This document shows, in pieces, positions 1-64,000 of a stretch of 64,000 nucleotides of DNA (the first letter of the stretch is position 1; the number at the start of each line of letters is the position of its first letter). A program made the position numbers and the translations under genes. Below the pieces are notes generated by a model, which was given only the letters and a program-made list of their open reading frames with translations, was not told the DNA's origin and did no database searches. The DNA is from Posidoniimonas corsicana (lineage in GTDB: Bacteria > Planctomycetota > Planctomycetia > Pirellulales > Lacipirellulaceae). The stretch is taken from NCBI RefSeq assembly GCF_007859765.1, contig NZ_SIHJ01000001.1:1570067-1634066 (forward strand), in the 5' to 3' direction.

Positions 1-170
1 CGCCGGACGCGGTTCTCTTTGGCCATGTCCAGCACGACCTCTTCGTACACAATCAGCTCGTTGTGCAGGCAGAGGTTGTAGCTGTTGGGGTTGAGGTTGG
101 CCTCGTCGTACGGCTCGATCTGGATCTCGCCGTCGAGCCGCCGACGGATTTCGTTGCCTGAGAGGATCAT
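1..170 (-). CDS. dcd: dCTP deaminase, N-terminal part (cut by window edge)
   Basis: Partial gene read on the minus strand; the ATG is at 170-168 and the rest lies outside the window. The visible 56 residues begin MILSGNEIRRRLDGEI and contain LNPNSYNLCL, the conserved start of the dCTP deaminase / dUTPase-like trimeric fold. The family converts dCTP to dUTP (some members on to dUMP) for thymidylate synthesis. The catalytic region is not in the window, so mono- versus bifunctional type cannot be told. It points the same way as the endonuclease III gene behind it, with a gap of about 50 bases. Confidence 0.85.
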   Translation of the reverse strand, partial: MILSGNEIRRRLDGEIQIEPYDEANLNPNSYNLCLHNELIVYEEVVLDMAKENRVR

Positions 171-223
171 GGGGGGCCGGGTGCTGTGGGCGGGGCGCGT
201 TCCGCGCGACTCGCTGGGCTGCG

Positions 224-958
224 CTACACGCCGATCTGGGGGCAGAACTTGTTCATCGAGCACGCTCCGCAGTCGGGCTTCCTTGCGTTGCAGACCGCCC
301 GCCCATGATGGATCATGCGGTGCGAAAAGTCGATCCACTCTTTCTTGGGCAGCAGCTCCATGAGGTCGTTCTCGACTTTGACCGCGTCCTTCTGAACGGT
401 CAGGCCGAGTCTGCGGCTCAGCCGCCCGACGTGCGTGTCGACGACCACGCCGGTCGGGATGCCGTAGGCGGTCCCCAGCACAACGTTGGCCGTCTTGCGG
501 CCAACCCCCGCCAGACCAACCAAAGTGTCCAGATCCTCGGGCACCTGGCCGTCGAACTTCTCGACCAGCTCAGCGGAGCACGCCTTGACGTTCTTCGCCT
601 TGTTGCGGAAGAAGCCGGTGCTCTGCACGGCCTTCTCGAGCTTTGCGATCGACATCTTGGCGATCGCGTGGGCGTCGGGGTGCGTGGCGAACAGCTTCTC
701 GGTGACCATGTTGACCCGCTCGTCGGTGCACTGGGCCGACAGGATGGTCGCGATTAACAGCTGGAACGGGGTCTCATGGACCAGGGCGCAGGGCGCTTCT
801 GGGTAGTCCGCCTTGAGCCGCCGCACGACCCGTTTGGCCTGAGATTTCCGTTCCTCGGCAGGGAGCTCCGGCGTCTTGGACGCGGCTGGCTTGGCGGCGG
901 TCTTCTTCTTGGCCATGCGGCGGGCTTCGGGATGGGGGCGGCCGGGGAAAGGCCTCAT
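224..958 (-). CDS. nth: Endonuclease III (DNA glycosylase / AP lyase)
   Basis: Base-excision-repair glycosylase removing oxidised pyrimidines and cleaving AP sites. The helix-hairpin-helix LVGLAGVGRKTANVVLG carries the catalytic Lys (GRKTA), and the catalytic Asp lies in VVDTHVGRLSRR. The C-terminal [4Fe-4S] loop is intact, with spacing C-x6-C-x2-C-x5-C (CNARKPDCGACSMNKFC). At 244 aa it is slightly longer than the usual ~211 because of a Lys/Ala-rich N-terminal tail. An alternative ATG at 916 gives MAKKKTAAKPAA and removes 14 residues; neither start has a convincing Shine-Dalgarno site. It is transcribed divergently from the LON-domain gene. Confidence 0.95.
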   Translation of the reverse strand: MRPFPGRPHPEARRMAKKKTAAKPAASKTPELPAEERKSQAKRVVRRLKADYPEAPCALVHETPFQLLIATILSAQCTDERVNMVTEKLFATHPDAHAIAKMSIAKLEKAVQSTGFFRNKAKNVKACSAELVEKFDGQVPEDLDTLVGLAGVGRKTANVVLGTAYGIPTGVVVDTHVGRLSRRLGLTVQKDAVKVENDLMELLPKKEWIDFSHRMIHHGRAVCNARKPDCGACSMNKFCPQIGV

Positions 959-1106
959 TTTGGGGGGCCGGCGACCGGTGTCAACGCCCGGGACAGGCCC
1001 GTAGCGGGGCGACGGCGGCTTGATCTAAGTGCTTCGCACAATTAGTTTTGAGTGTTGACTCAAGCTTCGGATTTCCTTTCTGTCCAACCCTCAGCCGACC
1101 GCGACG

Positions 1107-1790
1107 ATGAGCGCCTGGATGCCCGCCGACCCGCCGTTCGACCCAGAGACTTTCTCGGGGGTGGGTCGGCTGTTCCCGCTGCCGCAGGTCGCCGCGTTCC
1201 CGCATGTCGTGACGCCGCTGCACGTGTTCGAGGAACGCTACGTGGCGCTCACCGCCGAGGCCCTCGCCAGCGACAAGCTGATCACGATGGCCGTGCTGGA
1301 GCCCGGCTGGGAGCATGACTACGCGGGCCGGCCGCCGCTGTCGGAGGTTGGCTGCCTGGGCAAGGTGATCTCGCACCACAAGACGTCCGAGGGACGCTAC
1401 AACCTGCTGCTGCTTGGCCTGCGGCGGGTCCGACTGGCCGAGGAGCTGGAGCCGCCCCTGGCATACCGCCGGTCGCGGATAGAATTGATTGAGGAGCGGG
1501 AGCCGAACCAGGACCCGCACCCGGAGACGCTGCGGGAGCAGCTGGTCGGCCTGCTGCGTGACCGGCTGGCGTCCAGCGGCGCCGCCGAAGAGCTGACGCA
1601 CGCCCTGTCGGCGACAGCCGCGCTGGGCGCCGTGGCGGACCTAGCGGCGCACAGCCTGCCGATCTCGCCAGAGCTGAAGCTGCGGCTGCTGGGCGAAGGC
1701 GACGCCGTGACGCGGTGCCGGCTGCTGGTGGCGGCGATCGACGCGCCCGAGCCCGGCGACGCGTTCCCGCCCCGTTTCAGCAGCAACTAA
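1107..1790 (+). CDS. LON substrate-binding-domain protein
   Basis: 227-aa protein made almost only of the N-terminal substrate-recognition domain of Lon protease (LON_substr_bdg family): [32 protein letters not shown] near the start matches the family's typical opening, followed by the conserved beta-barrel and a helical C-terminus. There is no AAA+ or Ser-Lys protease part, so it is not a Lon protease. Such stand-alone proteins are common in bacteria and their role is not established; adaptor or substrate-binding functions are guesses. It lies about 100 bases upstream of folE on the same strand. Confidence 0.85.
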
Positions 1791-1894
1791 TCGACCCCAA
1801 CCGGCGGCGTTGGAACGCGGCCGGACCGCTTGAGTGCTTTCGAACCGACTTCTCCCACGAGCTGACTGTGCCCTCCCGAACCGACAACGGCGCC

Positions 1895-2527
1895 ATGAAA
1901 GACCACCTGCAAGAGTTACCCGAACCGGCGTGCTGCGGCGCCGAGGACGCCCCGGCCGACAGCCAGGGCGTCGACATGCCGCGGCTGCAGAACGCCGTCC
2001 GCGAGCTGCTGGCCGCCGTCGGCGAGGACCCCGACCGCGAGGGGCTGCTGGAGACCCCGGGCCGCGTCGCGCGGATGTACGCCGAGATGTTCTCCGGCCT
2101 GCGGGAGGACCCGCGGGTGCACCTCGAGAAGTTCTTCACCGAGAAGTACGACGAGATGGTGCTGGTCAAGGACATCGGCTTCACCAGCATGTGCGAGCAC
2201 CACCTGCTGCCGTTCACCGGCAAGGCCCACATCGGCTACCTGCCCAACGGACGCGTGGTGGGGCTCAGCAAGCTGGCCCGCGTGGTGGACAGCGTCGCCC
2301 GCCGCCCGCAGGTGCAGGAACGCATGACCGAGGTGATCGCCGACATGCTGGTCGACCAGCTCAACGTGAAGGGCGTGGCGGTCGTGATCGAGGCGAGCCA
2401 CTCCTGCATGACCATCCGCGGCGTGAAGAAGCCCGGCAGCATGGCGGTCACGTCGGCCATGAAGGGGGTGTTCCGGTCGAGCGTGTCGAGCAGGGCGGAG
2501 ATCATGACCCTCATCTACGGCAAGTAG
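1895..2527 (+). CDS. folE: GTP cyclohydrolase I
   Basis: Converts GTP to 7,8-dihydroneopterin triphosphate, the first step of folate/pterin synthesis. The 210-aa protein (ATG at 1895) has the zinc ligands Cys100 and His103 (in [10 protein letters not shown]) and Cys171 (in SHSCMTIRG), with the same spacing as the E. coli enzyme, plus GKAHIGYLP and the LSKLARVV helix. The reading frame stays open about 180 bases upstream, but the homology begins after 1895 and the N-terminal 25 residues are variable in the family. It may be co-transcribed with the preceding LON-domain gene. Confidence 0.96.
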
Positions 2528-2646
2528 CCGGTTGGGAGCGTGCCCCCGGCGAGTCTGGCGGTAGATCGGGTGGGCGCCGATGAACAGGGTGGGGGCGTTT
2601 GACGTTCGCCCCGCCGGCACAGCCGACCTAACCGCGATAGTCGCCT

Positions 2647-5574
2647 ATGGATTTTGACCGCCAACGCATCGAGCAGGACCTGCGCGGTCAGCTGGCTGGC
2701 GAAATCCTGTGCGACCCGCTGACGCTCACCCTCTACGCGGGCGACGCCAGCATCTACCAGCGCACGCCGCTGGGGGTGGTCCGGCCCCGCAATACGCAGG
2801 ACGTCTCGACCACGCTGCGGTACGCCACCGAGCACGGCATCCCCGTCCACGCCCGCGGCGCCGGCTCGGGACTGGCGGGCGGCGTGGTGGGCGAGGGGTT
2901 GGTGGTGGACTTCTCGCGGTTCATGCGGCGGATCGTCGCGATCAACGACGACACCGTCCGCGTCCAGGCCGGCGTGGTGCACGCCGAGCTCAACCGCACG
3001 CTGGCCGCCCACGGCCGGGTGTTCGGCCCCGACCCCGCGACCACCGAGGTCACCACGATGGGCGGCGTGCTGTCGGTCGACGCCAGCGGCAGCCACTGGC
3101 CCTGGTGCGGCTCGGCCCGCGACCACGTGCGCGAGATGAAGATCGTGCTGGCCGACGGCGAGGTGCTGGAGCTGGGTGGGCCCGCGGCCGCTGAACCGCG
3201 GCCGCCCCGGCTGGCGGAGCTGGAGCTGTCGGTCCAGGAGCTGGGCCAGCTGCACCGCACCGTCATCGAGACGCACCAGCCGCAGTCGCTGGTCAACGCC
3301 AGCGGCTACGCGATGCAGTACGCTCTCGCCGAGCCGGTCGACCTGATGCGGCTGCTGGTGGGCAGCGAGGGGACGCTGGCGCTGATCGCCGAGGCCGAGC
3401 TGCACACGCTGCCGCTGCCCAACTCGGTAGGGCGGGTGATGCTGATGTTCGACAGCCTGGACAAGGCCGTGCGGTGCGTCAGGGAGATAACGCCGCTGCG
3501 TCCCAGCGCATGCGACCTGATGGACCGGCGGCACCTGACCATCGCCCGCGAGTCCGACGTCCGCTACGACCTGATCATCCCCGCGGCCGCCGAGGCGGTG
3601 CTGCTGCTGGAATTCTTCGGCGACTCGCCTGAAGAGACGCAGACGCAGGTGGAGCGGGTGATCGCGCTGACGCAGAACGAGCTCGGCCTCGCCGCCGGCT
3701 ACTACGCGGCCCAGGAGGAGGAGGACGAGCTGCTGCTGGGCCAACTCTCGCGGCGGTTCACTCAGACGCTGCACGGGTTGAAGGGCCGCCGCCGCGCGGC
3801 GCCCTGCGTGGAGGACATCGCCGTGCCGACCGAGGCGATGCCGGTCTTCGTGCGGCACCTGCAGGACGTGCTCAAGCGGCAGCAGGTCACCGCGTCGCTG
3901 TTCGCCCACGCGGCGCACGGGCAGCTGCACATCCGCCCGCTGCTCGACCTCCGCTCGAAGGAGGATGTCCGCCGGGTCGAGCTGCTCGCCAGCGAGCTGT
4001 ACGAGAAGGTCTGGCTGCTGGGGGGCACGGTCGCCGGCGAGCACGGCGACGGGCTCAGCCGCACGCCCTTCCTCCGCCGGCAGCACGGGCCGCTGATCAA
4101 CGTGTTCCGCGAGCTCAAACGCGCGTTTGACCCCAAGGGCATCCTCAACCCGGGCAAGATCACGCCGACGCCCGGCGAGCGGATGACCCAGCACCTCCGC
4201 CCATCGGCCCTCGCCAAGACCGACCCGGACGGGCCGCCCATCGTCGAACTCAGCCTGAACTGGACGCACGAGGAGGTGAACGCCGCGGCCTGGGCGTGCA
4301 ACGGCTGCGCGAGCTGCCGCACCCAAGCGCCGGGGGTGCGGATGTGCCCGATCTTCCGCTTCGCACCACGCGAGGAGTCCTCGCCCCGCGCTAAGGCGAA
4401 CCTGGTCCGCGGCGTGCTGACCGGCCAGCTGCCCGCCGACTCACTCACGCTCGACTCCGCCCGTGAGGTGGCCGACCTGTGCGTGCACTGCCACCAGTGC
4501 CGCCTGGAGTGTCCGGCGAACGTGGACATCCCCAGGCTGATGGTCGAGGCCAAGGCGGCCCACCTGAAGCAGAATGGGCTTGGTCCGCGGGACTGGAGCT
4601 TCACCCGCATGGACCTGATCAGCCAGATCGGTTCGCGGTTCCCGTCGGTCGCCAACTTCATCCTCGAGAGCCCCCGCGCCCGCTGGGTGCTGGGCCGCAC
4701 GCTAGGCGTTGCGCCCGGGCGCCGGCTGCCCCGGTTCTCGACACGCCCGTTCCTTCGCGGCGCGGGGCGGCGGTCGCAGAAGCCGGTGCCGGGGCCGGTG
4801 GAGAAGGTGGCGTACTTTGTCGACACCTTCGCAAACTACTACGACCCCCAGCTCGCCGAGTGCTTTGTCGCGGTGCTCAGGCACAACGGCGTCGGCGTGA
4901 TCGTGCCGGGCGACCAGGAGCAGTCCGGCATGGCGATGTTCAGCCAGGGCGCGGTGGACGCCGCCCGCCGGGTCGCGCGGCGGAATGTGGAGGTCCTGTC
5001 GGAGCTCGCCCGCCAGGGCTACGCCATCGTGGCGACCGAGCCCTCCGCGGTGCTCGCGCTGACACACGAGTACCTGCAGCTGCTGGCCGACGACGAGGAC
5101 GCCCAGCTGGTTGCGGAGAGCACGCAGGAATCGTGCGACTACCTCTGGAAGCTCCACCAGCGCGGCGGGCTGAAGCTCGACCTGCAGCCCGTCGACCGCC
5201 GCGTGGCCTACCACGTCCCGTGCCACGTGAGGGCGCTGGGCGTCGGCTCGCCGGCCGGGAATCTACTGAACCTGGTGCCGCAGCTCCGCGTCAAGCAGCT
5301 AGAGAAGGGCTGCAGCGGCATGGCCGGCATGTTTGGGCTGCGGAAGGAGAACTACCGCCGCAGCCTGCGGGCCGGGCTGCCGCTGCTGACCGAGCTCCGC
5401 ACCGGCGACTACGACTTGTCGGTCTCCGAGTGCAGCACCTGCGCCATCCAGATGCGGCAGGCCAGCCCGAAGCCGACGCTTCACCCCATCAAGGTGCTGG
5501 CGGCCAGCTACGGGCTGGCGCCCGGGCTTGATGCAGGGCTGAGCGGGGCGAGAATGACGGGGGAGCCGCAGTGA
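2647..5574 (+). CDS. FAD-linked oxidase fused to Fe-S/CCG domains (D-lactate/glycolate dehydrogenase-like)
   Basis: A 975-aa fusion of a GlcD-like flavin half and a GlcF-like Fe-S half. Residues ~30-190 form the FAD-binding PCMH domain (HARGAGSGLAGGVVGEG; TTMGGVLSVDASGSHW). Residues ~285-530 are the FAD-oxidase C-terminal domain, ending GEHGDGLSRTPFL and DPKGILNPGKI. Two ferredoxin-type clusters follow near residues 550-575 (CNGCASC...CP) and 611-625 (CVHCHQCRLECP). Cys-rich CCG-type segments follow at ~856 (HVPCHVR), ~887 (GCSGMAG) and ~928 (CSTC). The family oxidises 2-hydroxy acids such as D-lactate, glycolate or D-2-hydroxyglutarate and passes electrons to quinone or another acceptor; the substrate here cannot be read from sequence. 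Its stop overlaps the GTG start of moaD by 4 bases, so it heads the moa operon. Confidence 0.88.
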   Translation: MDFDRQRIEQDLRGQLAGEILCDPLTLTLYAGDASIYQRTPLGVVRPRNTQDVSTTLRYATEHGIPVHARGAGSGLAGGVVGEGLVVDFSRFMRRIVAINDDTVRVQAGVVHAELNRTLAAHGRVFGPDPATTEVTTMGGVLSVDASGSHWPWCGSARDHVREMKIVLADGEVLELGGPAAAEPRPPRLAELELSVQELGQLHRTVIETHQPQSLVNASGYAMQYALAEPVDLMRLLVGSEGTLALIAEAELHTLPLPNSVGRVMLMFDSLDKAVRCVREITPLRPSACDLMDRRHLTIARESDVRYDLIIPAAAEAVLLLEFFGDSPEETQTQVERVIALTQNELGLAAGYYAAQEEEDELLLGQLSRRFTQTLHGLKGRRRAAPCVEDIAVPTEAMPVFVRHLQDVLKRQQVTASLFAHAAHGQLHIRPLLDLRSKEDVRRVELLASELYEKVWLLGGTVAGEHGDGLSRTPFLRRQHGPLINVFRELKRAFDPKGILNPGKITPTPGERMTQHLRPSALAKTDPDGPPIVELSLNWTHEEVNAAAWACNGCASCRTQAPGVRMCPIFRFAPREESSPRAKANLVRGVLTGQLPADSLTLDSAREVADLCVHCHQCRLECPANVDIPRLMVEAKAAHLKQNGLGPRDWSFTRMDLISQIGSRFPSVANFILESPRARWVLGRTLGVAPGRRLPRFSTRPFLRGAGRRSQKPVPGPVEKVAYFVDTFANYYDPQLAECFVAVLRHNGVGVIVPGDQEQSGMAMFSQGAVDAARRVARRNVEVLSELARQGYAIVATEPSAVLALTHEYLQLLADDEDAQLVAESTQESCDYLWKLHQRGGLKLDLQPVDRRVAYHVPCHVRALGVGSPAGNLLNLVPQLRVKQLEKGCSGMAGMFGLRKENYRRSLRAGLPLLTELRTGDYDLSVSECSTCAIQMRQASPKPTLHPIKVLAASYGLAPGLDAGLSGARMTGEPQ

Positions 5575-5816
5575 GAGTCACCGTGCTGCTGTTCGCCGGC
5601 GCCCGCGAGGCGGCCGGCGCCGACCAGGTGGATGTACAGCTGCCTGACGGCGCCACATACGCCGGACTGGCGGAAGCGCTGCGGCATGCGTTCCCGCCGC
5701 TCGAGCGCCTGGCGACAACCGCCCGGTTCGCCGCCGACGCCGCCTACGTCGACCTTAGCGAGCCGGTCGACCTGGCCGCCGAGATTGCACTGATTCCGCC
5801 TGTCAGCGGCGGCTGA
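5571..5816 (+). CDS. moaD: Molybdopterin synthase sulfur-carrier subunit
   Basis: Ubiquitin-like 81-aa protein ending in the diagnostic Gly-Gly (PPVSGG). The C-terminal glycine is adenylated and converted to a thiocarboxylate, which supplies the dithiolene sulfurs of molybdopterin. The start is GTG at 5571, overlapping the preceding stop as GTGA, which implies translational coupling. moaE follows 9 bases later. No MoeB-type activating enzyme is seen in this window. Confidence 0.92.
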   Translation: MRVTVLLFAGAREAAGADQVDVQLPDGATYAGLAEALRHAFPPLERLATTARFAADAAYVDLSEPVDLAAEIALIPPVSGG

Positions 5817-5825
5817 AGACCTGCC

Positions 5826-6260
5826 ATGATCCAGCTCACCGACCAGCCGATCGACCTCGCGCCGCTGATCGCCCAGGCGCAGCGCCCCGCCGCCGGCGCG
5901 GTGGTGGTGTTCTTGGGCATCACCCGCGAGTTCACCGGCGACCGCCAGACCGCCGAGCTGACCTACGAGGCGTACCCGGAGATGGCCCGCCGCGAACTGG
6001 CCCGGCTCGAACGCGAGGCGCGTGACCGGTGGCCGCTCGAGGAATGCTGCCTGGCCCACCGCGTCGGCGTCGTTCCGCTGAGCGAAGCGAGCGTGGCGGT
6101 CGTAGTGAGCTCGCCCCACCGGCCCGACGCGTTTGAGGCGGCCCGCTGGCTGATCGACGAGCTCAAGCTCTCGGCGCCCATCTGGAAGCAGGAACGCTGG
6201 GCCGACGGCACGACTGACTGGGTGCACCCGACCGAATCCAACGAGGCGCCCAACCAGTGA
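5826..6260 (+). CDS. moaE: Molybdopterin synthase catalytic subunit
   Basis: 144-aa large subunit of molybdopterin synthase, which converts cyclic pyranopterin monophosphate to molybdopterin using the MoaD thiocarboxylate. Recognised by GAVVVFLGITREFTG, TYEAYPEMARREL, CLAHRVGVVPLSEASVAVVV and WKQERWADGTTDWV; the Lys of the KQE segment is the conserved active-site lysine. Its TGA stop overlaps the GTG start of moaA by 4 bases. Confidence 0.95.
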   Translation: MIQLTDQPIDLAPLIAQAQRPAAGAVVVFLGITREFTGDRQTAELTYEAYPEMARRELARLEREARDRWPLEECCLAHRVGVVPLSEASVAVVVSSPHRPDAFEAARWLIDELKLSAPIWKQERWADGTTDWVHPTESNEAPNQ

Positions 6261-7273
6261 GCGAAGCCGACCACCCCGACCGGGCGCCGCTCGTCGACTC
6301 TTTCGGCAGGCGCCACACCAGCCTGCGGCTGAGCGTCACGGACCGCTGCAACATCCGCTGCGTGTACTGCATGCCGGACGAGCAGCTCCGGTTCCTGCCC
6401 CGCCAGGAGGTCCTCACGTTTGAGGAGATCGAGCGGTTTACCCGCGTCGCCGCGTGGCTCGGCGTCCGCAAGGTTCGGTTGACGGGCGGGGAGCCACTGG
6501 TCCGCTGCGACCTGCCGGCGCTCGTGCGGCGGCTGGCCGGCATCCACGGCATCGACGAGGTCGCACTGACCACCAACGGCGTGCTGCTGGAGCGGCACGC
6601 GGCCGCGCTGCAGGACGCCGGGCTCACGCGGCTGAACGTCAGCCTCGACAGCGTCCGCCAGGAGACATTCGTCCGCCTCACCCGCCGCGACGTGCTGCCG
6701 GAGGTGCTGGCCGGGATCGAAGCGGCGCAGCACGCCGGGTTCGAACCGATCCGCCTGAACGCCATCGCGATGCGGGGCGTGACGGAGGAAGAGGTCGTGC
6801 CGCTGGGCCGCTTCGCCCGCGAGCGTGGCCTGGAACTGCGGTTCATCGAGTACATGCCGCTGGACGCCGACGCCAACTGGCGGCGCGACCAGGTCCTCTC
6901 CGGCGACGAGATCCTCAGCCGGCTCGAGCAGGCGTTCGGGGCGCTCGAGCCCACGCACCGCGAGGACCCGAGCCAGCCCGCCCGCGACTACCGGTTTGTC
7001 GACGGCGGCGGCGTGGTGGGGTTCATCAACCCGGTCACGCAGCCCTTCTGCGGCGACTGCAACCGGCTAAGGCTGACGGCGGAGGGGCAGATCCGCAACT
7101 GCCTGTTCAGCACGGAGGAATGGGACGCCCGCGCCGTGATGCGGTCCGGCGGGACCGACACGCAGCTCGCCCAACAGGTCCGCGACGCGGTCGCCGCGAA
7201 GCGGGCCGGCCACGGCATCGACCTGCCCGGTTTCCACCGCCCCGAGCGGGCCATGTACCAGATCGGCGGCTGA
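6257..7273 (+). CDS. moaA: GTP 3',8-cyclase (radical SAM)
   Basis: First enzyme of molybdenum-cofactor synthesis. The N-terminal radical-SAM cluster motif is C31-x3-C35-x2-C38 (CNIRCVYC), and the second, GTP-binding [4Fe-4S] site is C265-x2-C268-x13-C282. RKVRLTGGEPLVR is the SAM-binding GGEP segment, and the protein ends in Gly-Gly, as MoaA requires for catalysis. The length of 338 aa is typical. The start is GTG at 6257, coupled to the moaE stop. moaC is not in the cluster. Confidence 0.97.
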   Translation: MSEADHPDRAPLVDSFGRRHTSLRLSVTDRCNIRCVYCMPDEQLRFLPRQEVLTFEEIERFTRVAAWLGVRKVRLTGGEPLVRCDLPALVRRLAGIHGIDEVALTTNGVLLERHAAALQDAGLTRLNVSLDSVRQETFVRLTRRDVLPEVLAGIEAAQHAGFEPIRLNAIAMRGVTEEEVVPLGRFARERGLELRFIEYMPLDADANWRRDQVLSGDEILSRLEQAFGALEPTHREDPSQPARDYRFVDGGGVVGFINPVTQPFCGDCNRLRLTAEGQIRNCLFSTEEWDARAVMRSGGTDTQLAQQVRDAVAAKRAGHGIDLPGFHRPERAMYQIGG

Positions 7274-7296
7274 ACCGCCGTCGCCAGGCGCCAACG

Positions 7297-8451
7297 ATGG
7301 ACCGCATCTACCTGGACAACGCCGCGACCAGTTGGCCGAAGCCGCCCGGCGTCGTGGACGCCATGCGCCGCTTTCTGGAAGAGCAGGGTGGCTCGGCCGG
7401 CAGGGGAGGGCACGCGTCGGCGCTCGACGCGCAGGCGGTTGTGGAGCGTGCGCGGCGGTTGGTCGCCACGCTGATCAACGCCGAGGACGTTAGCCGCGTC
7501 GCCCTGATGTACAACGGCACCGACGCCCTCAACGCCGCGATCCACGGCCTGCTGGGCCGCAGCGACCACGTGGTCACCACCGTGTGCGAGCACAACTCGG
7601 TGCTGCGGCCGCTGCACCACGCCCAGCGGCGGCTCGGGTGCGAGCTGACCGTCGTCGACAGCGACGACCACGGACGCGTCGCTGCCGAACGACTGCTGGC
7701 CGCGGTCCGGGACGACACGCGGCTGGTAGTGATGACGCACGCCTCGAACGTGACCGGCGCCGTGCAGCCGGTCGCCGAGGTGGGCGCCGCGCTGCGGGAC
7801 CGCGAGGCGCTGCTCTTGGTCGACGCGGCCCAGACCGCGGGCCACACGCCGGTCGACGTGCGCGAACTGGGCGCCGACCTGCTGGCGGCGTCGGGCCACA
7901 AGGGGCTGCTCGGCCCGACCGGCACGGGGTTCTTGTACGTACGCCCGGGGCTCGAGCGGCAGCTCTCGCCGCTCCGCCAGGGCGGCACCGGCGGGCAGAG
8001 CGAACTCGCCACGCAGCCGGCAGAGATGCCCACCCTGCTGGAATGCGGCAACGCCAACGCGGTCGCGTTGGCGGGCCTGGCCGCCGGGGTCGAGCACCTG
8101 CTGGACGCCGGCGTGGCTGAGGTCGCCCAGCACGAGCAGCGGCTATCGGCCAGCCTGCTGGCGGGCGTTGCCGCAACCTCCGCGGTGAGAGTGCTCGGGC
8201 CCCCGGCCGACGCCCCGCGAGTGGGCGTTGTGAGCCTGCTCGTCGATGGTTATGATCCGCACGAGCTAGCGTCGATCCTCGAGATGACCGCCGGGATCGA
8301 GTGCCGCGCCGGGCTGCACTGTGCGCCGCAGATGCACCGCCGGCTGGGCACGTCCGACGGCGGCGCCCTGCGGCTCAGCCCCGGCTTCGCAACCACGGAC
8401 GATCAGATCGCCCTCACGGTTGCGGCCATCGCCGCGGTCGCTAGCAGCTGA
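7297..8451 (+). CDS. Class V aminotransferase-fold cysteine desulfurase
   Basis: 384-aa PLP enzyme starting MDRIYLDNAATSWPKP, as in the TIGR01977-type cysteine desulfurase family. The PLP lysine is Lys202 (SGHKGLLGPTG), the PLP-ring Asp is in LLVDAAQTAGH, and the sulfur-accepting catalytic Cys342 sits in GLHCAPQMHRRLGT. It should form enzyme-bound persulfide from cysteine. Because it directly follows moaA (23 bases), the natural inference is that it supplies sulfur for MoaD thiocarboxylate and/or the Fe-S clusters of MoaA and the upstream oxidase; this is not proven by sequence. The reading frame is open far upstream, but that part is antisense-like shadow of moaA. Confidence 0.9.
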   Translation: MDRIYLDNAATSWPKPPGVVDAMRRFLEEQGGSAGRGGHASALDAQAVVERARRLVATLINAEDVSRVALMYNGTDALNAAIHGLLGRSDHVVTTVCEHNSVLRPLHHAQRRLGCELTVVDSDDHGRVAAERLLAAVRDDTRLVVMTHASNVTGAVQPVAEVGAALRDREALLLVDAAQTAGHTPVDVRELGADLLAASGHKGLLGPTGTGFLYVRPGLERQLSPLRQGGTGGQSELATQPAEMPTLLECGNANAVALAGLAAGVEHLLDAGVAEVAQHEQRLSASLLAGVAATSAVRVLGPPADAPRVGVVSLLVDGYDPHELASILEMTAGIECRAGLHCAPQMHRRLGTSDGGALRLSPGFATTDDQIALTVAAIAAVASS

Positions 8452-8497
8452 CGCCCGCGCATCGACCGCACCGGCCAGACCAAACCACATCCACCGC

Positions 8498-8929
8498 ATG
8501 TCCACCGCCGCAGGCGACAAAACCCCCTGGTACCAGGACGGCCTCCGCTTCAAGTGCACGGGCTGCGGCGACTGCTGCACCGGCGCGCCCGGCTACGTGT
8601 GGGTCAACAAGGCGGAGATCGCCGCGCTGGCGGCGGAGGTTGAGCTGAGCGTCGCCGACTTCGAGCGGAAGTACGTCCGCAAAATCGGCATCCGCAAGAG
8701 CCTCGTGGAGTACGCCGACGGCGACTGCGTGTTCTTCGATCCCGAGTCCCGCGGGTGCCGCGTGTACGCCGCCCGGCCCCGCCAATGCCGGACCTGGCCC
8801 TTCTGGGACTCCAACCTCAAGTCCCCCGAGGCCTGGCAGGCGACCTGCGAGGAATGCCCGGGGGCGGGCCGTGGGAAGCTGTACCAGCTGGACGCTATCG
8901 AGACCGCCCGCAAGACGTTCCACGTCTGA
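8498..8929 (+). CDS. YkgJ-family cysteine-cluster protein
   Basis: 143-aa protein with the CxxCxxCC signature near the N-terminus (FKCTGCGDCCTG), then CVFFDPESRGCRVYAARPRQCRTWPFW and two more cysteines (ATCEEC). The family (CxxCxxCC, putative zinc or iron chelate) has no firmly established function; Fe-S or metal binding is likely. It is the last gene of the moa run, 46 bases after the desulfurase. The ATG at 8498 is preferred because homology starts there; the frame remains open upstream. Confidence 0.85.
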   Translation: MSTAAGDKTPWYQDGLRFKCTGCGDCCTGAPGYVWVNKAEIAALAAEVELSVADFERKYVRKIGIRKSLVEYADGDCVFFDPESRGCRVYAARPRQCRTWPFWDSNLKSPEAWQATCEECPGAGRGKLYQLDAIETARKTFHV

Positions 8930-9260
8930 GTCCGCCCGGACGTTGCTTGTAGTCCGCTGCTGGCGCTGCGTGGCGCCGTTTCTTGGGAATGTGCCGTTTA
9001 GGTAAAGCTTGCCGGTCAGGCGGCCGATACCCATTACAACGACTCACCGTCGTCGGCTGTGCGGTCGGTCCAGAAGTGGCGTAAGTCTTTTGCCATGAAC
9101 GGTTTCCGCAGCTCAGCCGCTGTTCATCGGTGGTCGCGTCGCCAACAAGCGATGTAAGGTCTTTGGAAATTTGGGTTTACGAAAATCAACGAAGGCGCGC
9201 CACGCCGCGTGAGAGAGGTCGATTCCAGGCCGCTCCGACGCTCGCTGGCGATGCCCGATG
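8930..9260. other. Intergenic stretch without visible gene
   Basis: About 330 bases between the YkgJ gene and the HU promoter. Base composition is less GC-biased than in the genes. No convincing ORF, hairpin terminator or repeat was found in it. Confidence 0.5.
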
Positions 9261-9289
9261 TTGACACTAGTGCTTGCCAGACTTACACT
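9261..9289 (+). promoter_or_regulatory. Sigma70-type promoter of the HU-like gene
   Basis: Perfect -35 TTGACA at 9261-9266, a 17-base spacer and -10 TACACT at 9284-9289. It predicts a transcript start near 9296 and a 5' leader of about 65 bases with a Shine-Dalgarno GGAG at 9351-9354, six bases before the ATG. Confidence 0.75.
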
Positions 9290-9360
9290 TGGGTCATTAA
9301 GGGAGTCCTGTTTCGAGGGGGCTGATTCGGCTTTTCGCCGCCTTTCTCCAGGAGTCGGCT

Positions 9361-9810
9361 ATGACTAAGAAAGAGATCGTCAAAACCATCTCCGAGGAGA
9401 TCGGACTGACGCAGCTCAAGACGAAGGAGATCGTCCAAAAGACGTTCGACGCCATCGTCGAGACGCTGGTCGAAGATCACCGGATCGAGCTCCGCAACTT
9501 TGGCGTGTTTGAGGTCAAGAAGCGTGCCGCTCGCAAGGCGCGCAACCCACGCACGGGCGAGAAAGTCTCGGTGCCCGAGAAGTTTGTGGTGACCTTCAAG
9601 CCCGGCAAAGAGATGGAGGAACGGGTCCGCGAACTCGAGCGACGGGCGGCCGAAGAGCAGGCCCGCCGCGAGGCGGAGGCCGCCGCCCGCGAGGCCGCGA
9701 TGAATGCACCGCCCGCAGCCAACGGTTCTCACTCACACACGCCGGCGTCGCCAACCCCTGACGCCGCAAGCGGTTACGATCAGCCGCCCCGCTACGACGC
9801 GGGCAGCTGA
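9361..9810 (+). CDS. HU/IHF-family nucleoid protein with extended C-terminal tail
   Basis: 149-aa histone-like protein. Residues 1-90 are a complete HU/IHF fold ([52 protein letters not shown]), including the DNA-wrapping arm with the intercalating Pro of ARNPRTG. Residues ~92-115 are a charged Glu/Arg/Ala helix, and ~116-149 are a Pro/Ser/His-rich low-complexity tail that ordinary HU lacks. Such tails may alter DNA condensation. It has a good SD (GGAG) and a strong promoter, so high expression is expected. Confidence 0.93.
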
Positions 9811-10174
9811 GTCGCCGCCAGCAGCCACCCGGGCCTTCGCCCGCTCTCTTCTGTCGCTTGCTCAGGCCGCCTGACCGGGCCAACTGCGCTGGACACCACC
9901 CGCAGCGGACGCTACCGTCCCGCGGCCGCGTGGTCCGGCGTCAACCAATTCAACCAGGGCAGCGCCCCCGGGACGCTCGACGCGTCGCGGAGCGGCGGCC
10001 CGAAGCGGCTAGTGTTGACTTTGCACGCCCCGGCGGGGCTAACCCGTTGAGGCGAAAGTGTTTCGAGAGTACGCCCGGACCCCGGGCGTTAGCAGAAGTC
10101 GGTGGGACCGGCTAACTTCGCGCCGCTGATCGGCTACCCCGGTCGGCGGGCACTCACGGAGGAGCGCAGCAGCA
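9811..10174. other. Intergenic stretch without visible gene
   Basis: 364 bases. It begins with a weak five-pair hairpin (CGGGC/GCCCG, 9830-9843) followed by a pyrimidine-rich tract, possibly a terminator for the HU gene. A TTGACT at 10015-10020 could be a -35 box, but no good -10 was found at the right distance. GGAGGAG at 10158-10164 is the ribosome-binding site of the next gene. Confidence 0.4.
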
Positions 10175-10393
10175 ATGCGTAAGTGGATTCTAATCGTCGT
10201 TGCGGCCTGTGGCCTGGCTAGCAGCACCGGCTGCCTGCTGCCGATCTACTCGGCAGACCCGGCGCGCCGTGCGCAGGAGCTGATCTACACATCCGAGGAC
10301 CTGCGTACGTTCCTGGACGAGTGGGAACGCATCTGGTTCCTGGACCAGCCCAGCCACATGAAGCCGTACCGCACCAACGGCCTGGTCATCTAA
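10175..10393 (+). CDS. Small putative lipoprotein
   Basis: 72 aa. The N-terminus MRKWILIVVAACGLASSTGC is a lipoprotein-like signal with the candidate lipidated Cys at residue 20. The mature part contains ELIYTSEDLRTFLDEWERIWFLDQP, an acidic amphipathic helix, and ends with PYRTNGLVI. Small secreted proteins of this shape with a WERIWFLDQP-like helix appear to be common in planctomycetes (recollection, not checked); the function is unknown. A strong SD (GGAGGAG) precedes the ATG by 10 bases, supporting translation. Confidence 0.75.
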   Translation: MRKWILIVVAACGLASSTGCLLPIYSADPARRAQELIYTSEDLRTFLDEWERIWFLDQPSHMKPYRTNGLVI

Positions 10394-10512
10394 GGCCGGC
10401 TGGCTGAAACCTAGACGGCTGGCCGGGGCCGCTGCGCGGATTGTTCGCGCACGCCCGGCCCGATAGCATGGCTGGCTGTACCCATCGCCGCCCGCCACCC
10501 CTGTCTGCGCGC

Positions 10513-11448
10513 ATGCTTGCTGATACCGCTACCGCGGCCTCGCTGGAGGTCTCGCTTGGCCGCCTGCGGCTGCCCAACCCGGTGCTGGTTGCTTCCGGCA
10601 CGTTCGGGTACGCCCGTGAGATGGAGCGTCTGGTCGACCTCGGCCGCCTGGGCGGCATCGTACCGAAGACCATCACGCACGAGCCCCGTCAGGGGAACGC
10701 GCCGTGGCGCACGGTCGAGACCTCCGCCGGCATGCTGAACGCCATCGGCCTGGACAACGACGGCATCGAGGCGTTCATCCAGCATCATATGCCGTATCTG
10801 CGGACGGTCGGTTCGCCGGTGATCGTCAGCGTGGCGGGCCGCACGCACGACGAGTTCGTGTCGATGTGCCGCCGGTTGTCGGAGGTCGAAGGCCCCGCGG
10901 CGATCGAGCTGAATATCTCCTGCCCGAACGTGTCTCACGGCGTCGACTTTGGCGTCGACCCGCAGATGTGCGAGCGGCTGGTGGCCGACTGCCGCGCGGC
11001 GTGCGGCCTGCCGATCATCGCCAAGCTGACACCCAACGTGACCAGCATCGCCGTGATGGCCAAGGCCGCCGAGGCGGGCGGTGCCGACGCGCTGTCGCTG
11101 ATCAACACCGTGCTCGGCATGGTGGTCGACTGGCGGAAGCAGAAGCCGATCCTGGGCAACGGCGTCGGCGGCCTGTCGGGCCCGGCCATCAAGCCGATCG
11201 CCCTGCGGTGCGTCTACCAGGCCGCGCAGGCGGCCCAGACCCCCATCATCGGCATCGGCGGCATCCAGAACATCGACGACGTCATGGAGTTCCTCGTGGC
11301 CGGCGCCACGGCGGTGCAGCTTGGCACCGTTAACTTCTACCGACCGACGGCCAGTATGGAAGTGCTGGACGCCCTGCCGGACGCGCTGGCAGAGCTTGGA
11401 GTCAGCACGGTAAGCGACGCGGTCGGAACCCTTAGCACAAACAAGTGA
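10513..11448 (+). CDS. pyrD: Dihydroorotate dehydrogenase, class 1B-type catalytic subunit
   Basis: Oxidises dihydroorotate to orotate in pyrimidine synthesis. The 311-aa protein has the FMN/TIM-barrel motifs VSLGRLRLPNPVLVASGTFG, KTITHEPRQGN, MLNAIGLDNDG, the catalytic-Cys segment ELNISCPNVSHG, and GIGGIQNIDDVMEFLVAGATAVQLGT near the end. A catalytic Cys rather than Ser and the absence of a membrane extension indicate class 1. PyrK, the Fe-S/FAD partner of class 1B, is not in the window. The ATG at 10513 is chosen over the upstream in-frame ATG at 10441 because family homology begins there. Confidence 0.94.
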   Translation: MLADTATAASLEVSLGRLRLPNPVLVASGTFGYAREMERLVDLGRLGGIVPKTITHEPRQGNAPWRTVETSAGMLNAIGLDNDGIEAFIQHHMPYLRTVGSPVIVSVAGRTHDEFVSMCRRLSEVEGPAAIELNISCPNVSHGVDFGVDPQMCERLVADCRAACGLPIIAKLTPNVTSIAVMAKAAEAGGADALSLINTVLGMVVDWRKQKPILGNGVGGLSGPAIKPIALRCVYQAAQAAQTPIIGIGGIQNIDDVMEFLVAGATAVQLGTVNFYRPTASMEVLDALPDALAELGVSTVSDAVGTLSTNK

Positions 11449-11456
11449 TTCACCTC

Positions 11457-11477
11457 CGCCTCCCCGAAGGGGAGGCG
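11457..11477 (+). terminator. Perfect GC hairpin between pyrD and trpS
   Basis: Nine-pair stem CGCCTCCCC/GGGGAGGCG closed by a GAA loop, starting 9 bases after the pyrD stop. There is no T-tract after it, so it is not a classical intrinsic terminator. It could act as a pause site, an mRNA 3'-end stabiliser or a trpS leader element. Confidence 0.4.
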
Positions 11478-11537
11478 CCTGGAAGCTCGCTTCACCCAAA
11501 TCCGCTGCACCACCCACCAGCCACTACACACCACCCC

Positions 11538-12509
11538 ATGCGCGTCCTCTCAGGCATCCAACCCACCGGCCCGTTCCACTGGGGCAACTACTTCGGCGCC
11601 ATCCGGCAGTACATCGAGCTGCAGGACGTGGCGGACGAGTCGTACTACTTCATCGCCAACCTGCACGCGCTGACCACCGTGCGTGAAAAGGAGCTGCTGC
11701 AGCAGTACACGCTGGATGGCGCGCTCGACCTGTTGGCGCTGGGGCTCAACCCGGACAAGGCGGTGCTGTTCGTACAGTCGGACGTGCCGGAGGTGAGCGA
11801 GCTCTGCTGGCTGCTGATGACCGGCACCCCGATGGGCCTGTTGGAACGCTGCGTCAGCTACAAGGATAAGCTCGCCAAGGGGTTGAAGGCCGACGCCGGC
11901 CTGTTCACCTACCCGGTGCTGCAGGCGGCCGACATCCTGGCCTACGACGCCGACGTCGTGCCGGTGGGCGAGGACCAGCTGCAGCACATCGAGGTCTGCC
12001 GCGACATCGCCGGCAGCTTCAACCATCACTTCGGCGAGACCTTCACCATGCCCAAGGGTAAGGTGCTCGACCAGTCGGCCCGCGTGCCCGGCATCGACGG
12101 CGAGAAGATGTCCAAGAGCTACGGCAACACGCTCGCCGTGTTCGACGAGGCCAAGAAGCAGCGCAAGCAGATCATGCGGATCCAGACCGACAGCCGCCCG
12201 ATGGACGAGGCCAAGGAGCCCGACGGCGACGTGCTGTACGACCTCCTGAAGCTGGTCGCCCCGCAGGAGCAGGTCGACGAGATCGCCGCGCTGTACCGCC
12301 GCGGCGGCTTCGGCTACGGCGACATCAAGAAGGCCCTCGCCGAGGCGGCCGAGAACTACTGGGCCGAGGTCCGCGAGAAGCGGGCCGAGCTGGCCGCCCG
12401 CCCCAACGACGTGCGCGATGTGCTGGCCGCCGGCGCCAAGAAGGCCCGGGCGAAGGCCGCCGGCGTGCTGAAGCGGGCGCAGGACGCGGCCGGTCTGTAC
12501 CGCTCGTAG
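11538..12509 (+). CDS. trpS: Tryptophanyl-tRNA synthetase
   Basis: Class I aminoacyl-tRNA synthetase charging tRNA-Trp. The 323-aa protein starts MRVLSGIQPTGPFHWGNYFGA, where HWGN is the HIGH-type signature, and has the KMSKS loop GEKMSKSYGNTL. AYDADVVPVGEDQLQHIE forms part of the tryptophan/ATP pocket. The ATG at 11538 matches the family start; an in-frame GTG at 11445 would overlap pyrD and add 31 unrelated residues. Confidence 0.97.
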   Translation: MRVLSGIQPTGPFHWGNYFGAIRQYIELQDVADESYYFIANLHALTTVREKELLQQYTLDGALDLLALGLNPDKAVLFVQSDVPEVSELCWLLMTGTPMGLLERCVSYKDKLAKGLKADAGLFTYPVLQAADILAYDADVVPVGEDQLQHIEVCRDIAGSFNHHFGETFTMPKGKVLDQSARVPGIDGEKMSKSYGNTLAVFDEAKKQRKQIMRIQTDSRPMDEAKEPDGDVLYDLLKLVAPQEQVDEIAALYRRGGFGYGDIKKALAEAAENYWAEVREKRAELAARPNDVRDVLAAGAKKARAKAAGVLKRAQDAAGLYRS

Positions 12510-12528
12510 CCTTCGGACTGCAGCTTGA

Positions 12529-14118
12529 CTACTGCGACAGCTTGCGGATCTGGTACCGCGCCTCGTCGGCGTTGTCGCAGATGATGGTGTAGAAGGCGGC
12601 CTCCTCGCCGATCTCCTCCATCCGCTTCATCTCCTTGTCGCGCCAGTTGCGGGCCGCGTCGGGCGAGCGGGTCAGCACCACGGTGGTGTAGAAGGTCCGC
12701 TGCTTCTTGTAGATCCGCTTGATCACGTAGTAGGTCTGGTTCTCGATCGGGTCCTTGTACTGCTTCTGGATCTTGGAGCCGGTGAGGTGCCGCTTGACGC
12801 GGTTCTCCACCGACTCGAAGTCCTCGCCAAAGTGCTTGACGAACAGCGGGTCCGGCCCGGACCGCTGGTTGTGGTCGCCCTGCAGCGGCGGCGTCTCGGC
12901 CAGGTCGCGGAGGTACGCGGCGAAGGCGTCGGTCTCGCGGCTGGCGAGGTAGTGGACGAGGCCCCAGCTGATGGCATAGCCGTAGGAGGTGAGGTTCTGG
13001 TAGCTGACCGCCTCTTTGACCAGCCGGCCGCTGCCGCCGGAGTCGCCGCCGATAAGCTCGTGCATGCGGATGTCGTTCACCCGGCCGGGGCCCTGCCAGC
13101 GGAGCACCCGCTCGGGCATCTCGCTCTTACCCTGCCGCACCACCTTGCTGCTGACGTTCAGCGGGCTGAAGTACTCCGGCAGGCCCTCGCTGACCCAGGC
13201 CGGCCAGCGGGAGAGCCGCTGCTGGATGCCCGTGTTGTGCAGTACCTGGTGGATGCCCTCGTGCGCGACGGTGTACGCAAACTGCTTCATGGCGAACTCC
13301 GGCGCCGCGTCCCACAGGCGGGTGTCCTCGTACAGGTAGACCCAGTTGCTCAGCGCGCTGTAGTACGCCGCGACCTCCGCCGGCATGCGGTCGTGGGCGT
13401 CGAACGACTTGCGGTCGGGGAAGATCACCACCACCAGCGGCGTCTTCGGGCGCTCGACCTCAAGGCCCCAGTCGCGGAGCTGGGTCACCACGCCGGACAG
13501 CATGGACGACAGGATCGACCGCGTGTGGTGGTAGAAGCCCTCGGAGCACTTGTAGGCGTACAGGTAGTAGCCGTCGTGCACGAAGGTGTAGTCGTTGAAG
13601 CCCTCGTCCCGCAGCCTGTCTTCGAGCTGCTGCAGCGTGGCGGAGCGGAACGGCTGGTCGCACGGGCGGGTGGCCGACCGCGAGACAAAGTCCGCGCGGC
13701 CGTCGGGCAGCACGATCATCCGCTTGTCGCCCAGCTCGCACGACACCTGGGCCACGACCGTCTGCCCGTCGGCGTCACGGACGTAGGTGGTGCGGGCCTT
13801 GGCGGGCGTGGACTTGACCTTCGCCAGGCCGGACAGCTTGCGTTCGACGACCCCCTGCGCCGGCGAGACGCCCGGGCCCTCGTCGTCGTAGTCGTCCTCG
13901 CCGGCGGTTTCGAGGCCGTCGCCCCCACGGCGGCTGGGGCCGCGGGGCGCGTTGGGGTTCTCCAGCCGCTCACGCATGTCCTCGAAGTCGCGGGCACGCT
14001 CGCGGGCCCGTTCCCGCAGGTCCTCGGCGGACCTCCGTTGCGCGCAGGCGGGGGCGGGGCAGAGCAGGGCACACGCAAGCAGCAAGAGCAGCAGCGCAGC
14101 GGGGCGGACGGGACGCAT
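12529..14118 (-). CDS. Secreted DUF1570-type protein with HExxH motif
   Basis: 529 aa from the ATG at 14118, with a clear signal peptide (MRPVRPAALLLLLLACALLCPAPACA). After a charged region with RERARERARDFED, the C-terminal half resembles the planctomycete DUF1570 group: a gluzincin-like segment VAHEGIHQVLHNTG (HEGIH near residues 284-288), WVSEGLPEYFSP with the Glu expected of the third zinc ligand, and a domain running to SWGLVHYLA. This suggests a zinc metallopeptidase fold exported to the periplasm; activity is not shown. The 13 codons upstream to 14157 are probably not translated. Convergent with trpS. Confidence 0.8.
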   Translation of the reverse strand: MRPVRPAALLLLLLACALLCPAPACAQRRSAEDLRERARERARDFEDMRERLENPNAPRGPSRRGGDGLETAGEDDYDDEGPGVSPAQGVVERKLSGLAKVKSTPAKARTTYVRDADGQTVVAQVSCELGDKRMIVLPDGRADFVSRSATRPCDQPFRSATLQQLEDRLRDEGFNDYTFVHDGYYLYAYKCSEGFYHHTRSILSSMLSGVVTQLRDWGLEVERPKTPLVVVIFPDRKSFDAHDRMPAEVAAYYSALSNWVYLYEDTRLWDAAPEFAMKQFAYTVAHEGIHQVLHNTGIQQRLSRWPAWVSEGLPEYFSPLNVSSKVVRQGKSEMPERVLRWQGPGRVNDIRMHELIGGDSGGSGRLVKEAVSYQNLTSYGYAISWGLVHYLASRETDAFAAYLRDLAETPPLQGDHNQRSGPDPLFVKHFGEDFESVENRVKRHLTGSKIQKQYKDPIENQTYYVIKRIYKKQRTFYTTVVLTRSPDAARNWRDKEMKRMEEIGEEAAFYTIICDNADEARYQIRKLSQ

Positions 14119-14519
14119 CCAGGAGCCTCGGTGGCGGAGTGGGGGCGAGAAGAGCAAGGGCGGGGACCGTAACGGGAGGCGGCTGCCCGCTGTCTAGTCT
14201 AAGGAACTCGAACGAACGGGTCGACCATATTCCACGACAACCGCGCCGTCCGACCTGAGTCCAATGACACCAACGCCGCACGAGCCGCAGGGTCGGCCTG
14301 CGCGGCGGTCAGCAGGCGCCGGCCGCGGTCCTACAACTAGCACTATCACTCCGACCGGCAGGGTCGCCGCGCGAATGTGGCCCAACGCGGTTCACTCTGT
14401 TCAGGCGGCCGCCACGGGCAGCCGAAGTTCGCCCTGAGTCCCTCACACGCCGCCCACGGAAGGGAGCGGCGTTGACCACCCGGCACGGAGGCGCACCGCC
14501 AGCCCGCTGAGGCGTCGCC
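14119..14519. other. Divergent intergenic region
   Basis: About 400 bases between the minus-strand DUF1570 gene and the plus-strand methyltransferase-like gene. It must hold both promoters, but no clear -35/-10 pair, repeat or structured RNA could be recognised. Confidence 0.4.
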
Positions 14520-15212
14520 GTGCGAACCGAATCTCCCGAGGTTGGAGGCCACCGCTACTTCTGGGCGGGGTCGCTCCTGCAGTGCGCCGTGGCGGTCTGG
14601 CTGGTGGCGGCGGTGTCACGCCGCGAAGAGCTCAGGTACCTGGCGCCCTACCTGGCGGTGATGATGGGGTTCACGTTGTTCGACCGCGTGCTGCGGCGCC
14701 ACCACCCCAGCGTGCTGCGCGAGCTGATGCGGCCCGGCGTGTCGCTGACGGACAAGCTCACCTTTGTCGGCGGCGGCCTGCTGCTGACAACGCACTTCGT
14801 GGTTGGCGTGGCGGACGCGAGCTACTTCCACTGGTCGGGCGTGACGCCTAGTTGGGTGAGAGTCGTTGGCCTGGCCGTGATGATCGCCGGCTTTGGCCTA
14901 GCCGCCTGGGCGATGCTGCTCAACCCGTTCTTCTCGCCGGTGGTGCGGGTGCAGCGGGAACGCAGGCACCGCGTGATCACCGCGGGCCCCTACCGCTGGG
15001 TGCGGCACCCGTCGTACCTGGGGTTGAGCGTGGGCGCCGTGGCCAGTGCGTTCGCGTTGGGGTCGTACTGGTCGCTCATCCCGGCGTTGGCGTTCGTCGC
15101 GCTTTACGCCCGGCGGGCCCAGTTCGAGGACCGCGTGCTGAGCGAAGAGCTGGCCGGCTTCAGCCGCTACGCAACGCGGGTCCGCTACCGGCTGGCGCCC
15201 GGTCTCTGGTAG
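14520..15212 (+). CDS. Isoprenylcysteine carboxyl methyltransferase-like membrane protein
   Basis: 230-aa integral membrane protein with four to five hydrophobic segments. The C-terminal half carries the ICMT/PEMT signature: RHRVITAGPYRWVRHPSYLGL binds SAM, followed by a hydrophobic pair and YARRAQFEDRVLSEEL, the conserved Glu-rich segment. Bacterial members methylate lipids or other small hydrophobic substrates; the actual substrate is unknown. The start is GTG at 14520, with GAGG a few bases upstream. Confidence 0.8.
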   Translation: MRTESPEVGGHRYFWAGSLLQCAVAVWLVAAVSRREELRYLAPYLAVMMGFTLFDRVLRRHHPSVLRELMRPGVSLTDKLTFVGGGLLLTTHFVVGVADASYFHWSGVTPSWVRVVGLAVMIAGFGLAAWAMLLNPFFSPVVRVQRERRHRVITAGPYRWVRHPSYLGLSVGAVASAFALGSYWSLIPALAFVALYARRAQFEDRVLSEELAGFSRYATRVRYRLAPGLW

Positions 15213-15314
15213 CGGCGCCGGCAGGTTGACGAACCGCAGAGTGTCGGCGGTAATGGTTGGTTTGCCCCCTCGACGAGGGCGCCGACCCTTCCCCATCTGC
15301 CAACGCCTAGCCGA

Positions 15315-16475
15315 ATGAAGTTCCGCACCCGCGCCATCCACCACGGGCAAGAGAAGGACCCCCAGACCGGGGCCGTGACGCCGCCGGTCTATCTGTCGTC
15401 GACCTTCGTGCAGCACGAAGCGGGCAAGTGGCGCCAGTTCGACTACTCGCGGAGCGGCAACCCGACCCGCACCGCGCTGGAGACCACGGTCGCGTCGCTC
15501 GAGGGCTGCGGCGAAGGGGGCGCCCTGGCGTTCGCCAGCGGCATGGCCGCCATCCACTGTGTCACCGGGCTGCTTAAGTCGGGCGACCACGTGCTGGCGG
15601 GCAGCGACATTTACGGCGGCGCCTACCGGCTGTTCCACAAAGTGATGAACCGCGCGGGCATTGAGATCACGCTGGCGGACGCGACCGACCCGGCCGCCTT
15701 CGCCAAGGCGTTCCGCCCGAACACGAAGCTCGTGTGGGTCGAATCGCCCGGCAACCCGCGGATGACGATCTGCGACTACGCCGCCGTGGCCGAGCTGGCG
15801 CACCAGCACGGCGCGCTGATGGGGTGCGACAACACGTTCGCCACGCCGGTGCTCTGCCGTCCGCTGGAGCTCGGCGTGGACATCGTGATGCACTCGGCCA
15901 CCAAGTACTACGGCGGCCACGGCGACGTGCTGGGCGGGCTGCTGGCCGTGCAGGATAAGGCGTTGCGTGATGAACTCTACTTCCTGCAGAACTCCACCGG
16001 CGCCGTGCTGGGACCGATGGACTGCTTCCTGGTGTCCCGCGGCATCAAGACCATGGAGCTCCGCGTGCTGGAGCAGTGCCGCACCGCGCTGAAGCTCGCC
16101 CAGTGGCTCGACGGCCACGAGCAGGTCGAACGCGTGCTCTACCCGGGCCTGCCGGGGCACCCCGGACACGAGGTCGCCAAGCGGCAGATGCAGGGCGGGT
16201 TCGGCGCCATGCTCTCGCTCGAGTTGAAGGGGGGCTACGAAGCGGCCCAGCGGATGGTGGGGGCGACCAAGCTGTTCCAGCTGGCGGTGAGCCTGGGCGG
16301 CGTCGAGTCGCTGATCGAGCAGCCGGCCAGCATGTCGCACGCCAGCTACGACGCGGCCGACCGCGCCAAGCACGGCATCACCGACGGCCTGATCCGGCTG
16401 AGCGTCGGTCTGGAAGACGCCGACGACCTGCAGGCCGACCTGCAGCAGGCGATGGACGCCGCGTTGGCAGGCTAA
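15315..16475 (+). CDS. Trans-sulfuration PLP enzyme (cystathionine gamma-synthase/lyase type)
   Basis: 386 aa, Cys/Met metabolism PLP family. [29 protein letters not shown] and [13 protein letters not shown] are family hallmarks. The PLP lysine is Lys197 ([12 protein letters not shown]), and the Asp that contacts the PLP ring is in [10 protein letters not shown]. The C-terminal [19 protein letters not shown] is typical of cystathionine gamma-synthase and gamma-lyase. Sequence alone does not separate synthase (metB) from lyase, so no symbol is given. It is 37 bases upstream of the TIM-barrel gene and probably co-transcribed with it. Confidence 0.9.
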
Positions 16476-16512
16476 CGGCCCGCCCTGAGCTGACCCACGG
16501 ACACGCGACAAC

Positions 16513-17442
16513 ATGCAGCTTGGCTTCGTATCCGGCGTGCTGAACGACCTCGGCTTCGACGAGGTGATGGCTTTGGCCGCGCGCGAAGGCTTCGACTGCG
16601 TCGAGGTGATGTGCTGGCCCCCGGACGGGCCGGACAAGAAGTTCGGCAGCGTCACGCACCTGGACCTGACCAACCTGACGCCGGCCATGGCCGACGACAT
16701 CCTCGGCGTGTGCGACCGCCACGGGGTCAGCATCTCAGCATTGGGGTTCTACTCGGTGCCGCTCTCCGCGGACCGCGAGCAGGCCGAAGCGGCAATCGCG
16801 TACCTGCACACGCTGATCGACGCCGCGCCGCTCCTGCGGCAGACGCTCATCAACACGTTCGTCGGCGCTGATTACCGGCTATCGATGGACGAGAACCTCA
16901 AGCTCTACGAGCAGGTCTGGCCCGACATCGTCCGCCACGCGGAGGACCAGGGCGTGCGGATCGGCATTGAGAACTGCCCGGTGCTCAACCGAAACACGTG
17001 GCCGTTCGGCGTGAACCTGGCGCACTCGCCGGCCGTCTGGCGGCGGATGTTCGACGCGATCCCGTCCGCCAGCCTGGGGCTGAACTACGACCCCTCGCAC
17101 ATGGCGATGCAGCTGATGGACCCGATCGCACCTCTGCGCGAATTCGCGGACCGTGTGCTGCACGTGCACGCCAAGGACATGCGGGTCGATCCCGACCGGC
17201 TGAACGACGTCGGCTCGCTCGCGCTGCCAATGGACCGCAGCGCCGCCAAGATCCCCGGCCGGGGGGACATCGACTGGGCGGCGCTCGTTGCCACCCTGTG
17301 CGAAACCGGCTACGGGGGCGCGGTTTGCGTCGAATGTGAAGACGCCGATTTCGGCGGACCGCTGCCGCGACGCACCCAGGGCCTGCGGATTGCCCGGGAC
17401 ACGCTGCGGCCGCTGATACCCAACACCGGGCTGCGCGGTTGA
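16513..17442 (+). CDS. Sugar phosphate isomerase/epimerase-like TIM-barrel protein
   Basis: 309 aa of the xylose-isomerase-like TIM barrel (AP_endonuc_2) family. Metal-site segments include GIENCPVLNRNTWP (Glu), LNYDPSHMAMQ (Asp/His), VLHVHAKDM (His) and GAVCVECED (Glu). The family includes sugar-phosphate isomerases, epimerases and inosose-type enzymes; the substrate is not predictable. It starts at the ATG at 16513, soon after the trans-sulfuration gene. Confidence 0.85.
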   Translation: MQLGFVSGVLNDLGFDEVMALAAREGFDCVEVMCWPPDGPDKKFGSVTHLDLTNLTPAMADDILGVCDRHGVSISALGFYSVPLSADREQAEAAIAYLHTLIDAAPLLRQTLINTFVGADYRLSMDENLKLYEQVWPDIVRHAEDQGVRIGIENCPVLNRNTWPFGVNLAHSPAVWRRMFDAIPSASLGLNYDPSHMAMQLMDPIAPLREFADRVLHVHAKDMRVDPDRLNDVGSLALPMDRSAAKIPGRGDIDWAALVATLCETGYGGAVCVECEDADFGGPLPRRTQGLRIARDTLRPLIPNTGLRG

Positions 17443-17448
17443 ATTAGA

Positions 17449-17470
17449 ATGGGGGCTTTCGTGCCCCCAT
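17449..17470 (+). terminator. Hairpin after the TIM-barrel gene
   Basis: Eight-pair stem ATGGGGGC/GCCCCCAT with a six-base loop TTTCGT, beginning 7 bases after the stop codon. There is no T-run. It probably marks the 3' end of the preceding transcript; the next gene starts 22 bases later. Confidence 0.45.
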
Positions 17471-17491
17471 CCTGTTAACCACCGCCCCCGC

Positions 17492-18406
17492 ATGGCCAAG
17501 TTCGACAAGTGGCTGGACGGCCTGCCTGCTGACGCGACGGTCGCCGACGCGGCCCGCATCGCGGTCGCGACGCGCTCGGCCGAGGTTGTCGCCCGGCTCC
17601 CGTTGGCGGCGCAGGGGATGGACCAGGACCCCGAGCACGTGCACCAGCTGCGGGTCGCTGCGCGGCGCACCGCGGCGGCGCTGAAGATCTTCCGGCGGAC
17701 GCTCCCGGAGAAGCAGGCCGACCGGCTGAAGTGGTCGTTGCGGATCGCCCGCCGCGCCGCAGGACCGGCCCGTGACCTCGACGTGTTCCTCATGCGGCTG
17801 CAACAGGAGCAGGCGTTGCCGGGGCTGCAGGGCAGGTTGTACGCCCAACGCGAGGTGGTGCAGTCCGACCTGCAGCGTGCTTGCGACAAGCTCAAGGGGG
17901 GCAAGAAGGTCGCCCGGCAGGCGGAGAAGCTCGTCCGCCGGATCCCGGCCGGGTACAATCGGGCGCGACGGCTTGGCAAGCGGCCGTTCGCCCCCTGGGC
18001 GGGCAAGACGCTCCGCCGCGAGGCGTCGCGGTTCCTGGACGCCGCGCCCGGCGTGGACGCGGAGATCGAAGAGCTGCACCGGTTCCGCATTGCCGCCAAG
18101 CGGCTGCGGTACTCGCTCGAGGTGCTCACGCTGGGTATCACCCGCGACGAGAGCGAGGAGGCCTACGCCCAGCTGCGGGACCTGCAGAACCACCTCGGCG
18201 ACGTGAACGACAGCGCCTCACTGCTCGCGTGGCTGAAGCGGGCGTTGAAAGACACCTCGCGCAGCGAGCGAGACGCGCTCAACGAAATGCTGCGTAACGA
18301 GAAACGCCGGTTGCGGCGCGAGTCGGAGGCCGTTCTCGAATGGTGGGACCCCGACCGGGCCCGCCGGCTGGCGGCGTTGCTGGGCGCCGAGGATAAGCAA
18401 GCTTAG
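17492..18406 (+). CDS. CHAD-domain protein
   Basis: 304-aa all-helical protein of the CHAD family, which binds polyphosphate through conserved His and basic residues. Both halves show the signature: HVHQLRVAARRTAAALKIFR near residue 50 and LHRFRIAAKRLRYSLEVL near residue 195, with RDLDVFL and LRDLQNHLGDVND between and after. CHAD proteins associate with polyphosphate granules or CYTH triphosphatases; no CYTH partner is here. It ends convergently with aat, overlapping it by 4 bases. Confidence 0.9.
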   Translation: MAKFDKWLDGLPADATVADAARIAVATRSAEVVARLPLAAQGMDQDPEHVHQLRVAARRTAAALKIFRRTLPEKQADRLKWSLRIARRAAGPARDLDVFLMRLQQEQALPGLQGRLYAQREVVQSDLQRACDKLKGGKKVARQAEKLVRRIPAGYNRARRLGKRPFAPWAGKTLRREASRFLDAAPGVDAEIEELHRFRIAAKRLRYSLEVLTLGITRDESEEAYAQLRDLQNHLGDVNDSASLLAWLKRALKDTSRSERDALNEMLRNEKRRLRRESEAVLEWWDPDRARRLAALLGAEDKQA

Positions 18407-19113
18407 TCGGCAGTGGTGGCCGGCGGCGTTTCCGCCGGGCGTCCTTCCAGCCGCTCGCCCATCGTGACCGGCTTGTCGATCGCGTTGGCCAACCTTCGCA
18501 GAAACGCTTCCCGTGGGACCTCCACCGCGCCCATGCTGCCGGTGTGCTCGGTCCACTGTTGGATGTCCAGCAGCTCAAACCCGCGGGCGGCGAGGTGGCT
18601 CACCAGGCTCGCGAGCGCGACCTTCGAGGCGTCGGTCTCCAGGTGGAACATCGACTCGGCGGCGAACGCGGCGCCGATCGCGACCCCGTACACCCCGCCC
18701 ACCAGGCGGTTCTCGAGCCACACGTCGATGCTGTGGGCGTGTCCCAGTTCGTGCATCCGGGTGTACGCCGCCCGCATCTGCGGTGTGATCCACGTGCCCC
18801 CCTTACGGTCGGGCGCCGTGGCGCAGCCGTGCATCACCTCGGCGAACGCCTGGTTGAGGGTCACACGGAACCGCCCCGAGCGAAGCCGCCGCCGCAGGCG
18901 CCGCGAAACGTACAGCCCGTCGAGTTCGATAACGGCGCGGGGGTCGGGCGACCACCACAGCAGCGGCGAGTGGTCGTCGTCGGGCCAGGGGAAGATGCCG
19001 TGGCGGTAGGCGTCCAGCAGCCACTCCGGCTCCAGCCGACCGCCAATCGCGATCAGGCCCTCGGGGCCGGCCTCGTGTACCGGGGGGAAGATGCTGGGCG
19101 CCTGCGGGTTCAT
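18403..19113 (-). CDS. aat: Leucyl/phenylalanyl-tRNA-protein transferase
   Basis: N-end-rule enzyme that attaches Leu or Phe from aminoacyl-tRNA to N-terminal Arg/Lys of proteins destined for ClpAP. Typical motifs: LLDAYRHGIFPWPDDDHSPLLWWSPDPRAV, GTWITPQMRAAY, HSIDVWLENRLVGGVYGVAIG and ESMFH. The preferred ATG at 19113 gives 236 aa (MNPQAPSIFPPV...); an ATG at 19149 would add 12 residues. Confidence 0.95.
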   Translation of the reverse strand: MNPQAPSIFPPVHEAGPEGLIAIGGRLEPEWLLDAYRHGIFPWPDDDHSPLLWWSPDPRAVIELDGLYVSRRLRRRLRSGRFRVTLNQAFAEVMHGCATAPDRKGGTWITPQMRAAYTRMHELGHAHSIDVWLENRLVGGVYGVAIGAAFAAESMFHLETDASKVALASLVSHLAARGFELLDIQQWTEHTGSMGAVEVPREAFLRRLANAIDKPVTMGERLEGRPAETPPATTAD

Positions 19114-19174
19114 CCCACGAGCGTAGCCGCGCCGGCCGAGCGGACGCAAGCCAGCCGCGGTTCGCCCCGCGCCG

Positions 19175-20293
19175 CTACCAGGCGGTCTTCACCTCGCCGA
19201 GCAGGTCTTCCCAGATGATCCCCTGCAGCATGCCTGACTCGACGCGTCGCGAGTAGGTCACGCGGCAGGTGAACCGCGGCTTGACCCAGGTCGCCGAGCC
19301 GGGCACCGTGATGAACGGGCGGGGCGAGTAGGCGGCCGCCAGCTTGGCCGGGAACTCCAGGGCCTCGTCCTCCGTGAACGACGGACGGACGCGGCCGGCG
19401 TAGTACAGCTTGCCGTTGAATTCGGTGGCCAGCAGCAGCCGGTCGATCGACCCGTCCTGTGCCAGCTCGTAGCCGACGATCAGCGCGTCGATGGTCTGCC
19501 GCTCGGGTGGGCCCTGGGCCTGGCCAAGCCCGTCGCCGCGGTCGGGCAGGGCGCCGTTGACCGCCGCGTTGTCGGCGAACGACTCCATGGCCTCTTCCAT
19601 GTCCATGCCGTTGTCCTTTCCGCCCGCCTTGTCGGCGATCGCGCCCAGCAGGTTCTTCTTGGCGGGCTGCTTGAAGCCCCAGTCCCAGATCGCCTCGTAC
19701 GGCAGTCCGCCGATCACGAGGGCGGAGCAGACCGTGGCGGTCAGCGTGACGTTGGCCGAGTTGACCACCCAGAACCGCTCGGGCAGCTTGCGGAAGATCT
19801 TGAACCAGCCCTTCAGCGGGCTGACCACCAGGTCCATCACCCCCATGTCGGGGTCGGCCGAGGCGGCCATGAAGAACGCCAGCAGGTGGCACGCCGCGAG
19901 CAGGCTGGCGCCGATCAGCAGCTGGCATACGGCCCAGATGGTGCGGAGGGTTTGGTCATCGGCCGTGTAGATCCTCACCGCGACGCTGGCCGCGATGACC
20001 GCGAGCGTGGTGCCGATGAGCTTCCAGCCCCACGCGGGGATGAGCGTCGCCCACACCTCGGCGTGCGACTTGGCCGGCGTGGCTGGCGCCTGGCCGTTGC
20101 AGGCTTGTTCCCATTCCGGAGCAATGTCCACGTGGATCCCCAGCGAAGCGTACCAGCCGCACGACGGGCAGGCCGACAGCTTGCCGTCGGGCAGAGCGGC
20201 TTCGCACTTCTCGCAGACCGGTCCGACCGGCGCCTCTTCTAGTTCGATGGCGCCGCCGTCAAAGCCGGGCAGGCTGTCTAGGGTTTCCGACAT
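19175..20293 (-). CDS. Zinc-ribbon membrane protein of unknown function
   Basis: 372 aa. Residues ~27-50 form a treble-clef-like zinc ribbon with two CxxC pairs (CEKCEAALPDGKLSACPSCGWYASLG). Three hydrophobic segments follow (GTTLAVIAASVAVRIY; WAVCQLLIGASLLAACHLLAFFMAA; VNSANVTLTATVCSALVIGG). The rest is soluble and has no recognised catalytic motif. The style, a zinc ribbon followed by membrane helices, is frequent in planctomycetes and often seen in proteins of unknown role. No operon partner is obvious. Confidence 0.75.
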   Translation of the reverse strand: MSETLDSLPGFDGGAIELEEAPVGPVCEKCEAALPDGKLSACPSCGWYASLGIHVDIAPEWEQACNGQAPATPAKSHAEVWATLIPAWGWKLIGTTLAVIAASVAVRIYTADDQTLRTIWAVCQLLIGASLLAACHLLAFFMAASADPDMGVMDLVVSPLKGWFKIFRKLPERFWVVNSANVTLTATVCSALVIGGLPYEAIWDWGFKQPAKKNLLGAIADKAGGKDNGMDMEEAMESFADNAAVNGALPDRGDGLGQAQGPPERQTIDALIVGYELAQDGSIDRLLLATEFNGKLYYAGRVRPSFTEDEALEFPAKLAAAYSPRPFITVPGSATWVKPRFTCRVTYSRRVESGMLQGIIWEDLLGEVKTAW

Positions 20294-20455
20294 GTCGAGG
20301 GGTCCCCGGTCGCTGGTCGTTTGGGAGTTATGGTCGTTCTGGAAAACCTAGCTCGCTACGGCTGCCCGGCGGGTAGCAATTTGCGGAAACCTGTCCGGGA
20401 TTTAGGGATTGTGCAGGCCATGCGCACGACGCACGCAAGTCATTCATGCCGAATG

Positions 20456-20484
20456 CTGACCCACCGCACGCCGACCGCTATAAT
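20456..20484 (+). promoter_or_regulatory. Sigma70-type promoter of the HtrA gene
   Basis: -35 CTGACC at 20456-20461, a 17-base spacer and a perfect -10 TATAAT at 20479-20484. The predicted start is near 20491, leaving a 56-base leader to the ATG at 20547. Confidence 0.7.
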
Positions 20485-20546
20485 GCAGGCTGCTCTATTC
20501 TCGCTGGGCCTCGCGCCGACTCGACAGAACAAGAGATCACCAGCCG

Positions 20547-21809
20547 ATGTCTCACACGCCACCCGAGGAGGCCCCCCTGGCTTCCTCTGCGGACCCCGCG
20601 GCGCCCTCCGCCGCCGAGCCAGTCGCGGACCTCGACCGGCAGATGTTCGACAAGCCCAATCTGCAGCTGCGCGACCCGGACCCGTACGCGTTCGCCAACC
20701 GCATCTGGCGGCTGACGCTGGTGTTTGTGGTGCTGAGCGCCGTGGCCGCCGGCCCCTACCTGTGGGGCCAGTTCCAGTACTCGGGCCGCTACAACACCCT
20801 CATCGCCGAGCACGACGCGGCCGACGAGATCCTGGGCGACCTCCGGCCCCGGCTGGAAGATTTTGCGCTCGCCTCGCGGATGGTCGCCAAGAAGGTTGGA
20901 CCGTCGGTGGTCAACATCTACCGCCCCCACTTCCGCGGCACCGACGGGCAGGGCTCGGGCGTGATCATGGACGAGGAGGGCTACATCCTCACCAACTTCC
21001 ACGTGGTCGAGGACGCCAAGGGCCTGCGCGTCCAGCTGGATGACGGCCGCGACGTGGAGGCCGCCGTGTTCGGTTTCGACCGCGCCACCGACCTGGCCGT
21101 GCTCAAGATCAACGCCGACAACCTGGTCGCCGCCAGCTGGGGCGACAGCGACCTGCTCGACTTGGGCGACCTGGTCTGGGCGATGGGCAGCCCGTTCGGG
21201 CTGAGCCGCAGCATCACGTTCGGCATTGTCAGCGCCAAGCACCGCAGCAGCTCGAGCGGCATCGTGACCGCCAGCGTGTACCAGGAGTACCTGCAGACGG
21301 ACGTCGCGGTGAACCCGGGCAACAGCGGCGGGCCGCTGGTGGACCTCGAGGGCCGCGTCGTGGGGATCAACACGGCGATCCTCGGACCGACCTACCAGGG
21401 CGTCAGCTTCGCCATCCCGTCGGCGCTGGCCCGCGAGAAGTACGAGCAACTCCGCGACAAGGGCTACATCGAGCGCGGCTACCTGGGCGTGCAGCCCAGC
21501 ACCGTGCCAGAGCGGGTCCGCCGCGAGCTGGCGCTCGATCAGGGCAAGGGCGTGCTGATCGCCGACGTGGTGGCCGACGGGCCGGCCGGCATCGCCGGCA
21601 TCCGCCGGCGGGACGTGATCCTCCGCTGGAACGACCACGAGGCGACCGACCCGACCGTGCTCAGCCGCACGATCGCCAACACCGAGATCGGCTCGACCGC
21701 CACCGTGCTGGTAAAACGCAAGGAACGCGGCGAGGTCGTCGAAAAACGGCTAAACGTCGAGGTCGGTTTGAAGCCGTACGCCGAAGAGGCCCCGGCCCAG
21801 CTCGACTGA
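20547..21809 (+). CDS. HtrA/DegP-type trypsin-like serine protease with PDZ domain
   Basis: 420-aa S1C protease. A Pro/Ala-rich N-terminal cytoplasmic tail of ~50 residues is followed by a transmembrane anchor (LTLVFVVLSAVAAGPYLW). The protease domain has the full triad: His152 (ILTNFHVVEDA), Asp182 (RATDLAVLKI) and Ser260 (NPGNSGGPLVD). One PDZ domain starts at GYLGVQPSTVPERV and includes the substrate-groove and GIRRRDVILRWN segments. It should degrade or refold damaged proteins on the outer side of the cytoplasmic membrane. A strong promoter lies just upstream. Confidence 0.93.
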   Translation: MSHTPPEEAPLASSADPAAPSAAEPVADLDRQMFDKPNLQLRDPDPYAFANRIWRLTLVFVVLSAVAAGPYLWGQFQYSGRYNTLIAEHDAADEILGDLRPRLEDFALASRMVAKKVGPSVVNIYRPHFRGTDGQGSGVIMDEEGYILTNFHVVEDAKGLRVQLDDGRDVEAAVFGFDRATDLAVLKINADNLVAASWGDSDLLDLGDLVWAMGSPFGLSRSITFGIVSAKHRSSSSGIVTASVYQEYLQTDVAVNPGNSGGPLVDLEGRVVGINTAILGPTYQGVSFAIPSALAREKYEQLRDKGYIERGYLGVQPSTVPERVRRELALDQGKGVLIADVVADGPAGIAGIRRRDVILRWNDHEATDPTVLSRTIANTEIGSTATVLVKRKERGEVVEKRLNVEVGLKPYAEEAPAQLD

Positions 21810-21913
21810 CGCCGGGCATCCGCGGCCCGGGCTCCTCACGCTTACTGTCATTGTTTGGTAGGTTAGCGGGCCGGATGTCCGCCGGCCCCGATCCCGACTA
21901 ACCGCTCCCACGG

Positions 21914-23926
21914 ATGAGTAGCGCCAGCCCCCTCGACGCCAAGGAGATTGTCCGCCAATCGGTCGACATCGTCGACCTGGTGGGCGAGTCGTACGAGCTC
22001 CGCCGGCAGGGCCGCAACTACGTCTGCCGCTGCCCCTGGCACGACGACACCAAGCCCAGCCTAACCGTGAACCAGGAGCGGCAGAGCTGGCGCTGCTGGG
22101 TCTGCGACATCGGCGGCGACATCTTTAGCTTCGTCATGAAGCGTGACGGCATCGGCTTCCGCGAGGCGCTCGAACTGCTGGCCGACCGAGCCGGGGTCAG
22201 CCTGGCGCCCGCCCACGGCCGCCCCGCCAAACCGGGGGGCCCGGGCGACAAGAAGACGCTGTACGAGGCCGTGGCCTACGCGGAGCAGCGGTTCCACCGC
22301 TGCCTGCTGGAGAGCCCCGACGCGGCGCCCGCCCGCGACTACCTGGCCGGCCGCGGCATCAGCCGCGAGAGCATCGAACGGCACCGCATCGGCTTCGCGC
22401 CCGACAGCTGGGACTGGCTCAAGAACCAGGCGTCGGCGCAGGGGTTCTCGCAGGCGGTGCTGGCGCGGGTGGGTCTGGTGCGCGAGCGGGACGGCGGCGG
22501 CTGCTACGACTTCTTCCGCGGCCGGGTGATCTTCCCGATCCACGACCTGCAGTCCCGTCCGATCGCATTCGGCGGGCGGATCCTGCCGCAGCTAGCGGAC
22601 AAGGGGGGCGGCAAGTACGTCAACTCGCCCGAAACCCCGCTCTACTCCAAGAGCAACCAACTGTACGCGCTGCACCTGGCCCGCGAGTCGGTGCAGCGGG
22701 AGGGGCAGATCGCCGTTATGGAGGGCTACACGGACGTCGTGATGGCCCACCAGCACGGCCTAGCGAACGCGGTGGCGTGCTGCGGCACGGCCCTGGTCGA
22801 GTCGCACCTGAAGCTGATCCAACGGTTCACCGACAGCGTCGCGCTGGTGCTCGACGGCGACGACGCCGGGCAGCGGCGTGCTAGCGAGGTCCTTGAACTG
22901 TTTGTCACAAATCAGGTTGATTTGCGGATTCTGACCTTGCCTGAAAACCTCGATCCATGTGATTTTATTGCTACGCCTAAGGAAGGGCCCAAGGATGGGT
23001 ACGGCGTTGAGGCGTTCCGCGAGCTGCTCCGGCAGGCCCCGGACGCCCTGCAACACAAACTCAATACAGCGACCAACGGATTGGTTTCTCCCCTCAACAC
23101 GCACGCCGCGACGCGCGCTGCAGAAGACGTCTTGGCCACGCTGGCCAAGGTCCCCACCGACGGCCTGGCCGGCGGTGCGTCGATGCTCCGCGAGCAGTCG
23201 CTGCTCAGCAGCCTGGCCAACCGCCTGCGGATGCCGCAGGAGCCGCTGCGGGCCCGCCTGGCGGTGCTGCGTCGGGAGCACGCCGCCAAGCCGCTGGTCC
23301 GCAAGCCGTTGGCCAGCAGCCCGGCGCCGCAGCCGACCGCCCCTCGGCCCGCCACGCCGGCCGACATCGACCCGAACGCGGCGCTGCTCGACTCCGCGTA
23401 CGAAGAGCTCGAGGACCCCGGCTTCCCCGGCGAGTCGGCCGACCCGATCGCCCCCGAGGCGGCGCCCAGCAACCTGCCTGTCAAGCTGACCACCCACGAC
23501 GGCGAGCTGCTGGAGCTGATGCTGCTGGATGCCGAGTGCGCCCGCCGCATCGCCGAATCGATCGCGGTCGACGCGCTCGAGTCTTCCACCGGCCGGGCGT
23601 TGTTCCTGGCCTGCCGCGACGCGCTGGAGGTCGAGGGCCAGGTCGACTTCCACTGGATGCTCGGCACGCTCTCGGACGAGCGACTCAAGGGCGCGCTGGT
23701 AGCCATCGATGAGGAGGCCCAGGCCAAACGCGAGGGCGACCTGCCCCAGCGGCTGACCGACCTGCTGGCCCGCCACGCGCGGCTCGCCCAGCAGGCCATG
23801 CGTTCACAACAGAAAGCGGCGATCGCGCAGCGGTCGCTCACCGAAACCGAGGAACTGGAGACCCTCAACAACATCTTTGCGAACCTCAAGAACCGGCAGA
23901 CGGGGTCCTTGCCCACGGAAGGGTAG
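21914..23926 (+). CDS. dnaG: DNA primase
   Basis: Makes RNA primers for replication. The N-terminal zinc finger is C40-x2-H43-x17-C61-x2-C64; the RNA-polymerase core includes the toprim segments [16 protein letters not shown] and [15 protein letters not shown]; the C-terminal part should bind DnaB helicase. The 670-aa length is typical, with a Pro/Ala-rich linker near residues 465-490. A short AT-richer stretch around 22900-23090 uses less GC-biased codons than the surroundings. It forms the dnaG-rpoD pair of the classical macromolecular-synthesis operon; no rpsU lies directly in front of it. Confidence 0.97.
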
Positions 23927-24035
23927 GGGGTCTTGCCGGGACACGCGGGCGCGCCGTTACCCGTGCGGCGCGCGACGACCGTGTGGAGCGTCACCTCACT
24001 TAAACGCACAGGAAGTGCGGAGGAGTCGAAGCGAT

Positions 24036-25703
24036 ATGACCCAAGCAGCCACCACGCTGAACGACCTGATCGACCTGGCCAAGTCCACCGGCCGCCTCAC
24101 CTACCAACAGGTCTTCCCCTACCTGCCGGACGAGACCGAGGGCGTCGAGAAGATCGAGGCCCTGTTGAATGTGCTCGACGGCCTCGGCATCGAGCTCGAC
24201 GACGAGTGCCCCCCGCCCGCCCTGGCCGAGACCCGCGCCAGCGAGCAGGGCGACCGCTCGCACCTGCTGCAGGACGTGCTGCCCAGCGGCAACAGCGACC
24301 CCATCCGCATGTACCTGTCGCAGATGGCGGAGATCCCGCTCCTGTCACGCGACGAGGAGATCGGCCTGGCCAAGAAGATCGAGCTGACCCGCAAGCGGTT
24401 CCGCCGCAACCTGCTCCGCTCGTTCTACGCCCTGGAGGCCACCGTCAAGACGCTCGAGAAGGTGCACTCCGGCGAGCTGCCGTTCGACCGCACGATCAAG
24501 GTCTCGCTGACCGAGCGGCTGACCAAGGAGCAGGTGTCGTCCCGCATGCCGGCCAACCTGGCGTCGCTCCGCGGCCTGATGGACCTGCAGCGTCGTGACT
24601 TCGCGGCCATGGTGGACCACCGCCAGAGTGACGAGGTCAAGGCCGAGGCCCGCGCCCGCTACCTCCGCCGCCGCGAGAAGATGCTGGTTCTCGTCGAGGA
24701 GCTGAGCCTCCGCAGCCGCCGCATCACGCCGCTGATCGCCGAGCTCGAAGAGTACGCCCAGCGGATGGACGACGTCACCCGCGAGCTGCGTGAGCTCAAG
24801 GCCACCGGCGCGCCGGCCGACAAGATCGCCAGCGTCCGCGCCGAGCTGCTGCAGCTCATGCGGCGCACGCTGGAGAGCCCGTCGAGCCTCCGCAAGCGGG
24901 CCAGCCAGCTGCGGCGCCAGTTCGCCGACTTCGAGGGCGCCAAGCGGCAGCTCTCCAGCGGCAACCTGCGGCTGGTGGTGTCGATCGCCAAGAAGTACCG
25001 CAACCGTGGCCTGTCGTTCCTGGACCTGATCCAGGAGGGCAACACCGGACTGATGCGTGCGGTTGATAAGTACGAGTACCGCCGTGGCTTCAAGTTCAGC
25101 ACCTACGCCACGTGGTGGATCCGCCAGGCGATCACCCGGGCGATCGCCGACCAGGCCCGCACGATTCGTATTCCGGTGCACATGATCGACGTGCTGACCA
25201 AGCTCCGCAACACGGCCAAGCAGCTGCAGCAGGAGATGGGCCGCGAGCCGACCACCGAAGAGACCGCCCTGGCCGCCGGCATCCCGCTGGAAGAGACCGA
25301 GCGCGTGCTGGACATCGGCCGCCACCCGGTCAGCCTCGACCGCCCCGTCGGCGACGGCGACGACTGCAGCTTCGGCGAGTTCGTCGAGGACAACGCTGTG
25401 GAGAACCCCTGGAAGCTGGCCAACAACGGCCTGCTGCGTGAGCGGATCGAGGAGCTGCTCAAGACCCTCACCTTCCGCGAGCGAGAGATCATCCGCCTCC
25501 GCTACGGCCTGGCCGACGGCTACAGCTACACGCTGGAAGAAGTGGGCCGCATCTTCAAGGTGACCCGCGAGCGGGTCCGCCAGATCGAGGCCAAAGCCGT
25601 CAGCAAGCTGCAGAACCCGGTCCGCAGCCAGATGCTCAACAGCTTCGTGCCCGAGGGCGCCGAGCTGGTCGAGGGCTACGACCCGCTGGAAGCCGCGGCC
25701 TAG
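24036..25703 (+). CDS. rpoD: Principal RNA polymerase sigma factor (sigma70)
   Basis: 555 aa. Region 1.2 [21 protein letters not shown]; region 2 [20 protein letters not shown], then [23 protein letters not shown] with the -10-reading [14 protein letters not shown]; region 3 around [15 protein letters not shown]; region 4 [14 protein letters not shown] and [22 protein letters not shown], the -35 helix-turn-helix. A charged insert lies between regions 1.2 and 2, as in housekeeping sigma factors. The ATG at 24036 has a strong SD (GGAGGAG-like, 24018-24026); the open frame to 23877 overlaps dnaG and is not believed translated. Confidence 0.97.
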
Positions 25704-25759
25704 CGCGTGCGCCAGAGCCCACGGCGCCAGCCGTGGGAGCGGCTAAGCGAGAAACGAAC

Positions 25760-25800
25760 AGAGCCCTGCAGGGGAATCCCTGCAGGGCTCTTTCTGATTT
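25760..25800 (+). terminator. Strong rho-independent terminator after rpoD
   Basis: Perfect 14-pair stem AGAGCCCTGCAGGG/CCCTGCAGGGCTCT (25760-25773 and 25778-25791) with a GAAT loop, followed by TTCTGATTT. Confidence 0.9.
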
Positions 25801-25926
25801 GGTCCCATGGCCGGCGCCATGGACGGCTCGATTGTGTTAACGCAGGTGACGCGGCCGCTGGAGCCCACACCACAGCGTGCCCAGCCTGTGCCTCAAGCCT
25901 GATGGCTGAACTCGAACGGTCGCAAA

Positions 25927-26670
25927 CTACTCCATCGCGATCGCCCGCGCGAGCGGCTCGAGCACCTCGCCGGCGACGTAGTCGTCCACCACTTCCAGGC
26001 AGAGCTTCTTGAGCTGCTTGAGCGCGTCGACAAACGTCATGCCGGGGTCCAGGCTGCCGTACCGCCGGGCCGTTACGTACACGCTGAGCTGCTCCTCCTG
26101 AAACTCGCCCGTGCGGATGTGGTACGGCGTGGTGCGGTTCTCGACGCTCAGCCGGCACTGCAGGCGGCAGTCCTCGTCAACAGCGAACGTCAGGTTGGGC
26201 TCGAAGTTGATGAACGACGCGCCGGGCATCTGGGTCGCCTTGGCGAAGCCGGGCGGCACGCCGATCGCCTCGGCCACCAGCGCGTTGTGGTTGCCGCGGT
26301 AGTTGAAGTCGAAGCCCATCAGGAAGTCGAGCGCCTCGCAGTCCAGCCCGCTGATTGACAGCCCGTAGGGCGCCAGCTCCAGGGCGTGCACGTGCTGCTC
26401 GTAGGCAGTCTGAACGTTGTCCGGGTTCACGTGCCCGGACGCGACCCGCCGCGGCTCCAGCGAGCACCACCGGTAGACGCCGCTGTCCTTGTCCCCTTCG
26501 AGGACAAAGTCGCCCTTGTCCCGCCCGTAGAAGTTCCGCATCTCCGGGTACTTGCGTTGCATCTGCTCGGCAAAGTGCAGCAGCGTCTCACGGCTGTTGG
26601 AGAGCTCCATCTCCGTGTTGAGGTTCATGTTGACGTAGAAGTCATCGGCTAGCGAAGCATACGGGTTCAT
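25927..26670 (-). CDS. Conserved-looking protein of unknown function
   Basis: 247 aa from the ATG at 26670, which has a good SD (AAAGAGGT). It is a soluble acidic protein beginning MNPYASLADDFYVNMNLNTEM, with a long N-terminal domain about filling a mixed alpha/beta fold (FYGRDKGDFVLEGDKDSGVYRWCSLEPRRVASGHVNP) and TFVDALKQLKKLCLEVVDDYVAGEV near the C-terminus. No enzyme motif, signal peptide or membrane segment is seen. The frame is open about 500 bases further upstream, but the SD and codon pattern favour 26670. Confidence 0.75.
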   Translation of the reverse strand: MNPYASLADDFYVNMNLNTEMELSNSRETLLHFAEQMQRKYPEMRNFYGRDKGDFVLEGDKDSGVYRWCSLEPRRVASGHVNPDNVQTAYEQHVHALELAPYGLSISGLDCEALDFLMGFDFNYRGNHNALVAEAIGVPPGFAKATQMPGASFINFEPNLTFAVDEDCRLQCRLSVENRTTPYHIRTGEFQEEQLSVYVTARRYGSLDPGMTFVDALKQLKKLCLEVVDDYVAGEVLEPLARAIAME

Positions 26671-26886
26671 GCCGCTAGTACCTCTTTCGCTGCTGGGGTG
26701 CGGTATCCGTTCGGTTGCTGGCGCCGCGGGGTGTGGCCGCGTCGCGAGGGGCGTCATTGCCAGGTTGGAACCAAACTGCGCAGGTTGCCAACCGCCCTCC
26801 GGCAAGTATACGATCGGCGTTCTCGGGGTGTCAAAGGCCGCAAACCACGCCGGCGGGCGCCCCGCACCACCCGACTGGAGGTCCCC

Positions 26887-27444
26887 GTGACGGTCGTGAC
26901 GGTTGAAACCTGCCATGCCTGCTTTCCCACGGACCTGGGCTGGATGGCCCTTGCCGCCGCGCCGCGGGGCGGGGTCTGGACGCTCGCCTCGTTGGTGTTT
27001 GGACACACCTCGGCCGCCGCCGCGCGGCGCCGATTGGGTGCGGACGACCCAGCGTCGATCGGGCCCGACACGTCGACCGCTCCGCCCGACGCCGTCGCCG
27101 AGTGGGTCGACCTGTTGGAACGCTACGCAGCGGGCGAGCCGCTGTCGCTCGAGGCGATTCCCGTCTGCCGCGACCACCTCACCCCGTTCGGTAAATTCGT
27201 CTCGCGGTCGTGCGCGGCGATCCCGTACGGGCAGACCCGCAGCTACGGCCAGCTGGCCAAGCAGGCGGGCCGGCCCGCCGCCGCACGGGCCGTCGGGTCA
27301 GTGATGTCGGGCAACCGGACCCCGCTGGCGGTGCCGTGCCACCGCGTGCTGGGCGCCGGCGGGCGGCTGGGCGGTTTCTCGGCGCCGCAGGGCGTGGCGA
27401 TGAAGCGCCGGCTGCTCGAGATGGAAGGCTCGTGGATGTTCTAG
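26887..27444 (+). CDS. ogt: Methylated-DNA--protein-cysteine methyltransferase
   Basis: Suicidal repair protein taking the methyl group from O6-methylguanine. 185 aa, with the acceptor Cys151 in LAVPCHRVLGAGGRLGGFS, the DNA-binding helix YGQTRSYGQLAKQAGRPAAARAVG and the Asn of MSGNRTP. The start is GTG at 26887 (VTVVTVETC), supported by GGAGGT at 26877-26882. It lies divergent from the previous unknown gene, with about 215 bases between them. Confidence 0.93.
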   Translation: MTVVTVETCHACFPTDLGWMALAAAPRGGVWTLASLVFGHTSAAAARRRLGADDPASIGPDTSTAPPDAVAEWVDLLERYAAGEPLSLEAIPVCRDHLTPFGKFVSRSCAAIPYGQTRSYGQLAKQAGRPAAARAVGSVMSGNRTPLAVPCHRVLGAGGRLGGFSAPQGVAMKRRLLEMEGSWMF

Positions 27445-27453
27445 CCGGGCCGG

Positions 27454-28062
27454 CTAATCGTTCGGAAGCGAATACTTGTCCCACTCTCCGTCCGGCAGGT
27501 TGGCCAGCAGCGCATCCCACGAGTCGTGCCGCTCGAGAGCCGCAACCACCTGCCGCAGCGGCCGCGCGAACACACCCGGCAGGTCGCGCTCGCCGGACAG
27601 CCTTGGAATGAATGCGAGCCGCTCCGCCGGTGGCTCGAACCGCGCGTCGATCCCGGCCTTGTTGCCGCGTGGGTCGAGTCGGAACCAGCCCGTGTCGGGC
27701 AACCACACCGCGTTGAGCCCGTGCAGGCAGCAGGGCGGACCGTGGTCGTCGATGCAGAGACGCTGGTAGCACAGTCCAGCCGGCACGCCGTTGGCCCGCA
27801 GCAGCGCGCACAGCAGGTGGCTCTTGGCGTAGCAGTATCCGGTGCGGTGCAGCAGCACCTGCGACGCCGAGCAGGTGACCGGGTTGCGCCGGTAATCGCC
27901 GCTGTGCTGGACCTCGTCACGCACGAACCGGAAGCAAGCGTCGATGGTGGCGAACGTATCCACGCCGCGTAGATCCATCGCGACCCGGGCGACATCGACG
28001 TTCGTCGAGTCAATCGACTTGCACGGATTCAGGTAAGCGGCTGCTGGGGGGCGCGGCGTCAT
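27454..28062 (-). CDS. Transglutaminase-like cysteine peptidase-fold protein
   Basis: 202 aa from the ATG at 28062. The transglutaminase-core triad is present: Cys in HRTGYCYAKSHLL, His in CLHGLNAVWLP and Asp in RLDPRGN. These enzymes act as proteases, amidases or transglutaminases; many small bacterial ones are of unknown substrate. Its N-terminus overlaps the C-terminal coding part of the upstream minus-strand membrane protein by 53 bases in another frame, implying co-transcription. An ATG at 28137 would extend it by 25 residues into the neighbour. Confidence 0.82.
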   Translation of the reverse strand: MTPRPPAAAYLNPCKSIDSTNVDVARVAMDLRGVDTFATIDACFRFVRDEVQHSGDYRRNPVTCSASQVLLHRTGYCYAKSHLLCALLRANGVPAGLCYQRLCIDDHGPPCCLHGLNAVWLPDTGWFRLDPRGNKAGIDARFEPPAERLAFIPRLSGERDLPGVFARPLRQVVAALERHDSWDALLANLPDGEWDKYSLPND

Positions 28063-28756
28063 TGGGCGGTGGCGGTTGCGGGCGGTCTGGAGGCTCTCGG
28101 TTGGAGGAAGGAGGGGCGGCCCCGCCATCCTGCCCATTGACGCCTAGCGGCCACGGCAGGTTCATCTGTGCCAGCGCGTACCGGGCTAGCCGGATGGCGA
28201 CCGCCACCAGTAGTGTTGCCGTGCTCAGGTGAAGCAGCAACACCAGGGGCAGCGCGACCCCGGCGCCGATCATCGCGAACACGACAGCGACAACCGACGT
28301 GGCCACCAATGACTGCTTGACCCCAAAGCACGCACCGCGCCGCGCCATCAGCCAGACCGCGATCCAGATCAGTGCTGTGACAACGTACGAGCACTCCCAC
28401 GAGGCCGCGCGGGTGCTCACGTGGAGGTTTATTCCGCCGGGTTGATGTAGGCCACCGAACGGCGGAACAGCAAACCCGCACCAGTGCCCATCGGCTCGTT
28501 CGGTCCAGCTAGCGGCGGGGCTCCAGTAGCCGGAGTCCACCTCAGCGCCTACGAACACCACGCCGGCACCGTTCAATGACAGGCATCCCGCGACCAGGCC
28601 GTCGTGAACCACGCGGGCGGACACACAGTTCGGGCGGCCGTGTCCAAGGACTCCGCCATGGCTGGTGATCGCAAACGCAACCGACAGGCAGATCATCCCC
28701 AGCGACCACTCCGCGAGCGTGGGGACGTAGACGGTAACGGTGCGGCCGGCGCGCAT
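28010..28756 (-). CDS. Membrane protein of unknown function
   Basis: 248 aa from the ATG at 28756 (MRAGRTVTVYVPTLAEW...). Hydrophobic segments: SLGMICLSVAFAITSHGGVLG near the start, YVVTALIWIAVWLMARRG in the middle, and a long pair (SLVATSVVAVVFAMIGAGVAL and LVLLLHLSTATLLVAVAIRLARYAL). The tail is proline-rich (REPPDRPQPPPPNDAAPPSS). No family was recognised. The open frame continues to 29260, but that upstream part lies antisense to leader A and is rejected. It overlaps the transglutaminase-like gene by 53 bases. Confidence 0.55.
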   Translation of the reverse strand: MRAGRTVTVYVPTLAEWSLGMICLSVAFAITSHGGVLGHGRPNCVSARVVHDGLVAGCLSLNGAGVVFVGAEVDSGYWSPAASWTERADGHWCGFAVPPFGGLHQPGGINLHVSTRAASWECSYVVTALIWIAVWLMARRGACFGVKQSLVATSVVAVVFAMIGAGVALPLVLLLHLSTATLLVAVAIRLARYALAQMNLPWPLGVNGQDGGAAPPSSNREPPDRPQPPPPNDAAPPSSRLPESVQVD

Positions 28757-28824
28757 AGCCGCTTTACGGCAATGCGGGGAGCTCGGTTCACAGCGTTCTA
28801 TGCCGCGCGACCGGCCTTGGGAGT

Positions 28825-28853
28825 TTGACGCCGTGGGGTGAAAGGGATAGGCT
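28825..28853 (+). promoter_or_regulatory. Promoter of leader A
   Basis: -35 TTGACG (28825-28830), a 17-base spacer and -10 TAGGCT (28848-28853). The sequence from the -10 box onward aligns with the promoter of the cold-shock gene downstream (TACGCTTCCGGTACT versus TAGGCTTTAGAGTACT), so the promoters are homologous as well as the leaders. Confidence 0.6.
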
Positions 28854-29129
28854 TTAGAGTACTTGGGAAGTAAAGCCGTAGCGAAACGCTGCGTCGGAAG
28901 CGCCGCCCTGGAGGCGGCGTAGTCCGGCACTTCTTTTCGGAATCGACCCTTCGCTGAGCGGCCCCTGAGGATCAGGCCGCTCCCCGGATGTTGCGTTGGC
29001 CGTGCTGGTCGCTGACGCAGTTTGCTCTCGCTGGCCCCCCCCTCCGCAGCGGGATTGGGTTGGCCCCGGGTTGCGGCGCCGACGGGGCGCCGGTTGTGCG
29101 ATGTCCTCCGAAACGAATGAGGCCCTGAA
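28854..29129 (+). ncRNA. Structured leader RNA, copy A (candidate new cis-regulatory motif)
   Basis: About 270-nt 5' leader of the 78-aa gene, homologous to the leader of the cold-shock gene. Conserved boxes in order: GGAAGTAAAGCCG 28866-28878; TTCTTTTCG 28931-28939; TCGACCCTTCGCTG 28943-28956; CCCCGGATGTTG 28982-28993; CAGTTTGCTCTC 29018-29029; GATTGG 29053-29058. Predicted stems: UAGCG/CGCUG around an AAA loop (28879-28891); CGCCGCC/GGCGGCG (28901-28919) inside GUCGG/CCGGC; GAGCGGCC/GGCCGCUC (28956-28982); UGCGU/ACGCA (28992-29019). Stem sequences differ from copy B but pairing is kept. A role in temperature or growth control is inference from the csp neighbour. Confidence 0.7.
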
Positions 29130-29366
29130 TTGTTGTCTCCCCCCGAGCAGAAGACGCTGGCCACCTTCCGCCAGTTCCTGATGACCCCCAACAAGATGCT
29201 CTGCTTCTGGGGCCCCGCCCTCGACCGGCACCGCGACGGGCTGGCGTTGCTGGAGAGCAAGGAGATGGTTGTGCCAGAAGGTCGGGCCGGCGGGTACTCC
29301 CTGACCGAATCGGGCTTTCAGGCGATGCGGGATGAGAGCTTCGCGGCGCCCGCAAAGCCCCGCTAG
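29130..29366 (+). CDS. Small winged-helix-like protein under leader A
   Basis: 78 aa. The start is TTG at 29130 with SD GAGG at 29119-29122; no ATG or GTG exists in frame. Codon use is strongly coding (G/C third positions). The C-terminal half, LALLESKEMVVPEGRAGGYSLTESGFQAMRD, resembles the wing and last helix of winged-helix DNA-binding proteins; the N-terminal half (TFRQFLMTPNKMLCFWGPALDRH) is unfamiliar. The function is unknown; possibly a small regulator. It shares its promoter and leader type with the cold-shock gene 400 bases downstream, so the two are likely co-regulated. Confidence 0.7.
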   Translation: MLSPPEQKTLATFRQFLMTPNKMLCFWGPALDRHRDGLALLESKEMVVPEGRAGGYSLTESGFQAMRDESFAAPAKPR

Positions 29367-29433
29367 CATCCGTTTTTTCCGCTTCTGCCGGCTGTTCGCT
29401 CCTGATGGACGGCGGCTGAACGCCGTGGGGGCA

Positions 29434-29463
29434 TTGACAGCGACCGCCCGGCTGAACTACGCT
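29434..29463 (+). promoter_or_regulatory. Promoter of leader B / cold-shock gene
   Basis: -35 TTGACA (29434-29439), an 18-base spacer and -10 TACGCT (29458-29463). The predicted transcript start is near 29470, giving a leader of almost 300 nt, unusually long as in E. coli cspA. Confidence 0.65.
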
Positions 29464-29763
29464 TCCGGTACTCAGGAAGTAAAGCCGAAGCGAGACGCTT
29501 CGCCGGCCGGGCCCTAAACCACGACGAAAGTCGACCAGCCCACGGCAATTCTTTTCGACTCGACCTTTCGCTGGACGGCTACCGATCCCTAGGACGCGCC
29601 GCCCCCGGATGTTGTTCCGCCCCGCCGGGTGCCGGACCAGTTTGCTCTCCTCGGTGACCGTCGCCCGCGTGTGAGGGCGTCGCCGATTGGTCCGGTCGTA
29701 CAGCACGGCGACGCGGGCTTCGCTCGATTCGATCTTCGATTTACGTGCTAGGAGAGCTGTGTC
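29464..29763 (+). ncRNA. Structured leader RNA, copy B, of the cold-shock gene
   Basis: Homologue of leader A with the same order of boxes: GGAAGTAAAGCCG 29475-29487; TTCTTTTCG 29549-29557; TCGACCTTTCGCTG 29560-29573; CCCCGGATGTTG 29603-29614; CAGTTTGCTCTC 29638-29649; GATTGG 29685-29690. Stems: AAGCG/CGCUU (29488-29500); a longer stem GCCG/CGGC, GGGC/GCCC capped by CGAC-GAAA-GUCG (29502-29546); GGACGGC/GCCGCCC (29573-29604, one mismatch). Box distances differ by at most 12 nt from copy A. Likely controls translation or stability of the csp mRNA. Confidence 0.72.
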
Positions 29764-29961
29764 GTGTCACAGGGTACGATCAAGAAGTTGACGGAAAAGG
29801 GTTTTGGCTTCATTCAGGGCGATCGTGGAGAGCTGTTCTTCCACCACTCGTCGGTCAGTGGCGCCAACTTTGACGACCTCCGCGAGGGGCAGTCGGTCGA
29901 GTACACCGAGGGCCAGGGCCCCAAGGGTCCCCGCGCCGAGAACGTCAAGGTGATTGGCTAA
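29764..29961 (+). CDS. Cold-shock protein (CspA family)
   Basis: 65-aa single cold-shock (OB-fold) domain that binds single-stranded RNA/DNA as a chaperone. RNP1 is KGFGFIQ and RNP2 is LFFHHSSV. The start is GTG at 29764 with SD GGAGAG (29751-29756). It is preceded by a ~300-nt structured leader and followed by a strong terminator, so it is a monocistronic unit. Whether it responds to cold or is constitutive cannot be told from the coding sequence. Confidence 0.95.
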   Translation: MSQGTIKKLTEKGFGFIQGDRGELFFHHSSVSGANFDDLREGQSVEYTEGQGPKGPRAENVKVIG

Positions 29962-29987
29962 TCTAGCCGATTCAACCGAGAAGACAC

Positions 29988-30028
29988 AAAGCCGCCCGGC
30001 GCCGCTTTGGCTGCCGGGCGGCTTTTTT
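29988..30028 (+). terminator. Rho-independent terminator of the cold-shock gene
   Basis: Stem AAAGCCGCCCGGC/GCCGGGCGGCTTT (13 pairs; GC arms at 29991-30000 and 30013-30022) followed by six T's at 30023-30028. Confidence 0.95.
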
Positions 30029-30087
30029 GATGACGCCGCCGGCGTGTGGCCGGCCGTTCCACTGCTAACCCCTTAGGGACAACCGTT

Positions 30088-30252
30088 TTGGCGAAAAATC
30101 AGAACACGTTTGAGAAGATGCGTCGCGAGCAAGAAAAGAAACGCAAGGCGAAGGAAAAGCGTGAGCGTCGCGACGCCCGCAAGGAATCTGACGGTGAGAA
30201 CACCGAGCCCGCGCAGGTGGTCGACCGCTTCGACCTGATGGGCGACTATTAG
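30088..30252 (+). CDS. Small Lys/Arg-rich protein
   Basis: 54 aa from TTG at 30088 (MAKNQNTFEKMRREQEKKRKAKEKRERRDARK...), then an acidic end with VVDRFDLMGDY. The TTG start is chosen because similar small proteins, as I recall them, begin MAKNxNTFxKRxRE and because TAGGGA lies at SD distance; an in-frame GTG at 30046 would add unrelated residues and overlap the terminator region. It is a highly charged helix likely to bind nucleic acid or ribosome; the function is unknown. Confidence 0.7.
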   Translation: MAKNQNTFEKMRREQEKKRKAKEKRERRDARKESDGENTEPAQVVDRFDLMGDY

Positions 30253-30390
30253 GCTAAAGGCACGCCTCAGATAGGCGCAAGTCACAGTGCCGAGGCGGCG
30301 TGACCGAAAAGCGGGCGCGACCGCGCGGCGCCCCCGGTGGGGCGGGGGGTACGATGGCGTACCCCTCCCCGCACCCCACCGGAGTCCGCG

Positions 30391-31143
30391 ATGTCCAGGC
30401 GCGCTTTGCCCCTCCTCTTCATCCTGATGCTCGCGCTGACCTCTAATCATGCGCGGGCCGAGTCCGCCGCCGCCGTCGCCGCCAATGCGCAGCGGTCGAT
30501 CGATCAGGGCGACGTGCCCGAGTGGTGGACCCCCAAGCTGCCCGCCGACGTGCAGCGCGACGTCGACCGCAAGGGCCGCGGTCTGGCCGAGGGCCTCAAG
30601 CTTGAAGACGACGCCCAGACCGACCGGGTCGCCGCGCTCGTCAGTCAGCACTTCGCCCGCGTCTGGGCGTGGCACCAGCAGGTGGACGACCGGCTCGACG
30701 CGGCCTGGGCCGATTGGGACGCCGCCCGCAGCAACGCCGACGGCAAGGAGAAGGACGAGCTCCGCGCTCTCGCGATCGCGACCGAGCAGATCGACCCAAT
30801 CTACGCGGAGTTCACCCCGCAGATCCAAGGCCTGCTGCGCGACCTGCGGGCGGAGGTGGGCGAAGAGAAGGCCACCGAGCTGATGGACCGCTACACCCGC
30901 TCGCCTGGCGCCGAGCGGACGTACAACGCGTACCTGGGGATGGTGCCCGAGATGACCGCCGACGAGCGGGCGATCCTGTGGGACCGCATGGCCCAGGCAC
31001 GCGAGGAGTCGATGGCGGCGTGGACCGGCGGTCGGATCATCAAGATCTTCAAGAAGCAGAAGGTCCGCAACGAGTTCTCGATCGACTACTTTGGCTACGG
31101 GTACCGCGAGCGTTACAAGGCGTGGGCGAGCGGCGGGCGCTAG
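30391..31143 (+). CDS. Secreted DUF3826-like protein
   Basis: 250 aa, start ATG 30391 with GGAG upstream. Cleavable signal peptide (RRALPLLFILMLALTSNHARA). The mature protein is helical: LVSQHFARVWAWHQQVDDRLDAAW, and near the C-terminus LWDRMAQAREESMAAWTGGRIIKIFKKQKVRNEFSIDYFG, which matches the general pattern of DUF3826 proteins (helix, then an FxKyKgriNxyls-like segment). The family is of unknown function and in some genomes sits near polysaccharide-degradation genes, as a GH43 and a sulfatase do here a few kb away. Confidence 0.7.
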   Translation: MSRRALPLLFILMLALTSNHARAESAAAVAANAQRSIDQGDVPEWWTPKLPADVQRDVDRKGRGLAEGLKLEDDAQTDRVAALVSQHFARVWAWHQQVDDRLDAAWADWDAARSNADGKEKDELRALAIATEQIDPIYAEFTPQIQGLLRDLRAEVGEEKATELMDRYTRSPGAERTYNAYLGMVPEMTADERAILWDRMAQAREESMAAWTGGRIIKIFKKQKVRNEFSIDYFGYGYRERYKAWASGGR

Positions 31144-31991
31144 GGCCGTTCGTACTGGGCCGCCTCGACCTGCATCAAGAGTGCGCCGATCAGGAACCCG
31201 ACGGCGCCGAACAGCGTCCACACAACCGACGGCGTTGAGGCCCAAGGTCCATCCGCCCCCGGCGGAACGGCCGCCAGCAGAGCCGACGCCATAAACCCGA
31301 AGCAGCCGAGAAGGTTCACCGCGACCACCCACCAGGACAGGTCCCGCGGCCGCCACGACAGGTGGGCGTGGCCGGCTTCGATGTAAGCCAGGTAGCCCGA
31401 GGCCAAGAACAGAACCGAACCCACCAGGTTCGGCGTCCACACCAGCAGGTCCTGCGCAAACCAGCCGAGTCCGGGCAGCATCGCGTCGAAGGTGTTTAGG
31501 TTGAACAGCACCGTGCCGGCAAACTGCAGCGCGCAGGACAGCCAGCCCGCGTCTCGCGGGCGCCAGCCAAAGAATCTTCGCGGCGGCCCCCCGGTGTTTG
31601 CCGCTTGCCACAGCTGAAGGTAGGCCGCGGCGGTGAACGGGATCGAACCCGCAAAGTAGACGCTGTTCACCTCGGCCGGCGTGAGCGCGAGCCGATCGGC
31701 CCACCCCGGCGCCAATGTCAGCAGGCTACCCACAACAAACAACGATGCCCCCACGGCGAACACGCCGCCGATCCACCAGTTCAGGCTCCGCGGGAGCCAC
31801 AGACGCGGCGCCCAGGGCCGCCAGGGCGGGGCCTCGCCAGGGATTGCGAGCCGCTTGCGGTCGTGGCGGGAGCTCCACGCCCGCAGCTCGCCGCTGGGCA
31901 TCCGGTGCACGCGCCGCGTGGTGAACGGCCACGCGCCGGCCCGCTCGACGCAGGGAGGCTGGTCGTGGGAGGCATCGGGATTGGCGGGCAA
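31140..31991 (-). CDS. YrhK-like integral membrane protein
   Basis: About 283 aa with a basic N-terminal region, then LPRSLNWWIGGVFAVGASLFVVGSLL, typical of YrhK-family proteins, and five or so further membrane helices. Only TTG (31991) is available as start near the N-terminus. A clear SD (AGGAG, 32017-32021) lies immediately after the gadB stop, but the codon at SD distance is ATC (32007-32005), so the true start is uncertain. It is in frame with and 30 bases downstream of glutamate decarboxylase, so co-transcribed. The function is unknown. Its end overlaps the convergent DUF3826 gene by 4 bases. Confidence 0.75.
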   Translation of the reverse strand: MPANPDASHDQPPCVERAGAWPFTTRRVHRMPSGELRAWSSRHDRKRLAIPGEAPPWRPWAPRLWLPRSLNWWIGGVFAVGASLFVVGSLLTLAPGWADRLALTPAEVNSVYFAGSIPFTAAAYLQLWQAANTGGPPRRFFGWRPRDAGWLSCALQFAGTVLFNLNTFDAMLPGLGWFAQDLLVWTPNLVGSVLFLASGYLAYIEAGHAHLSWRPRDLSWWVVAVNLLGCFGFMASALLAAVPPGADGPWASTPSVVWTLFGAVGFLIGALLMQVEAAQYERP

Positions 31992-32021
31992 AGGTTCTTC
32001 GGAGTCGGGGATCGGCTGCTC

Positions 32022-33419
32022 CTAGTGGTGGAATCCAGAAGCCTCGGCAGCGGTCATCGCGGCGTGGGTGGGGTGCTGCTCAAAGTGCTCCAGCGCCCGC
32101 TTGATGTCGGCCAGCAGCATCCCGGCCAGGTCGCGGCTCACCCCGTGGCGGACCAGCACCCGCTGGATGACCAGGTCCTGGCAGTCGGCCGGCAGCGAGT
32201 ACGCGGGCACCTGCCACCCGCGGGAACGCAGGCGGTCGGCCAGGTCGTACAGGCTGAAGCCCGGGTCGGTCCCCTCCTTGATCCGCCAGCTCAACGCGGG
32301 GATGCCCTGGTGCATGTCGCCCGCGTAGAGGACCTCGAAGGGGCCCAGCTTGGCGATCTCAGACGCCAGGAACTGGGCGGTCTGGTAGCAGGCGGAGTGC
32401 ACCTTGCGGTAGCCCTCGCGACCCAGCCGCAGGAAGTTGTAGTACTGGCAGGCGACCTGCCCGCCCGGGCGTGAGAAATTCAGCGCGATGTCGCGCATGT
32501 TGCCGCCCAGGTAGTTCACCCAGAACACCAGGTCGTCCGGCAGGTCGGACGCCTCGCGCCAGATCACCCAGCCCACGCCGAGCGGCGCCAGTCCGAACTT
32601 GTGGCCGGAGGCGTTGATCGACTTGACCCGCGGCAGGCGGAAGTCCCACGCCAGCTCCGGCGCGCAGAACGGCGCCAGGAACCCGCCGCTCGCGGCGTCG
32701 ACGTGGATCGGGATGTCCAGCCCGCTGGACGACTGCAGCTTGTCGAGCGCGTCGGCGACCGCCTTGACCGGCTCGTACTGGCACGTGAACGTGACGCCCA
32801 GCGTCGGCACCACGCCGATGGTGTTCTCGTCGCAGCGTTTGAGCGCCTCCTCGGGCGTCATGATCAGCCGGTCGGGCGACATCGGGATCTCGCGGTGCTC
32901 GATGTCCCAGTAGCGCGCGAACTTGTGCCAGCAGACCTGCACTGGTCCGGTGACCAGGTTCGGCTTGTCGATCGGCTTTCCCTCCGCCTTGCGTTTGGCC
33001 TCCCACCGCCTCTTCATCGCCATGCCGCCGAGCATGGCCGCCTCGCTGGAGCCGGTGGTCGAGCAGCCGACCGTGTTGGCCTCGGCGGGCGAGTTCCACA
33101 GGTCGGCCAGCATGTGAACGCAGCGGGCCTCGACCTCGGCGGTCTGGGGGTACTCGTCCTTGTCGACGATGTTCTTGTCTAGGCACTCGCTCATCAGCTG
33201 GGCGACTTCGGGCTCCACCCACGTCTGACAGAACGTGGCCAGGTTCTGACGCGAGTTGCCGTCCAGCGTCAGCTCGTCGTGCACGATGGCGTAGGCGTGG
33301 CGGGCCTTGTGCTCGTCCTGGGGGAACCTGTACTTGGGCATCCGCACGGACAGGTCGGCGGACGCGTAGATGTCGTCCTCCAGGTTCTCCCGCACCGCGC
33401 CCTTGTCGTGCAACGCCAT
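32022..33419 (-). CDS. gadB: Glutamate decarboxylase
   Basis: 465-aa PLP enzyme converting glutamate to GABA and CO2 while consuming a proton. The PLP lysine is Lys274 ([12 protein letters not shown]), close to Lys276 of the 466-residue E. coli GadB. Other motifs: [34 protein letters not shown] and [10 protein letters not shown]. The C-terminus ends in two His residues (ASGFHH); in E. coli GadB a near-terminal His closes the active site at neutral pH, so pH control may be kept (inference). Start ATG 33419 with SD GGGAGGAAA; the frame open to 33665 lacks homology. No GadC antiporter is in the window. Confidence 0.96.
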
Positions 33420-33469
33420 CCGATTTCCTCCCGCCGGGAAATGAGTTAACCAAAGGTACTGTGCTGGCG

Positions 33470-33475
33470 ATTGTA
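33470..33475 (-). promoter_or_regulatory. Possible -10 box for gadB
   Basis: On the minus strand TACAAT lies about 50 bases upstream of the gadB start. No good -35 box is seen at 16-18 bases. Confidence 0.3.
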
Positions 33476-33628
33476 GCGCCCGACGCGGCGCCTGAACACG
33501 GTGGCAGGCGCCGCCGCGACTGCCGTGCACGGCCCGCGTCGATCGAGTAGACTGGCCCCAGTCATTCCGGCGGCCGTTCGGCTGTCGGACGCGCCGCTCC
33601 CTCTTCCCCGCAACCGGCAGACTGTCGC

Positions 33629-34678
33629 ATGAACTCTCACGGCCCGTCCACACTCTCTGTCGCAATCCTCACGCTAGCCTCGGTTTCCGCTTTGTCGCAG
33701 GCCCAGGAGCCGCGGTACCTGACCAAGGGGATCTACACGGCCGACCCGTCGGCCCACGTGTTCGGCGGCAGGCTCTACTTCTACCCGTCGCACGACATCG
33801 AGTCGGGCGTTGAACAGAATGACAACGGCGACCACTTCGACATGCGGGACTATCACGTGTTCTCCATGGACTCGGTCGACGGCCCGGTCACGGACCACGG
33901 CGTGGCGCTCGACGTGAAGGACGTCCCGTGGGCGGAGCGGCAGATGTGGGCGCCCGACTGCGCCGAGAAGGACGGGCGGTACTACCTGTATTTCCCCGCG
34001 AAGGACCCCGAGGGCGTGTTCCGGATCGGCGTCGCGGTCGGCGACCGGCCAGAGGGGCCGTTCAAGGCGAACCCAAAACCGATCGAGGGTAGCTACTCGA
34101 TCGACCCGGCCGTCTTCAATGACGGCGGCGAGTACTACCTGTACTTCGGCGGCATCTGGGGCGGCCAGCTGCAGCAGTACCGCGACAACCAACGCATCGT
34201 GTCCGATCGCGCCCCAGTCCCGAGCGAGCCGACCCCAGGCACGCCGGCCCTGTGCGCGAAGGTCGCGAAGCTGGCGCCGTCCATGACCGAGTTTGCCGAG
34301 CCGCCCCGCGACGTGGTGATTGTCGACAGCCAGGGCAAGCCGCTCGACGCCGGCGACCACGACCGCCGCTTCTTCGAGGCCGCCTGGGTCCACAAGCACG
34401 ACGGCCGCTACTACTTCTCATACTCCACCGGCGACACCCACCGCATCTGCTACGCCACCGGCGACAGCCCGTACGGCCCATTCACCTACCAGGGCGTGGT
34501 GTTGACCCCGGTGCTGGGCTGGACCACGCACCACAGCATCGTGCAGCACGAGGGCAAGTGGCATCTGTTCCACCACGACAGCGTCCCCTCCGGCGGGCAG
34601 ACCCACCTGCGGAGCGTCAAGGTCAGCCCCCTGCGGCACGGGCCGGACGGCAAGATCCAGACCATCAAGGGCGGGTAG
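33629..34678 (+). CDS. Secreted glycoside hydrolase, GH43-like
   Basis: 349 aa with a signal peptide (start [26 protein letters not shown]). Five-bladed propeller with the GH43 catalytic pattern: base Asp in [23 protein letters not shown], pKa-modulating Asp in [20 protein letters not shown], and acid Glu in [25 protein letters not shown]43 enzymes are mostly arabinofuranosidases or xylosidases; the exact specificity is not predictable. It is transcribed divergently from gadB. Together with the arylsulfatase 3 kb downstream it suggests use of sulfated or plant/algal polysaccharides. Confidence 0.88.
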
Positions 34679-34721
34679 TAGCATGCCAGCCGACGCGGCC
34701 GCTCGCTACGCGGAGCGGAGG

Positions 34722-37052
34722 CTACTCGGGCAGGCGGCCGAAGATCATCAGCCCGCGGCCGGTGGGGTCGACGTAGAACCGCTGCGCGACAAACTCGCCA
34801 TCCCGACGCAGGTCGAACGGCTCGTGCTCCTGCGCCATCTCCTGCTGCACCGCGGCCGGCAGGTCCGGGATCGACTCCCCTTCACGCGCCACACGCACCC
34901 CCCGGTCCGCGTCCGCCGACACCAGCAGTTGACCCTCGCCGTCGGCCACGAAGATCTCGCAGTCGATGGCGCCCAGGCCGAGCACCGCGTCGGCGACCTG
35001 CTTGGCGACGTCGGTCTCGATCACGGCCATCCCGAACAGCTCGCCGGTGGCGTCGTTGTACACGGGGGTCGCCACGGATAGTCGCTCCGCCACCGAGGAC
35101 CCTGCGCTGGCGCGGCGTGCGCGGGGCGCCAGCGAGAACCGCACATCGCCCGGCTCCAACGCTCCGACCACCGACATCAGCGCGTCGTCCGCGACGCTCT
35201 TCAGACGGCTGGCGGGCAGCACCCGCACCAGCGAACGGTCCGACGGGTTGCGTTCCACCCGCACGACGTCCTGCGCGCCCTCGCCGGTCTGGGCCTCGTA
35301 GGACAGGGCCAGGTAGTCGGGGTTCGACCGCAGCATGCCGGAGAAGATGGTCTCGAGCCGGGTCCGCCAGACCTGCTCGTCGTCTCCGTCGACGCCGTTG
35401 CGGGCGTTGACGATCCCCTGGATCGGCGGGAGCGACGCGATGAACCTTGCGTCCTTCGACAGCTCCGACGCGATCCCCTCGAGCTGGAGCTCCACCTCGC
35501 GGACGTCGCCGACCAGCTGCGAGTAGCGGGCGTCGACCGCGGCCAGGCGGCTCTGCCGGGCGGACATCGCCAGCGTGGTCAACGCCACGAGCGCCACGAT
35601 GGCCGCCGCCAGCAGCGACTGCGACATCCGCTGGTGCTGCGCGACCCAGCGGCTGGCCCGCTGCCAGTTGGTCTCCTGGTAGGCGGACACCGGCTCGCCG
35701 GCCATCCACTTCTGCACGTCCTCGGCCAGCTCGGCGGCGGCCTGGTAGCGGGCGTACCGGCGGCGGGCCATCGCCTTGCGGCAGATGGCCTCGAGCACGG
35801 GGTCGGCGTCGGCGTTGGCGTCGTGCGCGGCGGGCGGCGCGCCGGCGGCGATGGCGCTGATCATGCCCCGCGCGCCGTCGCCGGAGTCGATCGCCTCGCG
35901 CTGCGTCTTCTCGTGGGGCGCGTAGCCGGTCACGATTGCGAACAGGATGGCACCCAGCCCGTAGATGTCGGTGCGGTGGTCCAGCTCGTCGAGCCGGCCC
36001 GCCGCCTGCTCCGGCGCCATGTACAGCGGCGTGCCGAGCACCTGCCCCTCGCTGGTCCGGTCGGCGCTGTCGGGCCCGGCCGAGTCCGTCAGGCTCGCGG
36101 TCGCGGCGTCGCCGATCACCTTGGCCAGGCCCCAGTCGATGACGATCACCTGCCCGAAGCTGTCGATCACCACGTTCTCGGGCTTCAGGTCACGGTGGAT
36201 CACCTTCCGCGAGTGGGCGTGGCCGATGGCGTGGCACACGCTGACGAACGCGGTCAGCAGGTGCCGCAGGAGCATCGGGTCGTCGTCGCCGGCCTCGCGC
36301 CGCTCGTGGTACTCGCTGATCGAGTCCTGCAGCGTGGAACGCCCCAAGAACCGCATCGTGTAGAACACCCGCCCGGAGTCGGCGTCCTCGCCGAGCTGGT
36401 AGATCGGCACGATGCTGGGGTGGTCCAGTCGGCCGGTGATCTCCGCCTCGTGCCGGAACCGCTCGATGGCGACCGAGCTGGCCTCTGCGGCGTGGCTGAT
36501 CTCCTTCAGCGCGACGTGCCGGTTAAGGTTCGTGTCGCGGGCCAGCCACACCCGGCCCAGCCCGCCCTGGCCCAGCTTGCGGATGATCTCGTACCGACCC
36601 TGCGAGACGCGGGCGTGCTGGTCGGCGCCGCTGGCGGCGAGCGTCACGCCGAACAGCTTGGCCACGCGGCCCGAACCGTCCAGCCGTTCCAGCGTCGCCA
36701 GCATCATGCTCTTGCCGGCCGAGGGCGACTGCGAACCCGCGGCGATGCTCCGCCGCGCGCGGTCGATTCGGGCGGAGGCCTGCTGCTGCAGGCGGGCGAT
36801 CTGCTCGGCGGTCAGCAGGGACTTCCGCTCGATGTGCTGCGCCAGCCGCACGCTGCCGTGCATCGACCAGTCGGATACCGCCGCGCTGATCTCGCGGTCA
36901 TTCACCAGCCCGGAGTTGAGCAGCTGCGCCGCGAAGGCGATGTCCTCCTCCTCGCGGGAGAGCGTGTTCTCCGGCTCGAAGAGCCGCGTCGCTGCGTACA
37001 GGTCGTCGTCGGGCGACCCGCCCGCCCCGCGTTCTCGAGCGTCCTCTGCCAT
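34722..37052 (-). CDS. Membrane Ser/Thr protein kinase with extracytoplasmic sensor-like domain
   Basis: 776 aa. Residues ~1-145 are an acidic/helical N-terminal region; ~150-430 a PknB-like kinase with the glycine loop KLGQGGLGRVWLA, Lys in HVALKEI, catalytic loop HRDLKPENV (near 284) and metal site DWGLAKV (near 305; Trp replaces the Phe of DFG, common in planctomycete kinases). LGTPLYMAPEQAAG is the P+1/APE segment. A transmembrane helix (LLAAAIVALVALTTLAMSA) lies near residue 485. Residues ~510-770 form an external region resembling a Cache-type sensor: helical start, NPDYLALSYEA, ATPVYNDATGELFGMAVIETDV. The ligand is unknown. Confidence 0.88.
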   Translation of the reverse strand: MAEDARERGAGGSPDDDLYAATRLFEPENTLSREEEDIAFAAQLLNSGLVNDREISAAVSDWSMHGSVRLAQHIERKSLLTAEQIARLQQQASARIDRARRSIAAGSQSPSAGKSMMLATLERLDGSGRVAKLFGVTLAASGADQHARVSQGRYEIIRKLGQGGLGRVWLARDTNLNRHVALKEISHAAEASSVAIERFRHEAEITGRLDHPSIVPIYQLGEDADSGRVFYTMRFLGRSTLQDSISEYHERREAGDDDPMLLRHLLTAFVSVCHAIGHAHSRKVIHRDLKPENVVIDSFGQVIVIDWGLAKVIGDAATASLTDSAGPDSADRTSEGQVLGTPLYMAPEQAAGRLDELDHRTDIYGLGAILFAIVTGYAPHEKTQREAIDSGDGARGMISAIAAGAPPAAHDANADADPVLEAICRKAMARRRYARYQAAAELAEDVQKWMAGEPVSAYQETNWQRASRWVAQHQRMSQSLLAAAIVALVALTTLAMSARQSRLAAVDARYSQLVGDVREVELQLEGIASELSKDARFIASLPPIQGIVNARNGVDGDDEQVWRTRLETIFSGMLRSNPDYLALSYEAQTGEGAQDVVRVERNPSDRSLVRVLPASRLKSVADDALMSVVGALEPGDVRFSLAPRARRASAGSSVAERLSVATPVYNDATGELFGMAVIETDVAKQVADAVLGLGAIDCEIFVADGEGQLLVSADADRGVRVAREGESIPDLPAAVQQEMAQEHEPFDLRRDGEFVAQRFYVDPTGRGLMIFGRLPE

Positions 37053-37107
37053 CGTTCGAACCAGCCAAAGAGGTCATCAATGTGGGCAAGCCAGCGGCCA
37101 AACCTTT

Positions 37108-37135
37108 ATTCTACCAGCCCGCTCGCCCGAGTGAA
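37108..37135 (-). promoter_or_regulatory. Candidate promoter of the kinase gene
   Basis: On the minus strand -35 TTCACT (37135-37130), a 16-base spacer and -10 TAGAAT (37113-37108), about 55 bases before the kinase ATG. The rest of the 315-base divergent region up to the sulfatase start shows no clear plus-strand promoter. Confidence 0.4.
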
Positions 37136-37367
37136 AAAAGGCGGTCATTGCAGGCGAACGGCCGTTCTCCGCGGGGAGCGGGGCCGATGGTTGTGCCAGA
37201 TGGCCGTTTGGGCGCGCCGAGTCGCGTGGCGCCTCCGACCTGCTCTCGAAAAGATGGTTGCCCGGCGACCAACCCGCGCCCATAATCGCGCTGCCGCCGG
37301 GCCGATTCTTGGTTTGGTCCAGCAGCGTCGGAACATTGAGGGTACATCGTCGTTGAAAGGGGAAGTC

Positions 37368-39884
37368 ATGTCCGGTTGGATTGTCGGTCGCCGGTGGGCG
37401 TTGGCGTTGGTAGCGGCTTGCGGCGCAGGGCTGCTGGTCGACGGAGTGCGGGGCCAGGAGGACGCGCCGGGCTCGCCCAGCGCCACTACCACCATCCCCG
37501 GCAATCAACTGCCGGCCCCCGACCCCAAGTTTGGCGGCGTTATCAGAAAGAACGCGGCGGAGTCGAAGGCGTGGTGGGCGCCGCGGATCGTGCCCCCCAA
37601 GCAGGCGCCCAACGTGCTGCTGATCATGACGGACGACGTCGGCTTCGGCGCGCCCAGCACGTTTGGCGGCGTGATCCCCACGCCGTCGCTCGACCGGATC
37701 GCCAAGGCCGGGCTCCGTTACACCAACTTCCATTCTACATCGCTCTGCTCGCCCACCCGCGCGGCGATCATCACCGGCCGCAACCACCACTCGGCCGGCT
37801 TTGGCGTGATCTCCGAGCAGTCCACCGGCTTCCCGGGCTACAACAGCATCATCGCCAAGGACAAGGCGACCATCGGCCGCGTCCTGCTCGACAACGGCTT
37901 CGCGACCTCGTGGTTCGGCAAGGACCACAACACCCCCACCTTCACCGCCAGCCAAATCGGCCCGTTCGACCAGTGGCCGATCGGGATGGGCTTCGAGTAC
38001 TTTTACGGCTTTGTCGGCGGCGACACCAGCCAGTGGCAGCCGAACCTGTACCGCAACACGACCGCCATCTACCCGTACGTTGGCAAGGAGAACTGGAACC
38101 TCACCACCGCCATGGCCGACGACGCGGTCAAGTGGCTGAACGAGGTCAACCAGATCGACCCCAACAAGCCGTTCTTCTGCTACTACGTGCCCGGCGGCAC
38201 GCACGCGCCGCACCACCCCACACCGGAGTGGATCGAGAAGATCCGCGACATGCGCCTGTTCGACGAGGGCTGGAACAAGCTCCGCGAGCGGATCTTCGCC
38301 AACCAGAAGAAGCTGGGGGTGATCCCCCAGGACGCCAAGCTGACCCCCTGGCCTGACGACCTGCTCAAGCAGTGGGACCAGCTCACGTCGGACGAGCAGA
38401 AACTGTTCATCCGGCAGGTAGAGGTCTACGCCGCCTACCTGGCCTACACCGACCACGAGATCGGCCGCGTGATCCAGGCCGTGGAGGATATGGGGAAGCT
38501 GGACGACACGCTCATCATCTACATCAGCGGCGACAACGGCGGCAGCGTCGAGGGCACGCTGCTGGGGACGCCCAATGAGGTGGCCTCGTTCAACGGCGTC
38601 GACGTGCCGGTCGAGCGGCAGCTCAAGGAGTTTTACGACGTCTGGGGCAGCGACCAGACCTACAACCACATGGCCGTGCCTTGGTCGTGGGCGCTGGACA
38701 CGCCGTTCAAGTGGTCCAAGCAGGTGGCGTCGCACTTTGGCGGCGTCCGACAGGGGATGTGCGTGTCGTGGCCGGGCCACATCGGCGACGAGGGCGGCGT
38801 CCGCCACCAGTTCCACCACGTGATCGACGTGGTCCCGACCATCCTCGAGGCCTGCGGCGTCCCCGCGCCGCAGGAGGTGGACGGCATCCAGCAGGCGCCG
38901 ATCGAGGGCGTCAGCTTCGCGTACACGTTCAGCAAGGAAAAGGCCGACGCGCCGTCGACCCACAAGACGCAGTACTTCGAGATGATGGGCGACCACGCCA
39001 TCTACCACGACGGCTGGATCGCCAGCACCAAGGTGGTGCGTCCGCCCTGGGAGATTGTCGGCGCGGTCAACCAGGACCCGTACGACAACGTAACGTGGGA
39101 GCTGTACGACCTGTCCAAGGACTGGACCCAGTACGACGATGTCGCCGCCGAACACCCGGAGAAGCTGGCCGAGATGAAGCGGTTGTTCCTCCAGGAGGCC
39201 GAGAAGTATCAGGTGCTGCCGCTGGACGCGTCGGTCGCCACGCGTCTGGTGGCGCCGCGGCCCAACATCACCGCCGGGCGGACCGAGTTCACCTACACCG
39301 TGCCGATGACCGGCCTGCCGCAGGGCGACTCGCCCCTGCTGCTCAACACTTCGTACAAGATCACGGCCGATATCGAGGTCCCCGAGGGGGGCGGCGAGGG
39401 CGTGCTGCTGACCTCCGGCGGCCGATTCGGCGGCTACGGCCTATACCTGCTGAAGGGCAAGCCGGTGTTTACCTGGAACCTGGTCGACCTGGAGCGGCAG
39501 CGGTGGGAGGCCAAACAGCCCCTCGCCGCCGGCCGGCATGTCGTGGAGTTCGAGTTCACGTACGACGGCGTCGGCGCCGGCACGCTGGCGTTCAACAGCC
39601 TCAGCGGCATCGGCCAGCCCGGCACGGGCGTGCTCAGAGTCGACGGCCAGGAGGCGGCGTCACTCAAGATGGAGCGGACTATCCCGCTGATCCTGCAGTG
39701 GGACGAGACCTTCGACATCGGCTCTGACACCGGCACGCCGGTCGACGACGGCGTCTACCAAGTCCCGTTCGAGTTCACCGGCAAGCTCCACAAGCTGACG
39801 CTTAAGCTCGACCGCCCCGAGCTAACGCCGGCGGACATCAGCAAGCTGCAGGCCGCCCAGCGGAACAACCGCGTGAGTGAGTGA
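37368..39884 (+). CDS. Arylsulfatase (type I, formylglycine-dependent)
   Basis: 838 aa from the ATG at 37368 (SD AAGGGGAAG); signal peptide MSGWIVGRRWALALVAACG. Metal-binding APNVLLIMTDDVGFGAPSTFGG, then the sulfatase signature LCSPTRAAIITGRNHH, in which Cys127 should become formylglycine (C-x-P-x-R). The layout (NVLLIMTDDVG...NHHSAGFG, large size, C-terminal beta-rich domain from about residue 640) is like the S1_4 arylsulfatase group. It acts in the periplasm or outside, removing sulfate esters. The sulfatase-maturing enzyme is not in this window. The frame stays open for another 1.7 kb upstream across the antisense strand of the kinase; that part is not coding. Confidence 0.95.
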   Translation: MSGWIVGRRWALALVAACGAGLLVDGVRGQEDAPGSPSATTTIPGNQLPAPDPKFGGVIRKNAAESKAWWAPRIVPPKQAPNVLLIMTDDVGFGAPSTFGGVIPTPSLDRIAKAGLRYTNFHSTSLCSPTRAAIITGRNHHSAGFGVISEQSTGFPGYNSIIAKDKATIGRVLLDNGFATSWFGKDHNTPTFTASQIGPFDQWPIGMGFEYFYGFVGGDTSQWQPNLYRNTTAIYPYVGKENWNLTTAMADDAVKWLNEVNQIDPNKPFFCYYVPGGTHAPHHPTPEWIEKIRDMRLFDEGWNKLRERIFANQKKLGVIPQDAKLTPWPDDLLKQWDQLTSDEQKLFIRQVEVYAAYLAYTDHEIGRVIQAVEDMGKLDDTLIIYISGDNGGSVEGTLLGTPNEVASFNGVDVPVERQLKEFYDVWGSDQTYNHMAVPWSWALDTPFKWSKQVASHFGGVRQGMCVSWPGHIGDEGGVRHQFHHVIDVVPTILEACGVPAPQEVDGIQQAPIEGVSFAYTFSKEKADAPSTHKTQYFEMMGDHAIYHDGWIASTKVVRPPWEIVGAVNQDPYDNVTWELYDLSKDWTQYDDVAAEHPEKLAEMKRLFLQEAEKYQVLPLDASVATRLVAPRPNITAGRTEFTYTVPMTGLPQGDSPLLLNTSYKITADIEVPEGGGEGVLLTSGGRFGGYGLYLLKGKPVFTWNLVDLERQRWEAKQPLAAGRHVVEFEFTYDGVGAGTLAFNSLSGIGQPGTGVLRVDGQEAASLKMERTIPLILQWDETFDIGSDTGTPVDDGVYQVPFEFTGKLHKLTLKLDRPELTPADISKLQAAQRNNRVSE

Positions 39885-40058
39885 CGGGATTGGCGGCTGG
39901 TGTGTCTGCTAGCGAGGTGCGCTGGCGGACTGTGGCATCGAGTTGGATTCAAGGGCTGGCGGCTGTGCGTAGCGACCGCTCAACTACACAGGTGATTCAA
40001 AGCGACGAATGATACTTCCAGATGTTCGTGTTAGAAGTTTGCCACACGTTGATGACCG

Positions 40059-41402
40059 CTAGTGCACACTCATTTGGCACAGCGGGAGGGAATCGATTAG
40101 CCTTTGCCGCCCTTCATCGGTGAGCCTGGTTTCGGACAGAGTTAGAGAACGTAAGTTCCGTAGTGCCGCTAGATGACGCACGGAATTGTCGGTGAAGTGC
40201 TGCCCGCTGAGATCTAGTTCTCGAAGGCAAGGAAGGCTAATTAAGTGGGCCAGCCCCTGATCTGATAGCCGACTTCCATGAATCGTTAGGCAAACGAGAC
40301 TCTTGCATCTCCCGAGGCCCGCAAGCAGATTGTCTCCTGCTACCGAGCCATACAGGCAAAGACGCTCGAGCTGCGGCATCGCCTTTACAAGCTGGAGCAA
40401 CGGCCTGGCCCCCAACGGGCAGCAATGAATCTCAAATTCAGTACTTGGATCCGAGAGACCCAAAGGTCCGGTCCAGAGAGCGTGCGAAAGACCCCGCGTG
40501 TCAAGTACGTCTCGAATTTCCGCGGCTGTGGGGAGATGGCCTTCTGGAAAGAGCGGGTTTTCATCGGCCACTTCCCCAAGCCCGAAGTCTACAGCCACTC
40601 GGCAACTTGGGAACGCCGCCTTGAAGGCGCCTACTCCAGCTGCGGATACCTTGGTTCCCTTTAGGCTGACGAACTGCAGCGTGGTGGTCTGCCCAAGCCT
40701 GGCAAGGCCAACGTCAGTGACGTCAGTGTTATTCAGCGACAACTCTCGCAGGCGCGTAAATTGCGCTATCCTTTCGAGGCCTAAGTCACTGACCAAGGTG
40801 TTGTTCAACCCGAGGCACTCTAATGATCTGAGAGAACGGATGCTTGCGATCCCGTCGTTCGTCACGGGGGAATGCGAGAGCTCCAAGTAGGTCAGCGGAA
40901 CGGCCTTCAGGTGTTTCAGGCCGCTGCCCGTTACCCCAGTGTTGTTAAGTGAGACAGTGTGAAGTTGACTTAGATTGGAAAGCGGCCCAAGTGCGGCGTC
41001 ATCAATCAATTTGTTGCGACTCAGTCCAATAGCCTGCAATGTTCGCAGGTTTCCGAGAGCTCTGATCACGTCAGAACTGATGCAGATTTCGCCGCGCGCT
41101 TCTTGCCGGTTCACCTGGGATGCGAACTCTGCGGAAATCGGAGTGCGGAAGTAGTCTTCGCCCAAGGCGTTTATCAGCCACTTCGGCGCAGAACACCTCA
41201 GGCGGTTATTCGGGTTCTCATCCACGCTCTGTTCGCGTTGATACCCAACAATCCCTCTTGCGTCGGATATCGTCTTAATCGCTTCGCTCTGACGGCTTGC
41301 TAGGTAAGCTGTGCGGCCCGTCCACAGACAGGTCACGGTCATCAACAACATGAGGAACCGGAGCTGGAATCGGGGGCGAATGCATTTGATCCGAATGACC
41401 AT
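40059..41402 (-). CDS. Leucine-rich-repeat protein with N-terminal membrane anchor
   Basis: 447 aa. The N-terminus RIKCIRPRFQLRFLMLLMTVTCLWTGRTAYLA is a signal anchor of a form common in planctomycetes (basic RFQLR followed by a short hydrophobic run). LRR units (LxxLxxLxLxxTxVTDxGL) occur around residues 115-270 and 345-440, for example LRELSLNNTDVTDVGLARLG and LRSLTLSETRLTDEGRQRL. It is probably periplasmic and protein-binding; the partner is unknown. GC content and codon use are clearly lower/less biased than in flanking genes. Confidence 0.8.
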   Translation of the reverse strand: MVIRIKCIRPRFQLRFLMLLMTVTCLWTGRTAYLASRQSEAIKTISDARGIVGYQREQSVDENPNNRLRCSAPKWLINALGEDYFRTPISAEFASQVNRQEARGEICISSDVIRALGNLRTLQAIGLSRNKLIDDAALGPLSNLSQLHTVSLNNTGVTGSGLKHLKAVPLTYLELSHSPVTNDGIASIRSLRSLECLGLNNTLVSDLGLERIAQFTRLRELSLNNTDVTDVGLARLGQTTTLQFVSLKGTKVSAAGVGAFKAAFPSCRVAVDFGLGEVADENPLFPEGHLPTAAEIRDVLDTRGLSHALWTGPLGLSDPSTEFEIHCCPLGARPLLQLVKAMPQLERLCLYGSVAGDNLLAGLGRCKSLVCLTIHGSRLSDQGLAHLISLPCLRELDLSGQHFTDNSVRHLAALRNLRSLTLSETRLTDEGRQRLIDSLPLCQMSVH

Positions 41403-41618
41403 CGACTTAGCTTTCGTGTAGTGCCACGGCCACTTGCCGGCACGGTGTGCGATGGCGTGTCAATGTTGGACAGTGATCGCCATCGTATCAGTTCTCAACC
41501 GCGAACGCTCTGCCAGATTGCTAGCGTTCCTTCGTTGGTTTGACCTAGCACTTTCGTCGGCAACTTCTCTGTTTCTAGCGAGAGCCCCCTGGTCAGGCAT
41601 TAGGCAGAAAGCGGGCGT

Positions 41619-42809
41619 TCAGCGACTCTCGGAGCGTCGGTGTCGAAGCACTACGGACACTATCGTCACGACGAGCCCCACTAGCGACACCCAGAATACC
41701 GTTGGCCCCCACCAGCCATCGCTGCGAGATTGTTCGTGAGGGGCCAGCTCCTCGCCGTTTGCCCCCACTCGGTAGAATCGCCCGCGGCCTGAGTCTGTCT
41801 CGGCGCGAACGAGCGTCCCTGCCTGAAACACGACATCAAACTCGTGCGGCAGGATCTCTCGGTTGAAGACGCAGTCAACGACTCTCGCGTGGAGCCGCTT
41901 AACCCTCTTGTCTCGAATCGAAGTGCTAGTCCATGCCGTTGGCGCCCATATCGCATGGTCTTGGTCGAACGAGTACGACACCAGCATCTCTGATGTCGAG
42001 CCGCCCGGGGTCTGTAGGAAAGTGCGGACAACGCTGTATTGCATATGAGGATCGACTTCCCAGATCCTACCGTTCTTGGCTGTGAGAACGAGATGACCGT
42101 CGTCGTTGACGTCAGATACGCTCGAGATAAGATCGGCGGGGATGACAGACTCAGGCTGTATCAAGAAGAACAGCGGATTGAAATCGGCCAAAGTCTGGAT
42201 GCTGAGTGCGTTCCCACTTGCGATAACTCCTTGAAGTGGCTTAGCCTCTCCTTGAATCCGATTGAGTATACGAAGAGTCCCGTCACCTACCGCCTCTTCA
42301 CGGTCGACAATTCGGGTATGCCCTGTGGAATAGTTAAACACAGGCTGGTGGGATGTGGCGTGCATCCGGGTGCCATCAAACAAGACCCGATACTCCATGC
42401 CGCGCGCCTCGGAGCCGTTGTCAAGGAGCTTGTGCCAGACTCTTCCAACTGCGCGTTCGACGCCTCGAGAATCCCCGCGGAGAAGCTCTGATTCGTCGTA
42501 CTCCTCGCGTGACGCTAGGTGCTCGCTCATCGAAACAGCAATGTCGAGCGTCGAATACTTGCTGTTCCTCGATTCCCACGCGTCTTGAACGGTTTCGTAG
42601 TTTTCAGCAGTACAGGACCCAGGCCATGCAAAGATTGCAACGGCGAGTGATGTAAGCAGAGGTAGTGACGGGTTGCAGTTAACGGTCGAAGTGCATGGTG
42701 TTGATCTGGAGCTAATCAGATGCTTGCAACCGTCTGCGTGCTCAGCCACCTCGGACACTCCGTGGGATTGATCTGCGAATGTTGCTGTGAGATGGGGGTA
42801 CGTCACCAC
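41619..42809 (-). CDS. Unknown exported protein with C-terminal membrane helix
   Basis: Up to 396 aa; the exact start is uncertain because the first ~45 residues look non-conserved and the likely export signal is LPLLTSLAVAIFAWPGSCTA (residues ~49-68). The mature part is beta-rich (VLFDGTRMHATSHQPVFNYSTGH; HMQYSVVRTFLQTPGGSTSEML), somewhat like LolA/outer-membrane-lipoprotein-sorting proteins in general look, and ends with a transmembrane helix (TVFWVSLVGLVVTIVSVVL) and basic residues. No family was recognised. Lower GC than neighbours, like the LRR gene downstream of it on the same strand. Confidence 0.6.
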   Translation of the reverse strand: MVTYPHLTATFADQSHGVSEVAEHADGCKHLISSRSTPCTSTVNCNPSLPLLTSLAVAIFAWPGSCTAENYETVQDAWESRNSKYSTLDIAVSMSEHLASREEYDESELLRGDSRGVERAVGRVWHKLLDNGSEARGMEYRVLFDGTRMHATSHQPVFNYSTGHTRIVDREEAVGDGTLRILNRIQGEAKPLQGVIASGNALSIQTLADFNPLFFLIQPESVIPADLISSVSDVNDDGHLVLTAKNGRIWEVDPHMQYSVVRTFLQTPGGSTSEMLVSYSFDQDHAIWAPTAWTSTSIRDKRVKRLHARVVDCVFNREILPHEFDVVFQAGTLVRAETDSGRGRFYRVGANGEELAPHEQSRSDGWWGPTVFWVSLVGLVVTIVSVVLRHRRSESR

Positions 42810-43070
42810 GCTCCCAAGGACGCGCGAGGGTCATCGCATCCGGTTGCGCTGCTGTCTCACAGCTTACCACCTGGCGCCCAACAGGACGGTAGTCTTGCCG
42901 CCCGCGGCAGTGCTCTTGCCTTCCTCTCTTCGCTCCAGAATTGAGTAGAAACCGGCCACCTGACGCCTTACAAATAGGGTACGCAGCGCACTGCGCGCCA
43001 TGGCTTTGGGCCATTTAAGCGAGGCGAGTACAGAGCGACCAGGGCGTGGGCGCCGCGAGGGCGGCCGGCC

Positions 43071-43111
43071 CGACTTTTGTCCCTATCGTGCTTATTGGGG
43101 GGACAAAAGTC
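43071..43111. repeat. Inverted repeat 1 (GACTTTTGTCCC family)
   Basis: GACTTTTGTCCC at 43072-43083 and its exact reverse complement GGGACAAAAGTC at 43100-43111 around a 16-base loop. The same 12-mer recurs, slightly altered, in the repeat about 80 bases on. Confidence 0.8.
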
Positions 43112-43189
43112 CTGCTGCCGCTGACCGGGCGGGACGCGCCGGACGATGCTATACAAGCGTGAAACGCCATTCTCGGCCAACGTTGGGGG

Positions 43190-43238
43190 CCGACATTTGT
43201 CCCTAAGAATCGATAGCGCCAAGAGGGACAAGAGTCGG
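43190..43238. repeat. Inverted repeat 2 (GACTTTTGTCCC family)
   Basis: CCGACATTTGTCCC at 43190-43203 and GGGACAAGAGTCGG at 43225-43238, about a 21-base loop, one mismatch. It lies just 8 bases downstream of the end of the DUF4332 protein gene, so it could also end that transcript. Confidence 0.75.
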
Positions 43239-43245
43239 GCGGCCG

Positions 43246-46200
43246 CTACGCGGCGCCCAGCACGCGGCACTGGCGGGACCAGTTGATCCAGTCGGTCACC
43301 TCGGCCAGGTCGGGCGTCTTGCCGCCGCGGATGATCCGCTCCGCCTCGGCGGTGCTGCAGAACGGCTCCACGAAACCGAACAGCTCGGCCGGCTTCATCG
43401 ACGCCAGCTCCTCCGGGCGGGTGAAGCCGCACTCGACCAGGATCTGGGCGTCGTGGCCGCGGAGCTGGGGGATCCGGCAGACGAGTTGCGCCTGGTGCTG
43501 CCAGGCGACCAGCGTCTCGGCGTCGATGCGCCTGGAGTCGAGCTTGTCGGCCAGCAGCTCCGGGTCGGCGTCGAGCAGGTCGCCGACCGTGCGGACGCCG
43601 GCCTTCTGCAGCTTGGCCGCGGTCTTGGGGCCGATGGACGGCGCGTCGACAATCGGGCTGGAGGTCTCGAGGTAGAACTTGAGCTTCTTCGGCTTCTTCG
43701 GGGCGTGCGCGGCGCCGTTGTGGTGCGGCGCCTCGGTGCGGAGCCTCAGGTGCCCGCTGCTGGACGCGGCGCCGTTGCGGGAGCCGCCGCGGCTGCTGGC
43801 CGAGTTGTTGTGGCTGACGCGTTGGCGGCGTTCACCCCGACAGCGCTGCCAGCCGCTCCAGGCGGCGGAGGTCTGCCAGCGGTCGCGGCCGCGGCGGGCG
43901 TCGCGGACCCAGCGGCGGGCGCGGTCGGCGTCGAAGCGGTAGCCGCGGTCGGTGTGGCGGCGGCCCCGGTCGCTGGTGAGGTACGCGTCGACCTGCTTGA
44001 GCAGCTCGTCGGCCGACGCGTCGGCCAGTTGGTCGACGTCGTAGCAGCCGGCGCCGGTCAATACGACGGCGTCGTCGAACGAGAGGTGCGGCACGAAGCA
44101 GACGAACCCGAGGTGCGTCTGCCACAGCGCGACCAGCTCGGCCGTGACGTCGTCGCGGTCCAGCTCCTCGGCCACGGCGCTGGGGTCGGCGCCGAGCAAA
44201 TCGCTCACGGTGCGGATGCGGGAGCGGAGGAACACGGTCTCGCGGTCGTGGATGGGGACCGGGAACCGCTCGATCTTGTCGTCCGGCGAGAGGAGGTACT
44301 CGGAGGTTTCGACGTGCTCGGTGGTCGACACGTGCCGCACCGGTCCGGTGACCGGCTTGGCGGCCGGCTGCGGGGCCGCGGCCTCGACAACGAACTCGCG
44401 GCGCGAGGACTTGGCCGCCAGTCCCAGCCTGTGGGCGCCGAGCGAGGCGAACCGCGCGAGCGCGTCGGCGTCGGCCGTGCCGACGAACAGCTGCCGCCCG
44501 GCGCGGGCGAAATCGTCGAGCGTGGTGGCGAGCGACGCGATCTGGTCGCGGGTCAGGCCGGCGAACGGCTCGTCGAGGATCAGCGGCAGGCGGACGCCCC
44601 GCTGGCCGGCGGTCCAGACCAGCGACAGCCGCAGCGCCAGCGAAGCCAGCCGCCGCACCGACGGGTCGAGCTCGCGGGCGAGCCGCTGCTGGCCGAGCTG
44701 GTCGGTGGCGGCCAGCTCGCGGCCGTTCATCACCAGCCGCAGGCCAACCCACTGGCCGTCGGTCAGGCGGGCGAACAGCTCGGACGCGCGCCAGCGGTTG
44801 GGTCCCTCGTCGGGCCGGGAGGGGAGCGACTCGGCGCGTGCCAGGCGACGCTCGGCGTCGGCCAGCTCGCGCTGGAGCGACTCGAGCTTGCTGGAGGAGA
44901 GCAGCCGGTCACGCTCGTCTTCGAGCTCGCGGCGTTTGCGGGTCAGGCGTTCTAGCGACTCGTTGATGGCGGTCAGCTCGCTCTGCAGCTCGGCGAGCTC
45001 GGCCTCCAGCTCCTGGCGGGTTTGCGGGCAGCAGGCACCGGCCACGGCGGGCAGCAGGTCCTGCTCGGTCCGCTTGGCGCGGGTGGTGCGGTACAGCTCC
45101 TGCCGGCGGGTCAGCAGGTGGTCGAGCTGACGCTGCAGGTCGAGCTGGCTGCGGGTGAGGTGCTCGGCCTCGGCCTTGAGCTGCTGGGCGTGGTAGGCCC
45201 GCTGCTGCTGGTCGGCCAGGTCGGTCAGCCGGTCGATCTGGTTGCGGAGCGTTTCGGCGAGCGGGTTGATGCGGGGGTGGGCGTCGCGGCAGACGCACGC
45301 CTGGGAGTCGGCCGCGCGGGCCAGCCGAGCGACCTCGCCCTCGAGGTCCTGCATCAGCCGGCGGGCGACCGCCAGGCCGGCCCGCTGGTCGGCCAGCGAG
45401 ATGGCGGGCGAGGCGTCGTCCGGATGGATGGCGGCCAGCTCGGAGCGGACGTGCGACTCGCGGAGCTCCAACTCGGCCAGCGTCTGCCGCCAGCGCTCGA
45501 TCTGGCTTTCCAGCTCGTCGAGCTGGGGGCCGAGGTTGGCGGCGTGGTCGGCGCCATCGTGCTCGCGGTGGACGGTTTCGGAGATCGCCTGGTAGCGGAG
45601 GCGGGTCTCGATCGAGGAGAGCTCGGTCTCGACCGCCATGCGGCGGCGGTCAACCGTTTCGCGGCGCTGGAGCAGCCGCTCTGCGTCGGCTTCCAGCTCG
45701 CGCAGCTCCTCTTCGGCGTCGGCGCTGCGGCCGCGGCGTTCGGCCAGCAGGTCCTCGATCGCGAGGGCCAGCTCGTCGCGGCGGCGGAGCAGGTCGGCGC
45801 GGTTGGCGTCTTCGCGGGGAGTTGCGGGGGCGGTCGCAGACTGGCCGCGGTCCAGGTCGAGGAACGCGGCGGCGACCTCCTCGCTGAGCAGCTCGCTGAG
45901 CTGGTCGCCGCGGCGGCCGTTGGCGTGGAACACCCGCTGCACTACGCCGACCGGCAGGTCGCACAGCAGCCGCTCGATGATGTGGGGCGGGGTCTGGCCA
46001 CCGTCCAGGCGGCTGACGGTGAATCGCTCGTCGGAGTCCTGGTTGCGGACCCGCCGCAGGCGGAAGCGGCCGGCGTCGGCGGCCAGGTCGACCTCGCCAA
46101 ACGCGGCGTCGAAGTTGGGCTTGCGCGTGAGGCCGCCGTGCCCGTAGAGCACGACGTGCAGCATGTCGAGGAGGGAGTCGCCGTGGTTGTCGGCGGCGAG

Positions 46201-46290
46201 CGGGATGGTGTTGAGCGAGTCGGAAACGCCGGCCGCCTCGATGAGCGGCTCGTGATTGCGGTCGTCCAGCTGCAGACGGGTGATCCTCAT
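43246..46290 (-). CDS. Large coiled-coil, SMC/YhaN-like protein with degenerate ATPase and C-terminal DUF4332 modules
   Basis: 1014 aa from the ATG at 46290 (SD GAGGA). Residues 1-110 align in pattern with the YhaN/RecF-type head (MRITRLQL...LNTIPLA...LLDMLHVVLYG), but the P-loop position reads ADNHGDS (33-39), lacking the Gly-Lys-Ser/Thr. Residues ~150-500 are coiled coil with a Cys pair (ACVC) midway. A second head half has LDPSVRRLASLALRLSLV where a signature motif would be and RLPLILDEPFAGLT, a Walker-B-like strand. The C-terminus carries helix-hairpin-helix DUF4332 units (~700-800 and ~870-1014, SIGPKTAAKLQKAGVRTVGDLL). Probably a DNA-associated structural protein; ATP use is doubtful. 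Confidence 0.75.
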   Translation of the reverse strand: MRITRLQLDDRNHEPLIEAAGVSDSLNTIPLAADNHGDSLLDMLHVVLYGHGGLTRKPNFDAAFGEVDLAADAGRFRLRRVRNQDSDERFTVSRLDGGQTPPHIIERLLCDLPVGVVQRVFHANGRRGDQLSELLSEEVAAAFLDLDRGQSATAPATPREDANRADLLRRRDELALAIEDLLAERRGRSADAEEELRELEADAERLLQRRETVDRRRMAVETELSSIETRLRYQAISETVHREHDGADHAANLGPQLDELESQIERWRQTLAELELRESHVRSELAAIHPDDASPAISLADQRAGLAVARRLMQDLEGEVARLARAADSQACVCRDAHPRINPLAETLRNQIDRLTDLADQQQRAYHAQQLKAEAEHLTRSQLDLQRQLDHLLTRRQELYRTTRAKRTEQDLLPAVAGACCPQTRQELEAELAELQSELTAINESLERLTRKRRELEDERDRLLSSSKLESLQRELADAERRLARAESLPSRPDEGPNRWRASELFARLTDGQWVGLRLVMNGRELAATDQLGQQRLARELDPSVRRLASLALRLSLVWTAGQRGVRLPLILDEPFAGLTRDQIASLATTLDDFARAGRQLFVGTADADALARFASLGAHRLGLAAKSSRREFVVEAAAPQPAAKPVTGPVRHVSTTEHVETSEYLLSPDDKIERFPVPIHDRETVFLRSRIRTVSDLLGADPSAVAEELDRDDVTAELVALWQTHLGFVCFVPHLSFDDAVVLTGAGCYDVDQLADASADELLKQVDAYLTSDRGRRHTDRGYRFDADRARRWVRDARRGRDRWQTSAAWSGWQRCRGERRQRVSHNNSASSRGGSRNGAASSSGHLRLRTEAPHHNGAAHAPKKPKKLKFYLETSSPIVDAPSIGPKTAAKLQKAGVRTVGDLLDADPELLADKLDSRRIDAETLVAWQHQAQLVCRIPQLRGHDAQILVECGFTRPEELASMKPAELFGFVEPFCSTAEAERIIRGGKTPDLAEVTDWINWSRQCRVLGAA

Positions 46291-46368
46291 GATCAACGGT
46301 CCTCGGCATTCATTGCTAGGAGCGGGAGTGGGTCCTCCGCGGGAGCGCCTATTCTGCGCGATCGACGC

Positions 46369-46402
46369 TAGGCTGGCGATGCCAATCTTGTCCGCCAGCC
46401 TA
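46369..46402 (-). terminator. Inverted repeat between the GGDEF gene and the coiled-coil gene
   Basis: Perfect ten-base arms TAGGCTGGCG (46369-46378) and CGCCAGCCTA (46393-46402), 14-base loop, about 35 bases past the end of the GGDEF gene. No T-tract. It could be the 3' end of the GGDEF transcript or a protein-binding site. Confidence 0.4.
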
Positions 46403-46435
46403 CGCAGATTGGCCGGGTCGCCGCGGGAAGGGGTG

Positions 46436-47224
46436 CTAGCACTCCTGCCGCTTGTTGGCGTACATCCGGCGGTCGGCCGTGTCGAGCATGTCGGCAGGAC
46501 GCTGGTAGCCGTCAGCAGAGAACGCCCAGCCGATGCTGGCCGAGAGCGGGCCGGCGCCGGGCACCGACTCGAGCGGCTGCGCGGCGGCGTCCTCGATCCG
46601 CTGCACGATCAGCTCGAGGTCCTCGGGCTGCACGGCGCCGTCCAGCAATACGACGAACTCGTCGCCGCCGTAGCGGCCAACGATGTCCCTCTCACGGAGC
46701 GACTCGCGCATCCGCTGCGCGATCTCGCGCAAGGCGAGGTCGCCGGCGACGTGCCCCAACTCGTCATTCACCAGCTTGAACCCGTCTAGATCGACGAACA
46801 GCAGCGCAAACGGTCGACCGCCGTGGAATCGTGCTTCGAGCTCTTCCTCCAAGCGGCGGCGATCCGCCAACCCGGTGACGATATCAGGATCGTGGGCCGG
46901 CGCCGGCAGCATGAGGAGCACCGTCGGCGGCTCGCCGTGCTGACGCATCAGACCGACCCGCAGAAGGCCCGCGGCGGGGAAATGCAGCTCACGCCAGCAG
47001 AACCCCTTCGGCGACAGCGTGGCGAGCTCGGCCGCTAACGCGTCTAAGCACTGCTGCGGCGTGAGGTTGAGGTGCTGGCAGAGTCGCTCGAACGCAGGAT
47101 TGTGCGCTAGAACGGATCGACCGTCCGGTGTTGCAATCGCAACGCCGTCGGACGCGTGCCGCCACGCTTCCCAAGGGAGTGAGTGCGGCGTACCGCCGTC
47201 GGGTTCGGGGCGGGGGGTCGGCAT
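46436..47224 (-). CDS. Diguanylate cyclase (PAS-like + GGDEF)
   Basis: 262 aa. Residues ~15-115 look like a PAS-type sensor (ASDGVAIATPDGRSVLAHNPAFERL). Residues ~120-260 are a GGDEF domain with DPDIVTGLADRRRLEEEL, ALLFVDLDGFKLVNDELGH and an intact active site RYGGDEFVVLL, so c-di-GMP synthesis is expected; an RxxD inhibitory site is not obvious. No export signal. No purine-rich SD is seen before the ATG at 47224. It is divergent from the exopolysaccharide operon, which suggests c-di-GMP control of that locus. Confidence 0.9.
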   Translation of the reverse strand: MPTPRPEPDGGTPHSLPWEAWRHASDGVAIATPDGRSVLAHNPAFERLCQHLNLTPQQCLDALAAELATLSPKGFCWRELHFPAAGLLRVGLMRQHGEPPTVLLMLPAPAHDPDIVTGLADRRRLEEELEARFHGGRPFALLFVDLDGFKLVNDELGHVAGDLALREIAQRMRESLRERDIVGRYGGDEFVVLLDGAVQPEDLELIVQRIEDAAAQPLESVPGAGPLSASIGWAFSADGYQRPADMLDTADRRMYANKRQEC

Positions 47225-47254
47225 GCCTGGGAGGTGAGGGGAGGAGCGGCGCGT

Positions 47255-47277
47255 AATGCTATTAAAGGTATAGCATT
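47255..47277. promoter_or_regulatory. Interrupted palindrome, possible operator of the EPS locus
   Basis: AATGCTAT (47255-47262), 7-base spacer, ATAGCATT (47270-47277): exact 8+8 inverted repeat, AT-rich in a GC-rich genome, centred about 70 bases upstream of the predicted EPS transcript start and about 40 bases in front of the GGDEF gene. The position suits a regulator that activates the EPS operon and/or controls the GGDEF gene. Confidence 0.5.
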
Positions 47278-47302
47278 TTTCACCGGATCAGACGGGCGAA
47301 AA

Positions 47303-47330
47303 TCGACACTGGGTATTTCGTAACTATAAT
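47303..47330 (+). promoter_or_regulatory. Sigma70-type promoter of the exopolysaccharide operon
   Basis: -35 TCGACA (47303-47308), a 16-base spacer and a perfect -10 TATAAT (47325-47330). The predicted start near 47337 leaves a leader of about 187 nt before the first gene. Confidence 0.65.
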
Positions 47331-47501
47331 CGGGATCGCGTTGAATAGGATGTCTGCGTCGCCTGGGGGGGGAGTGTCCGGGTGGAGCACCGAGGGCGGC
47401 GAGCCAATCAGGCTCGCTATGCGTTCGGTGCGGCCACTGCAAGCGGGACGAACGCCCCTGCCAGGATTCGGGTTGGAGCTCATTTGGGGCGCCCGTCAGT
47501 G

Positions 47502-47525
47502 ACAGGAGGTCGTAATCCCTCCTGT
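47502..47525 (+). promoter_or_regulatory. Hairpin covering the SD and start of the first EPS gene
   Basis: ACAGGAGG (47502-47509) pairs exactly with CCTCCTGT (47518-47525) around an 8-base loop. The left arm contains the only good Shine-Dalgarno sequence (AGGAGG) and the right arm reaches into the GTG start at 47524, so the closed form would block ribosome entry. Confidence 0.55.
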
Positions 47526-48633
47526 GACACGTCTGCACCTGATGATCTTACCCGCCTGGTTGATGCGGCTGCGTCCCCGCCCTGCGCATCGCCCTCCTGA
47601 AAACTCTTACTTCCTTTCGCCCGGCCTCTGGTCGCGGGCCGCCGAGTGCGAGCGGATGCGCGTCGATCGTAACGGTTCGGTGCTTTCGGTGGTATCGCTA
47701 TCGCTCACGGAAGCGATGCGGCAGCCCCGGCGGGTGTCGATCCTGGAGGGCTACCTGGCGGAGCGGCTGCGCCAGACCGACGCAGCGGGCTGGCGGCCCG
47801 ACGGCAGGCTCGGGCTGCTGCTGCCCGACACCCCACGCGAGGGCGCGGAAGTTGTGGCGGCCGAGGTGTCCGCATTCCTAAGGGACGATGACGGAAGGCC
47901 CGACTGCCAGATTGGCGTCTACCCGGACTTTGACTCGCGGGATCCGGAGATCGTCGCGCCGGTGGGCGATCGCGCGAGCGAGCCGGTCGGCGCCGGCGCC
48001 GGCGACGACCAGGGCGAACAGGTCTTCATGCAGGGAACGCCTGCGTGGAAGCGCGCAGTGGACATCGCCGGCGCGACGGCCGGCCTGCTTGTGGCCGGGC
48101 CGGTATTGCTGGCGCTGGCAGGCGCGGTTGCGGCAACCTCCCGCGGCGGCGCCTTCTACCGCCAAGAACGGGAGGGGCTTGGCGGTCGCCGGTTCCAGAT
48201 CCTGAAGCTCCGCACCATGATCCCGGAGGCCGAGGCGCAGAAGGCGGACCTCCGCCAGCACAGCGTGCAGGACGGACCCGCGTTCAAGATGTACCGCGAT
48301 CCTCGGGTGACAGCGATCGGGCGGTTGCTCCGCGCCACCAGCCTGGACGAGCTGCCGCAGCTGATAAATGTGCTGCGGGGCGAGATGTCGCTGGTCGGAC
48401 CCAGGCCGCTGCCGGTTGACGAATCCCTCGCGTGCAAGCCGTGGCAGCGTCGGCGTCTGCAGGTGAAGCCCGGCATCACCTGCACGTGGCAGGTGTGGGG
48501 GCGCAACTCGGTGACCTTTGACGAGTGGATGCGGATGGACCTGCGGTACTCCCGCCGCCGCAGCCTGCGTCACGACCTCTGGCTCTTGATAACCACGGGC
48601 CCGTCCCTGCTGCTGTCTCGGGGGCCGCGATGA
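47524..48633 (+). CDS. Priming sugar-phosphate transferase (undecaprenyl-phosphate type) with N-terminal GGDEF-like region
   Basis: 369 aa. Residues ~170-369 are a WcaJ/WbaP-type bacterial sugar transferase: one membrane helix (AGATAGLLVAGPVLLALAGAV), then FYRQEREGLGGRRFQILKLRTM, TSLDELPQLINVLRGEMSLVGPRP and ITCTWQVWGRN. It moves a sugar-1-phosphate to the lipid carrier, starting repeat-unit assembly. Residues ~35-120 look like a worn-out GGDEF fold: GRLGLLLPDTPREGAEVVAAEV matches the strand-helix after GGDEF, but the signature itself reads PDGRL. The start is GTG at 47524 (14 bases after AGGAGG); ATG 47542 is an alternative. First gene of the EPS operon. Confidence 0.88.
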   Translation: MTRLHLMILPAWLMRLRPRPAHRPPENSYFLSPGLWSRAAECERMRVDRNGSVLSVVSLSLTEAMRQPRRVSILEGYLAERLRQTDAAGWRPDGRLGLLLPDTPREGAEVVAAEVSAFLRDDDGRPDCQIGVYPDFDSRDPEIVAPVGDRASEPVGAGAGDDQGEQVFMQGTPAWKRAVDIAGATAGLLVAGPVLLALAGAVAATSRGGAFYRQEREGLGGRRFQILKLRTMIPEAEAQKADLRQHSVQDGPAFKMYRDPRVTAIGRLLRATSLDELPQLINVLRGEMSLVGPRPLPVDESLACKPWQRRRLQVKPGITCTWQVWGRNSVTFDEWMRMDLRYSRRRSLRHDLWLLITTGPSLLLSRGPR

Positions 48634-49997
48634 CCACCGGGGCAGGGCAGGACAAAGCAGCCGTAATCGCAGAGCGTCCCCGCGTGCTGGCGATCGCGTA
48701 CGCGTGCCACCCAACCGAGTCCGCCGAGTCGCGGGTCGGTTGGGCGCGGGCGCTCATGGCGTCCCAACGACACGACGTCACCGTGATGTGCCACTCCGAT
48801 CTCGACGCCGACGAGCTCCAGCGGCTTGCGGTTGAAGACGGCGCGGATCCGAGCATCCGATTCCAGAACGTGCCGCACTGCGTGATCGGAATGTCGTGTC
48901 GGTCCCACGATCTGCTGTACTGTGTCGGCTACCGGATGTGGCACCGTCGGGTGGCGAAGCTGGCGGCCGAGCTGCACGCCGCGCGGCCGTTCGATGTGGT
49001 CCACCAGGTGAACTTCTGTGGGTTCCGCGAGCCAGGGTACGGGTGGCGCGTTGGCGCGCCGTTCGTCTGGGGTCCATTGGGTGGCACACAGAACTTCCCG
49101 CTTCGTTTCCTGAGCGTGCTCGACCCGTACAACGCGGTACGCGAGGCAGGTCGGAACGTTGTGAATTGGCTCCAGTTGCGGTTCAGCCCGCGCCTGCGTC
49201 GCGTCGCCCGTCGGAGCGCGTGCGTGATGTCGGCGACGCGGCTCGCTCAGCGAGACCTTGAGCGTTCTTGGGGCCTAGACACCGCTGTGGAGCTTGAGGC
49301 CGGCCTCAGCTACCCGCCGGCGCCACTCCGGTCAAAGCGGGACCCGAGCCGACCGCTCCGGATCTTGTGGACCGGCCGTCTCCGCGCCTGGAAGGGTCTG
49401 CCGCTGCTGCTGCACGCGCTCGCAAAGACCCCGCCCAATGTGCGGTGCGAGGTCCGCGTGCTTGGCGAGGGCGCCGGTCAGGCGGGCCTCGTCCGGCTGG
49501 CTAAGCGTCTCGGCGTCGACGACCGCATCGAATGGGTCGGCTGGGGGCCGTACCCCGACACGCTCCCACACTACCGCTGGGCCGACGTGTTCGCGTTCAC
49601 CAGCCTGCGGGACACGTCTGGCGCCGGTCTGCTCGAGGCGCTCGCGGCGGGGCTCCCGATCGTGGGCATCGACCACCAGGGCGCGGCGGACATCATGAGC
49701 GACGAGTGCGCCGTCCGCCTGCCGCCGTCCAATCCCCGCGAGGTGATCGCTGGCTTCTCTGACGCGATCACCCGCCTGGCCGGCGACGGCGAGCTGCTGC
49801 TGCGGCTCAGCCACGGCGCCACGCGGCGGGCGGATGACTTCGCGTGGGATGCGCGGGGCGCCGTGCTGGACCGGGTCTACCAGTCGGCCATGGCTCCGGC
49901 GGCCGATCGCCGGCGGGCCGCCGGAACAAGCCGCCCCGCGGAGCCCGTCACCCGGCCCAGCCTCAACCTGCAACCGCTTGAGGCGGTTGGAGAGTAG
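48630..49997 (+). CDS. Glycosyltransferase, GT4 family
   Basis: 455 aa from the ATG at 48630, overlapping the previous stop as ATGA. N-terminal Rossmann half with AYACHPTESAESRVGWARAL and FVWGPLGGTQNFP; C-terminal GT-B donor half with ILWTGRLRAWKGLPLLLHAL, VRVLGEGAGQ, WVGWGPYPDTLPHYRWADVF and SLRDTSGAGLLEALAAGLPIVG, whose Glu is the E-x7-E donor-binding residue. It adds a sugar to the lipid-linked repeat unit in the cytoplasm; donor and acceptor are unknown. Confidence 0.9.
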   Translation: MTTGAGQDKAAVIAERPRVLAIAYACHPTESAESRVGWARALMASQRHDVTVMCHSDLDADELQRLAVEDGADPSIRFQNVPHCVIGMSCRSHDLLYCVGYRMWHRRVAKLAAELHAARPFDVVHQVNFCGFREPGYGWRVGAPFVWGPLGGTQNFPLRFLSVLDPYNAVREAGRNVVNWLQLRFSPRLRRVARRSACVMSATRLAQRDLERSWGLDTAVELEAGLSYPPAPLRSKRDPSRPLRILWTGRLRAWKGLPLLLHALAKTPPNVRCEVRVLGEGAGQAGLVRLAKRLGVDDRIEWVGWGPYPDTLPHYRWADVFAFTSLRDTSGAGLLEALAAGLPIVGIDHQGAADIMSDECAVRLPPSNPREVIAGFSDAITRLAGDGELLLRLSHGATRRADDFAWDARGAVLDRVYQSAMAPAADRRRAAGTSRPAEPVTRPSLNLQPLEAVGE

Positions 49998-50035
49998 TCA
50001 CACCGCCAATCGGCGGGAGTACAGGAACGCACGTC

Positions 50036-51589
50036 ATGCCAAACGTCAACAACACGTTCACCCACCCTCGCGAGCTGGCCGAGGTTGTGTTCCGTCACAA
50101 GTGGAAGCTCGTGCTGATCCCGATCGCGGTCTGTGCGCTCGGGGTGGCGGTGATCCTCTTCGCGCCGCGCACCTACCTGTCTGAGGGGAAGATCCTGATG
50201 CGGGTAGGCCGCGAGTCGGTGGGCATCGACCCGACCGCCACCACCGGTCAGACCCTCATGCTCCAGCAGAGCAGCCGGGACTCCGAGGTGCAGTCTGCGA
50301 TGGACCTGTGGCTGAGCCGCGGCCTGGCCGAGAAGGTCGTCGACCAGGTTGGCCCCCAGTACGTACTGGAGGGCGGACCGGCCGGCGCCGAGGAGAAGAA
50401 CGCGGTCGCCGACACGATCATGACGCCGGTCAGGAAGCTGGTTGCGATGGTGAAGAGCATTGACCGGGTGTCCGATCGCGAGCAGGCGGTCATCGATTTC
50501 TCGAAGAACCTGGACGTCTCGGCCGAGCGCGACTCCACCGTGATCGTGGTCTCGTACGAGGCCGACACGCCGGAGGGGGCGCAGCACATCCTCGCAACGT
50601 TGATCGACCTCTACCAGGCCGAGTACATGAAGATCTTCCGCAACCCTCGGTCGATGGCGTTCTTCGCCGACCAGACCAGCCTACTCAAGCAACAGCTCGA
50701 GGACGCCGAGGCCAGGCTGCGGGACGCCAAGAACCGCATGGAGCTCTCCAGCATCCAGGGCAGGCGCAGCACGTACGAGAGCCAGCTCAGCGCGATCGAG
50801 CTGTCGCTCTACCAGGCCGAGCAGGAGTACGCGGAGTCGTCCGCCAAGATCGAAGACCTGCAGGCCAAGATCGAGGAACTGCCAGAGCGGCTGGTGTCGT
50901 CCAAGACGTCAATCCCCAACATCGGCGCCGACCTGCTCCGCGAGCAGCTCTACGAGCTTCAGGTCAAGCAGATCGACTACCAGGCCCGCTACAGCGAGGA
51001 CCACCCGATGGTCAAGGCGGTTAGCGCGCAGGTTGCCAAGGCTAAGGAAATTGTCGACCAGCAGCAGGAGCAACGGGAGGAGACCGTCGATGACATCAAC
51101 CCGGTCCGCCGCGCGTTGTCGCTCGAGCTCAAGCAGCAGGAGACGCTGGCCGCCGGGCTGTCCGCCCGGCTCAAGGCGCTCGACGAGCAGAAAAGGCTGG
51201 TCGTGAGCGACATGAAACGGCTCAACCAGTTTGAGGTAGAGGTCGACGGTCTGCAGCGCGAGGCGCAGCTGGCCAGCGACAAGTACTTCAAGTACGCCAA
51301 CAACCTGGAGCAGGCCCGCATCGACGAAGAGCTGCAGGCGCAGCGGGTGTCGAGCTTCAGCGTGCCCCAGCCCGCGACGCTGCAGGAGAAGCCGGTCAGC
51401 CCCTCGAAGCTGCTGGTGGCGGCCGGCGCCCTGATGCTGGCGGTTGGGGGGGCCGTTGGCGCCGTTGTGCTCAGCGAGAGCCTCAACGGCAATGTCCGGT
51501 CCGCGAGCGAGGTAGAGCACGACTTGGGCCTGCCAGTGTTCGCCGAGGTGCCCGAGGGACGCCGGCACGGCCGCGTCCTGCAACGTTAG
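50036..51589 (+). CDS. Wzz/GumC-type polysaccharide chain-length (co-polymerase) protein
   Basis: 517 aa. First membrane helix at ~22-44 (LVLIPIAVCALGVAVILFAP), then the Wzz domain start (RTYLSEGKILMRVG), a long periplasmic coiled coil (~210-440) and a second helix at ~456-480 (LLVAAGALMLAVGGAVGAVVL). It determines chain length and connects to an outer-membrane exporter. The cytoplasmic tail is short, with no kinase fused; the CpsD-like protein follows 39 bases on. Confidence 0.92.
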   Translation: MPNVNNTFTHPRELAEVVFRHKWKLVLIPIAVCALGVAVILFAPRTYLSEGKILMRVGRESVGIDPTATTGQTLMLQQSSRDSEVQSAMDLWLSRGLAEKVVDQVGPQYVLEGGPAGAEEKNAVADTIMTPVRKLVAMVKSIDRVSDREQAVIDFSKNLDVSAERDSTVIVVSYEADTPEGAQHILATLIDLYQAEYMKIFRNPRSMAFFADQTSLLKQQLEDAEARLRDAKNRMELSSIQGRRSTYESQLSAIELSLYQAEQEYAESSAKIEDLQAKIEELPERLVSSKTSIPNIGADLLREQLYELQVKQIDYQARYSEDHPMVKAVSAQVAKAKEIVDQQQEQREETVDDINPVRRALSLELKQQETLAAGLSARLKALDEQKRLVVSDMKRLNQFEVEVDGLQREAQLASDKYFKYANNLEQARIDEELQAQRVSSFSVPQPATLQEKPVSPSKLLVAAGALMLAVGGAVGAVVLSESLNGNVRSASEVEHDLGLPVFAEVPEGRRHGRVLQR

Positions 51590-51628
51590 CAACCGCCGGA
51601 GACTGCCGCGGCTCGCCGCGGGGTAAGC

Positions 51629-52336
51629 ATGGACCCAAGTCAACACTCACAACCTGGGGCGTCCGCCGCCAGGCCGACCGCCGGCGCCCTCGACGGGTCT
51701 GCCGCCTCGCATCGGCCGGGCCCCGACCCCTACGACGCCATTGTGTGGCGTCTGCGGACCAGCGAAGCCAATCCGGGCAGCGGTTTCGTTGTGGGGCTGC
51801 TGGGATGCCACCGGCAGTGCGGCGCGACTACCATCGCGGCAAACACCGGGATCCGCATTGCTAGCCATAGCTTAGGCCCCGTGCTGCTATTGGACTGCAA
51901 CGCAGACAGGCCTCAGCTGTCCCGGTCGTTCAACCTCGCTTCGGCTCCTGGGCTCGCCGAGGCCGCTTCCGGCGCCGCCGAACTGACCGACTGCATCCAC
52001 GCCACCGGCGTTAAGGGGCTCGACGTGATGCCATCGGGTGCGCTCGACACTTCGCTGACGCTTGCCGATCAGTTCTCGTCCCTGCTGTCGGAACTGCGGG
52101 ACGAGTACGCGATCTTGCTGCTCGACCTGCCGCCGGCCGACACGCTGGCCGGCGCGGTGGTTTCGTTCGCGCAAGCGGCCGACGCGGTGCTGCTGGTGCT
52201 CCGCAGCCAGAAGACCCGCCGCCAGGCCGCCAGCGGCGCGCTGAGCCGCCTCACGCAGGCCGGCGTCCCGGTTGTTGGATCGGTAGTCACGCGACGAAAG
52301 AGGTTCTCGCCACGTTGGTTCGGTTCAGGCCTCTAG
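51629..52336 (+). CDS. CpsD/CapB-like ATPase with defective P-loop
   Basis: 235 aa, fold of bacterial tyrosine-kinase/ParA-MinD proteins: GFVVGLLGCHRQCGATTIAANTGIRIA at the P-loop position, Walker A'-like VLLLDCNADRPQLS, and EYAILLLDLPPAD for Walker B. The P-loop Lys is missing: G59-CHRQC-G65-Ala66-Thr-Thr where G-x4-GK-[ST] is expected. There is also no Tyr cluster at the C-terminus, which ends RFSPRWFGSGL. It probably partners Wzz but may not be a functional kinase. Confidence 0.8.
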   Translation: MDPSQHSQPGASAARPTAGALDGSAASHRPGPDPYDAIVWRLRTSEANPGSGFVVGLLGCHRQCGATTIAANTGIRIASHSLGPVLLLDCNADRPQLSRSFNLASAPGLAEAASGAAELTDCIHATGVKGLDVMPSGALDTSLTLADQFSSLLSELRDEYAILLLDLPPADTLAGAVVSFAQAADAVLLVLRSQKTRRQAASGALSRLTQAGVPVVGSVVTRRKRFSPRWFGSGL

Positions 52337-52404
52337 CACACACCCCTAATAGACGATGATCCGGCCCGGCCCCGCGGCAGGCCCAACACCTTCTACGCCC
52401 CTCA

Positions 52405-53706
52405 ATGCAGACCATCCCCCGACACCCTTCGACAGACGTGACGCCTGCCAACGCGTCTGCGCAAGGGGCGTGGACGGTGGCCGATCAGGCGGTCGTGAGC
52501 CTGGCGAGCTTCGCCGCGACCGTGATCGTCGGCAGGACGCTCGGCAAGGAGGCGCTTGGGATCTATGCGTTGGGTCCGTTCCTGTTCTGGCTGGTGGCGG
52601 GCGTTGCGAACGCGCTGGTGTGGGTCCCCTACACGGCACGGGCGTGTCGGCTCAACGAGGTTGATCGGCGGCGGTACCGCGCCAGCAACACGGTGATGGC
52701 GGCTGCGATGGCCGTCGGCCTGGCGGCGCTGTGCGTTGTAGGCGGACTGCTCGCTGCTCCGCTGCAGAATTGGCTGTCGCCGTTCTGCCTTGCGATGGCG
52801 CCGCTCTCGTTCTTGTTCCTGCTCCGCGAGCATGTCCGCCGTGTGTTCATTGCCGACTTCCGCGCCGCCGGTTTGCTGCTGCTGGATGGGCCCATCGCGG
52901 TGCTGTCGGTCGGTTCGCTGCTAACGCTGTCCCACAATGGCAGGCTCACGCCTAGCGTAGCGCTGGTCGCGACCGCCCTCGCGGCCGGACTCTGCCTGCC
53001 GGTGGTATGGCGTCTCACGCGGGGCGGTGGAGTAATCGCCGAGGAGTTGTCACGCGATGCCCGGTCCAACTGGGGGTTCGGGCGCTGGATGCTGGTGGTC
53101 GCCGTCGCGTGGCTTATCGGCGACGGCGTGCTGCGGTGGATGCTGCTCGGGATGCACGGCATGGACGCGTTGGGCGTGTTCAGCGCGGCGTTCTCGGTGG
53201 TCATGCTGGCTAACCCGCTGATTCTGGCGATGACTTCGTTCGCGCGGTCGTGGGCGGCGCGGGTCCAGGCGGCGGACGGCACGCCGGGCCTGTTCACGCA
53301 CACCGTGCGTCTGACACTGGCCGGCATCGTGCTCGCGGCCGCCGGGATGTTCCTGCTCGCGTGGGCCGGTGATTTCATGATCCAGGTGTTCTTCGGCGAG
53401 CAGTTCGCGGACCCGCAACTCGTGCTGCTGCTGGCGGCCGCTGTCTGCCTGCAGGCGGTGGCGATTCCGGTCGACGCGGCGCTCACCGCGTTGGAGCTGG
53501 GCAAGAAGATGACGCAGGTCTCGCTGCTGCAGCTGGCCGCGGCCCTGTTGGTCGGCGCTCCGCTGGTCTACGCCCAGGGCCCAATGGGCATCGCCTGGGC
53601 GATGATCGCTCGGTCGGCGCCGTTGCACATCTTGGCATGGGACGCGATGTGGAAGCACTACCACTCCGACGTTGACCTTCCCAAACCATCCCATGCCCGC
53701 GCATAG
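52405..53706 (+). CDS. Polysaccharide flippase (Wzx-like, MOP superfamily)
   Basis: 433 aa, about 12 hydrophobic segments, with the MOP-type opening ADQAVVSLASFAATVIVGRTLGKEALGIYAL. It should flip the lipid-linked repeat unit to the outer leaflet. Placement between the Wzz/CpsD pair and the polymerase supports this. Family assignment from topology and the N-terminal motif only. Confidence 0.82.
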   Translation: MQTIPRHPSTDVTPANASAQGAWTVADQAVVSLASFAATVIVGRTLGKEALGIYALGPFLFWLVAGVANALVWVPYTARACRLNEVDRRRYRASNTVMAAAMAVGLAALCVVGGLLAAPLQNWLSPFCLAMAPLSFLFLLREHVRRVFIADFRAAGLLLLDGPIAVLSVGSLLTLSHNGRLTPSVALVATALAAGLCLPVVWRLTRGGGVIAEELSRDARSNWGFGRWMLVVAVAWLIGDGVLRWMLLGMHGMDALGVFSAAFSVVMLANPLILAMTSFARSWAARVQAADGTPGLFTHTVRLTLAGIVLAAAGMFLLAWAGDFMIQVFFGEQFADPQLVLLLAAAVCLQAVAIPVDAALTALELGKKMTQVSLLQLAAALLVGAPLVYAQGPMGIAWAMIARSAPLHILAWDAMWKHYHSDVDLPKPSHARA

Positions 53707-53723
53707 CGAGCGTTTGCGACACC

Positions 53724-55118
53724 ATGCACACCCCGCCGAACACACTCGAAGCTGCCGACGCCGGTCCGCGCCGCTTACGCGTGTTCGGCGCGGGCGTTTG
53801 GGTGTTTTCCATTTTGCTATGCCTGATGTACATGGGGATGATGCACGATTTCCGCAGCGCAGGGCTGACCGAGGCGGAGGTTGTGCAGGCCCTCCTCGAT
53901 GGCGCCGAGGCGGTGGAGAAGGACATGGGAGGGGTGCCCGTTGAACGCAAGGCGGCGTTCGCGCTGTCAGGGTTGCTGGCGGTGTACTGCCTGGCGACCC
54001 GACGCCGGGACGCGGTGTTCGAGTCAACGCTGCTGACAGCGCTGATCGCGGCGTTCCTAGCCGTCCTGTTCGCGTCCTACGTGTGGAGCGAAAGTCGACT
54101 GAGCACCGGACTGGAGCTGGTTCGCATCTCCGTTTACGCGATGCTCGCGTTCGGGATGGCGTTGCGTTTCACGGCGTTGGAGATCGCTAAGATCCTGACG
54201 CTCTCGTGCACGCTTTCGGTCGCCGTCGCCTGCGCCACGGTGGTTGCCGGGTACAGCCCGGCCCAAGTCGACGGCGTGTTCCGCTTGTCGGGCTCGCTCC
54301 ACCCCAACGTGCTGGCCAAGTACGCGACGTTCGTGATCATCGGCTCGTTGGGGTTCGCCAGGATCCGACGCGGCGGGATCGATTGGCGGTTCGTCGTGTT
54401 GGCGGGTCTGATGACCGCCGCGCTGCTGCTGACCCGGTCTCGGACGTCATTGGCCTGCTGCGTGGTCGGCGTCGCGGCCTACTACGCACTCGGGATGACT
54501 TGGCGGCAACGGGTCGTGTTTGCTTCCCTTGGCGCCGTGGTGCTGGGCGGCGCGCTGGTCGCAGCCGGCCTGACAGGCGGCAAGCTGCTTAAGGACGCCG
54601 GGCAGGCCGCCAACATGGGCCGCCGCGAGGACGCGGGCTCGCTCAATGGCCGCCTGCCGCTGTGGGAGAAACTCTACGAGCTGGGTGACGGCCGCTACGT
54701 GCAGGGATTCGGCTACGGCGCCTTCTGGACCGAGCACCGGCGGGTGAAGCTGCTCCACGCCCTGCGGTGGGCGCCGGGGCACGCGCACAACGTGGTGTTC
54801 GAAACCATGCTGCACACCGGCCTCATCGGCGCAGCGTTGGTGGTTTCAATCGGGTGGACGACCCTGCTCCGACTCGGCGTCCTGGGCGCTAGCCCCGACC
54901 AGCCGGCCTACCGCATGCTGTTCGCGATGATGGTCACCATCGTCGCCAGCAGCTTCACCACAACTACCTACATCATGCCCCGAGAGATGGTGGTGCTGTC
55001 CGGCGTGCTGGTTGTCTGCGCGGCCCTCGCGCCGCGAACGGAGACCGCCCGCGCCGCGACGACCCGCCGGGCCGGCGCCGCCTCGGGCGGCTGGGGTGCA
55101 ACAGGAGCGATGGCATGA
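53724..55118 (+). CDS. O-antigen ligase/polymerase-type membrane protein (Wzy-like)
   Basis: 464 aa, 10-12 membrane helices and the large external loop with YVQGFGYGAFWTEHRR and APGHAHNVVFETMLHTGLIG, the H-x-x-[NH] region typical of Wzy_C/O-antigen ligases; SGSLHPNVLAKYATFVIIGSLG is another conserved block. Most likely polymerises the repeat units; a ligase role cannot be excluded. Its stop overlaps the next gene as ATGA. Confidence 0.87.
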   Translation: MHTPPNTLEAADAGPRRLRVFGAGVWVFSILLCLMYMGMMHDFRSAGLTEAEVVQALLDGAEAVEKDMGGVPVERKAAFALSGLLAVYCLATRRRDAVFESTLLTALIAAFLAVLFASYVWSESRLSTGLELVRISVYAMLAFGMALRFTALEIAKILTLSCTLSVAVACATVVAGYSPAQVDGVFRLSGSLHPNVLAKYATFVIIGSLGFARIRRGGIDWRFVVLAGLMTAALLLTRSRTSLACCVVGVAAYYALGMTWRQRVVFASLGAVVLGGALVAAGLTGGKLLKDAGQAANMGRREDAGSLNGRLPLWEKLYELGDGRYVQGFGYGAFWTEHRRVKLLHALRWAPGHAHNVVFETMLHTGLIGAALVVSIGWTTLLRLGVLGASPDQPAYRMLFAMMVTIVASSFTTTTYIMPREMVVLSGVLVVCAALAPRTETARAATTRRAGAASGGWGATGAMA

Positions 55119-56053
55119 GCGATGCAAGAGTTTCGGTCTTGATGGCCGCCTACAACGCGATGCCGTACCTGCCGGCGGCGGTCGACTCGGTGCTGGGGCA
55201 AACGCTTGCGGACTTCGAGTTCGTCATCGTCGACGACGGCTCGACCGACGGGACGCCGGAGTACCTCGCTTCGCTGGAGGACCCGCGGGTGCGAGTCGTC
55301 ACCCAGGAGAACGGCGGGCTGGCCGCGGCATTGAACACCGGTTTGGCCCACTGCCGAGCTAAGTACGTCGCGCGGATGGACGCGGACGACCTCTCGCTGC
55401 CCGAGCGACTCGAGCGGCAGGCGGCCTACCTGGACCTGCACGCCGAGGTCGGGTGCGTGGGCTGCCAGACCTCGCACTTCGGCGCCACGCGTGTGGGGGG
55501 CAGCCTGAAGATGCCCGCGACGCACACCGAGATCCGACGCGCGCTAGAGGAGGGTCGGCACGCCATCGTCCACGCTAGCGTGATGGCCCGCACAGAACTT
55601 GTCCGCCGGGTCGGCGCGTACTGGCCGTACCGCCTGGTGAGCGAGGACCACGACCTGTTCCTCCGCCTGAGCGAGGCGTCGCAGATCTCCACTATCGGGC
55701 CGGTCATGTACCACGTGCGGGTGCACAGCGGCAGCCTCAACGGCAGGTACATGAAGTCGATCCGCCGGGGCATCGACTACGCCCGCGAGCTGGCAACGCG
55801 GCGCGGCGCCGGGCGGCCGCCGATCAGCTACGAGGAGTTCGCCGAGTCCCGCGACTCGGCGCCGCTGCACCGCCGGGCGCTGGAGTGGCTGGACGCTTAC
55901 GCCCGGTCCAGCTACCTGGCGGGCGTGGGCGACCTGTACGGAGACCGCGCCCTCCGCGGCAAGTTGAAGCTGGCCCTCGCGGCTAGCCTGGCGCCCAAGC
56001 TGACCGTGCAGCGGGTGCAACGGATGCTGACCGGCGGCCGGGCACGCGGGTAG
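55115..56053 (+). CDS. Glycosyltransferase, GT2 family
   Basis: 312 aa GT-A enzyme: VSVLMAAYNAMPYLPAAVDSVLGQTLADFEFVIVDDGSTDGTPEYL at the N-terminus, the metal-binding DADD (RMDADDLSLPERLERQ) and a W-x-x-EDHDLFLRLSE block. It adds a sugar in repeat-unit synthesis. Overlaps the polymerase gene by 4 bases. Confidence 0.92.
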   Translation: MSDARVSVLMAAYNAMPYLPAAVDSVLGQTLADFEFVIVDDGSTDGTPEYLASLEDPRVRVVTQENGGLAAALNTGLAHCRAKYVARMDADDLSLPERLERQAAYLDLHAEVGCVGCQTSHFGATRVGGSLKMPATHTEIRRALEEGRHAIVHASVMARTELVRRVGAYWPYRLVSEDHDLFLRLSEASQISTIGPVMYHVRVHSGSLNGRYMKSIRRGIDYARELATRRGAGRPPISYEEFAESRDSAPLHRRALEWLDAYARSSYLAGVGDLYGDRALRGKLKLALAASLAPKLTVQRVQRMLTGGRARG

Positions 56054-56111
56054 TTGGCGGCGAGAGTAGACACATCGACTGAGGCGACACCTAAGCGGAG
56101 AGTAGACAACC

Positions 56112-57191
56112 ATGAGCGTAGCGATAGTCACCGGCTCTGCCGGGTTAATCGGATCGGAGGCCGCGGCCTTCTTCGCCGAGTCGGGGTTCGACGTTGTGGG
56201 CGTCGACAACGACATGCGGCAGCAGTTCTTCGGCGCAGACGCTTCCACTAAGTGGAACCGTCTGCGGCTGCAGCAGCGGCTGGGCAGCCGGTACACGCAC
56301 CAGAGCATCGACATCCGCGACGACGCGGCTGTCGACGCGCTGTTCGACAAGTACGGTTCGGCGGTAGAGCTGATCATCCACACCGCTGCACAGCCTTCGC
56401 ACGACTGGGCGGCGCGGGCGCCGAAGATTGACTTCGGCGTCAACGCCCAGGGGACGCTCAACCTGCTTGAGGCGGCGCGGCAGAACTGCCCCGACGCGGT
56501 TTTCATCTTCACCTCGACGAACAAGGTCTACGGCGACACGCCCAACAGCCTGCCGCTGGTCGAGCAGGCCACGCGTTGGGAGATCGACCCCGACCACACC
56601 TACGCCGGCGGCATCCGCGAGGACATGTCGATCGACAACTCCAAGCACAGCCTGTTCGGGGCGTCGAAGGTGGCCGCCGACGTGCTTGTGCAGGAGTACG
56701 GCCGGTACTTCGACATGCGGACCGCGTGCTTCCGCGGCGGCTGCCTAACAGGCCCCAGCCACTCCGGCGCCAAGCTGCACGGCTTCCTGGCGTACCTGAT
56801 GAAGTGCACGGTGACCGGCGAGCCGTACAGCGTGTTCGGCTACCAGGGCAAGCAGGTGCGGGACAACATCCACAGCGCCGACCTGATCCGCGCCTTCCAC
56901 GCATTCTACCAGGACCCCAAGTGCGCGGCGGTCTACAACATCGGCGGCGGGCGGTACAGCAACTGCTCGATGCTCGAGGCGATCGACCTGTGCCAGCAGG
57001 TCGCCGGTCGTGACCTGCAGTGGACCTACGAGGAGGGGAACCGGTCCGGTGACCACATCTGGTGGATCAGCGACCTCGCCGCGTTCCAACGGGACTACCC
57101 CGACTGGCGCCTGGAGCACGACGTCCCGGAGATCCTGCAGCAGATCTACGAGGCCAACGTCGAACGCTGGACGGAGGCGGCAATCGCATGA
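56112..57191 (+). CDS. NAD-dependent sugar-nucleotide epimerase (CDP-paratose 2-epimerase-like)
   Basis: 359-aa extended SDR. NAD site [31 protein letters not shown] and [15 protein letters not shown] are typical of the CDP-tyvelose/paratose epimerase group; [12 protein letters not shown] is the catalytic Ser/Thr strand. At the catalytic Tyr-x3-Lys position the protein has Phe (SLFGASK), which as I recall recurs in this subgroup. It makes a nucleotide sugar for the EPS; the precise substrate is unknown. Confidence 0.85.
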
Positions 57192-57991
57192 CCAGCGACA
57201 CCAAGCACAGCGTGTTGGGGGTGATGATCGACGGGGTCGACTACGCCGGGGCGGTAGGCCGTGTGATGGCGGCCGCGCGGGAGCGGCGCCCGTATGCGGT
57301 CTCTGCGCTAGCCGTGCACGGCCTGATGACCGGCGTGCTCGACCCCGCGCACCGCTACCGGCTGAACTCGTTCGAGATGCTCTGCCCTGATGGGCAGCCG
57401 GTCCGCTGGGCGCTCAACGGGATGCACGGCGCCGGCCTAGCAGACCGCGTGTACGGGCCGAACCTGATGCTGCACGTTTGTGAGCAGGCGGCGGCGGACG
57501 GCGTGCCAGTCTTCTTGTTCGGGGGGAACGAGGATCTGCTTGCGGCGCTCTCCTCCAACCTGCAGCGACGCTTTCCGGACCTGCAGATCGCAGGCGCGCG
57601 GGCGTCAAAGTTCCGCACGCTCACGCCGGACGAGCGTCAGGAACTGGTCGCCGAGATCCGCGACAGCGGCGCCGGCGTCACATTTGTTGGGCTCGGCTGT
57701 CCTCGCCAGGAGGTGTTCGCGTACGAAATGCGCGAGGAGGTCTCGATGCCGCTGCTGGCCGTTGGCGCCGCGTTCAACTTCCATGCGGGCCAGCTCGACC
57801 AGGCGCCCAAGTGGATGCAGGACCGGGGACTCGAGTGGTTCTACCGCCTGGTGAAGGAGCCGCGTCGGCTGTGGAAACGGTACGGGCTGCTCAACCCGCT
57901 GTACGTCACCCTGCTCGCGGCGCAGTGGTCGGGCCTCTGGCGCCCAACCCACCCGGGAGATCCCCCGCGGGCGCAGGTGTGCTACGGCTGA
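57188..57991 (+). CDS. WecG/TagA/CpsF-family glycosyltransferase (GT26)
   Basis: 267 aa, start ATG 57188 overlapping the epimerase stop as ATGA. Family motifs: [57 protein letters not shown] and [42 protein letters not shown]. Transfers a sugar (ManNAc/ManNAcA-like in known members) to a lipid-linked acceptor at the inner membrane face. Confidence 0.93.
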
Positions 57992-58037
57992 ACCGGCGGC
58001 AGGCGGACATGAACAACTCCAGGCGAAACAGAGTACC

Positions 58038-58868
58038 ATGACCTCGATCAACCACCTCCCCGACAGCCCTCTCTCGCTGGCCGATACGGACGAGCTGGTC
58101 AGCTCCGGCGCGGTCGCCCATCGCGACGGTCGCCGGGTGCTGGTTGTGCTGCCTGCGTTCAACGAGGGCGCCGCGCTCCCGCCGCTGCTTGACGCAATCT
58201 CCGCGACGCTGGCAGACGGCGTGCTGGAACACGAGATCATCGTTGTCGATGACGGCAGCGCCGACGACACCGCGATGGTTGCCAGCCAGGCGTCGTTTCA
58301 TTATCCCGTGCGGGTGGTGCGGCACGAGCGGAACCGCGGACTGGCCGCCGCACTGCGCACCGGCCTGGAGGCCGCGGTGGCCGACGCCGGTCCCGGCGAC
58401 ATCATCGTCACGATGGACGCGGACAACACCCAGCCGCCCGGCCTGCTGCCCCGCATGCTCGCCATGATTAACGAGGGGCACGACCTGGTCATCGCCTCCC
58501 GCTTCCAGCCCGGCGCGAGGGTGGTGGGCGTGCCGCTGTACCGCAACCTGCTGAGCCGAGCCTCGCTGGTGCTGTTCAAGCTTGCGCTGCCGATCCACGG
58601 CGTGCGCGACTACACCTGCGGCTACCGCGCGTACCGCGCAGCGCCCCTGGCCGACGCCATGCGGCACTACGGCGACCGGTTCGTCAGCGAGCAGGGCTTC
58701 TCCTGCATGGTCGACGTGCTGCTCAAGCTCCGCGGCCGCGGGCTGGTGATGGGCGAGGCGCCGATGATCCTCCGCTACGACCAGAAGCCCGGCGAGAGCA
58801 AGATGAACGTCCTCCGCACGATCCGGCAGACGATGTCGCTGATCGTCCGCCGCCGGCTGGGGAGGTAG
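58038..58868 (+). CDS. Glycosyltransferase, GT2 family (dolichyl-phosphate-mannose-synthase-like)
   Basis: 276 aa GT-A fold: VLVVLPAFNEGAALPPLLDAI, EIIVVDDGSADDTAMVA, HERNRGLAAALRTGLEAA and IIVTMDADNTQPPGLLPRM. No C-terminal membrane helices. Could make a polyprenyl-phosphate sugar, which would fit the GT87-like integral-membrane transferase at the end of the operon (inference). Confidence 0.88.
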   Translation: MTSINHLPDSPLSLADTDELVSSGAVAHRDGRRVLVVLPAFNEGAALPPLLDAISATLADGVLEHEIIVVDDGSADDTAMVASQASFHYPVRVVRHERNRGLAAALRTGLEAAVADAGPGDIIVTMDADNTQPPGLLPRMLAMINEGHDLVIASRFQPGARVVGVPLYRNLLSRASLVLFKLALPIHGVRDYTCGYRAYRAAPLADAMRHYGDRFVSEQGFSCMVDVLLKLRGRGLVMGEAPMILRYDQKPGESKMNVLRTIRQTMSLIVRRRLGR

Positions 58869-58869
58869 C

Positions 58870-60288
58870 ATGCACGACTCGGAAGCGGACAATCGGAAGC
58901 ACTGGGCCATCGTGGGCGGCGGGATGCTCGGCATGACGCTCGCGTACCGGCTTGCGCAACGCGGTCAGCGGGTGACGCTGCTGGAGGCCGCGCCCACGCT
59001 GGGCGGCCTGGCCAGCGCCTGGCGACTGGGCGATGTCACCTGGGACCGCTTCTACCACGTGACGCTGCTCTCGGACACGCACCTCCACGCCCTGCTCGCC
59101 GAGATCGGGGTGGAGGAGTCGATGCGGTGGGTTGAGACCAAGACCGGCTTCTACTCCGGTGGCGAACTCTACTCGATGTCCAACTCCGTCGAGTTCCTCC
59201 GCTTTCCGCCGCTGACGCTGGCGGAGAAGCTCCGCCTGGGCGCCACGATCTTCTACGCCTCGAAGCTGAAGAACTGGAAATCCCTGGAGAAGGTCTCGGT
59301 CGAGTCGTGGCTCCGCAGGCACTCGGGCGCCGGCGTGTTCGAGAAGATCTGGCTGCCGCTGCTCAAGGCCAAGCTGGGCGACGCCTACCGGGACACCTCG
59401 GCCGCGTTCATCTGGGCCCACATCAACCGGATGTACGCGGCGCGGCGTTCAGGGCTGAAGAAGGAGATGTTCGGCTACGTGCCCGGCGGGTACGCGGCGA
59501 TCCTCGATCGGCTTGCGGAGACGCTCCGCGGCGCCGGCGTGCGGATCGAGTGCGACGCGCCCGTCCATGAGGCCGTGGCGGCGGAACAGGGCGGGGTGAG
59601 GGTCACCTACGGCGGCGAGCCGCCGCGGCGTTTCGACAACGTGGTGTTCACGACGCCGACGCCGGTCATCTCGCGGGCGCTCCCGGACCTGACGGCCGGC
59701 GAACGGGAACGGTTCGACGGCGTGCGGTACCTGGGCATCGTCTGCGCATCGCTGCTGCTCAAGAAGCCGATTTCCAAGTACTACGTCACGAACATCACCG
59801 ACGCGTGGGTGCCGCTCACCGCCGTGATCGAGATGACCACTATCGTCGACCGGGAAGAACTCGGCGGGCACGCGCTGGTCTACCTGCCGAAGTACGTCCC
59901 GTCGGACGACCCGCTGTTCGAGGAGTCAGACGGGTCGCTCCGTGAGCGGTGGATCGGCACGCTCGAGAAGATGTACCCGCACTTCTCTCGCGACGACGTG
60001 CAGGCGTTCCAGGTCTGCCGGGCCCGCAGCGTTATGGCGCTGCCGACGCTGGGCTACTCCGAGCGTCTGCCCCCGCTGCAGACCTCCATCCCCGGCGTGT
60101 ACGCAGTGAACTCGGCCCACATACTCAAGGGGAACCTCAACGTCAACGAGACCGTGCAGGTTGCCGACGAGGCGATCGCCGGTGTGCTGGCCCCGGCGCT
60201 TGCTGCTGGTCAAAGCCCGACAACCCCCACCCGACCCACACGAGGTGACGATGCGCAAGCCGCTCGCGAGCTTATCGCTCGACCTTGA
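58870..60288 (+). CDS. FAD-dependent oxidoreductase (amine-oxidase/protoporphyrinogen-oxidase-like)
   Basis: 472 aa. N-terminal dinucleotide fold WAIVGGGMLGMTLAYRLAQRGQRVTLLEAAPTLGGLASAW, then DRFYHVTLLSDTHLHALL; the overall arrangement resembles UDP-galactopyranose-mutase-like and amine-oxidase flavoproteins found in EPS clusters. The chemistry is unknown; modification of a sugar or lipid carrier is possible. SD GGAGGT at 58861-58866, at the end of the preceding gene. Confidence 0.82.
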   Translation: MHDSEADNRKHWAIVGGGMLGMTLAYRLAQRGQRVTLLEAAPTLGGLASAWRLGDVTWDRFYHVTLLSDTHLHALLAEIGVEESMRWVETKTGFYSGGELYSMSNSVEFLRFPPLTLAEKLRLGATIFYASKLKNWKSLEKVSVESWLRRHSGAGVFEKIWLPLLKAKLGDAYRDTSAAFIWAHINRMYAARRSGLKKEMFGYVPGGYAAILDRLAETLRGAGVRIECDAPVHEAVAAEQGGVRVTYGGEPPRRFDNVVFTTPTPVISRALPDLTAGERERFDGVRYLGIVCASLLLKKPISKYYVTNITDAWVPLTAVIEMTTIVDREELGGHALVYLPKYVPSDDPLFEESDGSLRERWIGTLEKMYPHFSRDDVQAFQVCRARSVMALPTLGYSERLPPLQTSIPGVYAVNSAHILKGNLNVNETVQVADEAIAGVLAPALAAGQSPTTPTRPTRGDDAQAARELIARP

Positions 60289-61225
60289 CAACAAGTGGGC
60301 GTACCTGAGGACGTTGGGGCCGGGGAACTGGGAACACTACCCCTGCTACCTGGACGTCGTGGCACCGCGTGTGGTGGCTGCGCTCGAGCGGTTCGACCTC
60401 CGCATGACGGTGTTTGTCGTCGGCAAGGATCTGGAGTCCGAGTCGGGACGCGACGCGGTGTGCCAGCTAGCCGAGGCCGGCTGCGAGATCGGCAACCACA
60501 CCTACAACCACTACCCATGGCTGCAGACGCTCCCCCGTGCCGAGCAACGCCGCGAGATCCTGGACGCGCACGACGCCATCCGGCTCCTGACCGGCGCACC
60601 GCCGCGGGGTTTCCGTGGGCCGGGCTTCAGCAACTCTGCCCAGCTGCTCGGCTTGCTCACCGAGCTCGACTACGCCTACGACTCCAGCAGCCTGCCGGCG
60701 GCCACGGCGCCGCTGGCCCGGATGTACTGCGCGGCTAACTCGCTCTGGAGCAGCGGTCCACGCGGGCAGATGTTCGGCTCGTGGACCGACGCCTTCCGCC
60801 CGCTGCGTCCGCACCGCATCGACACGCCGTACGGCGGCATCACCGAGTTGCCCGTCACCACGATGCCGCTGCTGCGAACGCCTATCCACATGACCTACCT
60901 CGCGCACCTGGCGCAGTACTCCCGCGGCGCGGCGGCGGCCTATCTGCAAACCGCGGCGCGGCTCTGCAAGGTCCGTGGCGTGGCGCCGTCGCTGCTCTTG
61001 CACCCGCTCGACTTCATGGGCGCTGAGGACGATCCGGAGCTTACCTTTCTCCCGGGCATGAGGCTGCCCGGGGAAGCGAAGTGGGCGTTGCTGGTCGAGA
61101 TGCTCGAGCGGTTCGCCGAGCACTTCGAGTTGAACACGGTCGCCGCGCACGCCGGGCTGACGGTCCCTCCGTTGGGCCGGGAGGATACCATCGCGGCCGT
61201 TTCCGGGGCGGGCGATGGGGGCTGA
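60251..61225 (+). CDS. Polysaccharide deacetylase-like protein (CE4/NodB fold)
   Basis: 324 aa from the ATG at 60251 (SD GAGG), overlapping the oxidoreductase by 38 bases. NodB motifs: Asp-Asp pair in SLSLDLDNKW, metal His pair in EIGNHTYNHYPWL, and RGFRGPGFSNSAQLL for motif 3; LLHPLDFMG supplies the late His. No signal peptide, so it may act in the cytoplasm on lipid-linked or nucleotide sugars. Removes N- or O-acetyl groups. Confidence 0.86.
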   Translation: MRKPLASLSLDLDNKWAYLRTLGPGNWEHYPCYLDVVAPRVVAALERFDLRMTVFVVGKDLESESGRDAVCQLAEAGCEIGNHTYNHYPWLQTLPRAEQRREILDAHDAIRLLTGAPPRGFRGPGFSNSAQLLGLLTELDYAYDSSSLPAATAPLARMYCAANSLWSSGPRGQMFGSWTDAFRPLRPHRIDTPYGGITELPVTTMPLLRTPIHMTYLAHLAQYSRGAAAAYLQTAARLCKVRGVAPSLLLHPLDFMGAEDDPELTFLPGMRLPGEAKWALLVEMLERFAEHFELNTVAAHAGLTVPPLGREDTIAAVSGAGDGG

Positions 61226-62513
61226 CGACAGCAGGCCCGCCGGCGACTGGGAGCTGCCGCTGGCCGCCCTCGCCGCGCTCGGCGTGGTTGCCGCCGCCTG
61301 CATCTGCCTGGGCGGCTACCGGGCTTTTGAGGGGCGGCATGTCTCAGGGCCGTACGACCCGCAACAGGACGGCTTTTTCGACTTCGCGCACGGCGTCTAC
61401 TATCCATGTCAGGCGTTTGTCGATGGCGTCAGTCCCTACGGCCAGGCGTTTGTGGACGGCTACCCCGTTGCGGACCCCGTTCCGCTCTACACGCCGTCCC
61501 ATTTTCTTCTGCACGCACCGCTTACGCTGCTCCCCCTGCTGCCGGCAAGCGTGACTTACTTCGCGCTTTTGCTGGCGATGATCTACGCGATTGCGCGGCT
61601 GTCCGCCGACGCGGCCCAGGCGCCCGGCGCGTGGCCGCTGATCGGCTGCCTGCTCTTGATGACACGCGGCGGGCAGGCCACGCTGGCGTCAGGTTACTTC
61701 ACGTTAGAATTGGTGCTGGGGGCGTTGGTCGCGTTGCGCTACGCCGCGAGCCGGCCCTGGCTGTCCGCCTGCGGCGTGCTGCTGGCGGCCGGGAAGCCGA
61801 CCTACCTGATCCCGCTGCTGATTCTGCTGGCCGTGCGGGGGAACTTGAAGGCGGCGGTGCGGGGTGGCGGGCTGACGGGCGTTGCTTCGGCGGCGGCGGT
61901 TGGTTGGTTGGCGGCTGGCGGTAGATTCGATTCGTTCCTCGCATCGATCACCGACAGCACCGAGGCTCGTGCGGCGCAGGTCGACCAGTTGCCGATCAAC
62001 AGCTTCACCCAGGTCGACCTGCTGAGCCTGATCAGCAAGTGGATGGACTGGAGCCCCGGCTACGCGGTTAGCATGGCCGTGATGCTGGTGCTGCTGACGC
62101 CGATTGGCGTCGCGCTGCGGCGGTTGAATAGTCAGGGCGACTCGGCGGGCGCTGCGACGCAGTCTGGCGCGCTCGCGGCGCTGGCTATCGTCGTCACGGT
62201 ATTCCACCAGTCGTACGACGCGCTGCTGCTGGTGGCGGCCATCACGGGCCTGGCGACCGGGCGGCCGGAGCGGTCTTGGCGGGGGATCCCAAGGTGGGCT
62301 AGGTGGGGCTTGGCCGCCCTCTGCTTAACGCCCTCGTTCAACCTGCTATCGACGCGCGCGTTTCTGCAGAAGCTCGGGATTGCCCCGCCGGACACGGGGT
62401 TCACGCTCGTCACGAGCATCAACGGGACCGCGTTGGCGGCCGCGTTGCTGCTGATGCTCTGGCTGGCCTGCCGGCGCTGTGCGACGCGAGCCGAGGAACG
62501 CCCCCCCGGCTAG
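61215..62513 (+). CDS. GT87/DUF2029-like membrane glycosyltransferase
   Basis: 432 aa with about ten membrane helices. After the first helix the external loop contains YDPQQDGFFDFAHGVYYP and VADPVPLYTPSHFLLHAPL, similar to the acidic loop of GT-C polyprenyl-phosphate-sugar transferases of the DUF2029 (GT87) group. It likely adds a sugar to the chain outside the membrane. Start ATG 61215, 11 bases inside the deacetylase gene. Last gene of the EPS run; convergent with nqrM, overlapping by 4 bases. Confidence 0.7.
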   Translation: MGADDSRPAGDWELPLAALAALGVVAAACICLGGYRAFEGRHVSGPYDPQQDGFFDFAHGVYYPCQAFVDGVSPYGQAFVDGYPVADPVPLYTPSHFLLHAPLTLLPLLPASVTYFALLLAMIYAIARLSADAAQAPGAWPLIGCLLLMTRGGQATLASGYFTLELVLGALVALRYAASRPWLSACGVLLAAGKPTYLIPLLILLAVRGNLKAAVRGGGLTGVASAAAVGWLAAGGRFDSFLASITDSTEARAAQVDQLPINSFTQVDLLSLISKWMDWSPGYAVSMAVMLVLLTPIGVALRRLNSQGDSAGAATQSGALAALAIVVTVFHQSYDALLLVAAITGLATGRPERSWRGIPRWARWGLAALCLTPSFNLLSTRAFLQKLGIAPPDTGFTLVTSINGTALAAALLLMLWLACRRCATRAEERPPG

Positions 62514-62728
62514 TCGTTTGCCGAAGCGGCGTGCTCGCGGGCCCGCTCCCCGCGGCATTCGGGCGAGGGGTTGCTGCAGGCCTCGCAGATGGAGTTGCCG
62601 TCGCGGTCCTTGAAGTTGGCCAGGCCGCCGCACGAGCCCTTGATGCGGCGGTTGCTGATGAGCACGCCGATCGCCATCCCGGCCAGGGCGATCGCAAACA
62701 CGGCGGCGGTGATCAGGACTTGGGTCAT
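62510..62728 (-). CDS. nqrM: NqrM, maturation protein of Na+-translocating NADH:quinone reductase
   Basis: 72 aa. One N-terminal membrane helix (LITAAVFAIALAGMAIGVLI) followed by RRIKGSCGGL and further cysteines (ICEAC...PEC), the DUF539/NqrM pattern. It delivers iron for the unusual Fe site between NqrD and NqrE. Directly follows apbE (12 bases) in the nqr operon. Confidence 0.9.
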   Translation of the reverse strand: MTQVLITAAVFAIALAGMAIGVLISNRRIKGSCGGLANFKDRDGNSICEACSNPSPECRGERAREHAASAND

Positions 62729-62740
62729 AGCGGAAAGGTT

Positions 62741-63805
62741 CTAGTTGTCGCCCTCGGACAGGGAGTCCCACGCCGGCGTCCGGCGTTCGCGGAACCCCTC
62801 GGGCGTGCGTTCGATGAGCAGGGCGGCCACGCTGTTCTCGTTCGCCCAATTGTACCCCTCGTCGGGGCCCATGACCAACAACGCGGTCGCCAACGCGTCG
62901 GCCCGCATGCAGGAGGGCGCCAGCACACTCACGGTAGCCAGCTTGTGTTGCACGGGGCGGCCGGTGGCTGGGTCGATGGTGTGGGAGAAGCGCCGACCGT
63001 CCTCCTCGAAGAAGTTTCGGTAGTCGCCGGAGGTGGCGATCGACCGGTCGCGGAGTTCCAACACCGTCTGCAGGGTGCTGCCGTTCTCGTCGGGCTTCTC
63101 GACGCCGATCCGCCAGGGCTGGCCGTCCGGCTTCACGCCGCGGCAGACCACCTCGCCGCCGATCTCGACCATCGACGCGGTCGCGCCCAGCTCGGCGAGC
63201 AGGTCGGAAACGGCGTCCACGCCGTAACCTTTGGCTATGGCCGACAGGTCCAGGTAGACGTCGGGCCGCGACTTCTTGATCGCGGGCGGGTCGAGCCGAA
63301 CTTCGATCGACTGGTAGCCGATCCGGGCGAGCGCCGCCTGCACTTGTTCGTCGGTCGGCGGCTCAGTGCGGCGGCCGTCCGGGCCGAAGCCCCACAGGTT
63401 CACGACCGGACCAACGGTGGGGTCGAACCGGCCGTCCGTGTCTTGCGAGATCCGTAGCGCGTACGCGACCACCTTGGCGGTCTCGGGCGAGACTTCGAAC
63501 CAGTCGTCGCTTTCCGACTGGTTGAACCGCGACAGCTCCGACTCAGGGTCGTAGGTGGACATCCGCCGATTGATCTCGGCGAGCCGCGCGTCGACCTCGT
63601 GCTGCAACTCCTCCAGCCGCTCCGCGGCGTCCGGCGTGACCGCCTTCACCGAGTACCGCGTGCCCATGGTCGGTCCGGCGAACGTGACCACCGAGGGCGC
63701 CGATTGGATGGTCCCGTCGACCGGGCCGGGGGCGCAGCCGATCAGCAGCGGTCCGGCGGCGAACGCCAGCAGGCAGGCGCCGACAAGGCGGTAACCGGTA
63801 GCCAC
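62741..63805 (-). CDS. apbE: FAD:protein FMN transferase (ApbE), lipoprotein
   Basis: 354 aa from GTG at 63805, giving a lipoprotein signal (VATGYRLVGACLLAFAAGPLLIGC). Attaches FMN to Thr residues of NqrB and NqrC. Motifs: GPTMGTRYSV, DLSAIAKGYGVDAVSDLL, EIGGEVVCRG and FSHTIDPATGRPV, with the magnesium-site residues. An ATG at 63850 would overlap nqrF by 41 bases and lengthen the signal awkwardly. Confidence 0.93.
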   Translation of the reverse strand: MATGYRLVGACLLAFAAGPLLIGCAPGPVDGTIQSAPSVVTFAGPTMGTRYSVKAVTPDAAERLEELQHEVDARLAEINRRMSTYDPESELSRFNQSESDDWFEVSPETAKVVAYALRISQDTDGRFDPTVGPVVNLWGFGPDGRRTEPPTDEQVQAALARIGYQSIEVRLDPPAIKKSRPDVYLDLSAIAKGYGVDAVSDLLAELGATASMVEIGGEVVCRGVKPDGQPWRIGVEKPDENGSTLQTVLELRDRSIATSGDYRNFFEEDGRRFSHTIDPATGRPVQHKLATVSVLAPSCMRADALATALLVMGPDEGYNWANENSVAALLIERTPEGFRERRTPAWDSLSEGDN

Positions 63806-63809
63806 GCCG

Positions 63810-64000
63810 TTACCCACCGAAGTCGTCGTAGGCGATGTTTTCCTTCTCAACGCCCAGGTCGTCGAGCATCTTGAACACGGCCGCGTTCATCATGGGCGGG
63901 CCGCAGATGTAGTACTCGATGTCTTCCGGCGCTGGGTGGTCCTTCAGGTAGTTGTCGAGCAGCACCTGGTGGATGAAGCCCTGGTAGCCGGTCCAGTTGT
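63810..64000 (-). CDS. nqrF: NqrF, C-terminal end (cut by window edge)
   Basis: Only the last 63 codons (with stop) are present: [22 protein letters not shown] then NIAYDDFGG at the very end, the conserved C-terminus of the NADH-oxidising FAD/2Fe-2S subunit of Na+-NQR. Upstream nqrA-E are expected beyond the window. Confidence 0.93.

Follow-up and report, generated by a model that had tools for sequence, protein, structure and literature searches.

The window analysed here, a stretch of 64,000 nt from the planctomycete Posidoniimonas corsicana, contains two adjacent plus-strand genes, each preceded by a long leader: copy A lies upstream of a gene for a winged-helix-like protein, copy B upstream of csp, which encodes a cold-shock domain protein (Table 1). 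A preliminary description of this DNA had noted that the leaders are related, and the five sequence boxes named there are indeed found in their places in both copies, as are the two stems compared in it, the first reading UAGCG/CGCUG in A and AAGCG/CGCUU in B, the third GAGCGGCC/GGCCGCUC in A and GGACGGC/GCCGCCC in B. The relatedness proved to be of larger extent than first described, the same RNA being present in related genomes (see below). Within the window, the pattern CCCCGGATGTTG..CAGTTTGCTCTC occurs twice, versus 0.00 times in 100 shuffles, and a BLAST search of the whole genome with copy A returns only copy A itself and copy B (69% identity, E 9.5e-7). The promoters, as was also proposed, are homologous, with a -35 element TTGAC and a -10 element TANGCT in both copies, spaced by 17 nt in A and by 18 nt in B; an automatic scan for consensus promoters found 0, neither of the two passing. 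In both leaders the first domain is matched by covariance models (R2: 95.1 bits, whole-genome E 7.3e-25 for A; 105.7 bits, E 5.5e-28 for B), both sequences being part of the training set.

Table 1. Features of the two leaders and their genes (positions in the window)
Feature	Position	Strand	Remarks
Promoter of copy A	-35 TTGACG 28825-28830; -10 TAGGCT 28848-28853	+	from sequence
Leader A	28859-29129	+	upstream of winged-helix-like gene
A: domain 1	28859-29034	+	matched by R1, R2 and R3
A: P1 5' strand	28865-28871	+	partner 29024-29029; weaker in A than in B
A: P2 hairpin	28877-28893	+	CGTAGCG-AAA-CGCTGCG
A: conserved pyrimidine-rich box	28931-28953	+	TTCTTTTCGGAATCGACCCTTCG
A: P4 hairpin	28956-28982	+	GAGCGGCC/GGCCGCTC
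A: P5 hairpin	28991-29020	+	TTGCGT/ACGCAG
A: box of P5 and P1 3' strands	29018-29029	+	CAGTTTGCTCTC
Winged-helix-like protein gene	29130-29366	+	78 aa, TTG start
Promoter of copy B	-35 TTGACA 29434-29439; -10 TACGCT 29458-29463	+	from sequence
Leader B	29468-29763	+	upstream of csp
B: domain 1	29468-29654	+	covariance-model match
B: P1 5' strand	29474-29480	+	AGGAAGT; partner 29644-29651
B: P2 hairpin	29486-29502	+	CGAAGCG-AGA-CGCTTCG
B: conserved pyrimidine-rich box	29549-29570	+	TTCTTTTCGACTCGACCTTTCG
B: P4 hairpin	29573-29604	+	GGACGGC/GCCGCCC
B: P5 hairpin	29612-29640	+	TTGTTCC/GGACCAG
B: P1 3' strand	29644-29651	+	GCTCTCCT; exact complement of Shine-Dalgarno stretch 29750-29757
B: P6 hairpin	29662-29679	+	CGCCC/GGGCG; domain 2
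B: P8 helix	29702-29749	+	AGCACG (29702-29707)/CGTGCT (29744-29749); directly 5' of Shine-Dalgarno
B: Shine-Dalgarno stretch	29750-29757	+	AGGAGAGC
csp	29764-29961	+	cold-shock domain protein, 65 aa, GTG start; PF00313, E 2.4e-18
Terminator-like hairpin behind csp	30001-30022	+	one of 3 such sites in the stretch; shuffles lead one to expect 1.5
Small basic protein gene	30088-30252	+	MAKNQNTFEK...; neighbour of csp

Homologs of the winged-helix-like protein are encoded in 35 of 196 genomes of the order. Its AlphaFold model (4 sequences; mean pLDDT 81.8) shows the element order H-E-H-E-E-H, which is that of a winged helix; the sequence matched nothing in Pfam at 0.001, nor did the model match anything in the PDB by Foldseek at E <= 0.001. 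The 16 best of the weak Foldseek matches (E 0.009-0.06) are eukaryotic ribosome chains, which we presume to be protein eS10, and bacterial winged-helix regulators are among the next; the protein may act on translation. A second copy, 49% identical, is present elsewhere in the window's genome (G000:C2:564168-564368) and carries no leader. The same genome has two csp genes, only one of them with the leader.

Concerning the gene neighbourhood, a winged-helix gene is located close to csp in three of the 80 csp loci that were collected from genome contigs (L087, L102, L117) and also in genome G036; since the two genes co-occur elsewhere, leader copy A joins genes that are already found together. 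The small basic protein, whose window copy matched no Pfam or NCBIfam family, is encoded close to csp, on either side, in 10 of the 80 loci. Very basic small proteins (AKNxNTFEKxRRExEKKRKA..) are encoded downstream of csp in the window and in the loci L183 (2100-2266) and L184 (2122-2286). On the other side, leader A of the sister genome directly follows a methyltransferase-like gene (L014, reverse complement 1501-1820), presumably methylguanine-methyltransferase-like to go by its motif; in the window (27454-28765) the two are separated by about 1.4 kb, in which a transglutaminase-like gene (PF01841) is located.

Distribution of the RNA in Pirellulales

Searching related genomes with covariance models, as the preliminary description had proposed, yielded further copies, and these sit before csp genes. 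The sister genome G001, the other member of the genus that was found, contains both leaders in the same order and with the same two genes behind them; boxes and promoter are kept, while the hairpins between the boxes vary freely in sequence and length. Upstream of csp in other related genomes the same layout can be read from the sequence in diverged form. Model R1 was built from eight sequences and R2 from 15, and the whole-genome searches were blind to genes. Among 43 genomes of the family, taken as Lacipirellulaceae by inference from the csp coordinates of G029, which coincide with those in Botrimarina hoheduenensis (L126), R1 gave 17 matches at E <= 1e-3, of which 15 lie upstream of csp in the same orientation and two are the A copies; four of the 17 are in G015, and nine were outside the training set (sister B, G031, three in G015, one in G027, G019, G007 and G004). 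Five weaker places had E values of 0.01-0.9. The RNA is counted in 11 of the 43 genomes (10 strongly, one weakly), csp in 38. The weak match, in G004 (L019 1054-1231; 25 bits with R1), lies 270 nt before csp as compared with about 100 nt in the others and keeps the pyrimidine box, which suggests an expanded or decaying form of the leader.

On the level of the order (396 genomes), R2 found 18 places with at least 46 bits, the next one scoring 23.9; 16 of these precede csp, the other two being the A copies of the window's genus. Three of the 18 were not in the training set (sister B, G055 and G036) and all three precede csp, G055 and G036 belonging to a second family of Pirellulales in which two of seven genomes carry the RNA. 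A third model, R3, in which the P5 columns are set two positions off and which was used for the second-family and order searches only, returned the same 18 places with at least 70 bits, 17 of them from its own training set. When the search with R2 was widened to the class (397 genomes), no match beyond these two families scored more than 24.4 bits. The best match of the order search that is not before csp (G328; 23.9 bits with R2, 29.1 with R3) was rejected, as it lies inside an open frame.

The collections of loci gave a corresponding picture. Across the 80 csp loci the RNA is found only in L077, the G019 locus (71.3 bits with R2), the next score being 18.4 bits at a site not before csp, and loose box patterns likewise point to L077 only. 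Round the winged-helix homologs (30 loci), R2 stayed at 9 bits or below except in G000, G001 and G036, and at the G036 locus the RNA belongs to csp; apart from the window's genome and its sister, no genome showed a copy upstream of the winged-helix gene. DNA BLAST against 59 relatives retrieved the sister genome only, besides a match of 23 nt in G002, which on inspection by eye falls within a coding region, and the exact two-box pattern occurs in just one of the 43 family genomes, the two boxes having a different sequence in the sister genome.

Taken together, it is highly probable that these leaders constitute an RNA family, the structured leader of csp genes in Pirellulales, and the reading as a structured cis-regulatory RNA, originally put forward for the window, is supported by a csp leader family with copies across two families of this order. 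It should also be noted that two csp leaders without a model match, L020 and L024, contain by eye the P8-like pairs GGCACG/CGTGCC and GGTACG/CGTGCC before the Shine-Dalgarno sequence; domain 2 (described below) may be older or wider in distribution than domain 1.

Architecture of the leader and covariation

The leader is a structured cis-acting 5' RNA composed of domain 1 (about 155-255 nt) and domain 2 (102-115 nt). Comparison of the members places the closing helix P1, RRGRNAGC(GA)/(UU)GCUNYCYY, a few bases after the -10 element, and within it the hairpins P2 to P5 surround the conserved pyrimidine-rich box. In P2, CUUCGC pairs with GCGAAG or, alternatively, with a GCGAG repeat; P3 is variable in length and is followed by the box UUCUUSU..CUCGRCCYUUCG, after which come the variable hairpin P4 (mean z -1.85 over 18 leaders) and P5, UUGNYCC..GGNUCAG (mean z -2.34 over 18). 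In the csp leaders, conserved structure extends beyond the boxes in the 3' direction as far as the start codon: domain 2 consists of P6 and then P8 (NGCACG/CGUGCN), which ends 0-1 nt 5' of the Shine-Dalgarno sequence. In all 16 csp leaders the distance to the start codon is 17-21 nt from the first nucleotide of the P8 3' strand and 102-115 nt from the end of P1 (103 nt in L173). The outer pair of P8 is U-A, A-U or G-C in nine of the 16 and unpaired in seven. The P6 segment is no more stable than shuffled sequences (mean z -0.66 over 16), and P6 alone is 64% paired in the domain 2 alignment A11, in our reading because the length of the hairpin changes. No P8-like pair could be seen by eye in the A copies.

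The preliminary description had regarded the boxes as single-stranded in appearance. In part they are paired, two of them being helix halves. In P5, the UUG of CCCCGGATGTTG pairs with the CAG of CAGTTTGCTCTC, and the A copy of the sister genome has CAG..CUG where other copies read UUG..CAG; this was the first compensatory change seen, and it identifies the two boxes as partly the two sides of P5. In P1, UUUGCUCUC pairs with the first box.

Covariation is present for whole sets of helices beyond shuffled, slid and tree-based controls, while no single column pair reaches significance. Pairing is kept through two-sided changes in P1, P5, P6 and P8. From the structure-blind alignment A8, RNAalifold predicted P1, a P2-type hairpin in its repeat form and P5 unaided, with two-sided changes at 10 of 23 pairs. 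For this structure, 92.1% of the cells in A8 are paired, compared with 87.0% in shuffled and 36-52% in slid alignments (89.6% with the other form of P2), and nine of 22 pairs have two-sided changes; none of 500 shuffles was as high on four measures, and five were on a fifth. In domain 2 (A11), 77.0% of the cells are paired versus 70.2% shuffled and 32-65% slid, eight of 13 pairs having two-sided changes, and the number of shuffles as high on the five measures was 0, 29, 0, 12 and 0 of 500.

In a phylogenetic null that preserves the tree and the changes per column (1000 simulations), the paired cells of P1, P2 and P5 together amount to 83.3%, against a simulated mean of 67.6% and a maximum of 78.2% (p 0.001). 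Taken singly, the share of paired cells gave p 0.014 for P1, 0.017 for P2 and 0.002 for P5, and in domain 2 p 0.027 for P8, 0.010 for P6 and 0.002 for both; a hairpin at the start codon was not significant (p 0.08). Counting cells with two-sided changes, domain 1 as a whole stands out (p 0.012), P2 alone (p 0.31) and P5 alone (p 0.21) do not, and the number of pairs with two-sided changes in domain 1 is not unusual (p 0.22). In an all-pairs G-test with simulated null on 16-18 sequences no column pair was significant, the best having E 2.2. Both the all-pairs and the tree-based tests drop columns with more than half gaps; they include sister B, which was left out of the alignments A4, A8, A9 and A11 for its long inserts, and the pair counts exclude L019 (the 25-bit G004 match) as well as L020 and L024, which are divergent. 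As the structures were proposed from these same sequences, more independent support comes from the RNAalifold prediction and from those members that were discovered once R1 had been built.

Proposed mode of action and alternative readings

On balance, the data are best explained, with somewhat better than even confidence, by a structured csp leader that controls translation by means of a P1 toggle and whose domain 1 has been duplicated. That the leader acts on csp translation is itself likely, and it probably sets how well the csp messenger is translated; no terminator-like site was found on the plus strand in leader A or B, which makes translational control likelier than attenuation. Judged from the promoter, the transcript would start at, or just 5' of, P1, and the leader would govern the initiation of csp translation. 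The proposed toggle is the 3' strand of P1 (UUUGCUCUCYU): as long as it is paired with the P1 5' strand, the ribosome site would be free, and once released it would mask the Shine-Dalgarno sequence, to which it is an exact 8-nt complement in the window and strongly complementary in the second family. The strand that would free it is AGCGAAG; as there are two GCGA-type repeats with which its partner CUUCGC can pair, this strand could be part of hairpin P2 or of a P1 that is extended. Going by the gene, the likeliest input would be cold, the Csp level, or both. A duplication in the window's genus would have placed domain 1 and its promoter before the small winged-helix gene, thereby placing this gene under the control that csp has.

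The complementarity on which the toggle is based is uneven. In leader B, the P1 3' strand GCUCUCCU complements the Shine-Dalgarno stretch AGGAGAGC exactly and ranks first among the 267 windows of the leader; in sister B it ranks 2 of 334, and in the second family 1 of 260 (L183) and 1 of 266 (L184). In the other 12 of the 16 csp leaders it ranks only 5-105 of about 230-275 windows, so that the toggle between P1 and the Shine-Dalgarno sequence is not general. We therefore consider the switch, well supported in four of 16 leaders and not proven general, a tentative candidate for one form of exclusive pairing. A further pairing, between the 5' strand of P2 and the pyrimidine box, is strong in seven of 18 leaders (-13.6 to -16.5 kcal/mol, rank 1-13 of 92-135) and weaker in the other 11, and is mentioned here as an idea only.

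The best-known structured leaders among cold-shock genes are those of E. coli, and the one described here is another leader of this known kind, the RNA itself having no match in Rfam 15. Like the enterobacterial cspA leader it is a long structured 5' leader of a gene with a cold-shock domain, for which a role in translation is plausible; unlike it, it has a multi-hairpin domain closed by P1 and the helix P8 before the Shine-Dalgarno sequence. At the gathering thresholds of Rfam 15 nothing was found in the window or in 15 loci of relatives, and at E <= 5 the leaders (28700-30100) gave eight chance-like matches (best E 0.24), the cspA thermoregulator, which we take to be RF01766, not being among them. 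The cold-box element of cspA is TGACGTACAGA; with up to three mismatches it has 85 matches in the window where 98 are expected, which is not above chance, and in the leaders there is a single match, with three mismatches, in B (29694-29704) and none in A. This agrees with the earlier statement that the leader does not resemble the cspA thermosensor, and the resemblance to the E. coli leader is most likely one of role and not of homology.

It is against this background that a pure thermosensor, in which cold alone refolds the leader to a translatable form as in E. coli cspA, has to be weighed. The identity of the gene and the competing pairings (an extended P1 with one form of P2 versus the other form of P2) speak in its favour; thermodynamic folding of 16 leaders from 5 to 37 degrees, in which single-sequence predictions often miss P1, revealed no consistent trend in the exposure of the ribosome site or of P1, and we hold this explanation to be rather unlikely. 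RNA thermometers of the ROSE and FourU types are short hairpins over the Shine-Dalgarno sequence; temperature would act at the ribosome site here as well, but no conserved hairpin over it was found and no such Rfam family matches. Possible, if doubtful, is an autoregulation by Csp, which would bind the pyrimidine-rich boxes (UUCUUSU..CUCGRCCYUUCG and UUUGCUCUCUU) as putative sites and melt or stabilise the leader, tuning its own synthesis, with the duplicated leader bringing the winged-helix gene under the level of Csp; the most conserved stretches are indeed pyrimidine-rich, and E. coli CspA is described in PMC9947658 as binding its own mRNA and stimulating its translation, but one of the boxes is already accounted for by pairing in P1.

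A static leader, which would not switch at all and whose stable fold would serve to protect the mRNA or to present the ribosome site, would agree with the conserved helices and with a toggle that is not general; conserved boxes that look unpaired, together with competing repeats, would appear to exceed the needs of a stabiliser, and we consider it unlikely. The modular build, hairpins of variable length around invariant boxes, and the recurrence of domain 1 before another gene in the window's genus, there by eye without a P8-like pair, would suit a metabolite or ion riboswitch with domain 1 as aptamer and domain 2 as expression platform. One trait of riboswitches, a conserved covarying fold of the 5' leader together with boxes that are not part of helices, is present, at the level of helix sets and not of single pairs; yet the genes behind the 18 strong matches, 16 csp and two copies of one winged-helix gene, name no ligand, and to us this reading seems quite improbable from the sequences. 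It is hardly credible that no RNA is involved and that the similarity reflects regulator sites in the DNA or promoter DNA that was duplicated recently: in favour, A and B are adjacent paralogs and share their promoters, but two-sided changes preserve pairing, members occur in two families and the lengths of the hairpins between the boxes vary freely.

The csp leader came to light as orphan motifs do in comparative genomics, through boxes that are conserved and helices that covary upstream of a single family of genes. The main text of PMC2864571, in which the term 'csp' is absent, presents 104 candidate motifs and lists Rhodopirellula-1 for Planctomycetes; for the csp leader, Rfam 15 as a whole gave no match. 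A description of the RNA was not found in the open-licence papers searched or in Rfam 15, a 2017 survey of 224 candidate RNAs being covered through Rfam only. It would accordingly be a planctomycete regulatory RNA family without a match in Rfam 15, the mechanism being one that we infer. In a lineage far from E. coli, genes of this kind are preceded by an RNA unrelated to the one known there, and it becomes testable how many times bacteria have arrived at a cold-shock leader by different ways. More speculatively, and with a low probability in our view, domain 1 could be a portable sensor of its own class (for cold, Csp or a ligand) that evolved in Pirellulales around a strand-exchange core AGCGA-GCGAGA-CUUCGC, passing one strand among P1, P2 and the Shine-Dalgarno sequence, and that was copied together with its promoter, bringing a winged-helix regulator into one regulon. 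A natural experiment is built into this system, as in one genus a different gene is preceded by the sensing domain while the ribosome-site domain is apparently missing there.
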